Source: Pseudomonadota bacterium (lineage in GTDB: Bacteria; Pseudomonadota; Alphaproteobacteria; Rhizobiales; MH13). From it: a stretch of DNA of 64,000 nt. The notes beneath the pieces are model-generated. The model was not told the origin of the DNA and did not search any database. It worked only from the letters and a program-made list of their open reading frames with translations. This document shows, in pieces, positions 1 to 64,000 of this stretch. How positions within the stretch are numbered: the stretch's first letter is position 1; the number at the start of each line of letters is the position of its first letter. The stretch spans positions 1-64,000 of the forward strand of contig JBCCPK010000002.1 in NCBI GenBank assembly GCA_039024915.1, in the 5' to 3' direction. The position numbers and the translations under genes were made by a program.

Positions 1-95
1 GCCTCTCGCAACGACAGCCCCGCCCCAATGGGCGAGCCAACCGTCGCGCCGCTGTCATTCTCGTCGAGATTTGTGGTTACGACGAAGTTGGCCAT
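1..95 (-). CDS. N-terminus of an LSLREA (CSLREA-type) repeat protein, partial
   Basis: Reading the minus strand from an ATG at 95 gives 31 codons that run off the left edge: MANFVVTTNLDEND, then a glycine-rich stretch ending in GLSLREA. The LSLREA motif near the N-terminus is the hallmark of the CSLREA domain found at the start of large secreted, calcium-binding or adhesin-like proteins. A GGGAG ribosome site lies 6 bases before the ATG. Everything after the motif is outside the window, so length and function cannot be judged. The motif and ribosome site are seen; the secreted or adhesin role is inferred from the family. Confidence 0.65.
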   Translation of the reverse strand, partial: MANFVVTTNLDENDSGATVGSPIGAGLSLRE

Positions 96-682
96 GATGC
101 GCTCCCAGCGGGCATATTTTCCGTTGGGTCAAGCCTTAGCACCAGAAACAGTGAAAAGGCGACCGCCGCTTCTTTAGACTTCGACGTTTTCCGAGATCGC
201 AAGCCCGTCTTTCCGCTCAACACTAAGGTGCTCGACGTCTATGCGCTAAGCCCGATTGCTCATGCTTTGGGGATGTAGCGGAGCCTGGTTTGTTGAACGG
301 AGAATGTCAGCTTCCCGCCAAAAGTCGCTTATGAGTTGATGACTGCTTTGTCCGCAATGCGGTTATCCGCTCCATCCGAAGCCACTGTCTGCTGTCCGTC
401 CTGGCAAGTCGTGTTTCGCAGTGCCGCTAAGGTCTGGAATGGGGATTAAGCGGTCTTTGTTGGCCTTGGCGGCATCGCTCTCCGGCGCACCTTACGGCCC
501 GTCGGGTGCTGAGTAGTTGTAAGTGCAGTCCACCTTCGAAAAGGACTGGACTTCTATTCTCGAACGAGCGGTAGTGGGCGTACCAAGCATGGTCACCTTA
601 CGAGGCCTGCTTGGTTTGCCCGGGCTCCGGGATTTCGTCGGTGGCGCCATCAAGCGCCGTAACATCACCGACGGAGAACCAA
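96..682. other. Non-coding stretch with a possible degenerate recombinase remnant
   Basis: I see no convincing intact gene here. On the minus strand at about 326-260 the reading TFGGKLTFSVQQTRL resembles the GKLTFTV segment in the C-terminal part of the serine recombinase encoded at 1538-3205. It is preceded by an in-frame stop and ends a few residues later. This may be the eroded end of an older recombinase of the same family, but the match covers only about ten residues and could be chance. Confidence 0.25.
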
Positions 683-1063
683 ATGACCGATACAATTGTA
701 AGCCAAGACGACAAGCAGACCGGCCCGAAGCGCGCGAATACACAGCCAGGCGTTTCCAAAGCTAACGGCGCCGCGACCAAGTCGGAGGTTGCGACGCAGC
801 TCACCACCAACGATCAGCGACCTTCCCGAACAGGGGCAGCTTCGACCGATCAACGCGAGCCCAAGAACGTCGTTCTGCGTCGGCTGCTTGCCCGTAAAGC
901 TGGCGCGACCGTGACTGCGCTGATGTCGGCGACCGGCTGGCAGGCGCACAGCGTGCGGGCAGCTTTATCGGGTCTTCGCAAAGAGGGCGTGGCCATCGAG
1001 CGCCGCAAGAACCGCAAGGGTGAGACGGTCTACATCAGCGTGGTCTCCGATGAGCCGCGCTAA
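683..1063 (+). CDS. DUF3489 domain protein, recombinase-associated
   Basis: This 126-residue protein starts at ATG 683 (MTDTIVSQDD), with GGAGA six to ten bases upstream. The first 60 residues are polar and probably disordered. The rest (NVVLRRLLARKAGATVTALM, then GWQAHSVRAALSGLRKEG) is a small winged-helix-like module matching the DUF3489 family. That family occurs with DUF2924 proteins and large serine recombinases in alphaproteobacteria, and the two following genes are exactly these. The gene overlaps the next one by 14 bases, so the three are probably co-translated. A role as DNA-binding accessory or regulator of the recombinase is inference. Confidence 0.75.
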   Translation: MTDTIVSQDDKQTGPKRANTQPGVSKANGAATKSEVATQLTTNDQRPSRTGAASTDQREPKNVVLRRLLARKAGATVTALMSATGWQAHSVRAALSGLRKEGVAIERRKNRKGETVYISVVSDEPR

Positions 1064-1541
1064 GCCTAGGTCGCGGTTGCCCAGGGCGTACCATAGGATG
1101 CAGCTCGATGATCTCGCTGGGCTGTCGAGGGATCAGCTCGTAGCTTTATGGGAGCGGGCCTATAAGTGCCCGCCGCCAAAGGGCGTGCGGCGGCGGCTTC
1201 TGGAACACTCATCGGCGTGGCACATCCAAGCGCGATCCAGCCCTCATCTCGTCGGTCGCGTGAAGTCTGAACTCAAGCGACGGATGAACGAGGCTCATCG
1301 CCTAAAGCAACCATGCGTCGCGACAGCGAGCGCCGATGGTGGTGAGCGTGGGAAGGGAGCGCGATCCTCCGCCCCACCTATGGGTACCCGTCTGATCCGT
1401 GAGTGGAACGGCAGGACCTATATCGTTGATGTCACGGCTGAGGGGTTCGTCATGGATGGTAATACCTTCCGCTCTCTGACGGCGGTCGCGCGACGGATCA
1501 CCGGGACCCACTGGTCGGGGCCGAGGTTCTTTGGGCTATGA
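1050..1541 (+). CDS. DUF2924 domain protein
   Basis: The protein has 163 residues from ATG 1050, which overlaps the DUF3489 stop; ATG 1098 (MQLDDLAGLSRDQL) is a possible alternative start. The N-terminal half contains LSRDQLVALWERAY and a basic helix (RVKSELKRRMNEAH). The C-terminal half carries the family signature GTRLIREWNGRTYIV, then FRSLTAVARRITGTHWSGP and a final FFGL. These are typical of DUF2924, a family of unknown function nearly always found beside serine recombinases. The stop overlaps the recombinase start in an ATGA arrangement, which points to translational coupling. Confidence 0.8.
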   Translation: MSRAKPRSRLPRAYHRMQLDDLAGLSRDQLVALWERAYKCPPPKGVRRRLLEHSSAWHIQARSSPHLVGRVKSELKRRMNEAHRLKQPCVATASADGGERGKGARSSAPPMGTRLIREWNGRTYIVDVTAEGFVMDGNTFRSLTAVARRITGTHWSGPRFFGL

Positions 1542-3205
1542 GCAACGCCGTCCGTCAGCGCTGCGCGATCTATACTCGCAAGTCCACCCAAGATGGACTC
1601 GATCAGGCCTTCAACTCACTCGATGCGCAGCGGGAAGCTTGCTCAGCCTTCATCGCATCTCAGGGTGGACTTGGATGGAAGGAACTGCGCGAGCGATACG
1701 ACGATGGCGGGGTCTCGGGCGGCACGATGAACCGCCCTGCCCTCGAACAGCTGCTTACGCAGATCAGGGACGGGCATATCGATGTGGTGGTGGTCTACAA
1801 GATCGACCGGCTGACACGATCGTTGGCCGACTTCGCGCGCATGGTCGAACTGTTCGAACGCCATCAGGTTGCGTTCGTCTCGGTGACCCAACAGTTCAAC
1901 ACCACCTCATCCATGGGGCGGCTGACCTTGAACGTGCTGCTATCGTTTGCCCAGTTCGAGCGCGAGGTCACAGCGGAGCGCATTCGCGACAAGATCGCTG
2001 CCTCACGGCGCAGGGGCCTATGGATGGGCGGCACTGTTCCGTTTGGCTACCAGATCATCGACAAGGCCCTGGTTCCCAATGAACCTCAAGCCTGCATCGT
2101 GGTCGACATCTTCAAGCGTTACATCACTTTGAAGTCGGTGCGTGCCCTGGCCTCCGACTTGAAGGCCCGGCCCCCGTACGGCTTCGAGCGGGCCGTTCAC
2201 AATGGCTGGCTTTACCACCTGCTCTCCAACCCTGTTTACATCGGTCTGGTCCGGCACAAGGACGAGACCTTCGACGGCGCTCATGATCCGATCGTCGACC
2301 TGGATCTATATAACGAGGCGCAACGCGTGCGGGCAGAGCAGCGGCACGCCCATGCATCCTGGAAGCTCTCGCAAGGCAGGCATCTGCTAACTGGCCTGGT
2401 ATTCGACGAGACGGGCGACCGCCTTACGCCTACGCACAGTTCTAAAGCCCGCAAGCGCAGCGGCTATTACATCTCCGCACGGCTGGGCAGGCTGCGCAAG
2501 CGTGATGCCGATCCAGGCGGTTGGCGTCTTCCTGCCAGGGAACTCGAGCGCGCCGTTGAGCAGGAGTTTTTGCGTATCCTGCAAACCCAGTACATTCTGC
2601 TATCCGGCCTTCCGAACCGCGGGATCGCCAGCGATAGCATTGATGTTCTGAAGGCAGCAGAGCGGCTTGCCCGTAGCTATGGCGATGCGGCGGTCGAAGA
2701 GCGAAAGCGGCTGCTCGCCATTACCTTCCACAGGATCACCATCGAACCTGGCAAGTTGACGTTCACAGTCCGCAGCGCTGCCCTCGTCGCTTATCTTCTA
2801 GGTATGACGCCACCTACGATCGATCCCGCCGAGCACGAGCTCCATCAAACCGTGCAGCCTTTTCAGTTGCGTCGGCGCGGCGTCGAGGCAAAGGTCGTGC
2901 TGACGGGTGATCATCCGCAAATCCGGTCTCCAGAACCGAGATTGGTCGCTCTCCTCGTCCGCGCGCATACCTACCTGCATGACCTCACTGGGCATGGCGG
3001 CGCAACGATCGCCGATGTTGCCAAGGCCCGAAAGGTGCCAGCCTCGGAAGTAAGCCGCATCCTTCCCCTCGCCTTCCTTGATCCGGCGATCACCGCGGCC
3101 ATCCTCGATGGTACTCAGCCGCCAACCCTTACCGTGGACGATCTTACCAGGCTTGCCGAGCTACCCCTTGTCTGGACGGATCAACGCAAAGCGCTCGGAA
3201 TGTGA
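1538..3205 (+). CDS. Large serine recombinase (site-specific)
   Basis: This 555-residue protein has the resolvase catalytic domain at its N-terminus: YTRKS with the nucleophile Ser16, then DGGVSGGTMNRPAL, KIDRLTRSLADFARM and the E-helix region FAQFEREVTAERIRDK. A Recombinase domain follows (RRRGLWMGGTVPFGY, then the YLLSNPVYIG-like HLLSNPVYIGLVRH). The zinc-ribbon position (LLTGLVFDETGDRLTP) lacks cysteines, as is common in this alphaproteobacterial subfamily. The C-terminal 200 residues are specific to recombinases paired with DUF2924/DUF3489. It would catalyse integration or excision of a mobile element; the adjacent tRNA-Ile2 is a plausible target. The gene looks intact. Confidence 0.9.
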   Translation: MSNAVRQRCAIYTRKSTQDGLDQAFNSLDAQREACSAFIASQGGLGWKELRERYDDGGVSGGTMNRPALEQLLTQIRDGHIDVVVVYKIDRLTRSLADFARMVELFERHQVAFVSVTQQFNTTSSMGRLTLNVLLSFAQFEREVTAERIRDKIAASRRRGLWMGGTVPFGYQIIDKALVPNEPQACIVVDIFKRYITLKSVRALASDLKARPPYGFERAVHNGWLYHLLSNPVYIGLVRHKDETFDGAHDPIVDLDLYNEAQRVRAEQRHAHASWKLSQGRHLLTGLVFDETGDRLTPTHSSKARKRSGYYISARLGRLRKRDADPGGWRLPARELERAVEQEFLRILQTQYILLSGLPNRGIASDSIDVLKAAERLARSYGDAAVEERKRLLAITFHRITIEPGKLTFTVRSAALVAYLLGMTPPTIDPAEHELHQTVQPFQLRRRGVEAKVVLTGDHPQIRSPEPRLVALLVRAHTYLHDLTGHGGATIADVAKARKVPASEVSRILPLAFLDPAITAAILDGTQPPTLTVDDLTRLAELPLVWTDQRKALGM

Positions 3206-3581
3206 CGCATACGGATCGGGCCCAGTCGCAGGCCTAGCACCAGCAAACCTGAACGATCGACGGGTCGGGAAGGGTGACGACCTATTAGTTGCTCATTCAA
3301 ATCGCATTCGAAGCCGGTTGAAGAGGTCATTAAAGCTTCCCACACCACTAGCCTCCGACCGCACTCGCAGCGTTGAACCCGGCCTGTCAGTCGCGAACCA
3401 TCGCCCTTCGAAACGCCTGGAGCCAAAACCGCCCCCGGAGAGACCGAGTGGCACCGGTGTGATATATGGCGGTCGAGGGAGACTACGCTTGTCCGATTGT
3501 TCTGACTACTGGCTCACAAACCACTGAAAAAATTGATAATTTCGGAATGTCAAAGGATTTAAGAGCGTCTAGAAGACTGCA
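3206..3581. other. Gap between recombinase and tRNA; no supported gene
   Basis: An open frame entering from inside the recombinase continues to 3527, but it is out of frame with that gene and has no family features. The stretch becomes AT-richer from about 3525 to 3580, next to the 3' end of the tRNA. If the element is tRNA-targeted, one attachment site should lie here. I found no copy of the tRNA 3' end on the other side of the recombinase within the window. Confidence 0.4.
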
Positions 3582-3658
3582 TGGTGGGCCCGGAGGGACT
3601 CGAACCCCCAACCAAGCGGTTATGAGCCGCCGGCTCTAACCAATTGAGCTACAGGCCC
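3582..3658 (-). tRNA. tRNA-Ile2 (anticodon CAT, lysidine-modified)
   Basis: The minus strand folds into a complete 77-nt cloverleaf: acceptor GGGCCTG paired with CGGGCCC, D arm GCTC/GAGC, anticodon stem GGCGG/CCGCT around the loop CTCATAA, T arm GGGGGTTCGAGTCCCTC, and an encoded CCA. The anticodon CAT could be Met or Ile2. The GGGCC acceptor and the GCGG/CCGC stem followed by TTGG resemble the ileX type, whereas alphaproteobacterial elongator tRNA-Met usually begins GGCGGAG. I therefore call Ile2, whose C34 is converted to lysidine by TilS. Its 3' end faces the recombinase module. Confidence 0.85.
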
Positions 3659-3864
3659 ATAGCCGCATGGTAAGCATCGGTCTCATGCCGCGAGCGTGGA
3701 TAAACGTCAATCGCTCGATGGACGTGATCAGCGGTACAATCAAGATTTGCGTCCCTAGTAGCGAGAAATCACTCGCCTCCAGACACGATAGCACCCAACA
3801 GTCCTAATCCCGCCGCAATCTCCGCGCCAAACCACGCTCCCGTCCACAGGAACAGGCGCACCAA

Positions 3865-4647
3865 ATGATTGCCGTCAACTCTCGCCGCTTGCTCATCATG
3901 TCTGTCATCGCACTGCTGCTGAGTGTCTGTGCAACTTTCAAAGCTGCCCTCGCCCAGGAAGGCCCGTCTACCGCGCCAGAGGCAACACTTCGCGAGGCAA
4001 CAATCACTGTGACAGCAACATCGAGCGTCCTGGCCGAGCCCGACATCGCAGTTATACGGGCGGGCGCAGTAACAGAGGCTCCCACCGCACGCGCAGCGCT
4101 CGACGCCAATTCAAAGATCATGGAGCAGGCCTTCCAGACCCTGCAGCGGCTGGGTGTAGACAATCGGGATATGCAGACCAGTCAGCTGTCGGTGAACCCT
4201 CGGTACACCTATTTCGAGCCGCAAAACGGCACGCGCAGACCCCCCAGGATCGATGGCTACACGGTTTCAAACAATCTGACCCTTCGGCTGCGTGATCTCG
4301 CGGCAATTGGAGAAGCACTCGATGCCTTGATTGACGCGGGCGTTAACGAAATGGGTGGGTTGAGCTTCGCCGTCGACGAGCCGGACGAACTCATGCAGAA
4401 CGCCAGGCGGGAAGCCGTGCAAAAGGCACTTGCTGAGGCAGAGCTGCTGACCGAGGCGGCTGGTGTGGCTCTGGGACGGGTCATATCGATCAGCCAGAAC
4501 ACGCCGCAACCGAGGGGAATGCAGCCGCGCATGGCGGCCATGGCCGCGGACGCAATTGCTGAATCGGTCCCGATCGCAACCGGCGAACAATCGATCCGCG
4601 CCATCGTCACAATCGTCTGGGCAATCGACAATGGCGGCACACGCTAG
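3865..4647 (+). CDS. SIMPL domain (DUF541) periplasmic protein
   Basis: The 260-residue product begins with a clear signal peptide (LLIMSVIALLLSVC, cleavage likely after AALA near residue 30). The mature part has the SIMPL layout: ATITVTATSSVLAEPDIAVIRAG, a helix with NSKIMEQAFQTLQRLGVDNRDMQTSQLSV, the DGYTVSNNLTLRLRD strand, and the final AIVTIVWAI strand. SIMPL proteins such as E. coli YggE are periplasmic and linked to oxidative-stress tolerance, with no established enzyme activity. It appears to be a single-gene unit between the tRNA and the VWA gene. Confidence 0.85.
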   Translation: MIAVNSRRLLIMSVIALLLSVCATFKAALAQEGPSTAPEATLREATITVTATSSVLAEPDIAVIRAGAVTEAPTARAALDANSKIMEQAFQTLQRLGVDNRDMQTSQLSVNPRYTYFEPQNGTRRPPRIDGYTVSNNLTLRLRDLAAIGEALDALIDAGVNEMGGLSFAVDEPDELMQNARREAVQKALAEAELLTEAAGVALGRVISISQNTPQPRGMQPRMAAMAADAIAESVPIATGEQSIRAIVTIVWAIDNGGTR

Positions 4648-4800
4648 CATGCGGCTCTCGGAGCTGAAGGGGTACACCGGATGCTAAACGGCCAGTAAAC
4701 GCCCGCAACGCAATTTGCGTCACTTCTGCCCAAGTTCCTTTAGAGGGCTCGGCTATTGTCTGTTCCAAGGGCAAGGTCCGGTCGAAGAAGGAATAAGACA

Positions 4801-6579
4801 GTGAAGGCGTTTTCGAAACTCATCAAACGCTTCAGACAGGATACGCGTGGCACCGTCGTCGTGACGATGGCCATCAGCATGATACCTGTCATGGGTATGG
4901 TTGCGGCTGCGGTAGATTTCAGCCGTGCCTCCAGCGCAGACAGCGAACTGCAGAATGCGCTGGATGCAGCCGCGCTTTCGGTGGCGCAGCAGCCGAATCT
5001 GTCCGACCAACAGGCAGCCAGCATCATTAAGGAGCGCGTGCTGGCGATACTGGACAATGGCCATGGCGCGGGCAGCCTGACCATTCATGTTGATCAGGAT
5101 GTGAACGATAATGTCATCGAAGCCACCGCGAGCATGAACATCGATACGGCGATGCTGGCGGTGATGGGTGTGGACTACATCGAGTTGGGTGCGTTCTCTT
5201 CGGTCGCTGCGGAATATGAAGATCTTGAGGTTGCTTTGGTCCTTGATAACACGGGGTCCATGTCGCAGCGCATGACAACGCTGCGCACTGCAGCGCAAGA
5301 CTTTGTCGATGTCGTCATGGAAGATGGCGACAACGAGAATACCTCGATTGCAATTGTCCCGTATGTTGCCTCGGTCAATATCGGCAATGGACAGATGCAG
5401 CAGAACTGGCTGGACATTGACGGTCGATCCCGCTGGCATGCTGATCTTATCGAGACCCGCTGGTTGGCGAAATACAATTGGTGCGACTGGCCCACCGGTG
5501 GCGGCGGAGCCGACTGGGACAATAGCGGCAGCGGAAGCGATGGCGCGTCTCTCTCGCCCTCGAACATAAGTCCGGTCATGGACATGATGGGCGAACGCGT
5601 TGCGCTGGTTACCGATGTGCTCAAGGAGCTTGTTGGCGTGACACCCGCAATGGCGGCAGACCCTTACGAGTACACCATTGTCGACGAATGTTACATCGCG
5701 AACCCCGATCCGATGAGCCACTGGCAGCTGTTCGATCTTGTGGATGTCGAATGGAAGGGGTGCGTCGAGGCCCGGCCTGAGCCGTTCGACGTGCTGGATG
5801 TCCCAGCAGATCCGAGCAATCCGAATACACTTTGGGTGCCGTATTTCTGGATGGACGATGTTGATGATTTCGCGTGGTGGGTACCCAGCACCAGCAACAA
5901 CTGGCTAGATGACGGGCCATTCGTAGCTGATACGGATTTGGCAACCAATACATGGGGCCGGGCGTACAGCGCGATGAAGTACAACGCCTCCAACACGCCT
6001 GTTGTCGACGAAGTCCCGCCCCGCACCACCGGGCCGAACAAGGCTTGCGGAGACCCGATCCTGCCATTGACCAACGATTACGACCTGCTCACTGAGCGCG
6101 TCAGCGGCATGAGCCACTGGAACAACGGTGGGACGCAAACCTCGCAGGGCGTGGTCTGGGGCTGGAGAGCGTTGTCTCCCTCGGCGCCGTTCACCGAAGG
6201 CGTGCCATACGGCGATGCAAATAAGGTGATGGTTGTGATGACCGATGGCGTCAACCAACTGGTCCGTTCCGATCAGAGCGCGACGCTGAGTGACTACTCG
6301 GCTTACGGCCACTTACGCATGGGTCGTTTGGGAACGTCGATATCCAGCGGTCGCGACTATATCGACGAGAGAACGCTCGCCGCCTGCACCAATGCGAAAG
6401 CTGCCGGCGTCATTGTCTACACGGTAACCTTCGGCCTCAATAGCAATGATGCTCGCAGGCTTTGGGATGATTGTGCGACCGAAACGTCGATGGCGTACCA
6501 CGTCAACACATCGAACGAGCTAGTCGGCGCGTTCAATTCAATCGCTGGCTCGGTCGGCGAGCTACGTCTGACGCGCTAG
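4801..6579 (+). CDS. TadG-like pilus assembly protein with von Willebrand A domain
   Basis: The likely start is GTG 4801, with AAGGAA eight bases upstream; a TTG at 4756 is possible but lacks a good ribosome site. The 592-residue protein opens with basic residues, a DTRGTVVVTMAISMIPVMG segment and a hydrophobic helix, then AAVDFSRASSADSELQNALDAAAL, the classic TadE/TadG N-terminus. A VWA domain follows with a MIDAS motif (VLDNTGSMS) and later VMVVMTDGVNQ. TadG-like proteins belong to Flp/Tad pilus systems and are cell-envelope anchored. No other tad gene lies in the window, so this copy is an orphan and may have another surface role. Confidence 0.8.
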   Translation: MKAFSKLIKRFRQDTRGTVVVTMAISMIPVMGMVAAAVDFSRASSADSELQNALDAAALSVAQQPNLSDQQAASIIKERVLAILDNGHGAGSLTIHVDQDVNDNVIEATASMNIDTAMLAVMGVDYIELGAFSSVAAEYEDLEVALVLDNTGSMSQRMTTLRTAAQDFVDVVMEDGDNENTSIAIVPYVASVNIGNGQMQQNWLDIDGRSRWHADLIETRWLAKYNWCDWPTGGGGADWDNSGSGSDGASLSPSNISPVMDMMGERVALVTDVLKELVGVTPAMAADPYEYTIVDECYIANPDPMSHWQLFDLVDVEWKGCVEARPEPFDVLDVPADPSNPNTLWVPYFWMDDVDDFAWWVPSTSNNWLDDGPFVADTDLATNTWGRAYSAMKYNASNTPVVDEVPPRTTGPNKACGDPILPLTNDYDLLTERVSGMSHWNNGGTQTSQGVVWGWRALSPSAPFTEGVPYGDANKVMVVMTDGVNQLVRSDQSATLSDYSAYGHLRMGRLGTSISSGRDYIDERTLAACTNAKAAGVIVYTVTFGLNSNDARRLWDDCATETSMAYHVNTSNELVGAFNSIAGSVGELRLTR

Positions 6580-6590
6580 CCCTCCAAAGA

Positions 6591-6621
6591 AAAACCCGAG
6601 GTGCTACCCTGGGTTTTTTTG
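6591..6621 (+). terminator. Rho-independent terminator of the VWA gene
   Basis: AAAACCC and GGGTTTT form the stem and a run of seven T follows, starting 12 bases after the stop codon of the TadG-like gene. Confidence 0.7.
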
Positions 6622-6703
6622 TAGACCGGTTGTACTTCCCGGCTTCGCTGGCATTCGGCGGTGGCTCTCACTCGCAGACCCCGGGCGATCCGCCGCCGAA
6701 CCT

Positions 6704-6988
6704 CTAATCGTCGAAAAGTCGTGCCCCTTGTTCATCGATGACTTGCTTGGCTTTCGTCACAGCAAACTGGGATGCCGCATCAGCAGACGGAAACAGATCA
6801 GCGCGGATCAGCGTATGCTTTCGCGCGTCCGGCTCATCGCTTTCCATGACGAAAGCTCGAAGCCGAAATTGTCCGCCTTCGGGTATTGGCGCCGCTTCAA
6901 TGATGAACCCTTCATAGGTTTCGCGCGCGGTGACCGACGTGGACGAACTCTCGCCCCCGCCACCGAACAATTTCTTGAAGAAGGACAT
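6704..6988 (-). CDS. HlyU family protein
   Basis: The start ATG 6988 has GGAG five bases upstream; a GTG two codons earlier is less likely. The 94-residue protein begins MSFFKKLFGGG and continues with YEGFIIEAAPIPEGGQFRLRAFV, then HTLIRADLFPSADAASQFAVTKAKQVIDEQG. This is the alphaproteobacterial HlyU-like family. The founding member in Vibrio activates haemolysin genes, but these short proteins occur in non-pathogens and their regulatory role is unproven. It stands alone, transcribed towards the VWA gene's terminator. Confidence 0.75.
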   Translation of the reverse strand: MSFFKKLFGGGGESSSTSVTARETYEGFIIEAAPIPEGGQFRLRAFVMESDEPDARKHTLIRADLFPSADAASQFAVTKAKQVIDEQGARLFDD

Positions 6989-7076
6989 AGCCACTCCGTC
7001 AGTTTTGGGGGCAGATGGGTCATGGCGCTCAGGATAGAGGTCAGGGCTCTATGAACACCACGCTGCGCGATGGAGG

Positions 7077-7105
7077 GGTAACCCGCACGCTGGCCGCGGG
7101 TTACC
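7077..7105 (-). terminator. Hairpin immediately downstream of rpoD
   Basis: GGTAACCCGC at 7077-7086 pairs perfectly with GCGGGTTACC at 7096-7105 around a 9-base loop, 15 bases after the rpoD stop on the minus strand. There is no T run, so it may be a weak terminator or an mRNA 3' end stabiliser. Confidence 0.5.
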
Positions 7106-7119
7106 GGATAAGTCGCGTA

Positions 7120-9138
7120 TCAGTTGTCGAGGAAAGAGCGGAGCTTCCGCGACCGGCTGGGGTGTTTCAGCTTACGCAAAGCCTTCGCTTCAATCTGGCG
7201 AATACGTTCGCGCGTCACCGAAAACTGCTGGCCGACCTCTTCAAGCGTATGGTCGGTATTCATGCCGATCCCGAAACGCATGCGTAGGACGCGCTCTTCG
7301 CGCGGCGTGAGTGATGCAAGCACGCGCGTGGTTGTCTCGCGAAGGTTTGACTGGATTGCAGCATCGATCGGCAGGACCGCATTCTTGTCCTCGATGAAGT
7401 CGCCTAAATGGCTGTCTTCTTCGTCGCCAACCGGCGTTTCCAGCGAAATCGGCTCCTTGGCGATCTTGAGGACCTTGCGCACCTTCTCGAGCGGCATCGC
7501 AAGCTTCTCGGATAGCTCTTCAGGCGTCGGCTCACGACCGATCTCATGGAGCATTTGGCGAGACGTCCGGACGATCTTGTTGATCGTTTCAATCATGTGA
7601 ACCGGGATGCGGATCGTACGCGCCTGGTCCGCAATCGAACGCGTGATCGCCTGACGGATCCACCATGTTGCATAGGTGGAAAACTTGTAACCACGGCGAT
7701 ACTCAAATTTATCCACCGCCTTCATAAGGCCGATATTGCCTTCCTGGATCAGATCAAGGAACTGCAGCCCGCGGTTGGTGTATTTCTTGGCGATGGAGAT
7801 CACGAGCCGCAAATTGGCTTCGACCATCTCCTTTTTCGCGATGGCAGCTTCGCGTTCGCCTTTTTGCACCTTGTTCACGATGCGGCGGAACTCAGCGACG
7901 TTCAAACCCGTCTCTGTTGCCAGCTGGCGAATATCACCCCGGATTTCTTTCACGAGGTCCTTGTCGTCGGAGATAAGCCGTTTCCAGCCAGGTGACGACA
8001 GGCCCGCTACGCGCCGGACCCAGTTTGCGTCCAGCTCAGAACCTTGGTGCGTCTTGAGAAACTCGGTGCGATCGACACCGTAGCTTTCCGCTAGGCGCAA
8101 CAGGCGACTTTCCATCGAAACAAGATTGCGGTTGATCGCATAAAGCTGCTCGACGAGGGCCTCGATGCGGTTGTTATTTAACTGCAGGCTTTTGACCGCT
8201 GTGATGATCTCAGATTTGAGCTCTTTGAAGCGACGCTCCTGGCTGGGTGTCAGCTGGTTGCCAGTGCGCCCGTCAAGATTGACGTCCTGAAGCTTGGAGA
8301 GCTTTGTGTAGTTGTCGGCGATGGAATCGAACACGCCAACGACTTTCGGCTTGAGTTCGGCTTCCATTGCGGAGAGCGACAGATTGATGTCGTCTTCATC
8401 GTCATCATCCTCGTCGCCATCACCATCCCCGTCGCCCTCGCGCCCTTCCGGCACGCGTTCATCATCGTTTGCCGCGACTGGCACCTTTTGAGCAGCGGCC
8501 GCCGCTGCAGCAGTCGGTTGGCCGCCGGGCTGGGTTGGCGGTGGATGCTGAATCCCCTTACCTTCCGGGTCGGCGTACGTCGCCTCAAGATCGATGATGT
8601 CGCGCAGCAGAACACGCTCTTCATTCAATTCATCGCGCCAGATGATAATTGCCTGAAAAGTCAAAGGGCTTTCGCACAGCCCCGCGATCATCGCTTCGCG
8701 ACCGGCTTCAATGCGCTTAGCGATTGCGATCTCGCCCTCGCGAGACAGCAACTCAACCGTGCCCATCTCGCGCAGGTACATGCGCACCGGATCGTCGGTC
8801 CGATCTGAGGAGTCCCGCTTGGTAGTCGTTGCAACGGCCTTGCCGGTCGTCGGCGCTTCAACAACCGCCGTAGACGTTTCGGTCGTCTCTTCGGCGTCTT
8901 CGCCATCCACCACGTTGATGCCCATGTCGTTGAGCATCGCCATGATGTCCTCGATCTGTTCCGACGCAACCTGATCGGACGGGAGAACGGCGTTCAATTC
9001 ATCGTAGGTGACAACGCCGGTCTTCTTCGCGGCCTTGATCATCTTTTTGACAGCAGCGTTATTCAGATCCAACAGCGGACCATCGCTCGCTTCGGGTGCT
9101 TCGCTGGTAACGGTGGCTTCAGCCTGCTTTGCAGCCAT
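7120..9138 (-). CDS. rpoD: RNA polymerase primary sigma factor RpoD (sigma-70)
   Basis: This 672-residue protein starts at ATG 9138 ([10 protein letters not shown]), with AAGGAG about 11 bases upstream. Region 1.1 is recognisable ([20 protein letters not shown]), then region 1.2 ([20 protein letters not shown]). A very acidic stretch near residues 240-260 marks the non-conserved region. Region 2 reads [20 protein letters not shown], followed by [13 protein letters not shown] and [13 protein letters not shown]. Region 4 ends [17 protein letters not shown]. It directs core polymerase to housekeeping promoters. It lies downstream of dnaG and yqeY on the same strand, but the 426-base gap suggests its own promoter. 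Confidence 0.97.
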
Positions 9139-9564
9139 GGACAAGCCCACTCCTTTGCACATGACGAGCAAATCAATGCCGCTCGTCGCAACCTCAATCG
9201 GGCCAGTGTGCACGCTTCGCGTTAACCGGCCCCTAACCATACTCTCAAAGGTCTATGACCGATGGAGCGCTCGTCGTTAGCCAGCGTCCAACACACATCG
9301 TACGAAGCGCGCCACAGACCGTTGGCTCAAACGTAAAACCTTCTTAGCCGGGCAAACCAAAAAGGCAGCCCGGTGTCGCTCAATTTGAGGCGTCGGCTTC
9401 AACATTCGGGCGCCTTGCATAGGTCAGCCCGCTTTTCCCGCGCTTGATCCTAAAATAAGGCCGCAAATGGGGGTTGCAACCACCCATCGTGCTGAATCGG
9501 CCACAACTGAGCGCTTTCTTTCGCCTTCCAGGCGACAAACAGAACGCAGAACCTTGCTCTTACT
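9139..9564. other. Intergenic region upstream of rpoD
   Basis: This is the 426-base gap between the dnaG stop and the rpoD start. No gene with family features is present, and I could not identify a confident promoter or terminator by eye. It must hold the rpoD promoter unless rpoD is read through from dnaG. Confidence 0.4.
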
Positions 9565-11403
9565 CTAGCGGGCTTGCTGCACCCGCAACAAGCTGGCCTC
9601 TTCGTCGAGCGCCTGTTCAAGTTCGGCAAGCCGCTGCTGCATGGTGCGCGCTTCCGTGCTCAGTGCCAAAGCGTGCTCGAGCGCTGCTTCATCTTCAAGA
9701 ACGTCGGCTTGGCTGCGCTCGACATCCCGCTGCACAGCGCGCAGTTCGAGCCGCGAGATCAGGTAAGCCATCACCATAGACACGATCCTGGGAGACGCGT
9801 CCCGCTCCAGCAGCGGAAACGACGGTACGACCATCATTGGCTGGTCGTTCTGATCGAGATCCGACGAGGCACTATGGCCGGCGATCCGTTCCAGCCGCTG
9901 CGCCGCAAGCGGATCTTCAAACAGTGAGCCGGGATCGCGATCTTCGAATTCGGCAAACTGCTGAGGAAATATCTCTGCAATATGAACCAGCTGAGCTTCC
10001 AAGGACATCGGCGTTGGCGCTTTAACCGTCTTCGCCCCATAGCCTCCACCAGCAAGCGCGTTCCGGTCCACCATACCTGCGGGCCCTGAGCGCCCCGGCG
10101 TCCCTGCCGCCCGCAGTGATCGCCGAAAGGCGTAGAACCGATCTTTCAGCGCCTGGTCATAATGTGCGCGAACCGATCCATCGCCAATGCTGGCACTGAG
10201 ACGTCCCAACGAACTCTGAAAGGCCGCCATACGCTCAGGCGTTGAAACGTCGTGGCTGCCAACTTCGCGGCTCCACAACGCCTCGATGAGAGGTTCCGCC
10301 TTGTCGAGCAAAGCCGCAAAGACCTGGGGGCCATGCTCAGCGAGGAAGTCATCGGGGTCCTGGCCTTGCGGCAGGAATAAGAACCGAAGGCTCTTTCCCG
10401 GCTTCAACAGCGGAAGAACCCGATCCATCGTGCGATGGGCTGCCGCAACACCCGCCTGATCACCATCAAAACATAGGATAGGCTCGTCGGTCATCCGCCA
10501 CATCAGCGCGATCTGCTCTTCGCCCAGCGCCGTTCCAAGCGACGCGGCCACATCGGCGAATCCCGCGCGGTGCAGCGCGATGGCGTCCATGTAACCTTCA
10601 ACCAGCAAAAGGCGCTTAGACCTATGGGCGGCCTCACGAGCGCGCTGCGCGTTGAACAGCATCTCTCGCTTGCGAAAAAACTCGGTTTCGGGCGAGTTGA
10701 GATATTTCGGCTCGCCCTGCCCTAGGACACGACCACCAAACCCGACAACGCGGCCGCGCAAATCTTCGATGGCGACCATGAGCCGGCCGCGAAAACGGTC
10801 GTAAGGCTGTCTCCCAGGCTCCTCCGGCTGGATGACCAGACCGGTCTCGACCATAGCTGACACTGGCACATTTCGGTTTTGCAGGTAGGTTAGAAGCGCA
10901 TCGCGCCGGTCTGGAGCGTAGCCGACCCGAAACGTCGCGCGCAAAGCTGCATCCAGTCCGCGCCGCTCCGCATAGGCCAAGGCGTCTGCACCGTCTCGCG
11001 ATTGGAGGGCTTGCTCAAAAAACGTTGCAGCAAGCTCGAGAACGTCGTGCAGCTTGAGTCGCGCCTCATGCCGCCTCGCCGCCTCCGGATCGGGCGTCGG
11101 CATCGCAAGGCCCGCCTCCCCAGCCAGCTTTTCGACGGCTTCAGGGAAGCTCAGGCCTTCGGTCTCCATGACGAAGCGGAAATGATCACCAGACGCCTGG
11201 CAGCCAAAGCAGTGGTAACGCCCCTTGCGATCGTCCACATGGAAGGAAGGCGTCTTCTCAGAGTGGAACGGGCAACAGGCCCAATGGTCACCGCGCGTTG
11301 GCTTCGATTTTCGACGATCCCAGCTAACCCGGCGCCCGACGACATCCGATAGAGGCAATCGATCGCGAATAGCCGACAGAAAACCGTCGCTGAACCGGAT
11401 CAT
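9565..11403 (-). CDS. dnaG: DNA primase DnaG
   Basis: This 612-residue primase synthesises RNA primers at the replication fork. The N-terminal zinc-binding domain shows CCPFHSEKTPSFHV and YHCFGCQASGD. The catalytic core includes FRGRLMVAIEDLRGRVVGFGGR and the TOPRIM motif LLLVEGYMDAIALH, with LCFDGDQAG following. The C-terminal DnaB-interacting domain is divergent, as usual. The start ATG 11403 (MIRFSDGFLSAIRDRLPLSDVV) matches the family. It lies 57 bases after yqeY, and yqeY-dnaG form the classic macromolecular synthesis arrangement with rpoD further downstream. Confidence 0.96.
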   Translation of the reverse strand: MIRFSDGFLSAIRDRLPLSDVVGRRVSWDRRKSKPTRGDHWACCPFHSEKTPSFHVDDRKGRYHCFGCQASGDHFRFVMETEGLSFPEAVEKLAGEAGLAMPTPDPEAARRHEARLKLHDVLELAATFFEQALQSRDGADALAYAERRGLDAALRATFRVGYAPDRRDALLTYLQNRNVPVSAMVETGLVIQPEEPGRQPYDRFRGRLMVAIEDLRGRVVGFGGRVLGQGEPKYLNSPETEFFRKREMLFNAQRAREAAHRSKRLLLVEGYMDAIALHRAGFADVAASLGTALGEEQIALMWRMTDEPILCFDGDQAGVAAAHRTMDRVLPLLKPGKSLRFLFLPQGQDPDDFLAEHGPQVFAALLDKAEPLIEALWSREVGSHDVSTPERMAAFQSSLGRLSASIGDGSVRAHYDQALKDRFYAFRRSLRAAGTPGRSGPAGMVDRNALAGGGYGAKTVKAPTPMSLEAQLVHIAEIFPQQFAEFEDRDPGSLFEDPLAAQRLERIAGHSASSDLDQNDQPMMVVPSFPLLERDASPRIVSMVMAYLISRLELRAVQRDVERSQADVLEDEAALEHALALSTEARTMQQRLAELEQALDEEASLLRVQQAR

Positions 11404-11460
11404 CGCATCTCCATACCGCCCGTCGCGGACGGCACCTATCGTGCGGGTTGTGCGGCCGCG

Positions 11461-11922
11461 TTATGATGCGGCAGCTGACAAATGCTGCTTGGCGACCGAC
11501 GACGCTTTGCAGGCATCGAATTGCCCAGGAAACTGGGACTTCATTGCGCTCATAATCTTACCCATATCGCGCAAGCCTTCGGCACCGGTCTCATCGATGA
11601 CCCGAATGACGGCGGCACTCACCTCACTCTCGCTGAGCTGGCGCGGCATGAACTCACGAATGATCGCAATTTCATCGCGCTCTTGTCCAGCAAGGTCGAG
11701 CCTGCCCGCTTCCTCGTAGATACGCGTTGATTCCTCGCGCTGCTTGACCATTTTGGCCAACAGATCGATGATTTCGCGGTCTGACAGCTTCTCCGAGCCA
11801 CTCGACCGAACCGCAATATCGCGGTCCTTGATGGCAGCATTAATCAGCCGAAGCGTACAGGCCTTGCGGCTATCTTTCGCTTTGACGGCGTCTTTCAGGC
11901 TTTCATTGAGGTGCTCGCGCAT
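11461..11922 (-). CDS. GatB/YqeY domain protein
   Basis: The 153-residue protein (MREHLNESLKDAVKAKD, then LRLINAAIKDRDIAVR and MVKQREESTRIYEEAGR, ending with an all-helical tail) matches the YqeY family. YqeY resembles the tail domain of the GatB amidotransferase subunit and is proposed to interact with tRNA, but its function is not settled. It is the first gene of the yqeY-dnaG unit and is divergent from carA, so the 290 bases between them should hold both promoters. Confidence 0.9.
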   Translation of the reverse strand: MREHLNESLKDAVKAKDSRKACTLRLINAAIKDRDIAVRSSGSEKLSDREIIDLLAKMVKQREESTRIYEEAGRLDLAGQERDEIAIIREFMPRQLSESEVSAAVIRVIDETGAEGLRDMGKIMSAMKSQFPGQFDACKASSVAKQHLSAAAS

Positions 11923-12212
11923 CTTACTCCAACCAGCGTGAACGTTTCACAAAAGGCGGCGCTGACAGCGCCGCCGTATCACTCGTGCGGGTCATATACC
12001 TGACCTTCGAACCCTCCAACGGTATGGTTTGCAAAAGGTGAATGGCAAGCCTGAAGTTGGAGCAGATCGTACTGGCCTGTGAACGGAGCAGCCGCCCATC
12101 GCTCCAGCGCCCTGTTGATCCGAGCCTATTACATGGTAAGCGCATCAAATATCCGCAAGTTTGTCACAAATGCCCACCAATCTCGTCGAACTTCGACCCT
12201 AAAGAGCGCCCG

Positions 12213-13433
12213 ATGCCGACCGACATAGCGACCACAACAACCGACCAATCCATCGCCAAACCCGATGCTTGGACACCGCGCGTGACGACGGCGCGTCTTG
12301 TCTTGGCTGATGGGGCGGTGTTCGAAGGCTTCGGCTTCGGGGCGCAAGGATCGGCCGTTGGGGAAGTGTGCTTCAACACCGCCATGACGGGTTACCAGGA
12401 GATTCTGACGGACCCATCTTACGCTGGCCAATTCGTTACCTTCACTTTTCCCCATATCGGCAATGTTGGCGTCAACGCAGACGATCTGGAGCAGTTGCCA
12501 ACCGGAGACGACGTTTCAGCCGCCACTGCGGTGATCGTCAAAGCACCCATCACCGATCCTTCAAACTGGCGTGCGACCGCCCACCTCGACGTATGGCTTA
12601 AAAAACGCGGCATCATAGGGCTTTCCGGCGTAGATACCCGCGCACTGACGGCTCACATTCGCCGCAACGGCATGCCGAATGCATCCATCGCGCACGAGCC
12701 TGACGGTGTTTTTGACATTCCCACATTGGCGGATCAGGCGGTAAATTGGGGCGGCCTTGAGGGCCGGGATTTGGTTCCAAACGTTACCATTGAGGACCAA
12801 CGCGGGTGGTCACAGACCAGTTGGACACTCGATGCGGGCTTTGGTACCGGCACCGCAACAGAACTGCATGTCGTTGCAATCGATTTCGGCGTGAAACGCA
12901 ACATTTTGCGTCTACTGGCAGACCGCGGATGCAGGATCACCGTTGTGCCCGCCACCACGTCAGCCGATGAGGTTTTGGCGCTGCAACCTGATGGTTTGTT
13001 TCTGTCCAATGGCCCCGGCGACCCGGCTGCCACTGGCACCTATGCGGTGCCGACCATCCAAAAACTCATTGAGGCCGGCTTACCCACATTCGGCATTTGC
13101 TTGGGGCACCAGATCCTTGGGTTGGCCCTCGGAGCCTCAACCATCAAAATGCATCAGGGGCACCATGGCGCGAACCATCCGGTGATGGACCATACGACCG
13201 ACAAAGTCGAAGTCACCTCGATGAATCATGGTTTCGCCGTCGACGCTGCCACGCTTCCCGATACCGTCGAGGCGACCCACACGTCCCTGTTCGATGGTAC
13301 GAACTGCGGACTACGCCATAGGACGTTGCCCATTTTTTCGGTTCAGCATCATCCTGAGGCGTCACCCGGACCGCGCGATAGCCACTATCTGTTCGATCGC
13401 TTCATCGATCTTATGCGTGCCGAGAAGCCGTAA
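12213..13433 (+). CDS. carA: Carbamoyl-phosphate synthase small subunit CarA
   Basis: The glutaminase subunit releases ammonia from glutamine for carbamoyl phosphate synthesis (pyrimidines and arginine). The likely start is ATG 12213 ([11 protein letters not shown]), giving 406 residues; an upstream ATG at 12042 would add 57 unrelated residues. The N-terminal domain has [15 protein letters not shown] and [18 protein letters not shown]. The class I glutamine amidotransferase domain shows GICLGHQ with the nucleophile Cys296 and HHPEASPGP near the C-terminus. Its partner carB lies 4.6 kb downstream on the same strand, separated by unrelated genes. Confidence 0.96.
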
Positions 13434-13439
13434 CAACGG

Positions 13440-13916
13440 TCAAACGGTGCTTAGTCCGTCCATCACGCGTTCGGTCTGCTCGATCTGGGCTTCGATTGTC
13501 GCTTTGAGTTCTTGAAGATGGCGCAACTGCTCAGCGCAAATACGCTGGACTTGCGCGGCACGCTGACTGTCGTCGCCGTCACTCTCGAGCGCACTCACCA
13601 GGGCTGAGACGTCATCCAGGCCCATACCCATCGACTTGCCTTTCAAAACAAGGCTCAGACGCTCTCTAGACTGCGAACCGTAAAAGCGGCGGTTTCCAAC
13701 ACGACGCGGTGTCAGAAGGCCCTTCTCTTCGTAAAACCGAAGCGTCCGCATTGTGACACCAAACTCATCGGCCATTTGCGATATCGACAACTCGTCGGAG
13801 CGCGCCGCAGAGGAAATGAGGTCTTCATTGTCTGCCACCAAGGCACCGGAAGCGCTTCCGACACCGGGTGGGGCAAAATTAGCGCCCAGCGAAGTTGGGC
13901 GTCCGATAAAGCTCAT
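13440..13916 (-). CDS. MerR family transcriptional regulator
   Basis: The start ATG 13916 (MSFIGRPTSLG) has GGGAGAA about 7 bases upstream; the preceding TTG is less likely. The 158-residue protein has a disordered N-terminus of about 45 residues, then the MerR winged helix: SISQMADEFGVTMRTLRFYE, EKGLLTPRR and FYGSQSRERLSLVLKGKSMG. A dimerising coiled coil follows (LRHLQELKATIEAQIEQTERV). There are no conserved metal-binding cysteines at the C-terminus, so the effector is unknown. It ends 6 bases from carA on the opposite strand. Confidence 0.88.
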   Translation of the reverse strand: MSFIGRPTSLGANFAPPGVGSASGALVADNEDLISSAARSDELSISQMADEFGVTMRTLRFYEEKGLLTPRRVGNRRFYGSQSRERLSLVLKGKSMGMGLDDVSALVSALESDGDDSQRAAQVQRICAEQLRHLQELKATIEAQIEQTERVMDGLSTV

Positions 13917-14242
13917 TAGGAATTCTCCCAAAATAAACGCTCACCGGCCACAAATCTGCGACCAGCGTATAAGTGTTTGCGTGAGCTTGCCTGCATGCAC
14001 ATTCGGAGCCGCACGCAGGCCGGCTCGATGATCGCGGTATAAGGACCATCTTGCGCATGAACTATTCTCTCAGCGTCAATTACTTATCTTGATAAACATT
14101 CCGCACCACGAAATAGGGCGGCGAGCGGTGAGTCCAATAGACAATCGTCTAACTACCCACTCCGGGTCGGCTTGGTGGACTTGCTTCTTGCCGCCCCAGC
14201 GCCTCCGTCCAGTCTGCCGATCACCTAGCGACACGAGGGACG
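13917..14242. other. Intergenic region between MerR and AraC genes
   Basis: This stretch of 326 bases lies between the MerR start and the AraC stop. It holds the MerR promoter region. I see no open frame with family features and no clear hairpin terminator for the AraC gene. Confidence 0.4.
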
Positions 14243-15316
14243 CTAACCGTCATCCGAGCGGGTTCTCACACTCGACGGCGACTGCCCCAACCATCGCTTG
14301 ACCGCACGAGACAGGTTGGCCTGGTTGGAGAAACCCAACCGGAAGGCCACTTCGGCAAGAGGAAGGTCACTGCCCCGTAGAAGTTCGATCGCACTATCTT
14401 TGCGTAACCGATCACACAGATCGTGGTAGCTGGTGCCCAGGGCGTCCAACTTGCGCTGAAGGACACGGGTGCTCATTCCCATTCTCCTTGCGGTTTCGGA
14501 CACCGAGTTTCCGCTGTCGGCCATGTGCGCGACAATGTCTTCGCTCACGCGAATGCGAAGATCGTCCGGAACACGCCGCTCGGCGCTGACGCGCCGAACC
14601 AATTCCATGGCAGCCTCATGGGCAAATGCGTCAGCGTTTAGATTTGGCCGGGAGAGGTCGGAGGCCCGCAACACGACCATGTTTGCGGGCGTATCAAAAT
14701 GGACGACCGGAGCGAGGAACTGTCGGTACGGCGTGACATCAGCCGGCGTTCGGCGTTGAAGATGAACTTCCACCGGCCACCAATCCGGTGAAAAGCGCCT
14801 GCGGATGCTTCGGACAAAAAGCCGCGCCGCGCGATCCGTCAGCTCATCGCGCATACGGATCAGCGGTGAATACGACCAGGTGAACTCCACCCGACTGTCC
14901 GAAACCGATAGCCCAGAGAACGAGACATCCGCGTAGAGCCTCATATGCGTGGCGAGCAATTCCAGCGCATTTTCAAGGTTGGGCGCGGTTTGGAAGGCTT
15001 GGCCCAATACGCCTAGGGAGCTGGCATCGGTTCGATCACCCAGTTTCAGCCCCAAGGTCGGGTCACCGCTCACCACGCTGAGACCCCGAAGCAGCAAGGC
15101 AAAGCGCTGAATACTGATGAAGCCATGAAAGGCTTGCACATCGGCGGACTCAAGTCCGTACTGCGCTAAAACCTTCCTGATCTGAGACTGATCATGCCCC
15201 CGCTCAATCAAGTAATCACGGATGGCAATCAGCGCACGCACATGGATGACAAAGCGATCGGCATCGCCGCTGCTTGGAATGCCTTCCGATGGTTGCTCAG
15301 ACGCCATGCGGTACAT
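14243..15316 (-). CDS. AraC family transcriptional regulator (OruR/ArgR-like)
   Basis: The 357-residue protein combines an N-terminal Arabinose_bd domain (FISIQRFALLLRGLSVVSGDP, then GLKLGDRTDASSLGVLGQAF) with a C-terminal AraC helix-turn-helix pair (SVSETARRMGMSTRVLQRKL and PLAEVAFRLGFSNQANLSRA, then FKRW-type VKRWLGQSPSSVR). ATG 15307 is an alternative start three codons in. No metabolic gene sits beside it, so the target is unknown; the divergently transcribed gene at 15540 is the obvious candidate. Confidence 0.88.
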   Translation of the reverse strand: MYRMASEQPSEGIPSSGDADRFVIHVRALIAIRDYLIERGHDQSQIRKVLAQYGLESADVQAFHGFISIQRFALLLRGLSVVSGDPTLGLKLGDRTDASSLGVLGQAFQTAPNLENALELLATHMRLYADVSFSGLSVSDSRVEFTWSYSPLIRMRDELTDRAARLFVRSIRRRFSPDWWPVEVHLQRRTPADVTPYRQFLAPVVHFDTPANMVVLRASDLSRPNLNADAFAHEAAMELVRRVSAERRVPDDLRIRVSEDIVAHMADSGNSVSETARRMGMSTRVLQRKLDALGTSYHDLCDRLRKDSAIELLRGSDLPLAEVAFRLGFSNQANLSRAVKRWLGQSPSSVRTRSDDG

Positions 15317-15539
15317 TAGCGGATCATGAGCAACGACAAAAGCATGATGGGATACGCGGGATGAAGCTCCCGGGGCCCGCCGGAAGCGCAGTGTTTGGCG
15401 GACGGGGAAACAAATCTGTCACCAAGGGACACATAGCGACAAAAGTCGGCGTGTATGGGTTTTTGCAATACCAATATGACGATGCATCACAGGCGGTGCA
15501 CCATCGGTTTGGGCGCTACGGTAACGAAGGCCTGTAGGA

Positions 15540-16067
15540 GTGAAGCCGCTGAACCATCAGTATGATCTCACAGCCCTCATAAAACTGATGGAAAGCTGGG
15601 AGCAGCTCGCCAAATGCTCACCAACAAAGCTGCCAGCTATTGATCAGCTTGCAAGCCTGGGCGTTGATACGGGCCATCTTGGCTTCGGCATCATCGGGCG
15701 CGTCGAAAGAAGCTGCTCACGCAGCAAACCGGGCTTTAAAGTCATCGAGCTCGGCGTGCACCACAGAACGTTCGGCGGCATACACAACCAACCTCATCAG
15801 CCGCTGGACGAAATTTTGCATCCGGCGCATTTGCATCGGATTGAAGCGATCTACGAGCAGTGCGCGTCAGAACAAACGCCGCACCATTGGCGGTGCATGA
15901 ACCTCGCCCGCAACGCTCCAGCCGCGCGCTATGCGCGCACGATTGTGCCCATCGCGGACGATTGCGGCGATCAGCGATGCCTTTTTGGCATCTGGATTTG
16001 GGCCGAAGAGGACATGACGGCAACGCACATGGACGCACACCAAGGCGAGCAGGATTTCGCCCCATAG
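15540..16067 (+). CDS. PAS-like domain protein of unknown function
   Basis: The open frame begins at GTG 15540, just after an in-frame stop at 15522, and gives 175 residues. Its layout resembles the PAS_5 family: an opening helix (LIKLMESWEQLAKC) with a KLP segment, a central strand region (GFKVIELGVHHRTFGG), and a C-terminal strand pair (YARTIVPIADDCGDQRCLFG) like the closing strands of PAS domains. The ribosome site is poor and the reverse strand is also partly open, so the call is moderate. It is divergent from the AraC regulator and could be its target. No effector domain is fused to it. Confidence 0.5.
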   Translation: MKPLNHQYDLTALIKLMESWEQLAKCSPTKLPAIDQLASLGVDTGHLGFGIIGRVERSCSRSKPGFKVIELGVHHRTFGGIHNQPHQPLDEILHPAHLHRIEAIYEQCASEQTPHHWRCMNLARNAPAARYARTIVPIADDCGDQRCLFGIWIWAEEDMTATHMDAHQGEQDFAP

Positions 16068-16115
16068 GCGAAGGCTGCATGCTGAGTTCTGTCAAACGGC
16101 TGGTACGGCGATAAG

Positions 16116-17057
16116 CTACAAAGTGTTGGTGTTGAAGGTGTCACACTCTTCCATTCGCCCACTTTCGAAGCCTGCGCTGAACCATCGCCGGCGCTGCTCC
16201 GCGGTACCATGCGAGAACGTCTCTGGAACGACGTAGCCCTGCGTGCGCTGCTGGATCGTGTCATCGCCAACCTGATTGGCTGCATTCAACGCCTCATCAA
16301 GATCACCGCGTTCCAGCAGGCCGCGCTGGGCTGCGCTATGTCCCCAAACGCCAGCGAGGCAGTCCGCTTGCAGTTCAACGCGCACCAACAATGCGTTCGC
16401 ATCCCGCTCATTCATGCGGGCTCGCGCTTCATTGTATTGGTCGAGGATACCGAGCTGATTTTGCACATGGTGCCCGACCTCATGGGCAATAACATAGGCC
16501 TGTGCGAAGTCTCCAGGCGCCCCAAAACGACGGCCAAGCTCATCGAAAAAGGACAGGTCGAGAAACACGCCCTGATCAGGTGGGCAATAAAATGGGCCGC
16601 TCGCAGAGCTCGAAAATCCGCAGGCCGAGTGCACTTGCCCTGTAAACAAGGTGAGCGTTGGCGGATCATAACGCATACCGCGCGCTTCAAACTCACGGGC
16701 CCAAAGATCTTCAGTATCGCCCAAAACACGCGCTGACATTTCGGCAAGTTCATCGCCCGCCGAAGGAATGAAAGGTTCGGCGCGCTGTTGCGATGGGGCC
16801 TGAAATTGCCCGACCGTACCACCAACGTCGCCGCCACTTATCAGTGAAAGCGGGTTGATACCGAGTACCCAAGCAATCAGCACCACAACCACAAGACCGC
16901 CCAGGCCTAACCCCCCGCCCCCTGAACGCCCTGAGGGAATCCGCACCCGTCTGCCGGATGGAATACGCATGCGTGCACCGCCAACCCGTGAAGAGCTTCG
17001 GCCCGCCCGGCGAAGATCGCGCACCTTCGTGCTTCGCCTCATATTGCGCCAACGCAT
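16116..17057 (-). CDS. Neutral zinc metallopeptidase, YpfJ family
   Basis: I chose ATG 17057 because MRWRNMRRSTKVRDLR matches the usual MRW start of this family; the product is 313 residues. After about 50 basic and glycine-rich residues comes one membrane helix (GLVVVVLIAWVLGINPLSLI). The peptidase domain follows, with FYCPPDQGVFLDLSFFDEL and the zinc motif HEVGHHVQ, then ELQADCLAGVWG, which supplies further ligands. The protein is probably anchored in the inner membrane facing the periplasm. The substrate is unknown for the family. Confidence 0.9.
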   Translation of the reverse strand: MRWRNMRRSTKVRDLRRAGRSSSRVGGARMRIPSGRRVRIPSGRSGGGGLGLGGLVVVVLIAWVLGINPLSLISGGDVGGTVGQFQAPSQQRAEPFIPSAGDELAEMSARVLGDTEDLWAREFEARGMRYDPPTLTLFTGQVHSACGFSSSASGPFYCPPDQGVFLDLSFFDELGRRFGAPGDFAQAYVIAHEVGHHVQNQLGILDQYNEARARMNERDANALLVRVELQADCLAGVWGHSAAQRGLLERGDLDEALNAANQVGDDTIQQRTQGYVVPETFSHGTAEQRRRWFSAGFESGRMEECDTFNTNTL

Positions 17058-17148
17058 ACACAACACCCCCAGAAATCAGACAGTCTGGCGTGACAGTGCC
17101 AACCGCGGCGAACGAACTCAAGCGATACGAGTGTTGGAAACGCAAAAA

Positions 17149-17191
17149 CGCCGCCTGAACTTCATGTTCAGAGCGGCGCTTTTTGCTCAAC
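17149..17191 (-). terminator. Bidirectional Rho-independent terminator
   Basis: CGCCGC-CTGAAC and GTTCAG-AGCGGCG form a strong stem with a 5-base loop. T runs follow on both strands: TTTTTGC on the plus strand and TTTTTGCG on the minus strand. No large gene ends here on either strand, but the 40-codon frame at 17331-17209 would run straight into it. Confidence 0.75.
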
Positions 17192-17208
17192 CAGGAGGCG
17201 CTAGGCGC

Positions 17209-17331
17209 TTACCAATCGATACCCACATACCGCATGAAAGCGTGCCACGAACACGAAAAGGTTGCGTGGCGATGCAGGTCGGGACGGCGCGTACCAACAG
17301 CTGAGCGATGGACGATCATATCCGTCAACAT
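17209..17331 (-). CDS. Candidate 40-residue peptide gene, divergent from the XRE regulator
   Basis: An ATG at 17331 on the minus strand is preceded by AAGGAAG at about 6 bases, a good Shine-Dalgarno site. The frame encodes 40 residues starting MLTDMIVHRSAVG and ending AFMRYVGIDW. It stops 18 bases before a strong terminator. It would be transcribed from the operator-rich region shared with the XRE gene. I do not recognise the peptide, and another minus-strand frame is also open here, so it may instead be a non-coding transcript. Confidence 0.35.
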   Translation of the reverse strand: MLTDMIVHRSAVGTRRPDLHRHATFSCSWHAFMRYVGIDW

Positions 17332-17404
17332 GGGACTTCCTTTCTGGTGCGGACCCTGCAACCATGCGATGATACACATGATCGAATTCCACACCGTGAC
17401 CGGC

Positions 17405-17500
17405 GCACTTTGTGCACCTTTCATTTGGGATAAGGCAAATTGTGCGCCTTTGGCAAGCAAAAAATGCACATTTTGCGTCTAAGGAAGGCAAATTGTGCGC
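17405..17500 (+). promoter_or_regulatory. Four phased operator-like palindromes upstream of the XRE gene
   Basis: Four 13-base sites fit GCAMAWTKTGCRY, apart from a T at the fourth position-pair of the first: GCACTTTGTGCAC at 17405, GCAAATTGTGCGC at 17435, GCACATTTTGCGT at 17466 and GCAAATTGTGCGC at 17488. Start-to-start distances are 30, 31 and 22 bases, close to three, three and two helical turns, so all sites would face the same side of DNA. The last ends 24 bases before the XRE start. This is probably the autoregulatory operator of that protein and may also control the divergent 40-codon frame. Confidence 0.6.
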
Positions 17501-17524
17501 TTACTGAGAGTTGGTTGAGTTCTG

Positions 17525-17881
17525 ATGGGTGATCGAGCAGGAAAGAGGGGACACGCGTCGGTCGAAAGCGTTATGTCCGGTGAGGCGTTTCGAGACTGGC
17601 GCAAACGCCTCGGCCTCAAGCAGAAGGATGCCGCCGAACTGCTTGGGCTCAAAAAACGGATGATCCAGTATTACGAGACCGGCAAACGCTCCGGCAACGA
17701 CGTGGCCATTCCCAAGTCTATCCGCCTCGCCTGCTATGCGCTGGAGCGTGGAATCGGCGATTTCGATGGCGAGAGGGTGACCGGCCACGTCGATCTCGGC
17801 CCTCGCCTTGTTCGAACCACTGAAGGACCACCTGATCTCAGTGTCGTCGAAACGATCCACGCTGAAAAAGACATCGGCTAG
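17525..17881 (+). CDS. XRE-type helix-turn-helix regulator
   Basis: The 118-residue protein (or 102 residues from ATG 17573, MSGEAFRDWRKRLGL) has a single helix-turn-helix domain: FRDWRKRLGLKQKDAAELLG, then LKKRMIQYYETGKRSG and IPKSIRLACYALERG. The C-terminal 45 residues are not recognisable. Neither start has a strong ribosome site. Four regularly spaced palindromes lie just upstream, which is the usual sign of autoregulation. It sits alone between the metallopeptidase and carB, and its other targets are unknown. Confidence 0.8.
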   Translation: MGDRAGKRGHASVESVMSGEAFRDWRKRLGLKQKDAAELLGLKKRMIQYYETGKRSGNDVAIPKSIRLACYALERGIGDFDGERVTGHVDLGPRLVRTTEGPPDLSVVETIHAEKDIG

Positions 17882-18063
17882 CACCGAGCCCGATCAAGCA
17901 CCGGATGTCGTTTCCGGGCCCGTTTGCCAATGCTTCCCATGATCACTATAGAGCCAGCGATCCCTCTGCGTCTCGGGACCTGATCGCGGCTCGCTGCATC
18001 GTAATGCGGTGAGCGCAAGGGCACCGAACGCCTCAACGTCTGTCCGCCGATCGAGCCTTAGCC

Positions 18064-21000
18064 ATGCCCAAACGCACCGATATCAACTCGATCCTCATCG
18101 TTGGCGCTGGACCCATCATCATCGGCCAGGCTTGCGAGTTCGATTACTCCGGTACACAGGCCTGTAAGGCGCTCAAGGCGGAGGGGTACCGGGTCGTCCT
18201 GGTCAATTCAAACCCCGCAACGATCATGACCGATCCGGATCTCGCGGACGCGACCTACATCGAACCGATAACGCCGGAAATCGTGGCCAAGATCATTGCT
18301 GCAGAACGCCCTGATGCAATCTTGCCCACGATGGGTGGCCAGACGGCGCTGAACTGCGCTCTGTCGCTGAGGAAGATGGGCGTCCTAGACGAATTCGGCG
18401 TCGAGATGATCGGCGCGACAGCGGAGGCCATCGACAAGGCCGAAGATCGCGAGCTTTTCCGTGAAGCGATGATGAAGATCGGGCTGCAAACGCCGCGCGG
18501 CGAAACGCTTAAAGGCAGTTTGCGCACGAAGCTCGACTCGGCTGGAAATCCTGTGGTCGACCGCGCGGGCAATCCGATCAAAGAACTTTCCCCCGAAGGC
18601 TTGGCAAAGGCACTCAACCTGCTCGATATGGTCGGGTTGCCGGCCGTTATCCGCCCATCGTTCACGCTTGGCGGGACGGGCGGCGGGATCGCCTACAATC
18701 GCGAAGAATTCTTGCAGATCGTGGAGGGCGGTATCGACGCGTCCCCTACCAACGAGGTGCTAATCGAAGAATCGGTCCTCGGCTGGAAAGAGTTCGAGAT
18801 GGAGGTTGTGCGCGACAAGGCGGACAACTGCATCATCATCTGCTCGATCGAAAACGTTGATCCCATGGGCGTCCACACCGGCGACTCGATAACCGTCGCC
18901 CCTGCCCTGACGCTGACCGACAAAGAATATCAGATCATGCGCGACGCTTCGATCGCGGTTTTGCGCGAAATTGGCGTCGAAACCGGCGGCTCGAACGTGC
19001 AATTCGCGATCAACCCGGTCGACGGGCGCATGGTGGTGATCGAGATGAACCCGCGCGTGTCGCGATCCTCTGCGTTGGCCTCCAAGGCGACAGGCTTCCC
19101 TATTGCCAAGGTCGCCGCGCGGCTGGCGGTCGGCTACACCCTTGACGAATTGGACAACGACATCACCGGCGGCGCAACGCCCGCGGCCTTTGAGCCGACG
19201 ATCGATTATGTGGTCACCAAGATACCGCGCTTCACCTTTGAGAAATTTCCTGACGCCAGCCCCGTTCTCACCACCTCAATGAAATCGGTCGGCGAGGTCA
19301 TGGCCATCGGACGGACCTTCACCGAGAGCCTCCAGAAGGCCTTGCGCGGGCTTGAGACGGGGCTTTCCGGTCTTGATGAGATCGAGATCGACGGCATCGG
19401 AAAGGGCGACGACAAGAACGCGATCCGTGCGGCGATTTCGACGCCCACACCGGACCGGCTGCTTATGGTTGCGCAAGCTATGCGCCATGGCGCAACCGAT
19501 GAGCAAATTCACCAAGGCTGCAAAATTGACCCATGGTTCCTCGCACAGATGCGCCAGATCATCGATCTTGAGGCGCGTGTTCGGGCGCATGGTCTGCCCG
19601 ACAGCGAAGGCTGGATGCGCGAACTGAAGGCAAATGGATTTTCCGACGCTCGGCTCGGCGCACTTGCTGGACTTTCTGAGGCTCAGGCTAAGGATCATCG
19701 TCTGTCGCTTGGCGTGCGACCCGTCTTCAAGCGCATCGACACGTGCGCAGCGGAGTTCGCCTCTCCCACGGCCTATATGTACTCGACCTACGAGCAGCCG
19801 TTCGGCGACGTGCCTGACAATGAGGCCGCGCCGTCAGACCGCAAAAAGGTCGTCATCCTGGGCGGCGGACCCAACCGCATCGGCCAAGGCATCGAGTTCG
19901 ACTATTGCTGCTGCCACGCGTCGTTCGCACTGCGGGACGCAGGCTTCGAGTCGATCATGGTCAACTGTAATCCCGAGACCGTATCGACCGACTACGACAC
20001 GTCGGATCGGCTGTATTTCGAACCGCTGACGGTTGAAGATGTCCTCGAAATCCTTGAGCTTGAGAAACAGAACGGCACGCTGCACGGCGTAATCGTGCAG
20101 TTTGGCGGTCAGACCCCTCTTAAACTTGCTGCGGGCCTTCAGGAAGCCGGCATCCCGATCCTGGGAACCTCACCGGACGCCATTGACCTCGCCGAGGATC
20201 GCGACCGGTTCAAGCGGCTCATCGAAAAACAGGGGCTGCGTCAGCCCGAAAATGGCATCGCCTACTCAGTCGAGCAATCCCGGCTGGTCGCCTCGGACTT
20301 GGGCTTTCCCCTCGTCGTGCGCCCCTCCTACGTCTTGGGCGGACGTGCGATGGCCATTATTCATGACGAAGCAGCCTTTGATGAATATCTGCTTGGAACG
20401 GTGCCATCACTCGTGCCCGCCGACGTAAAGGCCCGGTATCCAAACGATAAGACCGGCCAGATCAACACGGTTCTGTCCAAGAACCCGCTGCTGTTCGACC
20501 GCTACCTTGCAGGGGCGATTGAGGTTGACGTCGATGCGCTGTGCGACGGTACGGACGTGCACGTCTGCGGCATTATGGAGCATATCGAAGAGGCCGGCAT
20601 CCATTCCGGCGACAGCGCCTGCGCCCTACCACCGCACACCTTGCCCGCAACGATCATTGATGAGCTTGAGAAACAGACACGCAAGCTTGCTTTGGCGCTT
20701 GATGTCGGCGGGCTGATGAACGTGCAGTACGCCATTCAGGGCGACACGGTCTACATCCTTGAGGTGAACCCACGCGCTTCGCGAACCGTACCGTTTGTCG
20801 CCAAGACCGTTGGTGCGCCAATCGCGAAAATCGCATCACGCGTGATGGCAGGGGAAAAACTGACGCGCGCCATCGAAGCCTACGGGCGAACGCCGCAATC
20901 GCGCGACCTGCCCCATATTGCAGTGAAAGAAGCGGTGTTCCCGTTTGCGCGTTTCCCAGGCGTCGACACGATCCTCGGCCCGGAAATGCGCTCAACTGGC

Positions 21001-21483
21001 GAGGTCATGGGCATTGATGAGAGCTTCGGCTACGCGTTCGCGAAGTCTCAGCTTGGAGCGGGTTCCAAAGTTCCCCTCCTGGGGACGGTGTTCGTCTCGC
21101 TGCGCGACAGCGACAAGCAGGCGGCTTTGCCATCGATCAAGCTTCTTTCAGAGTTAGGCTTCGGCATCCTTGCAACATCCGGCACGCAGCGCTTCCTGAG
21201 TGAAACCGGCGTCAAAGCCGAACGGGTCAACAAAGTGCTTGAAGGCAGACCGCACGTTGTCGACGCGATCAAGAATGGCGACGTGCAATTGGTGTTCAAC
21301 ACCACCGAAGGCGCAAAGGCACTCGAAGATTCGCGTTCGTTGCGTCAAGCAGCCCTCATGAACAAGGTTCCTTACTACACCACCCTCGCCGGGGCAGCCG
21401 CCGCAGTACAGGCGATCGACGCCATGCTCTCGCGCGATATTGCGGTAAAACCCTTACAAGCGTATATGTCTGGCTTGGCGTAA
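18064..21483 (+). CDS. carB: Carbamoyl-phosphate synthase large subunit CarB
   Basis: At 1139 residues this is a full-length synthetase subunit. It uses bicarbonate, ammonia from CarA and two ATP. The two homologous halves are visible: the first starts [20 protein letters not shown], the second [20 protein letters not shown]. Each has an ATP-grasp signature ([12 protein letters not shown] and [11 protein letters not shown], with [20 protein letters not shown] and [20 protein letters not shown]). The C-terminal MGS-like allosteric domain follows ([18 protein letters not shown]). It is followed by greA. Confidence 0.97.
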
Positions 21484-21567
21484 CCGGCCGCTCCCCCAAA
21501 CCATTGGAAGCCGATCGGAAGACCGCCCCGGACCACTGTTCGGGGTTCAAGCGCATGAGGAGGGACC

Positions 21568-22038
21568 ATGGAAAAGGTACCTATGACCAAGCAGGGCTAC
21601 GAAGCCCTTCAGGTTGAGCTCAAGAAGCGGCAAAGCGAGGATCGCCCGAAAATCATCGAGGCGATTTCAGAAGCGCGCGCGCATGGTGACCTGTCCGAGA
21701 ACGCCGAATACCACGCCGCAAAGGAACAGCAGAGCCTCAATGAGGGCCGCATCAATGAACTTGAGAGTTTCATCGCGCGGGCTGACGTGATCGACCCAGC
21801 CAAGATATCCGGCGATACCATCAAGTTCGGTGCCAAGGTTCGCGTCGTCGACGACGAGACCGAGGAAGAGAAAACCTATATCATCGTCGGTGACGTCGAG
21901 GCGGACATCAAGCAGAACAAGGTTTCGCTTTCCTCGCCCATCGCGCGTGCGCTGATCAACAAGAAGGTTGGCGACTTCGTGGAAGTGGCGGCCCCAGGCG
22001 GCAAGCGCGAATTGGAAATCATAGACATAGGCTACTGA
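21568..22038 (+). CDS. greA: Transcription elongation factor GreA
   Basis: The 156-residue protein starts at ATG 21568 after a strong GAGGAGG site. It shows the N-terminal coiled coil ([20 protein letters not shown]) with the acidic tip region [15 protein letters not shown], and the C-terminal FKBP-like domain (IAKALI-type [19 protein letters not shown]). GreA inserts its coiled coil into the polymerase secondary channel and stimulates cleavage of backtracked RNA. It is probably cotranscribed with carB, 84 bases upstream. Its end overlaps the convergent SRPBCC gene by 7 bases. Confidence 0.96.
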
Positions 22039-22544
22039 GCACCGGCAAAGCTCTGTGCTTGAGCGTCAAGCTGCGCGTAGCTCATCTCCATTCCGTCGGT
22101 CATGCCGGTTGAAAGAGCACCGTCGCGCGCTTCCTTGTTCTCAAACACCATCGATGTTGTGACTATGGTGCCACCGTCCTCGAGGTCTTCAAACCGAATG
22201 GTGACGAGCATCTCGTTCGCCATTGCGCCGGTCCCAGAGCCCTGAGGCGGGTCGTAGATCTCGTTGTGAGCAAAGCTCTCCATGGGGACGACCGACGAGT
22301 AAGTACCGTGGAAGCCAAACGTTCCAGACGTCTTTCCATCGCTCCAACCCCAGCGGTACGCGCCGCCCGTGCGGACATCCATTTCGCAAATCGGCATGGA
22401 GAATCCCGGCGGTCCCAGCATCCATTTCTGGATCAGCGCTGGCTCGGTAAACGCCCTCCACACAAGGGTGCGGGGGGCCTCAAAGCGTCTCTCAACCTGC
22501 ACTTCGCGGTCGCTGAGCACCGTGACAACACTCGACTTGGCCAT
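22032..22544 (-). CDS. SRPBCC (AHSA1-type) domain protein
   Basis: The 170-residue protein has the AHSA1/START-like fold pattern: [34 protein letters not shown], a GGAYRWGW turn, then [15 protein letters not shown] and a C-terminal helix. Such proteins bind hydrophobic ligands. It lies 2 bases after an ArsR-type regulator gene, the standard ArsR-SRPBCC pairing in proteobacteria, where the regulator probably controls both. The ligand is not evident. Confidence 0.88.
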
Positions 22545-22546
22545 GC

Positions 22547-22891
22547 CTAGTCTCCCTGGATTTCTTGTACTTGCAGTTCGGTCAACACGGCATCGAGCCG
22601 CTCAAAGTTGGCATCCCAAATCTCCTGATAGTGCTGAATAACGGCCTGCACCTCGCCAAGGGGTACAGGGTTCAAGCGGCGCGGGCGGCGCTTTCCATCG
22701 ACCGACACGGTGATGAGTTTGGCCCGTTCGAGCACTTTGAGGTGCTTGGTCACCGCCGGTTGGCTCATGGAGAAAGGCGCGGCAAGCTCGCCAGCTGATG
22801 CTTCGCCCTCAGCCAAGCGCGCGAGGATCGCACGCCGGGTGGGGTCAGACAGCGCCATGAAGGTGAGATCGATCTGCCGAGAGTCCATCAT
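22547..22891 (-). CDS. ArsR-type winged-helix regulator
   Basis: The 114-residue protein (MMDSRQIDLTFMALSDPTRR, then ILARLAEGEASAGELAAPFS and MSQPAVTKHLKVLERAKLI) is a typical ArsR-like repressor. There are no cysteine pairs for metal sensing, which fits the SRPBCC-associated branch. Starts at 22891 or 22888 are both possible. A 9-base inverted repeat covers the start codon region, suggesting autorepression of the two-gene operon. Confidence 0.9.
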   Translation of the reverse strand: MMDSRQIDLTFMALSDPTRRAILARLAEGEASAGELAAPFSMSQPAVTKHLKVLERAKLITVSVDGKRRPRRLNPVPLGEVQAVIQHYQEIWDANFERLDAVLTELQVQEIQGD

Positions 22892-22926
22892 TTAACCTAT
22901 CAGTTAATTTACTTTACGGTTAAATG
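22889..22926 (-). promoter_or_regulatory. Candidate ArsR operator
   Basis: CATTTAACC at 22889-22897 and its exact complement GGTTAAATG at 22918-22926 flank an AT-rich 20-base spacer. The left arm overlaps the start codon of the ArsR gene. Position and symmetry suggest a repressor site or part of the promoter. Confidence 0.5.
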
Positions 22927-23006
22927 ATTGGAAAGCACGGGTCAATGCGGACGCGCGCAAAACTCCGGTCGCGCTAAACTGCCGAACCAAAACCGGAGGC
23001 TTCACT

Positions 23007-23378
23007 ATGCATCTCGGCGCTTTTTCGATTAGCTTGCCGGTCCAGGACCTCGCCAAGTCAAAGGCGTTCTATGAAGCGCTCGGCTTCGAGACTATGGGCG
23101 ATTATTCGGATCAGGGATGGATCATCCTCAAGAGCGGTGACACCATTATTGGGCTGTTCAAAGGTATGTTTGAAAAGCCCATGCTGACGTTTAATCCAGG
23201 CTGGGATCAAAGCGCCAAGCCATTGGAATCCTTTACAGATATTCGAGACGTTCAAGCACATCTGAAGGCGCAGGGTATTGCGCTTGATTCAGAAGTTGAA
23301 GACGGATCAACCGGTCCAGCGAGCGTGCTTATCACCGACCCCGACGGCAACCCAATTCTGATCGATCAGCACATCTAA
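23007..23378 (+). CDS. VOC (glyoxalase-like) family protein
   Basis: The 123-residue protein has the vicinal oxygen chelate layout: FSISLPVQDLAKSKAFYEAL with GFETMGDYSDQGWIIL, then a second half ending ITDPDGNPILID. Many small VOC proteins of this type lack a known substrate. It has GGAGG upstream and stands alone between the ArsR operon and the convergent Lrp gene. Confidence 0.85.
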   Translation: MHLGAFSISLPVQDLAKSKAFYEALGFETMGDYSDQGWIILKSGDTIIGLFKGMFEKPMLTFNPGWDQSAKPLESFTDIRDVQAHLKAQGIALDSEVEDGSTGPASVLITDPDGNPILIDQHI

Positions 23379-23405
23379 CGCATCGCGCAAACCGAACGCG
23401 CCCTG

Positions 23406-23885
23406 CTAATGCTCCACATCAAGTGGCGCGACACCCGCGTCTTTGACGCGCCGCAGAGTCAGGGCGGTTTTCACGGACGCGATGTTCTCCGTTGTCGTCA
23501 GTTCGTCGATGATAAAACTCTGAAAAGCTGAAAAATCGCGCGCCGTACATTTGAGGATGAAGTCAACCTCACCTGATATCGCGTAACAGTCGCGCACCAC
23601 TGGCCAGGCGATCACCTGCTGCTCAAAGGCTATGAGGTCGGCTTCCGACTGGTTCGTCAGACCCACCATCGCAAAAGCTACGATATCGAAGCCCAGCGCT
23701 TTCTCGTCGAGCAGCGCCCTGTACCCGCGGATCAAGCCCGCCTCTTCAAGCGCGCGGACCCGGCGCAGGCAAGGCGGCGCCGAGATGCCCACCCTGCGCG
23801 CGAGTTCGACATTCGTCACCCTGCCCTCATCCTGCAATTCAGACAGAATACGCCAATCGATTGTATCAAGAAGAGCTTTCATCAC
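23406..23885 (-). CDS. Lrp/AsnC family transcriptional regulator
   Basis: The 159-residue protein has the Lrp helix-turn-helix (LDTIDWRILSELQDEGRVTN, then VELARRVGISAPPCLRRVRA) and the RAM effector domain (FDIVAFAMVGL, then CYAISGEVDFILKCTARDF). Lrp-type proteins respond to amino acids. It is divergent from the ELM1 gene, with trxB beyond, an arrangement I recall from other Rhizobiales. Its target here is unknown. The start may be the second of the two methionines. Confidence 0.92.
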   Translation of the reverse strand: MMKALLDTIDWRILSELQDEGRVTNVELARRVGISAPPCLRRVRALEEAGLIRGYRALLDEKALGFDIVAFAMVGLTNQSEADLIAFEQQVIAWPVVRDCYAISGEVDFILKCTARDFSAFQSFIIDELTTTENIASVKTALTLRRVKDAGVAPLDVEH

Positions 23886-23968
23886 CGCCTCATGGTGCCG
23901 CTGGGATGCGACGGTTCTGTAACGCGCGGACGCAACAATCTTGCGTCATCTTTGATTGACAGTTTCAA

Positions 23969-24955
23969 GTGTCACAGACAAGCAAAGCCATGATGGAAAA
24001 ACAGGCATCCGGCGCGGATCTTGGGCAGGCGCTTGTTCTGACCGACGGCAAGGCTGGCGATCGAGCTCAGTGCATTGGGCTTGTTGAGCGGCTCGAGATG
24101 CGAGCAACAGAAATTGTCATCAGTCCTTCTCTGGTGAACCGCACTGTTGGGGTTAAAGGCCATGACAGCTCTTTCGATAGCGCCCTTATCAGCGTGCGTT
24201 CCCCGCCGTCGCTGGTCGTTGCTTCGGGGCGGCGCACGGTCCCCTACCTTCGCTATCTGCAGGAGCTATGGGGCGCCTCGACGCTGACTGTTTTCTTGAA
24301 AGATCCCAGAACCGGCTTGAAAACTGCCGATCTGATATGGGTTCCCGCACACGACCGGTTGCGCGGGGGAAACGTTATCGTGACACCGACGGGACCGCAC
24401 AGGTTTTCAACCACCGTCCGGGCCGAAGCGCCAAAAAAGCTGCAAGCACGTCTCGGCAAGAAGACAGAACGCCCATGGCTGGCGGTGCTTCTCGGCGGCC
24501 CCAGCGGTCGGGTCCGATATGACCGATCGACATGCGACGCGTTGGAAGCTGCCCTTCGCAAGGCCGTCTCGAGCGGTGCCACACCCATCGTTACCGCATC
24601 GCGCCGGACGCCTGCAGCCCTTCTGGACGCAATTAAAGCGGCGCATCCTCAAGGCTGGGTTTGGGATGGCAAGGACGAGAACCCTCTCGCAGGCATGTTA
24701 GGGGCTTGCGACGGATTCTTTGTCACGGGAGACAGCCACAACATGGTGTCCGAAGCGCTGTGCGCAGGGCGCCAGACCATGGTTTTTCGACCAAAAGGCC
24801 TACCCAAAAAATTCGTTCAGTTCCTCGACAGGTTGGAGTGTCGAGGCGCCATCTGTGCTCCAGTTCCACTCGATCCGGAACACCGGCAGGAGCCTATCGA
24901 CGCGACCCCGATGATCGCCGCCAGGATACGTGAAGCATTAGGTGAACTTTGTTAG
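23969..24955 (+). CDS. Mitochondrial fission ELM1 family protein
   Basis: The 328-residue protein begins at GTG 23969, or at one of two ATGs a few codons in. It shows the family signature LTDGKAGDRAQCIGL, then PPSLVVASGRRTVPYLRYLQ, TVFLKDPRTG and a C-terminal GT-B-like half with GACDGFFVTGDSHNMVSEAL. Plant ELM1 acts in mitochondrial fission, but the bacterial members look like GT-B glycosyltransferases and their role is not established. Its stop codon lies in the first unit of a 13-base tandem repeat preceding trxB. Confidence 0.85.
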   Translation: MSQTSKAMMEKQASGADLGQALVLTDGKAGDRAQCIGLVERLEMRATEIVISPSLVNRTVGVKGHDSSFDSALISVRSPPSLVVASGRRTVPYLRYLQELWGASTLTVFLKDPRTGLKTADLIWVPAHDRLRGGNVIVTPTGPHRFSTTVRAEAPKKLQARLGKKTERPWLAVLLGGPSGRVRYDRSTCDALEAALRKAVSSGATPIVTASRRTPAALLDAIKAAHPQGWVWDGKDENPLAGMLGACDGFFVTGDSHNMVSEALCAGRQTMVFRPKGLPKKFVQFLDRLECRGAICAPVPLDPEHRQEPIDATPMIAARIREALGELC

Positions 24956-24992
24956 AGCTTGCTTGGAGAGCTTACTTCGAGAGCTTTCTTGG
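24954..24992 (+). repeat. Three tandem 13-bp repeats upstream of trxB
   Basis: AGAGCTTGCTTGG, AGAGCTTACTTCG and AGAGCTTTCTTGG follow each other without gaps at 24954, 24967 and 24980. They start at the ELM1 stop codon and end 102 bases before the trxB start. They may be regulator-binding sites for trxB or simply a slipped duplication. Confidence 0.6.
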
Positions 24993-25094
24993 GGATCGCT
25001 TATCGGAAAACCCTGCTGCCGCCCAAGCGGCATGGAACTTGACGGCCTAAGCGCATACATATGTTGCAATCTCATTCACGCTTTCGGAGCGACC

Positions 25095-26081
25095 ATGTCT
25101 GACCCTATCCGTACCAAGGTCCTGATCATCGGGTCGGGACCGGCGGGCTATACCGCCGCAATCTATGCCGCGCGTGCCATGCTGGAACCGGTGTTGGTTT
25201 CCGGCCTTCAAACGGGCGGCCAGCTGACCATCACCACCGATGTCGAAAACTACCCCGGCTTTGCCGACGTCATTCAGGGGCCGTGGCTCATGGAGCAGAT
25301 GAAGGCGCAAGCGGAGCATGTTGGCACCCACTTTGTGCAGGACATCATCACCGATGTCGCGACCGATCAGCGACCATTTGTTTGCACGTCCGATTCGGGG
25401 GCGACCTACATAGCCGACAGCATCATCATCGCGACCGGTGCACAGGCAAAGTGGCTCGGCCTGCCCTCGGAGCAAACCTTCATGGGTGGCGGCGTCTCCG
25501 CCTGCGCGACGTGTGACGGCTTCTTCTACAAAGGCAAACGGGCTGCCGTGATCGGCGGCGGCAACACCGCTGTGGAAGAGGCGCTTTACCTGGCCAACCT
25601 GTGCAGCGAGGTGACCCTCATCCATCGTCGAGATGAGTTGCGGGCCGAGAAAATCCTACAGGACCGCTTGCTCAAGCATCCCAAGATCAAGGTGATCTGG
25701 AACCACACAGTCGAGGAATTCTGCGGCGAAACGGGGTTTCCGCCACGCATCACCCATCTACGCCTTAAAAACAGCATCACCGGGGACGAGATGAACCATC
25801 CAACGGATGGCGCGTTCGTTGCGATTGGCCATGCTCCAGCGGTCAGCCTGTTCGAAGGTAAGGTCAAACAGAAAGACAATGGCTATCTATGGACGGCCCC
25901 CGACTCGACAGCGACCGATGTCCCCGGCATCTTCGCCGCGGGCGATGTCACCGACGACATCTACCGCCAGGCCGTCACGGCTGCCGGTCTCGGATGTATG
26001 GCCGCCTTGGAAGCGGAGAAGTTTCTCGCAGCAGCCGAAGTTGACGACGCAGCCCTGCCTATCACTCAAGCTGCGGAGTAA
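25095..26081 (+). CDS. trxB: Thioredoxin reductase TrxB
   Basis: The start ATG 25095 (MSDPIRTKVLIIGSGPAGYT) fits the family; the open frame extends upstream without family features. The 328-residue flavoprotein has the FAD-binding GSGPAG motif, the redox centre Cys137-Ala-Thr-Cys140, the NADPH-binding GGGNTAVEEAL motif, and the C-terminal FAD motif GIFAAGDVTDDIYRQAVTAA. It reduces thioredoxin with NADPH in the cytoplasm. A LysR-type regulator follows 53 bases later on the same strand. Confidence 0.97.
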   Translation: MSDPIRTKVLIIGSGPAGYTAAIYAARAMLEPVLVSGLQTGGQLTITTDVENYPGFADVIQGPWLMEQMKAQAEHVGTHFVQDIITDVATDQRPFVCTSDSGATYIADSIIIATGAQAKWLGLPSEQTFMGGGVSACATCDGFFYKGKRAAVIGGGNTAVEEALYLANLCSEVTLIHRRDELRAEKILQDRLLKHPKIKVIWNHTVEEFCGETGFPPRITHLRLKNSITGDEMNHPTDGAFVAIGHAPAVSLFEGKVKQKDNGYLWTAPDSTATDVPGIFAAGDVTDDIYRQAVTAAGLGCMAALEAEKFLAAAEVDDAALPITQAAE

Positions 26082-26134
26082 TGCGTCGTCGCTGCGCAAC
26101 GTGTGAAGCCACCCCTCAAGGCTAAGGAACGCTG

Positions 26135-27076
26135 ATGCCGAACACCGGCCGCATGATTGTCCATGACGACACGGCAGCCGTCATGGACTGGGACAAGCTG
26201 CGCATCTTCCATGCGGCGGCGGAAGCTGGCTCGTTTACACATGCTGGAGACGGCCTCAACATGAGCCAGTCTGCGGTCAGCCGGCAGGTGTCAGCGCTTG
26301 AGGCCGATCTTAACGTGAAGCTGTTTCACCGGCATGCGCGCGGACTGGTGCTTACCGAACAGGGAGAGCTTTTGTACCGAACGGCCCACGAGGTGCTGCA
26401 AAAGCTCGATTCCGTCCGTACCCGCTTATCGGATTCGAAAAACCAGCCGACTGGTATCTTGAGGGTAACCACCACGGTTGGTTTGGGCTCGACCTGGCTG
26501 ACGGCGCGCCTGCAAGACTTTCGCGAACTGTATCCCGGCATTCAGCTCGAATTGATCTTGAACGACGACGAGTTGGACCTGTCGATGCGCGAAGCCGATG
26601 TCGCCATCCGCCTGCGGAAGCCGGTTCAGCCGGATCTCGTGCAACGGCGACTGTTCACAGTACACTTCCATGTCTATGCAGCGCCGGACTACATCAAACG
26701 CTACGGTCAGCCGAAATCCGTCGCTGACCTCGATGATCATGTGATCCTCAGCTACGGCTATCCGGCACCGCCCTACCTGCGCAACATGAACTACCTTGAG
26801 ACCGCTGGTCGGCCCGAAGACGAAGCAAGGCGCGCGCAGGTCCGCATCACCAACGTCTACGGTCTTCGCAAGGCATGCCTTCGCGGAGTGGGATTGGCGA
26901 TGCTGCCCGATTACATCGTCGAAGACGACAAGGGCCTCGTGCAGATAGGCCTCGATGGGGAAAGCTTACCCCATTTCGACACCTATTTCGTCTATCCCGA
27001 AGAGATGCGGAACTCGGCGCGGGTGATGGTTTTTCGCGATTTTCTGCTGACGAACGCGCGCCGCTGGCAATACTGA
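26135..27076 (+). CDS. LysR family transcriptional regulator
   Basis: The 313-residue protein has AAGGAA before ATG 26135. Its helix-turn-helix reads DWDKLRIFHAAAEAGSFTHA, then LNMSQSAVSRQVSALEADLN and HRHARGLVLTEQG. The effector domain contains GILRVTTTVGLGSTWLTARL and ELILNDDELDLSMREADVAI. It lies just after trxB on the same strand, a conserved neighbourhood in Rhizobiales, but the ligand is unknown. The next terminator on this strand is 300 bases downstream. Confidence 0.92.
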   Translation: MPNTGRMIVHDDTAAVMDWDKLRIFHAAAEAGSFTHAGDGLNMSQSAVSRQVSALEADLNVKLFHRHARGLVLTEQGELLYRTAHEVLQKLDSVRTRLSDSKNQPTGILRVTTTVGLGSTWLTARLQDFRELYPGIQLELILNDDELDLSMREADVAIRLRKPVQPDLVQRRLFTVHFHVYAAPDYIKRYGQPKSVADLDDHVILSYGYPAPPYLRNMNYLETAGRPEDEARRAQVRITNVYGLRKACLRGVGLAMLPDYIVEDDKGLVQIGLDGESLPHFDTYFVYPEEMRNSARVMVFRDFLLTNARRWQY

Positions 27077-27424
27077 CGTTGCATTTGCGCAACATCGCAC
27101 ACCCCTATGGATGCGCGCGTGCATCAGGTGCATGTGCATAAAACGGCAACACGCAGAATAATTGCCCAGAAAATCAACAAGCTATGCAGGCGGCTTGATT
27201 TGTTCACGTTAAGCTATGCATTCAATGCATGACTGACATGCCAGTACGTTGCTTGTGATAAAATCATTCTAATCTACCTTGTTTGTTGACACGATCGAAC
27301 GCACTCCCTCCCTGTGCAGATCGCTGTTCCCCTCAAGGCGTCCGTTCGCCCTCGAACGTCGATGCCTGCAACTGCAACGCCGGGCCTGATCGGTTTTTGA
27401 ACCAGATCGCCCGGCGTTTTTTTG
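27077..27424 (+). ncRNA. Intergenic region ending in a strong terminator; possible small RNA
   Basis: There is no gene in this stretch, yet it ends in a perfect plus-strand terminator: AACGCCGGGC at 27377-27386 paired with GCCCGGCGTT at 27409-27418, then seven T. The LysR gene stops 300 bases earlier, so either it has a long 3' leader or a separate short RNA is made. A TTGACA at about 27286 could be a -35 box. The 100 bases before the stem are pyrimidine-rich. I cannot match it to a known RNA family. Confidence 0.4.
27377..27424 (+). terminator. Rho-independent terminator
   Basis: A 10-base GC-rich stem (AACGCCGGGC with GCCCGGCGTT) is followed by TTTTTTT on the plus strand. The minus strand has no T run, so this does not terminate cysK, which ends at 27433. 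Confidence 0.8.
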
Positions 27425-27432
27425 TCGGGGGG

Positions 27433-28470
27433 TTAGCTTGCCACCGAGATGTCCGGCAGAGCCTGTGACGCGTCCTCTTTTAGCCATGACGGGACGGGCA
27501 GGTTCTTCTCGCGGAGAAAAGCCGGATTGAAGAGCTTCGACTGGTAACGTGTTCCGTAGTCGCACAGGATCGTCACGATCGTTTTGCCCGGTCCGAGGTC
27601 GCGCGCGAGGCGCATCGCGCCGGCGATATTGATCCCTGATGAACCGCCCAGACAGAGACCTTCTTGGGCGAGCAGATCGAACACGATCGGAAGCGCTTCA
27701 CTGTCGGGGATCGAGTAGCTGTAGTCGGGCTTAAATCCTTTCAAATTCTGCGTTTCGCGGCCCTGCCCGATCCCTTCGGTGATCGAACCACCTTCGGCCT
27801 TGAAGTCGCCGGTCTTATAGAACGAGTGGATCGCCGAGCCGTGCGGGTCAGCCAGACCGATTCCGACCCCCTTGGGTTGAAGAGCCATCCCGACGCCAGC
27901 CATCGTGCCGCCGGTTCCGACCGCGCAGATAAAACCATCGACCTTACCGTCGGTCTGGGCCCAAATCTCCGGACCCGTCCCTTCGATATGCGCCCGCCGG
28001 TTGGCGATGTTGTCGAACTGATTGGCCCAAACAGCTCCATTGGGTTCGCTGTGCGCCAACTCTTCGGCCAGTCGCTGCGAGTAACGGACATAATTGTTGG
28101 GGTTTTTATAGGGAACCGCCGGAACCTCAACGAGCTGCGCACCAGCGAGGCGCAACATGTCCTTTTTTTCCTGGCTTTGCGTTTCAGGGATCACAATCAC
28201 ACTCTTGAAGCCCATCGACGCACCAACAAGCGCCAGCCCAATGCCCGTGTTGCCAGCCGTACCTTCAACGATTGTGCCGCCAGGACGCAGCGCACCGCTT
28301 TCCACCGCATCACGGATGATGAAAAGAGCGGCGCGATCCTTCACCGATTGACCGGGATTGAGAAATTCGGCTTTGCCAAGAATGGTGCAGCCAGTTGCGT
28401 CGGAAGCCGCGCGAAGTTTGATCAGTGGGGTGTTGCCAATTGCAGAGGCAAGATCGGCGCGAATGGTCAT
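27433..28470 (-). CDS. cysK: Cysteine synthase A
   Basis: The start ATG 28470 (MTIRADLASAIGNTPLIKL) has AAGGA upstream; the product is 345 residues. This PLP enzyme makes cysteine from O-acetylserine and sulfide. The PLP lysine is Lys44 in NPGQSVKDRAA. TAGNTGIGLA binds the substrate carboxylate, GTGGTMAGVG holds the phosphate, and GGSSGIN lies near the C-terminus. At 345 residues it is longer than the roughly 310 of E. coli CysK, as common in alphaproteobacteria. A LysE-type exporter lies 22 bases upstream and is probably in the same operon. Confidence 0.93.
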   Translation of the reverse strand: MTIRADLASAIGNTPLIKLRAASDATGCTILGKAEFLNPGQSVKDRAALFIIRDAVESGALRPGGTIVEGTAGNTGIGLALVGASMGFKSVIVIPETQSQEKKDMLRLAGAQLVEVPAVPYKNPNNYVRYSQRLAEELAHSEPNGAVWANQFDNIANRRAHIEGTGPEIWAQTDGKVDGFICAVGTGGTMAGVGMALQPKGVGIGLADPHGSAIHSFYKTGDFKAEGGSITEGIGQGRETQNLKGFKPDYSYSIPDSEALPIVFDLLAQEGLCLGGSSGINIAGAMRLARDLGPGKTIVTILCDYGTRYQSKLFNPAFLREKNLPVPSWLKEDASQALPDISVAS

Positions 28471-28492
28471 GATAGGATCCTTGTTGGAGGCT

Positions 28493-29107
28493 TCAGCGCT
28501 CGACGCGCGCCAGTGCCAGCCCAATGCCGGCGGCCATGAACAGACCACCTGTCAGCTTCTGCCGAAGGGCACCAAACCGCTGAAGCGCCGGTGCGGCACG
28601 CTGGGCTGCTGTGACCCATAAAAGATCACCGATGACGATAACGGTCAGATAGAGTGCAATCGGTACAGCGAAACCTGCAAAACCGGCTTCAGGCGCTATG
28701 AACTGCGGCACGAAAGCCGCGTTAAAAAACAGCGTCTTGGGATTGAGGAGCGAAAGGCCCAGACCTTGAAGAAAGGCTCCCGACACCCGCCGTGGCGCGG
28801 GGTTTGATGCCGCCATGTCAGGGGTATCGCTCCGCCAGGTACTGATCCCTAACCAAATCAGGTAACCAACCCCCACCCACTTTACCCAGACCAGCGCCGA
28901 TGCGGCCACGGCCAAAAGCGCGGTGAGACCCAGAACGACCAAAGCCAGCTGAAGCATGATGCCAGTGGCGGTGCCTGCAACGGTTATTGCGCCGACCGTC
29001 CAGCCGTGGCGAAGCGTGTTCGCGACGAACAGAGCCAGGTTGGGCCCTGGGATCAGGACCATGATGATCGTGGCGAGTACGAGAGCAAAAGCGGCGTCAA
29101 TGGCCAT
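28493..29107 (-). CDS. LysE/RhtB family exporter
   Basis: The 204-residue membrane protein has about six hydrophobic helices and the family signature near the N-terminus (MVLIPGPNLALFVANTLRHG), then GTATGIMLQLALVVLGL and FLQGLGLSLLNPKTLFFNAA. LysE/RhtB proteins export amino acids from the cytoplasm. Because it precedes cysK by 22 bases on the same strand, export of cysteine or a related thiol compound is a reasonable inference, but the substrate is not shown by the sequence. Confidence 0.9.
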   Translation of the reverse strand: MAIDAAFALVLATIIMVLIPGPNLALFVANTLRHGWTVGAITVAGTATGIMLQLALVVLGLTALLAVAASALVWVKWVGVGYLIWLGISTWRSDTPDMAASNPAPRRVSGAFLQGLGLSLLNPKTLFFNAAFVPQFIAPEAGFAGFAVPIALYLTVIVIGDLLWVTAAQRAAPALQRFGALRQKLTGGLFMAAGIGLALARVER

Positions 29108-29259
29108 CAGGCATCCGTGCGGCGTTCAAGTGAGTTCAGCGCGCACGCTAGGCCCATAGAACCGACCGCTCAACAGCTGATCATCCAAGGCACACGGCAA
29201 ACGAGAAACAGGCATGCGCCGACCCAACGGACCGCGCATACCTGTGTCGTGCATCGGCG

Positions 29260-30021
29260 TCAGTTGGCTACGCCGCCAAAGCTGGCCATCGGTACCCAAC
29301 CAAGCGAACCATCGCTCAATTGGATCTGGCACCAGTCCAGTGTTGCGTTGCACGCCTGGATCCGGCCGCCCTCATTGGGCGCGATCTCGGACAAGGCTGC
29401 GCCTTCACCGCCCGCTTCCGCGAAAGCTTGAACCGCCGCATCGGTGGTGTTGACGAACGGCACCTCAGGGCTAAACGTGCTTTGCCAATCAACCTCCGGC
29501 GTCACCGCGTCCTGGATGGCGTCAACCGCGTCAGATGCTGCGGTTTCGACGGCATCGGTAGCTTCCGCTGCCCTATCGGCTGCTGCTGCTGCAGCATCTT
29601 CCGTCGCCTCGGCAGCATCCTCTACCGTTCCGGTAAGCGCACCAACCAATCCGGTTACAGCCTCCTGGGTACCCTCAGGTAGTTGCTCGGTGAGCAACTC
29701 GGTCGCTTCGTTGGCCGCGTTGTCGACCAGCTCACTGGCCGCTTCACCGACGGATTGGCCTTCGTTAACCACCTGATTGACGGCGTCTGTGGCAAGTTCC
29801 GTTGCTGTCTCGGTGGCCTGCTCGACCACGGTTGGCTCAGGCGCAGCCAACTCAGTCGGTGGCGCATCGGCCACCTCTTCGGTCTCAGGGACTGTCTCTT
29901 CGGCCTGCGCCTCAACTTCTACGGGCGCTGGCGCCTCGGCTTCGGCGGATTGTTCTTCTTCGCCGCAACCTGCAAGGGCAAGCGCTGCAGCAAGAGGCAG
30001 GATTGCGTATCGTATGCGCAT
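29260..30021 (-). CDS. Lipoprotein with alanine/glutamate-rich linker and SH3-like C-terminus
   Basis: The start ATG 30021 (MRIRYAILPLAAALALAGC) gives 253 residues with a lipobox LAGC and the acylated Cys19. Residues 20-190 are strongly enriched in Ala, Glu, Val and Thr, with repeated short helices of the EAATEAV kind, and are probably extended or coiled. The last 60 residues (GGRIQACNATLDWCQIQLSD, then GWVPMASFGG) look like a bacterial SH3 domain, suggesting peptidoglycan binding. An envelope spacer role is inferred. It reads away from the msrP terminator. Confidence 0.7.
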   Translation of the reverse strand: MRIRYAILPLAAALALAGCGEEEQSAEAEAPAPVEVEAQAEETVPETEEVADAPPTELAAPEPTVVEQATETATELATDAVNQVVNEGQSVGEAASELVDNAANEATELLTEQLPEGTQEAVTGLVGALTGTVEDAAEATEDAAAAAADRAAEATDAVETAASDAVDAIQDAVTPEVDWQSTFSPEVPFVNTTDAAVQAFAEAGGEGAALSEIAPNEGGRIQACNATLDWCQIQLSDGSLGWVPMASFGGVAN

Positions 30022-30098
30022 AACAAGGTTCCCCGTTTTTGCATCACAACGCGTACCCCTTATCGAAGGCCCCCGGCACGCTCCGCGGGTCCCTAACA

Positions 30099-30143
30099 AA
30101 AAAAACCGCCGACTGGCAAACCAACCGGCGGCTTTTTTATTGC
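30099..30143 (-). terminator. Bidirectional terminator between msrP and the lipoprotein gene
   Basis: AACCGCCG and CGGCGGCTT form the stem, with T runs on the minus strand (for msrP, which ends at 30157) and also on the plus strand. Confidence 0.75.
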
Positions 30144-30156
30144 GATGCACAAGTGG

Positions 30157-31176
30157 CTACATCCACAAACGAGGATCGTCGATTTGGCTGTACAGCTCGG
30201 CCACCTCTTCGGCATATCCGTTGTACAACAGTGTGGGGACACGCTCCTCACCACCCAGCAGGCGTTCGGTCGCCTGGCTCCAGCGTGGGTGCGGCACCTC
30301 TGGGTTCACATTGGCCCAAAAGCCGTACTCGCTGGCGTTGGCCTCCTCCCAGAACGTAAGAGGACGCTCATCGGTAAAGGTGAACCGAACCAGGGATTTG
30401 ACGCTCTTAAATCCATATTTCCAAGGCACAGCGAGGCGAAGCGGTGCACCATACTGCTTGGCCATGGGCTTGCCGTAGACACCGGTGACCATAAACGCCA
30501 GTTCGTGGGTTGCCTCTTCCATGGTCAGACCCTCAGTGTAAGGCCATGAATACCAGCTCTGCCGTTGCCCGGAGGCCATGTCAGGGTCGTTGAACGTTTC
30601 CATGACCACATAGCGTGCCGACGATAACGGCTTGGCATAAGCCACCAGGTCGCGCATTGCGAAACCCGTCCACGGCACCGTCATGGCCCATGCTTCAACG
30701 CAACGGTGGCGATACACCCGCTCCTCAAGCTCCATCGCCCCTATAAGCGTATCGATATCGACCGTTCGTTCCTCCTCGACCATGCCGTCAAAGACGACCG
30801 TCCACGGCCGGGTCTCCAGGTTCTGAGCCGCACGCCAGATACCCTTGTGAGAACCAAACTCGTAAAAGTTGTTGTAGGTTGCCGCATCCATCTCGTTGGT
30901 AAGCGGCCGGTCGGCGTTGGCGAAATCAGGATTGGCAAAAGCGGGATAAAGGTTAGCCGTCGGATCCCCTTCAACCGTCAGGGGCACATCGTTGCCTCCG
31001 TCACGGTCGAACAGACCAAAAAGCGCCTGTGCGTCGCGCGGCGCAGCACTCAGGCCGGTACCTACAGCACCAAGAGCCAGAGCACCTTTCATCAGACTAC
31101 GGCGGGACAGATAGACGCTTTCACTGGTTGCTGCTTTGTCTGGCAGCTGCCACCTCTTGGGCGATCGGATAAGCAT
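30157..31176 (-). CDS. msrP: Methionine sulfoxide reductase catalytic subunit MsrP (YedY)
   Basis: The 339-residue protein carries a twin-arginine signal (SRRSLMKGALALG) and the sulfite-oxidase fold of YedY: EFGSHKGIWRAAQNLETRPW, the molybdenum-binding Cys159 in RHRCVEAWAMTVPW, and GAPLRLAVPWKYGFKSVKS. MsrP repairs oxidised methionine in periplasmic proteins, using electrons from the haem membrane protein MsrQ. No msrQ is present on either side here, although the two usually form an operon. Confidence 0.93.
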   Translation of the reverse strand: MLIRSPKRWQLPDKAATSESVYLSRRSLMKGALALGAVGTGLSAAPRDAQALFGLFDRDGGNDVPLTVEGDPTANLYPAFANPDFANADRPLTNEMDAATYNNFYEFGSHKGIWRAAQNLETRPWTVVFDGMVEEERTVDIDTLIGAMELEERVYRHRCVEAWAMTVPWTGFAMRDLVAYAKPLSSARYVVMETFNDPDMASGQRQSWYSWPYTEGLTMEEATHELAFMVTGVYGKPMAKQYGAPLRLAVPWKYGFKSVKSLVRFTFTDERPLTFWEEANASEYGFWANVNPEVPHPRWSQATERLLGGEERVPTLLYNGYAEEVAELYSQIDDPRLWM

Positions 31177-31300
31177 GGCTCAGCGCACCTTGGGTTAGTA
31201 TCTGTGTTGAAGTAGTTGGCGATACGCAACAGATAGGCAGGCAGGGGCTCACCGTCCACTCACAAGCCCGTGCGAGGGTCCGTGAGCAGACTGCGTTATG

Positions 31301-32560
<1,260 letters not shown>

Positions 32561-32777
32561 TCAAGGCACCGCGCAACTCAAACAGCGTCTGAAAGACAGG
32601 CGAACGGGAAAGACGAAGATGGCGCTCCCCGCCGCCTAAACGCCGCCGATGTGACGCCGGACACACCGAGGTTGCCACATTTGGGTCATCAAACAACCCG
32701 GCTGTTGCCCGAACATGTCCCAGCTGAGGTCACATCGCTGGGGTCTGTGGTGACAACAGGAATGTTTACCCGCTTTC

Positions 32778-33155
32778 ATGAGGTCCACCGTGTCCGCCCA
32801 AATGCCCCAAAGCCAAGCCAGCCTCAGCGTCTTCCAGACCGACAACGCGTTACCTGAAGCCGCGGTCAGCAACCCAGCCCGTACCGAGCCAAAGACCTTC
32901 CCATTTGCTTCTGCAGTGTGTCGCGGGCTGAGCGGCGCTTTGGTCGCGGTCATCGCGATCGTACTTATGCTGCCGGCGCGGGCACACGCTGGCAACGAAG
33001 CGCTCGCTCACATGACGACCCAGTCGACTGGTGTGACAATGCTTGCGCTATTGGCCCTGTTCATCGGTATGCTAGCACTTGTCGGGCACAGCTGGTCAAA
33101 AGCGGCGGCGTCGGTTCGCCAAAACGCTGGCCGCCAGAGCAAACGTATCCGATAA
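32778..33155 (+). CDS. Small two-helix membrane protein of unknown function
   Basis: The frame gives 125 residues from ATG 32778, or 117 from ATG 32802; the true start is uncertain. After about 45 polar residues there is a hydrophobic segment ending in ARAHA (LSGALVAVIAIVLMLPARAHA), which could be a signal peptide or a membrane anchor. A second helix follows (TMLALLALFIGMLALVGHSW) and a basic tail. I do not recognise the family. The composition is credible for a real membrane protein and the reverse strand offers nothing better. Confidence 0.5.
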   Translation: MRSTVSAQMPQSQASLSVFQTDNALPEAAVSNPARTEPKTFPFASAVCRGLSGALVAVIAIVLMLPARAHAGNEALAHMTTQSTGVTMLALLALFIGMLALVGHSWSKAAASVRQNAGRQSKRIR

Positions 33156-33186
33156 AGAAAAAAGGCGCCCCGTGAGGAGCGCCTTA
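33153..33186 (-). terminator. Terminator of the cupin-like gene
   Basis: AAGGCGCTCC and its partner GGGGCGCCTT form a stem on the minus strand followed by TTTTTT, 20 bases after the stop codon at 33206. Confidence 0.65.
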
Positions 33187-33205
33187 TCTGACGTTCACCG
33201 CCCGC

Positions 33206-34129
33206 TTACAGCGCGTAGGCTGGGATGTCTTCCATGCCCTGCGGCGCATCCTTGGATACGCGAAAATCCACCATGCGTTGGATGGCGCGCTTTTTCTGCA
33301 AACCGCCATACTTGAAGGCCGCGGCGATCCCCATCTTCGGATAAACGGTCGGGCTATCGATTGAAGCGGCCGGGTTCATGCCGACGCGCGAGCGCAAGAT
33401 GCCATTGGCGTACCGCATCGCGTAAGCCTTGGTGACATCCTTGGTGTAATGCTCGGTCGTGATCGAAACGTTCAGCATGCCGAGATTTTCAACGCGGTGC
33501 GGCGCGTTCAGCGGCCAATGCAGCATCTGCCCCGGCTCAAGCTCGACGACAGAAGCGTGCTCATCGTACCAGGGTTCGTAGTGGATCTCTTCCTCGGTCT
33601 CGCCGAGAATGATCTTCTCCATGTCCGGCTCGGTCAGGAAGGGCGCGGTGTTTGGGTACACGTAGACCTTCTTCTTGCCGCGGACCTGCCACAGGGACTG
33701 GCCGGGAATATCGCAGTGATAGAAGACCTGCGCCCCCGGCGATGAAACCAGAATGCCCAGATTGTGTTTGAAGGTCTTGAAGTCCGGCATGTAGCCTTCA
33801 AGCTCGCCAAAGATGGTGTCGATCAGCTTCTGGTAGCGCTCATCGACAATGTGGGTGTTGCGCATGTTGATCCAAAGCTGACCGTTCTCGATGGCCTTGA
33901 ACACGTCTTCCCCGCTTGAATTGCCCTTTTCGCCTTCGCGCCAGAACGACTTCGGCGCACCAGGCTTGGCCATGGTCACCAGATTGTACTGGTCGCGCGG
34001 ATAGCGGTCGATCAGGTCCATCAGCGTCTCATCCGAGAAAAGATCGTTCTCGTGCAAGGTATGCTGCAGCTGGACAATGTGCTTGCCCCACAACTTCCGG
34101 TCCTGTTCAGAAAAGGATTTGAAGATCAT
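33206..34129 (-). CDS. Cupin/JmjC-like Fe(II) dioxygenase-type protein
   Basis: ATG 34129 (MIFKSFSEQDRKLWGKHIVQ) has GGAG six bases upstream; the product is 307 residues. The core is a double-stranded beta helix of the cupin_8/JmjC kind, with the metal motif HCD in VFYHCDIPGQSLWQV and the distal histidine in HWPLNAPHRVEN. YVYPNTAPF follows the core tryptophan strand. Proteins of this shape hydroxylate side chains or small molecules with 2-oxoglutarate, but the substrate is unknown. It is monocistronic with its own terminator. Confidence 0.72.
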   Translation of the reverse strand: MIFKSFSEQDRKLWGKHIVQLQHTLHENDLFSDETLMDLIDRYPRDQYNLVTMAKPGAPKSFWREGEKGNSSGEDVFKAIENGQLWINMRNTHIVDERYQKLIDTIFGELEGYMPDFKTFKHNLGILVSSPGAQVFYHCDIPGQSLWQVRGKKKVYVYPNTAPFLTEPDMEKIILGETEEEIHYEPWYDEHASVVELEPGQMLHWPLNAPHRVENLGMLNVSITTEHYTKDVTKAYAMRYANGILRSRVGMNPAASIDSPTVYPKMGIAAAFKYGGLQKKRAIQRMVDFRVSKDAPQGMEDIPAYAL

Positions 34130-34322
34130 CGCTTGCTCCATGACGAAGGCATTGGCCTGTCGGCCAGCTAACGGCAGATATCCTTCAAATCCTTAAGCTG
34201 CACGTGGTTTTCAAGTTTGGCATGCTTGCATGGTTAAGCCTTTACCATCAGCGCTCAGTCCCTAACTCCTATAATGTCACCGCCTGAACTGACGTTTGAC
34301 TTGACCGAGAGGATCAACCGCG

Positions 34323-35498
34323 ATGCCCAGCCGCGCGAAGCCGATAGCAACCCTTGTTCTCACCGCGAGCACCGTCGCGCTGACCGGCCATACATACGCC
34401 TTGGCGCAAGATGACTTTCGCGATCAAAGCCAGGGCTGCGCGCTTGAAGCCTCAATCGTGACGACCGGCTTCGAGCATCCTTGGGGTTTGGCCTTTCCAC
34501 AGAACAACCAAGCGCTGATCACCGAGCGGTCGGGCGGCCTGCTCCTCGTCGATCTTGACGATGGTTCGGTAAGCGGTGTCTCGGGCGCCCCGAACGTTGT
34601 CGATAACAGGCAAGGCGGGCTCCTAGACATCGTTCTGGCGTCAGACTTCGAGCGAAGCGGTACGATTTACCTTTCGTTTTCTGAGCCGCGAGGAAGTGGG
34701 TCAACGGGAACGTCGATTGCGCGGGGAACACTGCAAGGGCTCGACACCGGTTCTCCGACTCTGTCCGACGTCGAGGTGATTTTTCAGCAGTCGGACCCCG
34801 ATAATTCGGGTTTTCATTTTGGCTCGCGCATCGTCATCCTGCCCGACGAAACGCTTGCATTTACGATAGGTGATCGCGGTACTGACCGTCGCGCTCAGGA
34901 TCCGTTTGACCATGCCGGTTCGGTTTTGCGCATCAATGCGGATGGTTCGATCCCCAGCGACAATCCGTTTGCCGATGGCGCACAAGCCGCGCCCGAGATC
35001 TGGTCCACAGGTCATCGCAACCCGCAGGGCGCCGCTCTGGACGCCGAAACCGGAACCCTTTGGACCGTCGAGCACGGCGCGCGCGGTGGTGATGAGATTA
35101 ATCGCCCGCAAGCAGGCCTGAATTACGGCTGGCCCACCATCTCCTATGGCGTTCACTACTCCGGCGCTCCCATCGGTGAAGGCACGGCGGCTGACGGGCT
35201 CGAGCAACCGATCTATTTCTGGGATCCATCCATTGCGCCGTCAGGTATGGCAATCGTCAACGACAGCGCACTGTTTCCAAGTTGGCAGGGCGACATGTTG
35301 GTCGGAGCGCTGCGTGCACAGATGCTTGTCCGACTTGACCGGCAAAACGGGGCAATCGTAGGCGAAGAACGCCTGTTCGCCGAACAGATGGGCCGTGTTC
35401 GCGACGTGCGCCAAGGACCGGACGGTGCGATCTGGCTGCTTACGGATGACAGCGCGGGATCGCTGGTGCGAGTCGCGCCAGAAGACGAGGTTTGTTGA
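34323..35498 (+). CDS. PQQ-dependent aldose sugar dehydrogenase (YliI/Asd type)
   Basis: The 391-residue protein has a signal peptide (LVLTASTVALTGHTYALA) and is periplasmic. The six-bladed propeller is recognisable by FEHPWGLAFPQNNQALITER, GGLLDIVLASDFERSGTIYL, FGSRIVILPDETLAFTIGDR, STGHRNPQGAALDAETGTLW and VEHGARGGDEINRPQAGLNY. These match soluble PQQ-dependent sugar dehydrogenases, which oxidise aldoses. No PQQ synthesis gene is in the window. Confidence 0.92.
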   Translation: MPSRAKPIATLVLTASTVALTGHTYALAQDDFRDQSQGCALEASIVTTGFEHPWGLAFPQNNQALITERSGGLLLVDLDDGSVSGVSGAPNVVDNRQGGLLDIVLASDFERSGTIYLSFSEPRGSGSTGTSIARGTLQGLDTGSPTLSDVEVIFQQSDPDNSGFHFGSRIVILPDETLAFTIGDRGTDRRAQDPFDHAGSVLRINADGSIPSDNPFADGAQAAPEIWSTGHRNPQGAALDAETGTLWTVEHGARGGDEINRPQAGLNYGWPTISYGVHYSGAPIGEGTAADGLEQPIYFWDPSIAPSGMAIVNDSALFPSWQGDMLVGALRAQMLVRLDRQNGAIVGEERLFAEQMGRVRDVRQGPDGAIWLLTDDSAGSLVRVAPEDEVC

Positions 35499-35501
35499 GT
35501 T

Positions 35502-36143
35502 TCAAGCCTCGTCGGCTTCCACCACCCAGGGTTCGGCGCTGCCCGCAGCTTCCCATTCTCGCCAGGCTGGTAGGTCTTTGATCGTTTGCATGTAGTGCTC
35601 GGTACGGCGCGAGACGTCGTGATCGTAAACATCGAACCGATTGACGACGGGAGCATACATTGCATCCGCAATCGAGAACCCACCGCATAGGAACGGCCCA
35701 CCGCTTTCTTCCAACGCATCGGCCCACATATGTTCGATCCGATCAATATCGGTCCGGATTGCGGGCGTCACGGTGATCGCGGAGCGTGGCCGTCTCATAT
35801 TCATGGGGCAAGCTGCGCGCAACGCGAGAAACGAAGCCAACATCTCACACGACATGGCCATCGCCCGACTACGCAAGCTGGTCCGGGACGGCCAAAGCCC
35901 AGCATCGGGGTGTTTGCGCGCAACATGGTCGAGGATTGCCAAAGACTGCCAAACGGTGAGTTCGCCATCCACGAGCACTGGCACCTGAGACGTTGGCGAG
36001 AACTGGGCGTATTGGGGGTTCTTGCCCTCATTGTTGAAGGGGATCAGCCGCTCATCGAAAGGGATGGACGCGACGGTCATGCCGATCCAGGGGCGAAAAG
36101 ACCAGGACGAGTAATTCTTGTTTCCAATATACAGCGTGAGCAT
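35502..36143 (-). CDS. Glutathione S-transferase family protein
   Basis: The start ATG 36143 (MLTLYIGNKNYSSWSFRPWI) matches the usual GST beginning; the open frame extends further upstream without meaning. The 213-residue protein has the thioredoxin-like domain with NYSSWS as the glutathione site, QVPVLVDGELTVWQSLAILD, and a helical C-terminal domain with FLCGGFSIADAMYAPVVNRF. It probably detoxifies electrophiles in the cytoplasm. It converges with the sugar dehydrogenase gene, 3 bases away. Confidence 0.92.
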   Translation of the reverse strand: MLTLYIGNKNYSSWSFRPWIGMTVASIPFDERLIPFNNEGKNPQYAQFSPTSQVPVLVDGELTVWQSLAILDHVARKHPDAGLWPSRTSLRSRAMAMSCEMLASFLALRAACPMNMRRPRSAITVTPAIRTDIDRIEHMWADALEESGGPFLCGGFSIADAMYAPVVNRFDVYDHDVSRRTEHYMQTIKDLPAWREWEAAGSAEPWVVEADEA

Positions 36144-36318
36144 GAGTATCTCCGATGCCCGCAGCGTCGACAGATTGTCACCGTATCCTGATTCTCTGTC
36201 CGTGGGTGCCAAATTGCATACTGCACCACGGAACGCAGCAGATGCGGGACGCATCATCAGATCGAGCAGAAGGCTTCGAAAAACCTATGCTCTGGTCCAC
36301 GTAGCAGGAGGGGTGACA

Positions 36319-36831
36319 ATGTTGGGATGGATAACTGCGGTTATCGTCGTACCTGTCGTGGCGGTCGTGGCGTTTTTCGCCGTAGGACCTCAGACGGTTT
36401 GGCGGACCCTGGCCGGCGACCCAGATACTGGCCGGCTTGCGCTTGCCGACATAGCGCGCACGGGAAAGCCCAATGATGCGCTGCTGGCACCTGAAACGGC
36501 GACACCGATACCGCCTGATCGCGTGGCACCGGTCTTCGCCGTTGCCGCGCCCGTGCTGTTCCAGACGGTGATCGACCGGGTCGAAGCGCAGAGCAGCGTC
36601 ACTTGGGCGGAAAAGGACCCCGAAGGACTTTATGCCCGCGCGGTGACCTTCTCACCAACGCTCCGATTCCCAGATGTCAATCACATCTGGGTGGTTGCAG
36701 ATGGCGATGCGAGCGCCAGCATCGCTTTCTACGCGGCAGCCCAGTTGGGCCATTCCGATCTGGGAAAAAACCGGCAAAGACTGGAAACTTGGCTCGGTCT
36801 GCTGGATGATGTCCCAAAACGTGCGCAATAG
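36319..36831 (+). CDS. DUF1499 domain protein, membrane-anchored
   Basis: ATG 36319 follows a perfect GGAGG site, so the long upstream extension of the frame is discarded. The 170-residue protein begins with one membrane helix (ITAVIVVPVVAVVAFFAV) and continues with the DUF1499 region: FQTVIDRVEAQSSVTWAEKD, then LRFPDVNHIWVVADGDASAS, SIAFYAAAQLGHSDLGKNRQ and RLETWLGLL. DUF1499 proteins have no assigned function. It is the first gene of a tight four-gene plus-strand cluster. Confidence 0.85.
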   Translation: MLGWITAVIVVPVVAVVAFFAVGPQTVWRTLAGDPDTGRLALADIARTGKPNDALLAPETATPIPPDRVAPVFAVAAPVLFQTVIDRVEAQSSVTWAEKDPEGLYARAVTFSPTLRFPDVNHIWVVADGDASASIAFYAAAQLGHSDLGKNRQRLETWLGLLDDVPKRAQ

Positions 36832-36864
36832 GTCTTCGGGCCTCAACCGCAGAAGGGGAGCGGG

Positions 36865-37287
36865 ATGCAAAAGTCACTCAGCGTTGATCTATCAATCGAC
36901 CCGGCAACGGTGCGCCTGTTCATTAACAAGGCAAAAGCACTTGCAGCCGACATTGGTACCGATCTCGAGCACCAGCCCGGTGAATCGGTGGAATTTGATG
37001 CCGAGCGTCTGACCGACACACACCATCATGATGGGCTAGCCGAAGAAGAGAGCGATGACCTGACGGCCACCGAGCTCGAAGAACTCATTGATGATTTGAA
37101 CGATGATGAGGCCGCTGCCCTTGTCGCGATCGCCTGGGTTGGTCGCGGAGATTTCGATGCGAGCGGGTACGAAGAGGCTAAGGAACAAGCGGCTGATCGC
37201 GCAGAAGGTCCGACCAGCGGCTACCTGTTAGGTATGCCGATGCTTGCTGAATATCTTGAAAGCGGGCTCGATGCGCTTCAGCCGTAA
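36865..37287 (+). CDS. DUF3775 domain protein
   Basis: The 140-residue acidic protein (SIDPATVRLFINKAKALAAD, then DLTATELEELIDDLNDDEAA and ALVAIAWVGRGDFDASGYEE) matches DUF3775, a small cytoplasmic family common in alphaproteobacteria with no known role. A GGGGAGCGGG site precedes the ATG. Its end overlaps the next gene by 17 bases, suggesting cotranscription and coupling. Confidence 0.85.
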   Translation: MQKSLSVDLSIDPATVRLFINKAKALAADIGTDLEHQPGESVEFDAERLTDTHHHDGLAEEESDDLTATELEELIDDLNDDEAAALVAIAWVGRGDFDASGYEEAKEQAADRAEGPTSGYLLGMPMLAEYLESGLDALQP

Positions 37288-37663
37288 AACAACACTGTCA
37301 GTAAGTACCGTGATCGTGGCGATTGCTGCCGTCACAGCGGGTGGCGACGCCGCGCTGGCTGGTGAGGCCGATATCATTGCCGTTGAAGCCACAGCGTTGG
37401 GCGACGAGCAATGGCGGGTAAGCGCAACGGTTGCACATGCTGATACCGGTTGGGAGCACTATGCGGACCGTTTCGATGTCCTGGCCCCGGACGGAACAGT
37501 CTTGGGCGAGCGAGTGCTTCTTCACCCGCACGTTGAGGAGCAACCGTTCACGCGATCGGTGACTGTCACAATTCCAGCAGACATCACCACCATCACGGTG
37601 CGAGCGCATGACTCACAGCACGGCCTCGGCGGCGCCGAGCTGACCATCGATCTTGAGCGCTGA
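37271..37663 (+). CDS. Small secreted protein of unknown function
   Basis: The start ATG 37271 (MRFSRKTTLSVSTVIVAIAA) gives a 130-residue product with a clear signal peptide cleaved near DAALA-GEAD. The mature part is all beta in appearance: WRVSATVAHADTGWEHYADR, then VLGERVLLHPHVEEQPFTRS and VTVRAHDSQHGLGGAELTID. It resembles small immunoglobulin-like periplasmic proteins of alphaproteobacteria, without a named function. It overlaps the DUF3775 gene at its start and the hydrolase gene at its end. Confidence 0.7.
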   Translation: MRFSRKTTLSVSTVIVAIAAVTAGGDAALAGEADIIAVEATALGDEQWRVSATVAHADTGWEHYADRFDVLAPDGTVLGERVLLHPHVEEQPFTRSVTVTIPADITTITVRAHDSQHGLGGAELTIDLER

Positions 37664-38555
37664 TCCGCTTTTCCCTGGCTTTACCACCGGCTTTCACAGC
37701 TGCCTGGACGGGGTCGATATCGCCTACGTGGCCGGTGGCAACGGACCGCCGCTCCTTCTATTGCACGGCTATCCGCAGACCCGAGCCATGTGGTCGGAGC
37801 TTGCGGGCACGTTAGCCCAGTCCTTCACCGTGATAGCGGCTGATCTACGCGGTTACGGCGCGTCGAGCAAACCCGAACCAAACCAGGACGGCGCACCCTA
37901 CAGCTTCCGCGACATGGCCGCTGATATGCTCAGCTTGATGAGCGCACTGGGGCATCAACGCTTTCATCTAACGGCCCATGACAGGGGTGCGCGCGTTGGC
38001 CATCGGCTCGCCCTTGATGCGCCGGAGCGTTTGATCAGCCTGTGCCTGCTGGACATCATCCCCACGACCGACGTTTGGGCAAACATGGACGCGGAGATGA
38101 GCCTCGCCTACTGGCACTGGCCACTGCTCGCCCAGTCGCCCGGCTTTGCAAGCAGCCTGATCACGCCGGATCCTGACGGGTTCTTCGAACACTGCCTGCA
38201 AAGCTGGGGGAAGGCAAAACTGACCGATTTCGATCCGGAGAGCCTCGAAGCCTATCGCGCGGCCTGGCGTGATCCTGCCATGATCATCGCAACCTGCGCA
38301 GATTATCGTTCGGGGGCGTTCGCAGACCTCGATCACGACCGGCAGGACGAACAGAAGACCATCCAATGCCCGTTGCTGGTGCTTTACGGAGCACGTGGCG
38401 TGCTTGCCCAAAAGTTCGACGTTGGTGCGCTTTGGCGTCGGCGCGCCAGCGGGCCGGTCCAGTGCGAAGCCATCGATGGGGGACACTTCTTCGTCGATAC
38501 CGCTCCAACCGAAACACTCGCCGCCTTACGCGACTTTCTTCACGCGCCGCCTTAG
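37653..38555 (+). CDS. Alpha/beta hydrolase, fluoroacetate dehalogenase-like
   Basis: The frame starts at TTG 37653, overlapping the previous stop, and encodes 300 residues. It has LLLLHGYPQTRAMW, then the nucleophile region HLTAHDRGARVGHRLALDAP with Asp110, Arg111 and Arg114. These correspond to the catalytic Asp and carboxylate-binding arginines of bacterial fluoroacetate dehalogenases. SLAYWHWPLLAQ matches their halide pocket, and GGHFF supplies the base. Haloacetate or a related halo- or epoxy-acid is therefore a likely substrate, but epoxide hydrolases look similar. It is the last gene of the cluster beginning at 36319. Confidence 0.82.
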   Translation: MSADPLFPGFTTGFHSCLDGVDIAYVAGGNGPPLLLLHGYPQTRAMWSELAGTLAQSFTVIAADLRGYGASSKPEPNQDGAPYSFRDMAADMLSLMSALGHQRFHLTAHDRGARVGHRLALDAPERLISLCLLDIIPTTDVWANMDAEMSLAYWHWPLLAQSPGFASSLITPDPDGFFEHCLQSWGKAKLTDFDPESLEAYRAAWRDPAMIIATCADYRSGAFADLDHDRQDEQKTIQCPLLVLYGARGVLAQKFDVGALWRRRASGPVQCEAIDGGHFFVDTAPTETLAALRDFLHAPP

Positions 38556-39277
38556 CGCTTGCGCGCGACGAGAAATGGCCGGGTATCCTTACCCTTTGAC
38601 GCATGGCTTTCTTCGAGGATGACGTCAAATCCAGCCTCATCAAAGGCACGTTCCATATCGCCGAATTTGAGGCAATGGACGGTCGATGGTGCCTTGCCGA
38701 TGAGCGACAGGGTCGGGATCATCACCCAACGGATAAGCGGGTTCATCTCGCCAATGCTTGGCGTTTTGGACATCAGGAGACCGCCTGGCTTGATGCTTGC
38801 TGCAATGGCGGCGAGCGCTGCATCAATATCCGTGACCAGATGAAATAGGTTGAATGCCAGCACGGCATCGAACTGCTCGCCAGAGAACCGGACATCGTCC
38901 GCCGTGGCTGCAACGAAGTGTACCGTGTCTATGCCTTGCTCATGCGCTTTGCCGCGGGCAATCTCAACCATCGCCGGTGAGATGTCGGTCGCGACGATTT
39001 CCTTGGCGTGTGGCGCAAGCTTCAGGGCCGTTGTGCCGGTTCCGCAGCCCACCTCGAGAACACGGTCGGTTGGCTGAAGATGGTCGACAACGCGGCTGAG
39101 CGTGCGCTCGTAGCCGGCTGGGTCGCCGATCTTGCTCTTTGCGTACTTGGCGGCGATCTTGTCCCAGAAGCGGGCATCTTTTGCGGTGCTATCGGACACG
39201 GTGGGGCTTTGTGCTCGGCTGGCGTTGGCGGCGGAAAAGCGCGCGGTTTCGAGGGTCTTGATGGTTTGTGTGGTCAT
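38552..39277 (-). CDS. Class I SAM-dependent methyltransferase
   Basis: The 241-residue protein has the Rossmann methyltransferase motifs VLEVGCGTGTTALKLA (motif I), VATDISPAMVEIAR (motif II) and FDAVLAFNLFHLVTDIDAAL (post II), followed by LKPGGLL-like SIKPGGLLMSKTPS. The first 30 residues are not conserved. The methyl acceptor is unknown. It is divergent from a LysR regulator 85 bases away, the usual arrangement for a regulator and its target, and its stop overlaps the hydrolase end by 4 bases. Confidence 0.88.
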   Translation of the reverse strand: MTTQTIKTLETARFSAANASRAQSPTVSDSTAKDARFWDKIAAKYAKSKIGDPAGYERTLSRVVDHLQPTDRVLEVGCGTGTTALKLAPHAKEIVATDISPAMVEIARGKAHEQGIDTVHFVAATADDVRFSGEQFDAVLAFNLFHLVTDIDAALAAIAASIKPGGLLMSKTPSIGEMNPLIRWVMIPTLSLIGKAPSTVHCLKFGDMERAFDEAGFDVILEESHASKGKDTRPFLVARKR

Positions 39278-39350
39278 CGCATGTCTCCTTCAAGACCGCA
39301 TCTAGCGCTCAACAAATTTTTATAGAATTGCCCGATTTTGAAGGCATGAT

Positions 39351-39364
39351 ATACAAATCTGTAT
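39351..39364 (+). promoter_or_regulatory. Candidate LysR-type binding site
   Basis: ATACAAATCTGTAT is a dyad (ATACA/TGTAT) overlapping the LysR start codon in the 85-base divergent region with the methyltransferase. It is close to the T-N11-A consensus but has an N10 spacing, so the call is tentative. Confidence 0.35.
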
Positions 39365-40271
39365 GAGTAGCTTTGACTGGAACCAGATGCGCGGTTTCCT
39401 TGCCGCAGCCGAAACGGGTTCCTTATCGGCGGGCGCACGCAAGCTCGGTCTGACCCAACCGACGCTCAGCCGCCAAGTGGCGGCGCTTGAGGAGCGACTT
39501 GGCCTGACGCTGTTCGAACGCATCGGCAAGCAACTGATTCTCACCGAAACAGGTCTCGACCTGCTCGAGCACGGGCGACGGATGGGCGAAGCGGCCGACG
39601 CGCTCGCGCTCACTGCCTCTGGCCGATCAGAATCGATCGTCGGGCGGGTCAGTATCTCGGCTGGCGACAGTATGTCGATCTACGCGCTACCGCCGATCGT
39701 CGCAAAGATAAGGCAGATCGCGCCGCAGATCAGTATTGAGCTGGTGTCGTCCAACACGCTTTCCGACCTGCGCCGCCGGGAAGCCGACATCGCGATCCGC
39801 CATGTCGAACCGACCGAGCCCGACCTCATCGGCAGGAAGCTGCGCGACGATGTCGCTCACTTTTTTGCGTCGGCCGATTGGATTGCACGCAACGGCCACC
39901 CCAAGGACGCATCACACGTGCAGGCCAGCGACTTCATCGGCTTTGAGCCGACGGAGCGGTTTGCTCGATTTCTGCGAACGATGGGGTTTGATCTCGGCGT
40001 CGATGATTTCATGGCCCTGTCCAACAACACCGTATCGTGCTGGCAAATGGCGCGTTTAGGCCTCGGTATCTGCGCTATGGGCCGTGATATCGCAATCCAA
40101 TTTCCGTCAATGGTCCGGGTTCTGGAGGACGTGCCAAGTATCCCTGTGCCGATATGGTTGCTTACCCACCGGGAGCTTCGGACGTCGAAACCCATCCGCT
40201 TGGTTTTCGACCTGCTGGCCGAAGAAATGGCGAAGGCTCCTCACGAGGGGAGCTTTGCGTCACTCGATTAG
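39363..40271 (+). CDS. LysR family transcriptional regulator
   Basis: The 302-residue regulator has the helix-turn-helix SFDWNQMRGFLAAAETGSLS, then LGLTQPTLSRQVAALEERLG and FERIGKQLILTETG. The effector domain includes VGRVSISAGDSMSIYALPPI and LRRREADIAIRHVEPTEPDL. It is divergent from the SAM methyltransferase gene and probably controls it. The ligand is unknown. Confidence 0.9.
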   Translation: MSSFDWNQMRGFLAAAETGSLSAGARKLGLTQPTLSRQVAALEERLGLTLFERIGKQLILTETGLDLLEHGRRMGEAADALALTASGRSESIVGRVSISAGDSMSIYALPPIVAKIRQIAPQISIELVSSNTLSDLRRREADIAIRHVEPTEPDLIGRKLRDDVAHFFASADWIARNGHPKDASHVQASDFIGFEPTERFARFLRTMGFDLGVDDFMALSNNTVSCWQMARLGLGICAMGRDIAIQFPSMVRVLEDVPSIPVPIWLLTHRELRTSKPIRLVFDLLAEEMAKAPHEGSFASLD

Positions 40272-40284
40272 GGGGAAGGTGGCA

Positions 40285-40452
40285 CTACTGCGCCTGACCC
40301 TGATTGGCCGGCACACACCGCTGGCTGGGCTGGTCAAACCGCTCACCCTCGGCGCACTGCGGCGCTCGGGTCTCACTGGGCGGCAACACTTTGGCCTGGG
40401 CAAACAGGGGGGCGGCAAGCAGGATCGCAGTGAAGGTCAGGCGTTTCAGCAT
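40285..40452 (-). CDS. 55-residue secreted two-cysteine protein
   Basis: The start ATG 40452 (MLKRLTFTAILLAAPLFAQA) has GGGAGAGCTC-type purines (GGAG) upstream, and a signal peptide covers the first 20 residues. The mature part is about 35 residues with two cysteines (APQCAEGERFDQPSQRCVP), a spacing seen in small secreted proteins with a single disulfide. I do not recognise a family. It ends 13 bases from the convergent LysR gene. The predicted signal peptide and the good ribosome site make it likely to be real. Confidence 0.55.
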   Translation of the reverse strand: MLKRLTFTAILLAAPLFAQAKVLPPSETRAPQCAEGERFDQPSQRCVPANQGQAQ

Positions 40453-40568
40453 GGGAGAGCTCCGTCTCAGATCGTGCGGGGATCGATGGATGATGACCAC
40501 ATCATCCGCCGACCACCGCGCACGGTCCAATCAAGCCCTGGTGAGCCCGCCGTTATCGCCGGCTTGCC

Positions 40569-42542
40569 CTACAGCGTGATGCGGAACCGCGCAAAGCCAT
40601 CAGGCCCGTCGCCCGCCGGCTCAATGGTAACGCCCGGCACCTGGTCGGCGTACTGCGTTGCCGCCGGCCCGGTATCGAACAGGACCGTGGTGCCATCCAT
40701 CGGCGCAAACGACCAATTGGCGTCAGCACGCGGGCTGATCGTGCCTTGCTCCACGATGTAGCGAACGATGACATCGCGGTTCGTGTCGGGTCCCTCGAAG
40801 ATCGTCGTGTCAGGCGACGCGCCGGGGAAATTTCCGCCGCCACCAGCGCGGTAGTTGTTCGAGGCAATCACGAACTGCTGGTCAGGCGTCACCGGCACAC
40901 CATTATAGGCGAGGTCGACAATCCGGTTTGCATCGGGCGCGACCACATTGCCGTCCGTATCGAACTTTGAAGGTTGCGACAGGTCGATCTGGTAGGTCAC
41001 CCCGTCGATCACATCGAAATTGTAGCTTGGGAAGGATGGGTTGAGCAGAACCTGATCCTGACCGCCGGGTTCGATCTGATTGAAGATGCCCGCAGAGCGC
41101 TCGAGCCAATCCTTGAGCTCCGCACCGGATACCAGAACTGCCCGCGCGGTGTTCGGATAGAGGTAGAGATCGGCAACGTTCTTGATGGCGACATCGCCCT
41201 CGGGGACATCGGTGTAGTATTCGGGACCGCCGCGCCCGCCCGCCTTGAACGGTGCCGCCGCGGACAGGATAGGCAGGCCCTCATACTCGGTTCCCTGCAT
41301 CATCTGCTCAATGTACCACGTCTGTGCGATCGACACGACCTGTACGGAGGGATCGTCGGCGACGAGCGCGAAGTAGCTGTGCAGAGCCGAGTCCGTCCGG
41401 CCGACCGCGCGGCGCACATAGGCGAGCGTCTCATCATGCTCCTGCTGAACGGAAGCTTCGACTTCCGGCACGCTCTCGACGAGTGCGGTTACCGAACGGT
41501 CCTCATTGCGCATGGAAATCGGCCGCGCTTCCGATGTGTGCGCGGCAATTTTCCAGCTGCCGCCGTCGCGTTCCAGCATGAGGTCGACAAGACCCATATG
41601 GCTTCCCCAGAAGCCGCCCATCGCGGCCGGCTTGCCCATGATCGTCCCCGCAGCCGCATCGACGCCCGCGGTCTCTTCATAGTCCGGCCCCGGGAAGACC
41701 CGGTGATGGTGGCCGGTCAGGATGGCATCAATACCAGCAATAGCCGCCAGCGGCACTGAAGCGTTCTCCATCCCGTCGGACACGTTCGCTTCGCCGATGC
41801 CGGAGTGCGACAGCGCGATGATGATGTCCGCCCCCTCCTCCTTCATCTGCGGGATATAGGCGTTAGCGGCGTCCAGAATGTCACGCGCCTGCACATTGCC
41901 TTCGAGATGGCGGCGATCCCAATTCATGATCTGGGGCGGCACGAAACCGATCAGCCCGACCTTGATGGGGTGCGTTTCGCCCGCGCCGTCGGTCACCTCA
42001 TGATCGAGAACGACGTAAGGCGGCACGAAGGTTTTGTCGTCGCGCGCGGTGGCGCCCATTTCCATGGCAACATTCGCGCAAACCACAGGGAAGGCAGCGC
42101 CCATCAGCGACTTTTCAAGGAACGACAGGCCGTAGTTGAACTCGTGGTTGCCGAGCGTGGAGGCATCGAACCCGAGCACATTCATCGCATCAATGATCGG
42201 ATGGGTGTCGCCTTCATTCATCCCGCGCTCATAGGCGATGTAATCGCCCATCGGGTTGCCTTGCAGAAAATCGCCATTGTCGATCAGAAGCGAATTGGTG
42301 CTTTCGTCGCGCACATCCTGAATGAGGGCCGCCGTACGCGCCAAACCCACCGTGTCGCGAGGTCGATCAGAGTAGTAGTCATACGGGAATACGTGCACGT
42401 GCAGGTCGGTCGTCTCCATGATCCGAAGATGTGCCTGGTTCGCCATGGCGCGCGCGGAAAACGGATGCAGTGCGATGAGGCTGCTGGCCCCGGCAACGGC
42501 CGTGCCGGCCAGAAAAGTTCGACGATTGAGTGTGATGGACAT
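40569..42542 (-). CDS. cpdB: 2',3'-cyclic-nucleotide 2'-phosphodiesterase/3'-nucleotidase (CpdB-like)
   Basis: The start ATG 42542 ([20 protein letters not shown]) provides a twin-arginine signal; the product is 657 residues. The metallophosphatase domain shows [48 protein letters not shown] and [10 protein letters not shown], which together hold two metals. The C-terminal 5'-nucleotidase domain has a substrate-stacking region around [13 protein letters not shown]. It degrades 2',3'-cyclic nucleotides and 3'-nucleotides in the periplasm, allowing reuse of extracellular RNA products. Confidence 0.93.
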
Positions 42543-42705
42543 GATTGGCTCCCCGTTTCGGCCGGAGCCCCCACCCCGGCGCACTGTCACGACGCTGCTG
42601 GTTTAGCAGGCGCACATGACACAAATGCACGCCCGTCGAAGAGATAAGTCAACGCTGATTGAGCCGGGTAAGGGTTCTTGCGCATTTGCAAGGCTCGCCA
42701 CCAAG

Positions 42706-42740
42706 AAAAAAGGCTCCCGCCCCGGATGGGCGGAAGCCTC
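42706..42740 (-). terminator. Terminator of the DoxX gene
   Basis: On the minus strand AGGCTTCCGCCC pairs with GGGCGGGAGCCT across a short loop and is followed by TTTTTT, 32 bases after the DoxX stop. Confidence 0.75.
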
Positions 42741-42771
42741 TTGATGCATACGCATCGATGACAGGAAATCG

Positions 42772-43206
42772 CTAGATCAGCTTGCGTCCAGTGACGTCAC
42801 CGTTCCCGCGGAACAGGAAGAACAAGCCGCCTGCGAGCAACATACCCTGCAGCTGCCAACCGGCGAACGGGCCAAAGTAAATCATGACGATCACGCCAGC
42901 GACCACGCTTGCGATGGCCAGTCCACCGAGGCGAGTGAGAAGATCTGCGAACCAGTTATTGCGGATCAAACCACCCAGCAGAATAGCGGCACCGCCAGCA
43001 AATTCCGCGAACGTTGCAAGTCCAAACAGGATCAGCGGCAAACCGTAGGCTTCGGCTTGTCCGGCGAAGTCCGGCAGTTTGAAGGTTGCCTGCTCAATGA
43101 TGATAACGGCAAGTGGAATACGGATAAACCAGTCCGCGCTGCGGATGGTTGGGATGCGTCGGCTGACGTTTGCAACGGAGCCGACTGCAGCATCGAGGGA
43201 AGCCAT
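42772..43206 (-). CDS. DoxX family membrane protein
   Basis: The 144-residue protein has four hydrophobic helices (IPLAVIIIEQATFKLPDFAG, then LILFGLATFAEFAGGAAILL, LGGLAIASVVAGVIVMIYFG and a final helix GMLLAGGLFFLF). This matches the DoxX/SURF4-like fold. Members are inner-membrane proteins linked to quinone or redox processes, mostly without direct proof. AAGGAG precedes the ATG. It is a single gene with its own terminator. Confidence 0.85.
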   Translation of the reverse strand: MASLDAAVGSVANVSRRIPTIRSADWFIRIPLAVIIIEQATFKLPDFAGQAEAYGLPLILFGLATFAEFAGGAAILLGGLIRNNWFADLLTRLGGLAIASVVAGVIVMIYFGPFAGWQLQGMLLAGGLFFLFRGNGDVTGRKLI

Positions 43207-43421
43207 TCTATCAATCTCCTTTCTACTTAGGTCTTATGTTGCCATACGTTTTCAAGTTTACCGATAGATCATCCGCAACAGCGCAATCATGTGCGACATG
43301 CCGCCGCGTATGATTTCGGCAGAACGGCCTGCAATCGTGTCAAAGCTGCTGACAAACCCTTGTCAGGAGGTCACCAATTGAACCCTTTCCCCGCAAGGCC
43401 ATTGCCGCCATATAGGCAGGA

Positions 43422-46196
43422 ATGAGCACCGCCAAAAAATCCAGTTCCAAGCCATCAGGTTTTGAGGAAGCGCCGCAAGCCGCGTTCGACGCCGGCGAAC
43501 CGGTGGACATCTTCGACCCGATGAAGATCGCTAAGCGCGCCAAGGACGAGGCTGCCCAGAGTGATGTTGCGTCTCGCTTCGCGAAATCGATCAACGAGGC
43601 ATTGGACACGTCGAAACCCGAGCCCGGCTCACCTTCAACCGTTCAGCGGACCGCAAAGAGAAGCGCCAGGGAACGCGCCCGAGCCGGTGGTGATGAAGCG
43701 ATCCCATTGAACGTCAAAGACGGTCGCAAGAACAGGCGCTCGGCAAAAGGCGCCAAGGCCGATGGGACCCTGGGAGGCCAAACCGGCGAAGCCAAGCGCA
43801 AGACTTCCAGCAGCAAGACTTCCAGCAAAAAGAACACCGACAAAACCTACACCGTTGGCGATAAACGCACGTCTGGCGGCTACTCCATCGGCGGCACCTC
43901 CGACCCCAAGAAGCGGGCCGAAGCGGGCCTCAACCCGGTGGCGGGGCTCGATGTCTCGCTGGAAGATGCCAAGAATCTGCCCGCCAATACCGGCGTCACC
44001 GCAACGGTCGCGGCGCTTGAGGATCTTATCCAGAACGGGCACCCGGCGTTCCGTGACGGCACATGGACGCCGCACCGCCCGGAACGGCCGACCAAGTCCG
44101 AGGGCGGCATACCCTTTAAGCTCGTGTCGGAGTATGAGCCGCGCGGCGACCAGCCGACCGCTATCGCTGACCTCGTTGAAAGCATCAATGATGGCGACGC
44201 GACCCAGGTGCTGCTGGGCGTCACCGGCTCGGGCAAGACCTACACAATGGCGCAGGTCATCGCGCAGACCCAGCGCCCCGCGGTCGTCCTTGCCCACAAC
44301 AAGACGCTTGCGGCCCAACTCTACGGCGAATTCAAGACGTTCTTCCCCGACAATGCGGTGGAGTATTTCGTCTCCTACTACGACTACTACCAGCCCGAAG
44401 CGTACGTCCCACGCACCGACACGTTCATCGAGAAAGAGTCGACGATCAACGAACAGATCGACCGGATGCGCCACTCGGCAACCCGTGCGCTGCTCGAGCG
44501 CGACGACGTCATCATCGTCGCCTCGGTCTCCTGCATCTACGGGATCGGCTCGGTCGAGACCTACACGGCGATGACGTTCGAGTTGAAGGTCGGGGAGCGT
44601 ATCGAACAGCGCCAACTGCTCGCTGATCTCGTGGCGCTGCAGTACAAGCGCAACGATGGCGCGTTCGTGCGCGGAACCTTCCGGGTCAAGGGCGACACGA
44701 TCGACATCTACCCCGCCCACTATGACGACCGGGCGTGGCGCGTCTCGCTGTTCGGCGACGAGATCGAGGCGATTTCCGAGTTCGACCCGCTGACGGGCAA
44801 AAAGGCGGGCGACCTCAAGAGCGTGAAGATCTACGCCAACTCTCACTATGTGACCCCTCGCCCGACGCTGAACCAGGCCATCGAAGGCATCCAGCGCGAA
44901 CTACAGGTGCGGCTTCAGGAATTGAAGGGTATGGGCCGGCTCCTCGAAGCCCAACGGCTTGAACAGCGCTGCCAGTTCGACCTCGAGATGTTGCAGGCGA
45001 CCGGGTCCTGCGCCGGAATCGAGAACTATTCGCGCTATCTGACCGGCCGCCAGCCCGGCGAGCCGCCCCCTACCCTGTTCGAATACATCCCCGACAACGC
45101 GCTCATCTTCGTCGATGAAAGCCACCAGACGATCCCGCAGATCGGTGCGATGTATCGCGGTGACTTCCGGCGCAAGGCGACGCTGGCAGAGTATGGCTTC
45201 CGCCTGCCCTCCTGCATGGACAACCGTCCGCTCAGATTCGAAGAGTGGGACATGATGCGCCCGCAGACCGTGGCCGTCTCCGCGACCCCGTCGAAGTGGG
45301 AGCTGGAAGAAGCCGGCGGCGTCTTCGCCGAGCAGGTGATCCGCCCCACGGGGCTCATTGATCCACCGGTCGACATCCGGCCTGCAACGATGCAGGTCGA
45401 TGATCTGCTCGACGAGGTCAAGAAGGTCGCCGCCGAGGGCTATCGCAGCCTCGTGACTGTGCTGACCAAGCGCATGGCCGAAGACCTCACCGAATATCTC
45501 CACGAGCATGGCGTGCGCGTGCGCTACATGCACTCGGATATCGACACGGTGGAGCGCATCGAGATCATCCGCGATCTGCGGCTCGGCGCGTTTGACGTGC
45601 TGGTGGGCATCAACCTCTTGAGGGAAGGCCTCGACATCCCCGAGGTGGCACTGGTGGCGATCCTCGACGCCGACAAGGAAGGCTTCCTGCGTTCGGAAAC
45701 CTCGCTGATCCAGACCATCGGCCGCGCCGCGCGCAATGTCGATGGCCGGGTGATCCTGTATGCCGACACCAAGACCGGCTCGATGGAGCGGGCGCTCGCC
45801 GAAACCACCCGCCGCCGCGAGAAGCAGCTCGCCTATAATAAAGAGCACGGGATCACGCCGCAGAGCGTCAAGCGGGACATCGCCGACATTCTCGACAGCC
45901 CCTACGAGAAGGACCATGTCCGGGTGAAGCCGGGGCTTGTTGAAGAGGGCAAGTTGGTCGGCGGCAACATGAAGGTGACGCTGGAGGAGCTCGAGAAGAA
46001 GATGCGCGACGCGGCTGCCAACCTCGAATTCGAGGAAGCGGCCCGCCTGCGCGACGAACTCAAGCGCCTGCGCGAGACCGAGCTTGTGCTGGCCGACGAT
46101 GCGCTGGCCCGCCAGTCAGACGTCGAGAACGTCACCGGCGGATATCAGGGGCAGAAGAAAGGCGGCGGCGCGAAAGCGCGAAGCAAACGGCGCTGA
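43422..46196 (+). CDS. uvrB: Excinuclease ABC subunit UvrB
   Basis: The 924-residue protein is the damage-verifying helicase of nucleotide excision repair. The canonical domain starts only near residue 228 ([20 protein letters not shown]), so there is an extra N-terminal region of about 225 residues rich in Lys, Ser and Gly. Helicase motifs follow: Walker [14 protein letters not shown], the beta-hairpin [46 protein letters not shown] and [19 protein letters not shown]. The C-terminal UVR motif ([16 protein letters not shown]) contacts UvrC, whose gene is at 57436. A hairpin repeat array begins 2 bases after the stop. Confidence 0.96.
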
Positions 46197-46197
46197 G

Positions 46198-46442
46198 CGG
46201 TTGTTCCGTTAGGAACAGAGCAAGCAAGAGTGCGGTCGGGCCGCAGGACCGGAGCGGGTAAGATGCCGGTTGTTCCGTCAGGAACAAAGCAAGCGAGAGT
46301 GCGGTCGGGCCGTAGGACCGGAGCAAGCGAGAGTACGGTCGGGCCGCAGGACCGGAGCGGGCAAAAGTACCGCTTGTTCCGTCAGGAACAGAGCAGGCAA
46401 AAGCGCCGGTCGGGCCGCAGGTCCGGAGCGGGTGAGAGTGGC
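46198..46442 (+). repeat. Hairpin tandem repeat array 1 (7 units of 34-36 bp)
   Basis: Seven units start with CGGT or CGCT at 46198, 46233, 46267, 46302, 46336, 46371 and 46407. Each has a stem-loop followed by AGC-rich spacer (for example AGAGCAAGCAAGAGTG). Two stem types are mixed: TGTTCC/GGAACA in units 1, 3 and 6, and GGGCC-GNA-GGACC in units 2, 4, 5 and 7, where the last has GGTCC. The spacer and the invariant CCGNNAGG or CCGNAGG core match the arrays at 47155 and 50458. The array lies directly in the uvrB 3' region. Confidence 0.85.
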
Positions 46443-46454
46443 CGGTCAGGCAGC

Positions 46455-46865
46455 CTAAGCCCAGCCCAGCTGCTTCAACGAGTGGACATCGTTCCAGATC
46501 TTCGTGACGTGGCTGATCTTATCGCCATCGAAGGCCATCGCGTAGACATAGTCGGCGGCGACCGTTTTGCCGGTAGCTGGCACGGGGCCGTCCACGGTGT
46601 GGGTTCCGTGAAACACGGCAAAGGCCGTGGCAATCCCGCGCTCGCCGTCGACTGAAAACGCCTTCAGCTCGTAATGCCCATCAGCGACCGGCACCAGGAG
46701 CCCTTTCATCCACTCGGTGTAGGCTTCAAGCGTGACGACATCGGCAAGCGCGTCAGCCTGGGCGGAGAAGGTCGCCTTATCCGTGCAGAACGCTTGGCAG
46801 ACCGACCAGCCTTTCCCGGTTTCGCAGGCGTCGAAAAACGCCATCGCTGTTGCTGACATATCCAT
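46455..46865 (-). CDS. NTF2/SnoaL-like domain protein
   Basis: ATG 46865 has GGGAGG upstream and yields 136 residues. The pattern (MAFFDACETGKGWSVCQAFC, then ALADVVTLEAYTEWMKGLLV, YELKAFSVDGERGIATAFAV, VAADYVYAMAFDGDKISHVT and KIWNDVHSLKQLGW) fits the NTF2-like fold with ester-cyclase-like features. Many such proteins have no known substrate. It lies between hairpin arrays 1 and 2. Confidence 0.75.
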   Translation of the reverse strand: MDMSATAMAFFDACETGKGWSVCQAFCTDKATFSAQADALADVVTLEAYTEWMKGLLVPVADGHYELKAFSVDGERGIATAFAVFHGTHTVDGPVPATGKTVAADYVYAMAFDGDKISHVTKIWNDVHSLKQLGWA

Positions 46866-47043
46866 GTGTGATCCTCCCGGCATATTCGGTGCAGAGGATG
46901 AGACTAAGCGACGACCGCCCATGAGTCTCGGCGGGACGGCGGATCAATGCTCAAAACCGATGCGCGCCGCGCCTCAATTGCGGGCTGAAGGGGAAAATCA
47001 CACTGGAGAGACCTGTGCAGGTAGCCGGAGCGCCTAACCCGAC

Positions 47044-47146
47044 GTCATGGCCGGGCCTGAACCGGCCATCCAGCTCTATTCGGAACAACAGCTACCAGCG
47101 GCCAGACACTCGGGATGGATCCCCGGATCAAGTCCGAGGATGACGC
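47044..47146. repeat. Dispersed alphaproteobacterial palindromic repeats
   Basis: Two imperfect palindromes lie in tandem: ATGGCCGG...CCGGCCAT at 47047-47070 and ATCCCCGGATCAAGTCCGAGGAT at 47119-47141. Sequences of this kind (GTCATCC-CGGACTTGATCCGGGGATCC on the other strand, in parts) are widespread intergenic repeats in alphaproteobacterial genomes. I recognise the type from memory and cannot name the formal family. Confidence 0.6.
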
Positions 47147-47154
47147 TTAACAGC

Positions 47155-47276
47155 GGTTGGGCCGAAGGCCCAGAGCGAGCAAGGATGCCGGTTGGGCCGA
47201 AGGCCCAGAGCGAGCAAGGATGCCGGTTGGGCCGGAGGCCCAGAGCGAAAAAGATGGAACAGAGCAATCAGGGATG
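47155..47276 (+). repeat. Hairpin tandem repeat array 2 (three 35-bp units plus a partial)
   Basis: Units start with GGTTGGGCC at 47155, 47190 and 47225. The stem is GGGCC-GAA-GGCCC (GGA loop in the third), followed by CAGAGCGAGCAAGGATGCC. A partial fourth unit (ACAGAGCAATCAGGGATG) follows without the stem. Unit length and spacer match array 3 on the opposite strand, apart from 2 bases and a compensated G-C for T-A stem pair. Confidence 0.85.
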
Positions 47277-47284
47277 AAGCGGCG

Positions 47285-47656
47285 CTAAAGCACCTGGTAC
47301 GAAACCCGGCAAGTGCCCGAAGAAATGCAGCCGATCTGCCGCGCAGCGCCGCGACTCAGATCGATGCCGCGACCGCGAATGAACGGCCCGCGATCATTAA
47401 TGCGCACCGTGACGGAGCGGTTGTTCGATAGATTGGTGACCCGAACGCGGGTGCCGAACGCCAGGGTCCGGTGCGCGGCGGTCAGCCCATCGGGGTTGAA
47501 GCGCTCGCCATTGGCGGTGGTCGAGCAGCATTGGTACCAGCTCGCGGTGGTGACGGTGCCGTCGGCACTATTGGTGGTGTGGTGGGACAGAACGGGCAAT
47601 GACGCGCACGCCGAGACGAACAGGCCGAGGGACACGGCTGTGAGAACCTTCTGCAT
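47285..47656 (-). CDS. RlpA-like double-psi beta-barrel lipoprotein
   Basis: ATG 47656 follows AAGGAA. The 123-residue product has a lipoprotein signal ([15 protein letters not shown]) and an RlpA-type barrel: [60 protein letters not shown] and [12 protein letters not shown]. The catalytic-type His and Asp of RlpA are present. RlpA cleaves or binds denuded peptidoglycan at the septum, but this short form lacks a SPOR domain, so a division-site role is uncertain. Confidence 0.82.
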
Positions 47657-47888
47657 GGAATTTCCTTGGATTGGGGAGAATGCGATGCGGCGCGGTAGAA
47701 AGGCGGAATGCGGAGGAAGTGTGGCGCCCCAGCGCGGAAATCGGACTTGGCATGCTCGGCTAGTTTCGCAGTCTTGACTAACGCCCTTGTTGTGCAAATC
47801 CGCCGAGTAACACTCTAACGTATTGTTGTTCGATGTATTATCTGGGCAGAGTCGCGAGCGCTAAATTCGTTTAAGAACGGGAATTACC

Positions 47889-49247
47889 TTGGAACGCATC
47901 CGTGACCCGATACACGGCCTGATCAAATTTGAAAGCAAGATTGATGAACTTGCCTGGTCTCTGATCGAAACACCTGAGTTTCAGAGACTGCGACGAATTA
48001 AGCAACTTGGTTTTTCGGAATTAACCTTCCCGGGAGCTACGCATAATAGGTTTGCGCATTCCGTTGGTGTTTACGCGAATGCACGAAAGCTACTAAACGT
48101 TGCCGAGGGCTACCTAGGGAGCGGGGCAAGCCAATACGACCCCGATCGCGCGGATGACATTCTGATAGCCTCGCTGCTTCATGATATTGGCCACGGCCCC
48201 TTCAGCCACGCATTCGAAAGAGCCCGCGAGGTAGTTGCGGAACAACGCGACCATGGCCCGATAGAAAAGCATGAGAAGTATTCAGCCAAAATAATTTTAG
48301 ATCCAAATGGGCAGATACTCCCCCTTTTGGAAGATCATCGAGCTGGAATGGCCACCAAGGTAGCCGCTGTTATTAGCTCTGATGAACCAAGAGACATATA
48401 TGATGCAGTTATCTCAAGCTCTTTCGATGCAGATCGTTTAGACTATTTAGTCCGTGACAGATACATGACGGGCACCGGTACGGGTGCAATCGATGTCGAC
48501 TGGTTGATGGACAATTTGGATGGCTTTCTTCTAACAACATCACAAGATGGCGATGAGGACACCTTAACTACGCCAACCTTCGTTTTCAAAACAAAAGGCC
48601 GGCAAGCTGCGGAAGATTTTCTACTGGCAAGATTTAGGCTATATACTGAGGTTTATCTTCATAAGACTACCAGAGGATTTGAAGTACTGCTGACTCGACT
48701 TATCGAGTTAATTGGCAGCGATGATATAGATTCGAGCAAGTTAAATCTGCCAATTGATGACCCGCTTCTGCGCTTTATGCGCGGAGACATCTCGCTCTCC
48801 CGATACCTGCACCTCGACGACTTCGTAGTTTGGAATGCGATTAGGCTCATAGCCGAAGGGGTTCACGCTGAAGCTTCAACGCTTGCGAAACGGCTGCTAA
48901 ACCGAGATCATTTGTATGTTCTTGATTTGTTCTCTGAATTCGGACATAATGATGAAGTGCTTCTGAATGTGGAATACAAGCTTCGTAATCACGCAGGCGC
49001 GGAGCTTGGAAGGAGCGTTTTTGTCGACGATCCCCCAATAAACCTTTACTCGTCAATGCAAGGCGAATCTGAAAAGGTGCATAAAATTGTTCGGGTACTC
49101 AACGGGTCTGGCGAAGCCAAAGAGATTACAGATTTTCCCGAGACAATAATTAGCAAAAAATTAAGGAAAAAAAGACGTTTGGTCCGCTTCTATTATCCCA
49201 CAAGAGAGATGCGCGACGAGGCAGCAAAGCTTTTAAGGGGACGATGA
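47889..49247 (+). CDS. SAMHD1/YwfO-like HD-domain phosphohydrolase
   Basis: The frame opens at TTG 47889 (MERIRDPIHGLIKFESKIDE), the normal beginning of the YwfO/SAMHD1-like family, and encodes 452 residues. Metal-binding residues are visible: H57 in THNRFAHSVGV, H98-D99 in LLHDIGHGPFSH, and the Asp of SSFDADRLDYLVRD. The C-terminal half is specific to the family. Members are dNTP triphosphohydrolases, often allosterically stimulated by dGTP. Codons such as ATA, TTA and AGA are far more frequent than in neighbouring genes, suggesting recent transfer. A YwgA-like gene follows with no spacer. Control of dNTP pools or anti-phage action is inference. Confidence 0.85.
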   Translation: MERIRDPIHGLIKFESKIDELAWSLIETPEFQRLRRIKQLGFSELTFPGATHNRFAHSVGVYANARKLLNVAEGYLGSGASQYDPDRADDILIASLLHDIGHGPFSHAFERAREVVAEQRDHGPIEKHEKYSAKIILDPNGQILPLLEDHRAGMATKVAAVISSDEPRDIYDAVISSSFDADRLDYLVRDRYMTGTGTGAIDVDWLMDNLDGFLLTTSQDGDEDTLTTPTFVFKTKGRQAAEDFLLARFRLYTEVYLHKTTRGFEVLLTRLIELIGSDDIDSSKLNLPIDDPLLRFMRGDISLSRYLHLDDFVVWNAIRLIAEGVHAEASTLAKRLLNRDHLYVLDLFSEFGHNDEVLLNVEYKLRNHAGAELGRSVFVDDPPINLYSSMQGESEKVHKIVRVLNGSGEAKEITDFPETIISKKLRKKRRLVRFYYPTREMRDEAAKLLRGR

Positions 49248-49754
49248 ATGGACAATCAAATCATAGCGACCGTTTTAGCCGCGACTGAAAGAAAGAGGAT
49301 TGTCGGTCGTATCCGTTTCCAAAAAGTATTTTATCTACTTGAACAGCTTGGATTAGATTCTGGCCTTAAGTTTTCTTATCATCACTACGGCCCTTATTCA
49401 GAGGAACTCTCTAAATCTGTTCAGTCCGCTTGCGTTGTTGATAAAATTTTGAAGGAGCAAGTCGACTATACCGTATATGGCAATCCTTTCAGTACCTATA
49501 TCCTGGAAAACGGTACCGAGCAGACTATCACAGCTAAAATTCCGCCTGAAAAGATGGCCAGAAGCCTTGCTGAGATGTTGAAGCTTTCCTCTGTCCAGAT
49601 TGAGTTAGCGGCAACCATCCATTGGATCGCCACCAAGGAGAATTTCCAGGACTGGCGTTCTGAGCTGGTTGCTAGAAAAGCAGGTAAGGCTACAGATGCG
49701 AATGTTAGTCGTGCGCTCTGCTTGCTGGATAAACTCGGTTTGTCTGTCAGTTGA
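49248..49754 (+). CDS. YwgA-like protein (partner of the HD phosphohydrolase)
   Basis: The 168-residue protein starts immediately after the HD stop codon (TGA then ATG), so the two are co-translated. The N-terminal half (KRIVGRIRFQKVFYLLEQLG, then FSYHHYGPYSEELSKSVQSA) closely resembles Bacillus YwgA, whose gene sits beside ywfO in B. subtilis. The FQK...YGPYS pattern also recalls the SocA-like Panacea domain of toxin-antitoxin proteins. The rest is helical and not diagnostic. It shares the low GC and codon use of the HD gene. An antitoxin, adaptor or sensor role for the HD enzyme is inferred from pairing only. Confidence 0.7.
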   Translation: MDNQIIATVLAATERKRIVGRIRFQKVFYLLEQLGLDSGLKFSYHHYGPYSEELSKSVQSACVVDKILKEQVDYTVYGNPFSTYILENGTEQTITAKIPPEKMARSLAEMLKLSSVQIELAATIHWIATKENFQDWRSELVARKAGKATDANVSRALCLLDKLGLSVS

Positions 49755-50081
49755 CTAATAACACGGCGGATAGACCTCCCTCTTATCCCCGCCCGATTTC
49801 CCTCCCCTATCCTCCTCCCACTTCCGTTCACGTGGACAGCGCGTGTGCACCGTGAACCATGCGTGGGGCGGGAGGGCAGGTTTTGTTGGAAGCCGCATCA
49901 TTCAATGGTGGGCGATCCGCGCTCCGTTCCGTCTTCGCCTTTCGCCTTCGGGCGCGTGGCGCATCGGAATGACCGCTTGGATCGCTGTTTCATGAATGGT
50001 GACTCACACGGTTCCCAACAAAGGCCGAACCCCGATAGCGCGAGCTTGAGGGGTGCGCTGGTCGAGCATTCTTTGTAGTCA

Positions 50082-50134
50082 ATCAGGATCGCACGTTGAG
50101 CATGCGACCAGCATGCGAAGCGCAAGATCCTGAT
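50082..50134. repeat. 53-base symmetrical interrupted palindrome
   Basis: ATCAGGATC, nine unpaired bases, GCATGC, five bases, GCATGC, nine unpaired bases, GATCCTGAT. The arms and internal loops are exactly symmetrical in length (9-9-6-5-6-9-9). It could form a long hairpin with an internal loop, or be a binding site. Confidence 0.6.
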
Positions 50135-50323
50135 CAACAAAAATGCCGATCTTCATTTCTGCCTTCGGGCGGTGGGCCTCCCAGTCGCTGGGTCGACGGC
50201 AACTGTGGATTAAAAAGTGGATGGCGGGGACGCGAACCATCTTCGTCACATGACCCACCTCGATCGCGGATAGCGCATCTCATCGGTGACAGATTCACCG
50301 GCGGGCAACGGTTGGCCCCTGCG

Positions 50324-50384
50324 GGCGGGGCGCATCAAGCGCCACCCAATAAACAAAGCGGACCGGCGTTTCATGCGCCCCGCC
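50324..50384. repeat. 12-base perfect inverted repeat
   Basis: GGCGGGGCGCAT at 50324-50335 and ATGCGCCCCGCC at 50373-50384 are exact complements separated by 37 bases. There is no T run on either side, so it is not a typical terminator. Confidence 0.6.
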
Positions 50385-50457
50385 TCGTTCACGTCTCTTG
50401 CTCAAAGGCTTGCGCGTCATTCGCGCATGGCCGCGCTTGGCTATGGCTTTGATTAGG

Positions 50458-50938
50458 GCATCCTTGTTTGCTCTGCGCCTCCGGCACAAATGCAGCATCT
50501 CTGTTTGCTCTGTCCCTCCGGCACAACCGCGGCATCCTTGTTCGCTCTGTGCCTCCGGCACAACCGCTGCATCTCTGTTCGCTCTGTGCCTCCGGCACAA
50601 CCGCAGCATCCTTGTTTACTCTGTGCCTCCGGCACAACCGGGGCATCCCCGTTTGCTCTGTGCCTCCAGCACAACCGCAGCATCCTTGTTTGCTCTGTGC
50701 CTCCGGCACAACCGCGGCATCCTTGTTTCCTCTGTGCCTCCGGCACAACCGCGGCATCATTTTTTGCTCTGTGCCTCCGGCACAACCGCAGCATCCCTGT
50801 TTGCTCTATGCATCCGGCACAACCGCGGCATCCTTGTTTGCTCTATGCATCCGGCACAACCGCGGCATCCTTGTTTGCTCTGTGCCTTCGGCACAACCGC
50901 GGCATCCTTGTTTGCTCTGTGCCTTCGGCACAACCGCG
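50458..50938 (-). repeat. Hairpin tandem repeat array 3 (13 units of exactly 37 bp)
   Basis: Thirteen units, each beginning GCATC on the plus strand, start at 50458 and repeat every 37 bases. On the minus strand each reads GGTTGTGCCGGAGGCACAG, then AGCAAACAAGGATGC. The stem is GTGCC/GGCAC with a 3-base loop; TCC and TTC loops occur. Units 10 and 11 have ATGCATCC. Because 37 is not divisible by three and the unit lacks stops, several frames stay open across the whole array and give the same 37-residue repeat; I do not regard these as genes. Confidence 0.9.
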
Positions 50939-51047
50939 GTGCTTGACGTATGGGCATACGCCCGGCACGCTCCCAAACAGCCATTGGGGGCGCACGTTGA
51001 GCCAAAGCGAAGTGCGAACCCCGGCCAACAAACAAGGGGGAACCAGC

Positions 51048-51251
51048 ATGACCGTCGCACGCGTTACCGAGATCACCGCGTCCTCGCCAAAGAGCTTTGA
51101 CGATGCACTCGACATCGGCATCGAGCGAGCCACCAAGACACTCAAGAACGTCACGGGCGCCTGGATTCAGGAGCAGAAGGTCGTCGTCGAGGATGGCAAG
51201 ATCACCGAGTACCGGGTGAACATGAAAGTCACCTTCATATTGGAAGACTGA
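51048..51251 (+). CDS. Dodecin family flavin-binding protein
   Basis: The 67-residue protein starts at ATG 51048, after AAGGGGG. It matches dodecin: VARVTEITASSPKSFDDALD, GIERATKTLKNVTGAWIQEQ and KITEYRVNMKVTFILED, with the flavin-contacting tryptophan and glutamine in GAWIQEQ. Dodecins form hollow dodecamers that store or buffer flavins. An open frame runs into it from the repeat array upstream, but the true start is certain from the family. Its stop overlaps the next start (TGATG). Confidence 0.92.
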   Translation: MTVARVTEITASSPKSFDDALDIGIERATKTLKNVTGAWIQEQKVVVEDGKITEYRVNMKVTFILED

Positions 51252-51649
51252 TGGCGGGCCGTCTCTTGCAGCTTTTCGCCATCTTGGCGTTCGGGGCGGC
51301 TCTTGTTCCTGCGCCCGCGCTGGCGCAAAGCGACAGTTTCACCTCCATCGCCTACTCGCAATCGACCAACGCCGTCGGCTACGCCTACGACGCGCCGAGC
51401 CAGGAAGCCGCCGAGCGCGATGCGCTGGCCCGCTGCTCCGAGCACGCCGACGATTGCCAGGTGGTCAACTGGTCACAGAACGCCTGCAGCGCGCTGTCGG
51501 TTCAAATCAGCGGCAATGGCGGCTGGGGCGCGGACTGGGGCGAAACGTTCCGCGAAGCGTCCAACAACGCGCAACAGGAGTGCCTGTCGCACAACACTGC
51601 GTGCCAGCCGTTCGTTTGGGTCTGCAATTCGAGCGCGACGCCGAACTAG
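51251..51649 (+). CDS. DUF4189 domain secreted protein
   Basis: The 132-residue protein has a signal peptide (LLQLFAILAFGAALVPAPALA) and a DUF4189 core: FTSIAYSQSTNAVGYAYDAP, SQEAAERDALARCSEHADDC, then WSQNACSALSV and NNAQQECLSHNTACQPFVWV. The cysteines probably form disulfides in the periplasm. The role of DUF4189 is unknown. It is translationally coupled to dodecin, an unusual pairing of a cytoplasmic and an exported product. Confidence 0.85.
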   Translation: MAGRLLQLFAILAFGAALVPAPALAQSDSFTSIAYSQSTNAVGYAYDAPSQEAAERDALARCSEHADDCQVVNWSQNACSALSVQISGNGGWGADWGETFREASNNAQQECLSHNTACQPFVWVCNSSATPN

Positions 51650-52575
51650 GTCGCAAACGCAGGGCCTTCGGCGGGTTGCTTGGCCGGTTTGGTCTCGGCG
51701 TCCGCTCCGCGCAGGCGCTTGACGAGAACGATGGCGAGGCCCGCGAGCGCCGCGCCCGCAACCATGTCGATGACGTAGTGTCCGCCTTCGAGCACCGTTC
51801 CGAGCAGCACGAAGATGTTCACGATGAGGATCGGCCAGCGCAGCAGCGCGATCGGCCAGTAGGCCCACACCGTCAGCAGCGCGAGCGTGGTGTGGAAGGA
51901 GGGAAAAGTGACGAGGCCCTCGATCTCCATCAGCTTGAAGACGCTGAACGAGCCGTCGCGCAGGGCGTTGAAATGCTCAAGATGCCAGATGCCGGCCTGC
52001 GCGCTCATCACCTGCAGCTCGGGCGGTGGCTGATAGTAGATGTAGGCGCCGATCGCGGGCATCAAACCGGCGACGATGACGACAACGAACACGGTCCACG
52101 CATAGGTCAGCAGGAACCGGCGCAGATGGTCGAACTGGCCGCAGAAGCTGAGGATGAAGAACGCGGCAAACAGCTGCCAGGCTGACGAGTGATAGGCGAG
52201 CTCCATCGCGGTTGTGAACCACGGGTACTGCGCCGAGAACGCAAGGAACGCGAGCCAGTCGATGCCCACCGCCGCGTCTATCTGCGCCAGATGCTCGTCG
52301 ATGAGCGGGCGGTTCAGCGTCACCATCGTGTAGGAAATCAAGCCGATGCAGGCCGACACGACCGTCATATAGCCGACTGTTTCGGCGGTCGTCGCGATCT
52401 TCGCGTCGGGCCGGCGGTGGGTGTAGAAATAGGCCAGCCCCCACAGCAGCAGCGCGATGCCGGCATTGACCGCAAACGGCGCCGCTTCAATTGCAAACGG
52501 AGCGAAAGCGGCTGCGAGGCAAGCAGCGGAGATGATTGTGACAGTGGTGAGTTTCAATGCGCGCGATAGCGACAT
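51646..52575 (-). CDS. PAP2 family phosphatase (membrane)
   Basis: The start is ATG 52575 (MSLSRALKLTTVTIISAACL), giving 309 residues; an ATG six codons earlier is possible. Six or so membrane helices surround the PAP2 motifs FPSFHTTLALL and GGHYVIDMVAG, whose histidines and aspartate form the catalytic triad. The KxxxxxxRP motif is degenerate, as in the Aur1/Ipt1-like branch. It probably dephosphorylates a lipid phosphate at the periplasmic face. The stop overlaps the DUF4189 end by 4 bases. Confidence 0.85.
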   Translation of the reverse strand: MSLSRALKLTTVTIISAACLAAAFAPFAIEAAPFAVNAGIALLLWGLAYFYTHRRPDAKIATTAETVGYMTVVSACIGLISYTMVTLNRPLIDEHLAQIDAAVGIDWLAFLAFSAQYPWFTTAMELAYHSSAWQLFAAFFILSFCGQFDHLRRFLLTYAWTVFVVVIVAGLMPAIGAYIYYQPPPELQVMSAQAGIWHLEHFNALRDGSFSVFKLMEIEGLVTFPSFHTTLALLTVWAYWPIALLRWPILIVNIFVLLGTVLEGGHYVIDMVAGAALAGLAIVLVKRLRGADAETKPAKQPAEGPAFAT

Positions 52576-52713
52576 GCTCAGACGTTCCAACAAGCCGACC
52601 GTGTAAACCAGCCGCGACTATGACCGCCGTGTCTTAAACAAGCGTGCGCAGGCCAAGCCCGGACGGCAGAAAAACCATTATGGTCAACCGAAGACTAACG
52701 GCTCGTGCAGCGT

Positions 52714-53400
52714 TTAGGCGCTGAAGCCATCCTGCAGGAATGGGTTGGTCTGGCGCTCGCGTCCAAGTGACGAAGCCGGGCCGTGGCCGGGCAGGAACTG
52801 GTAATCATCGCCGAGCGTAAGCACCGTCTGGAAGATCGACTTCATCAATGTACCGTGGTCGGCAAGCGGCAGGTCCGTTCGGCCGACCGATCCGGCGAAC
52901 AGTACATCGCCCATCACGATAAAGCGGCTCTCGTGGTTGACGAATATGACGTGTCCAGGAGCGTGGCCCGGCGTGTGCAGCACCTCAAAGACCACCTCGC
53001 CAACCTGAATTGTATCCCCGGCCTCAAGCCAACGGTCTATGGTTGGCGCCCGAACACCGGGCACACCGAACATCCGCGCCTGGTCCTCAACATTATCGAT
53101 CAAGGGCGCGTCCGCACTATGGGGTCCGACAATGGGAATGTTGAACTGATCAGCAATATCCTGCGCGCCACCGATGTGATCGATATGACCGTGGGTCAGC
53201 AAAACCTGTTCGAGCTCGATGCCGCCTTGCTGCACCAAGTCGATCAGCCGCTCCGCTTCGCCGCCGGGATCGACAAGGGCAGATCTGCGCGTTGCGGTGC
53301 AGGTCAGAACGGAACAGTTTTGCTGAATATCGGTGACCGGAATGACCGAGACTTCGAGGGCTCGGGCCGGCTGATCGGTGCTGTTGCTTGTGTCTGTCAT
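52714..53400 (-). CDS. MBL-fold hydrolase, YcbL/glyoxalase II-like
   Basis: ATG 53400 (MTDTSNSTDQPARALEVSVI) gives 228 residues. The metallo-beta-lactamase motifs are complete: THGHIDHIGG, HTPGHAPGHVIF, MGDVLFAGSVGRTD and LPGHGPASSLG. The size and the DVLFAGSVGRTDLP segment fit the YcbL branch of short glyoxalase II-like enzymes, which hydrolyse S-lactoylglutathione weakly or other thioesters. It is divergent from the secreted-protein gene at 53508. Confidence 0.9.
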   Translation of the reverse strand: MTDTSNSTDQPARALEVSVIPVTDIQQNCSVLTCTATRRSALVDPGGEAERLIDLVQQGGIELEQVLLTHGHIDHIGGAQDIADQFNIPIVGPHSADAPLIDNVEDQARMFGVPGVRAPTIDRWLEAGDTIQVGEVVFEVLHTPGHAPGHVIFVNHESRFIVMGDVLFAGSVGRTDLPLADHGTLMKSIFQTVLTLGDDYQFLPGHGPASSLGRERQTNPFLQDGFSA

Positions 53401-53507
53401 TGGGCTGGGTTGGCATGGGCCAACCGTGTTGACAAGCGCGTAACGCAAACCGCTTCCCATTTTACCTCGGGGTGTGCCAAAGTGCCGAAGACCGGAGGAT
53501 TCTACCA

Positions 53508-54041
53508 ATGACGCCCCCTACCAAAGCTGCCACTGCCACCACCTGTCTCGCCGCGCAAAAAAGCGCTGGTTCACGTGCCCGCCAAGCCTTGATTTTCGCG
53601 ATGCTGCCGGTTGTTGCATTTGCGTTGATGCTCATTGGCATAAGCGCCGCATGGTCCCACCCAGGCGCGGGAACCCATCCTCCATCAGGCCATCTCGATC
53701 ATCGGTCACTACCAACTTGTGAAGCGGATCGCGTACTCAATCTGATATTGCGCGACACAAGCAACACAGGTGCCATACCGTACCAGCACCCAATTGAAGT
53801 TACGGCAATCGATCGCATTCAGCAGACGCGGCATGTCGGCTCGATGGGACCGGGGTTGCGTGAGCGCCGTTGGTGCACCGCGAGACTGACCCTTGATAGC
53901 CATCAAACGCGGACGGTTTGGTACCTCATTGAGGGGTATGCTGGATTTGCGGGCATCCGATTTGGCGTCGAAAGCTGTGTTGCAGGCCGGGACCTGTGGA
54001 ACGTTTACGGCGGCGATTGCAGCGTCCTTCGCACCTGGTAA
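53508..54041 (+). CDS. Secreted or membrane-anchored protein of unknown function
   Basis: ATG 53508 follows GGAGG by about 9 bases and gives 177 residues. A hydrophobic helix (ALIFAMLPVVAFALMLIGIS) acts as signal or anchor, with AAWSHPG after it. The C-terminal 100 residues contain four cysteines, LNLILRDTSNTGAIPYQHPI, ERRWCTARLTLDSHQTRTVW and YLIEGYAGFAGIRFGVESCV. This resembles a small exported alphaproteobacterial family without a name that I can give. It precedes the RNase T2 gene by 21 bases and is probably cotranscribed with it. Confidence 0.6.
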   Translation: MTPPTKAATATTCLAAQKSAGSRARQALIFAMLPVVAFALMLIGISAAWSHPGAGTHPPSGHLDHRSLPTCEADRVLNLILRDTSNTGAIPYQHPIEVTAIDRIQQTRHVGSMGPGLRERRWCTARLTLDSHQTRTVWYLIEGYAGFAGIRFGVESCVAGRDLWNVYGGDCSVLRTW

Positions 54042-54062
54042 GCCCAAATAAGGCGGACGCGT

Positions 54063-54770
54063 ATGCTCAGCCTCCGGCGAGCAGGGCAGATCACGATCAT
54101 CGCAATCGGGATCGCGGTCGCAGTCGTTACGGGAAATGGTGGTTTCCGTGGGGATCCCACGAACGATCAACAGTCACCAGCTGATCAACCATCAGGCTTC
54201 GATTTTTACGTTCTGGCACTGAGTTGGTCGCCCGCATTCTGCTTGACCGACGCCGGCAAGAATTCGCCGCTGCAGTGCGGACCAGACGCAGAATTTGGCT
54301 TCATCACGCATGGGCTCTGGCCGCAGTTCGATGATGGATGGCCATCGTTCTGCCAGACAGACTATGGTGACCCGCCGCCGGACTCGGTCGTGGATACGCT
54401 CCTTCCAAGCATGCCCGATCGGGGATTGATTGAGCATCAATGGGACAAGCACGGCACCTGCACCGGCCTTTCCCCTGCGGCCTATGCGCTGGCGACCATC
54501 GCAGCGCGTGACGCTATCGCAATACCAGGCGCTTTGTTACCCGATGGCGGAGGCCACCAGCTTCCACAGCGCCTTGATGCATCCGATATTGAAACCGCTT
54601 TTCTGTCTGTCAATTCCGGTTTGCGCAGGGACGGCATTGCAGTTCAGTGCCGAAACGGGCGGCTTACCGAGGTGCGCGTTTGCCTAACCACAGACCTTGA
54701 TCCACGCACCTGCCAGCAGGTTGATCGAAACGGCTGCACACAATCAAATCTCGAAATCGTGCCGCCTTGA
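54063..54770 (+). CDS. Secreted ribonuclease T2
   Basis: The 235-residue protein has an N-terminal hydrophobic signal (ITIIAIGIAVAVV) and the T2 catalytic segments: CAS I FITHGLWPQ and CAS II EHQWDKHGTC, both with their histidines. FYVLALSWSPAFC opens the domain, and cysteines are placed for disulfides. It degrades RNA to 2',3'-cyclic nucleotides and 3'-nucleotides, which the CpdB-like enzyme encoded at 40569-42542 could process further. It is probably periplasmic or extracellular. Confidence 0.92.
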   Translation: MLSLRRAGQITIIAIGIAVAVVTGNGGFRGDPTNDQQSPADQPSGFDFYVLALSWSPAFCLTDAGKNSPLQCGPDAEFGFITHGLWPQFDDGWPSFCQTDYGDPPPDSVVDTLLPSMPDRGLIEHQWDKHGTCTGLSPAAYALATIAARDAIAIPGALLPDGGGHQLPQRLDASDIETAFLSVNSGLRRDGIAVQCRNGRLTEVRVCLTTDLDPRTCQQVDRNGCTQSNLEIVPP

Positions 54771-54843
54771 ACCCAGCAGCGCTTGACGACAAAGGGCTGA
54801 GAGGGCCAACCAAAGGCTTCACGAACCGCACCTCAGGGTTACC

Positions 54844-55449
54844 ATGGCTATTTTGCGAACCTCCCCCGCCTCACCGTTCGGGCGCAAATGCGCAATCGCT
54901 GCGTTGGTGCTTGGACTTGAAGATCACGTGACAACTCAATCGGCCGACACGTCGGATCCACTTGATAGCCTGCGTCAGCAAAATCCATTGGGCAAAATTC
55001 CAACTCTCGTTCTGGAGGATGGCGAGACCTTCTATGATTCAGCAGTAATCATCGCGTACCTCGACCACCTTGCTGGCGGCAACAAACTCTTTCCGGTCGA
55101 CCCGATGGAACGAATTCGGACGTTGCGCATGCAGGCGCTTGCAGATGGAATCATGGAAGCTGCGCTGCTTCAGGTTTATGAAGTACGCATGCGCCCGGAA
55201 GCTCAGCGTACCGCGTCCTGGACTGATCGACAGGCCGAGCGCGTGCAGACCGGGCTCGCATCGATTGAGGCAGACCCACCCCCAGCAACCGGTGCACCGA
55301 CCGCCGGGACCATCGCGATTGCGTGCGCACTGGGTTACCTTGATCTGCGGTTTGAGGGCGCATGGCGGCGCAACCGACCCGAACTTGTCGCTTGGCTCAA
55401 CGCTTTCAGAACGGCAAATCCGGCCTTTGATGCGACATCGCCAACCTGA
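54844..55449 (+). CDS. Glutathione S-transferase family protein
   Basis: The 201-residue protein has a thioredoxin-like N-terminal domain (ILRTSPASPFGRKCAIAALV, then NPLGKIPTLVLEDGETFYDS and AVIIAYLDHLAGG) and a helical C-terminal half (MQALADGIMEAALLQVYEVR). The SPFGRK region is the usual glutathione site of the bacterial GST branch related to YibF. The substrate is unknown. It stands 74 bases after the RNase T2 gene on the same strand. Confidence 0.9.
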   Translation: MAILRTSPASPFGRKCAIAALVLGLEDHVTTQSADTSDPLDSLRQQNPLGKIPTLVLEDGETFYDSAVIIAYLDHLAGGNKLFPVDPMERIRTLRMQALADGIMEAALLQVYEVRMRPEAQRTASWTDRQAERVQTGLASIEADPPPATGAPTAGTIAIACALGYLDLRFEGAWRRNRPELVAWLNAFRTANPAFDATSPT

Positions 55450-55654
55450 TGGTCTGTCCGCGTGCTTCGCTCCGCACTCAGGGGTCGAACAACGCTTAAA
55501 TTGCGAACTTCCTTTCTCCGGGGCTTGTCAACCTGCAACACCAGCAGCACATGAGCCTTTTAAATGCGGCTTGCAGTTGGGCGCGGAGCACCATCCACCC
55601 GGCGGTCGAAATGTCTGAACCGGTCTAACGAGCCGCGCGAATAGAAGGCCGAGC

Positions 55655-56617
55655 TTGCTGCAATATCTCATACTTCTGCTTGGACTTGCGGGTTTGGTGA
55701 TCACCGGCGACATGCTTGTGCGCGGGGCAGTTGGCCTTGCGGAGCGTTTCGGCATTCCTCCTTTGATCATCGGTCTGACGGTTGTCGCGCTGGGAACCAG
55801 CGCGCCGGAGCTCATGGTCTCGGTGCAGGCTGCCTTCGAAGGCGTCGCCGACATCGCAATCGGCAACGTCGTCGGCTCGAACATCGCCAACGTTCTTCTG
55901 GTGTTGGGCGTCCCCGCGCTCATTGCAGCCATTCCCTGCAACCAGAAGGGCCTGAAGCGCTCGACGTTTTTTATGTTGGGCGTATCGGTGCTGTTCATCG
56001 TCTTCGCTTTTTCAGGACGCCTTGAGCTTTGGCACGGTCTGGTATTTCTGGCGGCTTTGCTGCTGTTTCTGTACGGCTCTTACCGATCGGCAATCGCTGA
56101 TCAGACTGGGGCAGACATGGCGCAGCTCGAAACCATAGACGGTGTTGAAGGTGTGCCCCACTCTCTTTGGGCAGCCCTCGGTTTCTTCGCTGTCGGCGTC
56201 ATTGGCCTGCCTTTTGCCGCAGACGCCACCGTTGATTCCGCCACAGCGATTGCACGGTCACTCGGCGTGCCAGAGGTCGTGATAGGCCTTACGATTATTG
56301 CCATTGGCACATCCCTTCCAGAATTGGTCACGACCGTGGTCGCCGCATTGAAGGGACAATCCGATGTTGGTGTCGGCAATGTCATCGGCTCGAATATCTT
56401 CAATATTCTGTTCATCCTCGGCACGACGGCCGCGATTACACCGATCCCGATTGCCCAACAGATCATCCGTTTCGATATATGGGTCATGCTGGCCGCATCG
56501 CTCTTGCTCTTGCCGTTCGTCCTGGGCCGACGGGATATCGGACGGGCAACCGGCGTGATTTTCCTCCTCGCCTATGTCGCCTATCTCGGCATTCTGGTTG
56601 CCCATGCCACTTCGTAG
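55655..56617 (+). CDS. Calcium/sodium antiporter (YrbG family)
   Basis: The frame starts at TTG 55655 and encodes 320 residues with ten hydrophobic helices. The two inverted alpha repeats are visible: GLTVVALGTSAPELMVSVQA with GNVVGSNIANVL, and GLTIIAIGTSLPELVTTVVA with GNVIGSNIFNIL. These carry the conserved acidic and asparagine residues of the CaCA superfamily. It would exchange Ca2+ for Na+ across the inner membrane. An SDR gene follows 42 bases downstream. Confidence 0.92.
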   Translation: MLQYLILLLGLAGLVITGDMLVRGAVGLAERFGIPPLIIGLTVVALGTSAPELMVSVQAAFEGVADIAIGNVVGSNIANVLLVLGVPALIAAIPCNQKGLKRSTFFMLGVSVLFIVFAFSGRLELWHGLVFLAALLLFLYGSYRSAIADQTGADMAQLETIDGVEGVPHSLWAALGFFAVGVIGLPFAADATVDSATAIARSLGVPEVVIGLTIIAIGTSLPELVTTVVAALKGQSDVGVGNVIGSNIFNILFILGTTAAITPIPIAQQIIRFDIWVMLAASLLLLPFVLGRRDIGRATGVIFLLAYVAYLGILVAHATS

Positions 56618-56659
56618 TTGGCAAAACCCGGCGGCGGGCCGAGTTGAAGGGTGCGCACG

Positions 56660-57439
56660 ATGAACGGCTCGCTGCCCGCCGCGCTGATCACAGGTGCCGC
56701 GAACCGCATCGGTCGGGCAATTGCCGTCGAGCTGGCATCTCATGGCACGCCGGTCGCGGTGCACTACAATCGCTCCGCCGACGCAGCGTCCGCTTTGATT
56801 ACAGACATCGAGAAAGCTGGCGGGACAGCGGTTGCGATCAGTGCTGACCTACTGAAGGCTGATCAGGCGCACGCCGTTATTGGCGACGCCAGCCGTGCGC
56901 TGGGCGAACCGATTGGATGCCTGATCAACAACGCATCGATCTTCGCGAAAGACGAAGTGGGCTCGCTGAGCGCGGATTTGTTCGAAGCGCATTTCGCAAT
57001 TCACGCCACGGTACCGGCCTTGCTATCTGATGCGATGGTCAACCAGTTACCGGCAAGCGAAGACGGTTTGGTTGTCAACATCATCGACCAGCGGGTCTGG
57101 CGGCTCACGCCACATTTTCCTTCGTACACCGCGTCGAAGGCTGCGCTTTGGTGCCTGACGCAAACCTTGGCGCAGGCCTATGCGGAAACGACGCAGGGTC
57201 GTGTTCGCGTCAACGCAATCGGGCCGGGGCCAACGCTTGCAAACGAGCGGCAACAGCCCGAGGACTTCCAGGCGCAGTTGGACGGAATTCCATTAGGACG
57301 CGGCGCGCAACTTCGTGATTTTGGCACGACGATACAGTACTTGTGGGCGATGCGGTCGATCACCGGTCAGATGGTTGCGCTCGACGGTGGCCAACATCTG
57401 AGCTGGCAGACGCCGGATGTGCTTAATGCGAACGAATGA
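56660..57439 (+). CDS. Short-chain dehydrogenase/reductase, pteridine reductase-like
   Basis: ATG 56660 ([20 protein letters not shown]) gives 259 residues; GTG 56651 is an alternative. The NAD(P) motif TGAANRIG is followed by [11 protein letters not shown] in place of NNAG, the catalytic Tyr and Lys in YTASKAAL, and a C-terminal [12 protein letters not shown]. The NRIG and NNASIF features match the FolM/pteridine reductase-like group common upstream of uvrC in alphaproteobacteria. The substrate is inferred. The stop overlaps the uvrC start (ATGA). Confidence 0.87.
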
Positions 57440-59547
57440 CCAGCGGGACACCAGCGACGCCGACTGCCGCCAAACGTGGCAGGAAAAGGCGGCGACCGAA
57501 ATGGCTCAGGCCTAGATTTCCCGAGGGATCAGAGGGCACGATGGAGGCTATGGAAGACGGCGATTCCCTCCTATCAAGCGGTCCGAGCGGCAAGGCAGCG
57601 CTCGCTGACGGTACATCGCCGCACGCGAGCGAAGTCTGGGTCGGTGATGATCTGGGCGACGACGGTCTGGCGCAATCGGGTTTCGAGGTCATCGCGGCCT
57701 TCGTCAAAAGGTTGCCAAACACGCCGGGCGTCTACCGGATGCTCAACGCCGATGGAGACGTTCTGTATGTCGGCAAGGCCCGGCGCCTGAAGGCGCGTGT
57801 GACCAGCTATACACGCGCAACAGGGCTTACGAGCCGGATCGTTCGCATGATCACGCAGACATCGGCGATGGAGTTCATCTCGACCCGCACGGAGACGGAA
57901 GCCCTGTTGCTTGAGGCCAACCTGATCAAGCGCCTGCGCCCACGCTTCAATGTCCTTCTGCGCGACGACAAAAGCTTCCCTTACATCCTTCTGGCGGAAG
58001 ATCATCAGGCAGCGCAGCTCGCCAAGCACCGTGGCGCGCGGTCGCGCAAAGGTCAGTATTTCGGACCGTTTGCCTCGGCTGGCGCCGTGAACAGGACCGT
58101 CAATGCCCTGCAGAAAGCGTTCCTGATCCGCACGTGTACGGACAGTGTCTACGAAAGCCGCACGCGCCCGTGTCTGCTGTACCAAATCAAACGTTGCTCA
58201 GCGCCCTGCACAGGCGAGATATCGCCCGGCGATTACGCCGCGCTTGTTGCCGATGCGAAGGGCTTCCTTTCGGGCAATTCCCGAGAGGTGAAGGCTGATC
58301 TGGCCAACCAGATGGAGGAAGCTTCCGAAGCGCTCGATTTCGAACGGGCGGCTGTTTATCGCGACCGTATCTCCGCGCTCAGTCAGATTCAGAGCCACCA
58401 AGGTATCAACCCACGGACGATCGATGAGGCCGACCTGTTTGCCTTGCACAGCGAGGGAGGCCAATTCTGCGTCCAGGTGTTCTTTTTTCGGACCGGGCAA
58501 AACTGGGGTAACCACGCCTATTTTCCAAAGGCAGACAAGAGCCTGGAACCGGAAGAGGTGTTGCAGAGCTTCGTCGGGCAGTTCTACGACAACAAGCCGA
58601 TCCCGAAACTCATCCTCGCCTCGCACGCTCTCCCCGAGGCGTCACTTCTTGCCGACGCACTCTCGCAGCGGGCCGATCGAAAGGTCGAACTCACCAAGCC
58701 GCAGCGCGGCGAACGGCGCGAACTGGTCGAGCAGGCCACCACCAACGCCAAAGAGGCACTGGCCCGCAAGCTTGCGGACACCGCAAGCCAATCCAAATTG
58801 CTTGAGGGTCTGGCCGAAGCAATCGGATATGATGGGCAGCTTCGGCGGATCGAAGTCTACGATAACTCGCACATTATGGGCACCAACGCCGTTGGCGCGA
58901 TGATCGTTGCAGGCGCGGACGGCTTTGTGAAAAACCAGTACCGCAAGTTCAACATCAAAGATGAGAGCCTCACCCCCGGTGATGACTTCGGCATGATGCG
59001 CGAGGTTTTGACGCGACGCTTCAGCCGGCTGATCAAAGAACTCGACAGCCCCGGGGCACTCGACACGCCGATCGATGACGAAGCGGAGTTCCCCCAGTGG
59101 CCTGACCTCGTGCTGATTGACGGAGGCAAGGGCCAGATGTCTGCAGCTAAAGCGGTCCTCGACGACCTGGGCATTGCCGAGCAGGTTACGATGGTCGGTG
59201 TAGCAAAAGGACCGGATCGCGACGCCGGCCGGGAAATTCTTCACCCCATGATCGGCGAGCCGTTCATGCTGCAGCCGCGTGACCCTGTCCTGTACTTTAT
59301 CCAGAGGCTGCGTGATGAGGCGCACCGCTTCGCGATTGGCACCCACCGAGCAAAACGTTCGGCGCAGCTCAGGGAAAACCCGCTAGATGAGATCGGTGGT
59401 ATCGGGCCAACCCGTAAACGGGCACTGTTGAACGCGTTTGGTTCCGTGAAAGGAATAAAACGCGCGGCATTGGCTGACCTGCAAAACGTGCCGGGCATTT
59501 CCGATGCACTTGCGCAGACTATTTTCGACCACTTTCAGGGGTCATAA
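57436..59547 (+). CDS. uvrC: Excinuclease ABC subunit UvrC
   Basis: The 703-residue nuclease makes both incisions in nucleotide excision repair. A poorly conserved N-terminal extension of about 95 residues precedes the GIY-YIG domain ([20 protein letters not shown]), which makes the 3' cut. The cysteine-rich region ([17 protein letters not shown]), the UVR motif ([20 protein letters not shown]), the RNase H-like domain ([17 protein letters not shown] and [14 protein letters not shown]) and the C-terminal helix-hairpin-helix pair follow in order. ATG 57541 is a possible internal start. Confidence 0.96.
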
Positions 59548-59633
59548 GCACGCGCAATCCACCCACGTTGACGGCTAACACCGCGCGTGATGAAACCAGT
59601 GCGTGGGCATAAAATCCGCAGGACGCAGACCCG

Positions 59634-60233
59634 ATGGCGGCAGTTCAAAGCATGGTGTTGTCGATACCGAACCTCTTGACCTACGCGAGGATTCTCGCCG
59701 TACCGGCAATTGTGGCATGCCTGTTCTCAACCTCACACGTCTGGCTTTGGGTGGCTGTATTGGTCTTTATAGCTGCCGCGATAACCGATTTTTTTGATGG
59801 CTATCTCGCCCGCGTTCTCGACCAGCAATCGAGCTTGGGAAAAATGCTCGACCCGATTGCGGACAAGTTGTTGGTTGGAGCGGTGCTCATCATGCTGGTT
59901 GCGAACGGCACCATTGTCGATTGGACACTGATACCGGCGATCATCATCCTGAGCCGCGAAATCCTTGTTTCGGGCCTACGTGAATATCTTGGCCAAATGA
60001 GCCTTTCGGTACCGGTCTCCAACCTCGCCAAGTGGAAGACGACGGTACAGATGATTGCGTTGGGCGTTCTCATCGCCGGTCCTGCCGGAGACGTCGTGAT
60101 CCCGATCGCGACACAAGCAGGTATCGTGCTTTTGTGGGTTGCCGCGCTTTTGACTGCCTGGACTGGATATGACTATGTCCGCGCGGGTATCGCCCATCTG
60201 GTTGCCGCCGATATCCGGAGCCGAGCGCAATGA
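59634..60233 (+). CDS. pgsA: CDP-diacylglycerol-glycerol-3-phosphate 3-phosphatidyltransferase PgsA
   Basis: The 199-residue membrane enzyme carries the complete CDP-alcohol phosphotransferase signature: DFFDGYLARVLDQQSSLGKM followed by LDPIAD, with all four aspartates and the G. It starts IPNLLTYARILAVPAIVAC, typical of PgsA. It makes phosphatidylglycerol phosphate. Its stop overlaps the moaD start by 4 bases (ATGA). Confidence 0.95.
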   Translation: MAAVQSMVLSIPNLLTYARILAVPAIVACLFSTSHVWLWVAVLVFIAAAITDFFDGYLARVLDQQSSLGKMLDPIADKLLVGAVLIMLVANGTIVDWTLIPAIIILSREILVSGLREYLGQMSLSVPVSNLAKWKTTVQMIALGVLIAGPAGDVVIPIATQAGIVLLWVAALLTAWTGYDYVRAGIAHLVAADIRSRAQ

Positions 60234-60481
60234 AACTGAAGTACTTCGCCTGGGTCCGCGAGCGTATTGGGGTGCCCGAAGAAGACGTCGACCTACCAGC
60301 TTCGGTGGACACGGTGGCCGGCCTCAAGCACTGGTTGGCGCAACGCGATGAAGGCTATGCCTACGCACTTGAGAATCCCGCCGTGGTCCGCGTCGCACTG
60401 GACAAGAAACTGGCCGACGATAACGCACCGCTTGGAGGCGCGACCGAGGCAGCGTTGTTTCCGCCCATGACGGGCGGCTAA
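60230..60481 (+). CDS. moaD: Molybdopterin synthase sulfur carrier subunit MoaD
   Basis: The 83-residue ubiquitin-like protein (MKLKYFAWVRERIGVPEEDV, then VALDKKLADDNAPLGGATEA) ends in PPMTGG. The terminal Gly-Gly is adenylated and thiocarboxylated to carry sulfur for molybdopterin synthesis. It forms a heterotetramer with MoaE, encoded 5 bases downstream. The molybdenum enzyme MsrP in this window depends on this pathway. Confidence 0.94.
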   Translation: MKLKYFAWVRERIGVPEEDVDLPASVDTVAGLKHWLAQRDEGYAYALENPAVVRVALDKKLADDNAPLGGATEAALFPPMTGG

Positions 60482-60486
60482 GTGGG

Positions 60487-60945
60487 ATGCGGCTTCGAGT
60501 TGCCGTTCAGGCCGATAGCTTTGATGTCGGCGACGAAGCCGCGATGGTCCATGCGGATGACCCGGCAATCGGCGCTGTTGTCACGTTCACAGGATATGTT
60601 CGTGACGAAGGTGGGAGGCTGGCTGCTTTGGAGCTGGAGCATTTTCCTGGCATGGCGGAAAGCCAGCTGAGAACGCTAGCCAGCGAAGCGGGCGGCCGCT
60701 GGCCTTTGGCTGCGACCACGATCATCCATAGGCACGGCATGCTCAAGCCGGGCGAGCCGATCGTCCTCGTCGTGACCGCCAGTGCGCACCGTCGCGCCGC
60801 CTTTGAAGCGGCAGACTTTCTCATGGATTACTTGAAGACCCAGGCACCGTTCTGGAAGAAGCAGCATCCAGTCGGACCGCATGCCGAAGCTGCTTGGGTC
60901 GAGGCAAAGGCTTCCGACGACGCAGACGCTGACCGCTGGCGCTGA
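60487..60945 (+). CDS. moaE: Molybdopterin synthase catalytic subunit MoaE
   Basis: The 152-residue protein shows AIGAVVTFTGYVRDEGG, LELEHFPGMAESQLRTLASE, the HRHGMLKPGEPIVLVVTASA segment with HRRAAFEAADFLMDYLKTQA, and the active-site lysines in PFWKKQHP. MoaE holds cyclic pyranopterin monophosphate while MoaD delivers sulfur. Gene order pgsA-moaD-moaE is typical of Rhizobiales. Confidence 0.94.
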   Translation: MRLRVAVQADSFDVGDEAAMVHADDPAIGAVVTFTGYVRDEGGRLAALELEHFPGMAESQLRTLASEAGGRWPLAATTIIHRHGMLKPGEPIVLVVTASAHRRAAFEAADFLMDYLKTQAPFWKKQHPVGPHAEAAWVEAKASDDADADRWR

Positions 60946-61018
60946 CAGTCTTCCGCGCCAACACTGCAAAAACACCGCGACAAGATTGCAAGCTGGAAGC
61001 TAGGCTTCGCGCTGTAAG

Positions 61019-61912
61019 CTATGCGGCGGCACGCGCGGAACCCGGTTGAACCGCCGCCTCGTAATCAGAGATGAGCGCTCGTGAGATGTCTCCCGGTGTG
61101 AACTCGAAAGGGCCGATCTGCGAAACCGGCGTGACCTCTGCTGCCGTACCGGTGATGAAACACTCTGAAAAGGACGCCATTTCGTGCGGAAGAATGCGAC
61201 GCTCGACCACCTCAATGCCGCGTGCCTCAGCCAGTTTCATCACTGTCTGGCGGGTGATCCCATCAAGGAAACGGTCGGCAGTCGGCGTATGCAGAACGCC
61301 ATCCGAAACGAAAAACACGTTCGCGCCCGTGGCCTCCGCGACATAACCTTCCCAATCGTACATCAGCGCATCAGCGTAACCTTTGGCTTCTGCGGCGTGC
61401 TTGGACAGCGTACAAATCATGTACAGGCCAGCCGCCTTAGCGTGGGATGGAGCTGTACGCGGATCAGGACGGCGATACTTGGCGATGTCGAGGCGTATGC
61501 CTTTCATGCGTTCCTCGGGGGCGAAATAGCTCGGCCACTCCCATGCCGCGATCGCGACATTGATACGGTTGGCTTGTGCTGAAACGCCCATCATCTCCGA
61601 CCCACGCCACGCTATTGGGCGCACATAGGCGTCGACGAACCCATTTTTGCTGATCACCGCCTCGCAAGCCGCGTTGAGCTCTTCAACGCTGTAGGGCATC
61701 GTCATGTCGAGGATTTCTGCAGACGTGTGAAGGCGCTCATGGTGGGCGGTCTGCTCGAAGACAACACCACCGTAGGCCCGCTGACCTTCGAACACCGCGG
61801 AGCCATAGTGAAGCCCATGGGTCAACACGTGGACCTTCGCGTCATCCCACGCCACAAACTCACCGTTCATCCAGATCCATCCGGATAATTGGTCAAAAGG
61901 AACGCCGGCCAT
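61019..61912 (-). CDS. ilvE: Branched-chain amino acid aminotransferase IlvE
   Basis: ATG 61912 (MAGVPFDQLSGWIWMNGEFV) has GGAG upstream and gives 297 residues. This fold-type IV PLP enzyme shows HVLTHGLHYGSAVFEGQRAY, YVRPIAWRGSEMMGV, the PLP lysine Lys159 in SHAKAAGLYM, the glutamate in EGYVAEATGANVFFV, and GTAAEVTPVSQI. It transfers amino groups to the keto acids of valine, leucine and isoleucine. It is divergent from a MarR-type regulator gene with a palindrome between them. Confidence 0.95.
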   Translation of the reverse strand: MAGVPFDQLSGWIWMNGEFVAWDDAKVHVLTHGLHYGSAVFEGQRAYGGVVFEQTAHHERLHTSAEILDMTMPYSVEELNAACEAVISKNGFVDAYVRPIAWRGSEMMGVSAQANRINVAIAAWEWPSYFAPEERMKGIRLDIAKYRRPDPRTAPSHAKAAGLYMICTLSKHAAEAKGYADALMYDWEGYVAEATGANVFFVSDGVLHTPTADRFLDGITRQTVMKLAEARGIEVVERRILPHEMASFSECFITGTAAEVTPVSQIGPFEFTPGDISRALISDYEAAVQPGSARAAA

Positions 61913-62120
61913 ATCAAAACTCCTACCGCTTGCAGCTGCCGGGCACCTCACTGTAAAGGCCCGTCCGTGGGAAAGCACTTAAGTCAATCACCGCCAGTCA
62001 AAGGTGCCCCACTGACGGCCTAATAAACAGGCACGTCGCGAAACAATTGAAAAGCGTGGCTCGTCATACTGATCATTTCTTTCAGATGACGGGCTGCGGA
62101 CGTAACAAGCTTGCAAAAAA

Positions 62121-62139
62121 ATGTCAACATGACTGACAT
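62121..62139 (+). promoter_or_regulatory. Candidate MarR-type operator between ilvE and the MarR gene
   Basis: ATGTCA-ACATGAC-TGACAT is a dyad with 6-base perfect arms and a 7-base centre, extended by flanking A and T tracts. It lies 42 bases upstream of the MarR start, in the 268-base divergent region. Autoregulation by the MarR protein is likely by position. Confidence 0.5.
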
Positions 62140-62180
62140 ATTTTTATGATGAGAAATTCGTGCTGTACGGAAGCCTGTTG

Positions 62181-62681
62181 ATGACAGAGACGCAAACAAC
62201 CCAAGAGCTCGAGATCATCGAGGCACTGTTCTTCGCCTATCGTGATTTTGTCGGCGAGCCGGACGGTGTTCTTAGCAAGCTCGGCTTTGGCCGTGCTCAC
62301 CACAGGGTCCTGCATTTTGTTCATCGCAATCCAGGGATGACCGTCGCTGTCCTGCTGGACATTTTGCAGATTACCAAGCAGAGCCTAGCGCGTGTGTTGA
62401 AGTCTCTAATCGATGAAGGCTTTATCGAACAAAGGCCTGGGCCGCGTGATCGAAGACAGCGGCTCTTGTACACCACCGACCAGGGTGCAACGCTCGCAAA
62501 CGATCTCATTGCCATACAATCGTCACGGATTGGGCGCGCTCTACACGCTGTGCCAGCCGAACAGCGGCCGGCAATAGGTCTTTTCCTACGCAGTCTGCGT
62601 AACCAGCCTACGGCACTCACCCATGGCTTTGCCGGGAATGTGCAACGCGATGCTGGTGTCGACGAGACGCCAAGTGAATGA
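62181..62681 (+). CDS. MarR family transcriptional regulator (PetP-like)
   Basis: ATG 62181 (MTETQTTQELEIIEALFFAY) follows GGAAG. The 166-residue protein has the MarR winged helix: HHRVLHFVHRNPGMTVAVLL, DILQITKQSLARVLKSLIDE and the wing RPGPRDRRQRLLYTT. It is followed 12 bases later by an OmpR-type regulator. The MarR plus response regulator pair recalls petP-petR of Rhodobacter, where the genes affect cytochrome bc1 expression, but the function here is unproven. Confidence 0.88.
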   Translation: MTETQTTQELEIIEALFFAYRDFVGEPDGVLSKLGFGRAHHRVLHFVHRNPGMTVAVLLDILQITKQSLARVLKSLIDEGFIEQRPGPRDRRQRLLYTTDQGATLANDLIAIQSSRIGRALHAVPAEQRPAIGLFLRSLRNQPTALTHGFAGNVQRDAGVDETPSE

Positions 62682-62693
62682 GCGAGGCCGTTT

Positions 62694-63404
62694 ATGGCTC
62701 TGAAATTGAAATCCGCCATTCCTTCCGACACCGCCAGCCATATTCTGATTGTCGATGACGATGCCCGCATAGGCGAGCTGCTAAAGCGCTACCTCGGCGA
62801 CCAAGGATACCGGGTCACGGCCGTCGCTTCGGCCGCTGAAGCCCGTGTCGCTCTCTCAGGCTTATCATTCGACTTGATTGTTTTGGATGTCATGATGCCA
62901 AACGAGAGCGGGTTTGAGTTCCTCGAGAGCACACGCAAAGCATCGACGATTCCCGTCATCATGTTGACGGCACGGGGCGAAGCCGATGATCGGATCAACG
63001 GCCTTGAAGGGGGCGCGAACGATTATCTGACAAAACCATTCGAGCCGCGCGAACTGGTTTTGCGGATTGAAAACATTCTGAAGGCTGGACAATCGGGGCG
63101 AAATGCACCGGTCGATATGGTGGATTTCGGCGCATTTCGCTTCAACCTGAAACGCCGCGAACTGACCCGCAACGGCGAATTGGTCCGGCTGACCGAACGC
63201 GAACGCGAAATCATGGCGCTGCTTGCCGCCAGGCCCAACGCCACGGTGTCGCGCTTCGACCTTCTGGGTGCTGACGACTCCAAAACCGATCGTGCCATAG
63301 ACGTCCAGATGACCCGCTTACGACGCAAAGTTGAGACAGACCCAGGAACGCCCGCCTATCTTCAAACAGTCCGTGGCTTGGGCTATCGTCTTGTCAGCGA
63401 CTAG
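62694..63404 (+). CDS. OmpR-family two-component response regulator (PetR-like)
   Basis: The 236-residue protein has a receiver domain with the acidic pocket HILIVDDDAR, the phosphoacceptor Asp65 in LIVLDVMMP, a threonine in VIMLTARGE and the lysine in YLTKPFEPREL. The C-terminal winged helix (LTEREREIMALLAARPNATV, then DVQMTRLRRKVETDPGTPAY and RGLGYRLV) is of the OmpR/PhoB type. It lies between the MarR gene and a histidine kinase gene, its probable partner. Confidence 0.93.
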   Translation: MALKLKSAIPSDTASHILIVDDDARIGELLKRYLGDQGYRVTAVASAAEARVALSGLSFDLIVLDVMMPNESGFEFLESTRKASTIPVIMLTARGEADDRINGLEGGANDYLTKPFEPRELVLRIENILKAGQSGRNAPVDMVDFGAFRFNLKRRELTRNGELVRLTEREREIMALLAARPNATVSRFDLLGADDSKTDRAIDVQMTRLRRKVETDPGTPAYLQTVRGLGYRLVSD

Positions 63405-63456
63405 CGAGCAATCAAGCGCTCGCGCCTGACGATAGTGGAGCCAAGCGCGTTGGACC

Positions 63457-64000
63457 ATGGCCAACATTGAACGATCCGATGCTGAATTGGACCTGCCATC
63501 GACGCAAGGCATCGCGCGCGACGAGGGCCAAGAGAGCCATGCGGTTGGCGCAAAAAGCGGCGCAACGCGGCAGTGGCTGAGTTCGCTGTTAGCACCACTG
63601 GCTTGGCTGCAGAGACTCATCGGCAAACTCATCAAACCAATCTTGCCGCGCGGGCTCTATGCGCGGTCTTTAATGATCATCATAGCACCGGTCGTCCTGC
63701 TGCAATCTGTAGCGGCCTTCGTTTTTCTCGAGCGCCACTGGGAGCTGGTCACCGAGCGCTTGTCAGAAGCTGTCACGCGCGACATCGCCGCGGTCATCGC
63801 AATGGTCGAAACCTATGCTGACGATGATGAGGCGCAAGCGGACATTTTTCGGATCGCTCGAGAAACGCTCGATCTCAACGTTGCAGTCTTGCCAGAAACC
63901 TCTCTGCCAGATGCCCTTCCAAGGCCCTTTTTTGACCTGTTGAATCGGACCTTGTCCCAGAAGATCGCTCAGAGGATCGATCGGCCCTATTGGGTCGATA
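63457..64000 (+). CDS. Sensor histidine kinase, N-terminal part
   Basis: A frame from ATG 63457 (MANIERSDAELDLPSTQGIA) stays open to the right edge, 181 codons. After about 60 polar residues comes LPRGLYARSLMIIIAPVVLL with a first membrane helix, then FVFLERHWELVTERLSEAVT and the start of a periplasmic sensor region. This is the typical opening of Rhizobiales sensor kinases following a PetR-like regulator. HAMP, His-phosphotransfer and ATPase domains lie outside the window, so the kinase call rests on family resemblance and context. Confidence 0.8.
   Translation, partial: MANIERSDAELDLPSTQGIARDEGQESHAVGAKSGATRQWLSSLLAPLAWLQRLIGKLIKPILPRGLYARSLMIIIAPVVLLQSVAAFVFLERHWELVTERLSEAVTRDIAAVIAMVETYADDDEAQADIFRIARETLDLNVAVLPETSLPDALPRPFFDLLNRTLSQKIAQRIDRPYWVD

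Follow-up and report, generated by a model that had tools for sequence, protein, structure and literature searches.

The window, by which we mean the whole 64,000-nucleotide stretch of DNA analyzed here, carries two adjacent genes on the forward strand, encoding an HD-domain protein and a YwgA-like protein. The preliminary description of this DNA had reported the two genes as fused at TGA/ATG without a spacer, and we found the open reading frames to be exactly so: the ATG of the YwgA-like gene directly abuts the TGA of the HD gene. The HD protein begins from a TTG codon with MERIRDPIHGL, which is the conserved start of its family. The features of the locus are listed below.

47889 to 49247, + strand: HD-domain gene, putative dNTPase of the EF1143/SAMHD1 class, 452 amino acids, TTG start.
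49248 to 49754, + strand: YwgA-like gene, 168 amino acids, predicted stand-alone DarG C-terminal (DarT-binding) fold.
47982 to 47996, + strand: QRLRR motif, residues 32 to 36, the counterpart of SAMHD1 AL1 residues Q142/R145.
48057 to 48059, + strand: H57 codon, metal ligand, invariant in 52 relatives.
48180 to 48185, + strand: H98-D99 codons, the HD motif, with H102, H107, and E110 downstream.
48432 to 48434, + strand: D182 codon, fourth metal ligand, within FDADRLDY, invariant in 52 relatives.
49235 to 49241, + strand: AAGGGGA, Shine-Dalgarno-like, inside the 3' end of the HD gene, read from the sequence.
47727 to 51021, no strand: variable segment between conserved flanks, holding other cargo in congeners (blastn collinearity with L128 of genome G001 and L129 of genome G003).
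47285 to 47797: RlpA-like gene, conserved flank of the variable segment.
From 51022: conserved block on the other side of the variable segment.

The fused junction had been taken to mean that the two products are made in a fixed ratio. This does not follow; the arrangement indicates tight coupling only. The AAGGGGA lies 6 nt upstream of the second ATG, and thus the YwgA-like gene has a possible ribosome site of its own. Promoter and terminator scans of the pair gave scores no higher than those of shuffled sequences, and neighbor clustering revealed no conserved third gene upstream outside a DISARM-like subgroup of loci. Tandem arrays of kindred 34- to 37-bp GC-rich units occur on both sides of the pair, at positions 50457 to 50939, 46210 to 46429, and 47154 to 47248 of the window.

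To what class does the HD protein belong? Pfam HD and HD_assoc_2 both match it above the cut-off, and the PDB protein closest to it in sequence is E. faecalis EF1143 (2o6i/3irh/4lrl; 1.1e-47 to 2o6i). The top Foldseek match of its structural model is EF1143 with dGTP (4lrl; E 9e-21, TM(target) 0.75); further bacterial HD proteins and SAMHD1 from fungi and humans come next. Like SAMHD1, the dNTPase EF1143 acts as a tetramer, in which it differs from the hexameric HD dNTPases (PMC12042053). The metal ligands read earlier from the sequence (H57, H98-D99, and the DADRLDY aspartate, D182) are indeed kept, and together with H102, H107, and E110 they are invariant across 52 HD relatives. The allosteric site AL1 of SAMHD1 includes D137, Q142, and R145, and the role of this site has been described (PMC7045340, PMC12042053). 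We found that Q32, R33, and R35 are invariant across the same 52 relatives; Q32 and R35 correspond to Q142 and R145, and E27, the counterpart of D137, varies among Q, N, D, and E. On the predicted fold, the metal site, and the catalytic His and Glu residues, we assign the protein to the EF1143/SAMHD1 class. This class match and the invariant catalytic residues make it very probable that the protein hydrolyzes dNTPs.

The HD protein scores far below the cut-off of the dGTPase model TIGR01353 (27.6 versus 152 bits), and its match to the PADLOC dGTPase defence model is weak (24.7 bits over 92 residues). A separate dGTPase, of the Dgt type, is encoded elsewhere in the host genome, and therefore the HD-YwgA pair is not the housekeeping dGTPase of the host.

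The second protein had been assigned to YwgA by its FQK...YGPYS layout. It does carry RFQK...HHYGPYS, and it is homologous to the neighbor of the HD gene in Priestia. A suggested kinship of the YGPYS domain with Panacea antitoxins was not borne out, and the kin we found is the DarG C-terminal domain. A Pfam search at 0.1 assigned the protein to no family, DUF4065 included, and we rejected Panacea membership on this ground. The only strong NCBIfam or PADLOC match is DarG (NCBIfam, 1.7e-10, profile positions 174 to 310, the C-terminal half only; PADLOC, 5e-13). The YwgA family profile retrieved one PDB entry only, 7yk3 chain B (2.8e-5), which is the DarG domain in the DarT-DarG complex. Consistently with this, when the AlphaFold model of the protein (pLDDT 94.4) was searched with Foldseek, 7yk3 chains B and D were the sole matches under 0.001 (2.6e-5, probability 1.00). 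Profile and model together thus identify the YwgA-like protein as a predicted stand-alone domain of the DarG C-terminal type.

Foldseek also returned weak matches to the CtsR and PadR regulators (E 0.03 to 0.1, TM about 0.3), as might be expected if YwgA were a winged-helix-like DNA-binding protein that autoregulates its operon and not a regulator at the protein level. We consider this highly improbable, since these matches fall far below the DarG match and searches around the pair and its promoter found no direct or inverted repeats. A further search hit was A0A2H4RBN9 in BFVD, an uncharacterized protein of Sulfolobus ellipsoid virus 1, which matches the YwgA/DarG C-terminal fold (probability 1.00, TM 0.51) and is possibly a viral antitoxin mimic.

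In DarTG, the C-terminal domain of DarG mimics ssDNA and thereby occludes the active site of DarT (PMC11481870; for the occlusion, also Deep et al. 2023, as cited in PMC12170906). The YwgA-like protein has a net charge of +2 and its family a mean of -1.8. We rejected literal ssDNA mimicry by an acidic surface because this charge does not fit. Since the family is not acidic, the DarG trait that may be transferable is the binding and blocking of an effector and not necessarily ssDNA mimicry.

We then asked how closely the two genes are linked. An HD gene adjoins YwgA in 78 of the 83 YwgA loci from named genomes and viral contigs. Three of the remaining five lie at a contig start, one has a C-terminal HD remnant, and one is solo. 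Counted from the other side, YwgA adjoins 22 of the 24 HD matches in 397 genomes of the order; one of the two exceptions is at a contig edge and one is real (L171). YwgA relatives are thus not usually found without an HD gene; the opposite would have spoken against the pair as a unit. The HD and YwgA genes overlap at start and stop or lie nearly adjacent in most loci, and the pairing is kept in two loci with reversed gene order (L169 and L170). HD distances and YwgA distances are strongly correlated (mirror-tree r = 0.91, n = 66; maximum of 2000 permutations, 0.15), which demonstrates a shared history of the unit and not, by itself, contact between the proteins. The solo YwgA-like gene (L073:9977-10510) sits by a Vsr-like endonuclease and a type III-like methylase, with no HD gene within 10 kb. 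At another locus (L060:9383-10477), the N-terminal half of HD is joined in frame to the C-terminal part of YwgA in a chimera of 365 amino acids, probably an internal deletion product.

The low GC content and rare codons of the pair had been contrasted with those of its neighbors, and we measured both, taking as baselines the other open reading frames of the window and the flanks of homologous loci. The GC content is 0.470 for the HD gene and 0.446 for the YwgA-like gene, compared with 0.591 +/- 0.020 for the 49 other open reading frames of the window (z-scores of -6.1 and -7.3). GC3 is about 0.455 for the pair and 0.676 for the others, and the codons ATA, TTA, AGA, CTA, and AGG make up 8.8% of the HD gene and 5.3% of the YwgA-like gene versus 1.6% elsewhere in the window, that is, three to six times the window level. 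The flanks also exceed the pair in GC content in 60 of 61 loci, and the mean difference is 9.5 points. The composition is therefore strongly deviant, as the preliminary description had held.

The distribution of the pair points the same way. The HD gene is patchy, occurring in 22 of the 397 genomes of the order. Among three congeners, only G003 has such a pair, which is distant and lies at another place; the other two lack it. The pair is thus not a core feature of close relatives. Phylogenetically, the window HD protein clusters with one protein from Rhodospirillales and one from Desulfobacteraceae (SH-aLRT 98), and the HD protein of the congener falls in a different supported clade of the HD tree. 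The pair has thus been horizontally transferred in this lineage, and the claim of a mobile two-gene unit holds: its occurrence is patchy, its GC content lies below that of its flanks, and its phylogeny is scrambled.

The site itself carries different genes in related genomes. In G001, we found a low-GC pair of an HTH gene and an IrrE-type peptidase gene, CapH/CapP-like (L128:2034-2955), and in G003 a low-GC gene for an 820-amino-acid SIR2-STAND protein, Avs5-like (L129:14117-16579). Together with the window pair, this makes three related genomes in which the one site holds a different low-GC cargo each time, and two of the three cargoes are annotated as defence-type. The variable site is a small defence hotspot downstream of uvrB.

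Defence genes also recur next to the pair elsewhere. Matches at 1e-10 to PADLOC families numbered 208 for 132 pair-adjacent proteins and 5 for 132 control proteins; the families are redundant, the control set contains fewer residues in total, and its genomes overlap only in part with those of the pair-adjacent set, so this contrast is an enrichment and not a count of systems. We dismissed matches to "mad3" among the neighbors because control proteins match it too. In five loci (L048, L052, L055, L059, and L068) and partly in two more (L056 and L064), the genes in front of the pair encode a DISARM/Dpd-like helicase and an Eco57I-type methylase, and in this subgroup an HNH gene is often found behind it. 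The closeness to defence genes that had been asked about thus exists, in a repeated location among restriction/DISARM-type genes and in the low-GC cargo site.

Does the pair merely stabilize mobile DNA? A simple addiction (toxin-antitoxin) module that protects hardly or not at all against phages would agree with the two-gene size, the DarG-type partner, and the patchy spread, and three contigs of a viral collection (L117, L118, and L119) carry the pair, perhaps as prophage cargo. A search of 72,556 plasmid records with the window YwgA found no match, and the restriction/DISARM association is strong; both argue against addiction, which we regard as quite improbable.

The same pairing had been noted in Bacillus as ywfO-ywgA and read as a sign of mobility. 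We found that the pairing is homologous: in Priestia, an HD gene (31% identity) and a YwgA homologue (hhalign 98.7%) are adjacent in the same order. The argument for mobility did not stand, because the Priestia pair lies among housekeeping-looking genes. This location indicates an old pairing of HD and YwgA that is also found outside mobile DNA. In Listeria, the HD gene stands at that locus without YwgA, and these core-looking YwfO-type genes likely have a housekeeping role in both genera. One may then ask whether the window pair, too, is an ordinary enzyme of dNTP-pool housekeeping or stress with its regulator, and not defence; HD_assoc_2 proteins are present in 10 of 14 well-known control genomes, which would agree with this. 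The pair here, however, is patchy, GC-poor, exchanged, and near defence genes, and the host has its own Dgt-type enzyme. We judge the housekeeping explanation improbable.

HD relatives without YwgA occur on Rhizobium, Roseibium, and Sinorhizobium plasmids (L145, L146, L147, and L150). There the gene belongs to a four-gene operon with genes for a radical SAM protein, a 3'-5' exonuclease, and a small AAA ATPase, neighbors that we also recorded for HD relatives on Rhizobium/Labrenzia plasmids. Shedu, ABC-three-component, and VapC genes are among the neighbors of the operon, which looks like another, separate defence system.

Both animals (through SAMHD1) and bacteria are known to fight viruses by depleting dNTPs. 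We propose, with a probability of roughly 55%, that HD-YwgA is a mobile antiphage (or toxin-antitoxin-like) module in which a dNTPase is restrained by a partner of the DarG C-terminal type. The YwgA-like protein would bind its cognate HD enzyme and keep it inactive until infection, much as the DarG C-terminal domain occludes DarT. Once released, the HD enzyme would act as the effector, stripping dNTPs and halting phage and host DNA replication. The trigger would probably be loss or titration of YwgA or a shift in the nucleotide pool sensed at the HD allosteric site. A defence- or toxin-antitoxin-type function is probable, and direct inhibition of the HD enzyme by YwgA is somewhat favored. We modeled the two proteins as a fused chain in AlphaFold, with the natural TGA read as Trp; the pTM of 0.80 proves no interface, and it is suggestive in that it appears to exceed the expectation for two unrelated domains of such size. 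The preliminary description had advanced the pair as a mobile, nucleotide-acting defence or toxin-antitoxin candidate. This candidate stood up on pairing, inheritance, and composition alike, the three grounds on which it could have fallen, and its nucleotide action and defence role are predictions.

The main rival to inhibition is that YwgA switches the dNTPase on, as a sensor, activator, or specificity subunit that recognizes a phage protein or DNA structure. The linkage of the genes is as tight as expected for an inhibitor, and a conserved cluster of R, K, Q, and E residues in the YwgA family could bind a ligand. HD genes without YwgA (L171 and the plasmids) and a YwgA gene without HD (L073) both exist, so that neither protein is strictly an antidote and strict antidote logic is not forced. 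In Clover, CloA shows no dNTPase activity by itself and requires a cue linked to the phage (PMC12265719). Against activation, the sole structural relative of YwgA with a known function is the inhibitory, toxin-binding domain of DarG, and we think an activating role unlikely.

With inhibition as the preferred reading, a wider proposal can be made tentatively, at a little under even odds. A DarG antitoxin fold would restrain a bacterial SAMHD1-class dNTPase defence, so that one antitoxin fold would serve two unrelated effectors, one for DNA ADP-ribosylation and one for dNTP destruction; the unit would be derived from or shared with the little-studied Firmicutes YwfO-YwgA and would sometimes be placed in DISARM-like operons. 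The DarG C-terminal fold would then be reused against different effectors, and YwgA, which is without a Pfam family, would gain a testable role. A dNTP-depleting enzyme is dangerous to its own cell, and Clover keeps its enzyme quiet with a small nucleotide. HD-YwgA would be a second way, in which this task falls to a protein dedicated to the enzyme, and the fold of that protein is one that in DarG blocks a toxin by binding it directly. The literature that we searched mentions YwgA only incidentally (a Bacillus transcriptome and an unrelated context) and does not mention YwfO together with an HD domain. The pair looks like an undescribed nucleotide-depletion defence system.

Several known systems resemble the pair in part. 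With the EF1143/SAMHD1 class (E. faecalis EF1143 and the Bacillus YwfO type), the HD protein has in common the fold, the catalytic residues, and the AL1 Q and R; it differs in its 28 to 30% identity, its mobility, its pairing with YwgA, and the variable D137 counterpart of its family. The Bacillaceae ywfO-ywgA of Priestia is homologous in both proteins, adjacent and in the same order, and is housekeeping-looking there, whereas the pair here is mobile and defence-associated. DISARM/Dpd-like islands hold HD-YwgA at several loci, in or beside a DrmD/DpdE-like helicase, an Eco57I-type, DrmMI-like methylase, and an HNH nuclease; the window pair, in contrast, stands alone, and we know of no description of the pair as a DISARM component. 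Panacea (PanA, DUF4065) resembles the pair in its general principle, in which one antitoxin domain is combined with varying effectors, and the main text of its paper does not mention an HD domain, phosphohydrolase, or dNTP (PMC8832971). With DarTG, the overlap lies in the YwgA-like protein, which is the DarG C-terminal domain by profile and predicted fold, but the macrodomain is absent, no DarT adjoins, and the partner is a putative dNTPase and not a DNA ADP-ribosyltransferase. Clover combines the dGTPase CloA with the nucleotidyltransferase CloB and is a dNTPase defence with a dedicated regulator (PMC12265719). Clover and HD-YwgA would have in common an antiphage design of two genes, in which a dedicated regulator holds the toxicity of an HD dNTPase in bounds. 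We rejected membership in Clover because both halves are wrong: the HD protein is not of the Dgt/CloA class by TIGR01353 score, and its partner is no Pol-beta nucleotidyltransferase, having no Pfam match and a DarG fold. The HD enzyme is closer to SAMHD1 than are the known antiphage dGTPases.
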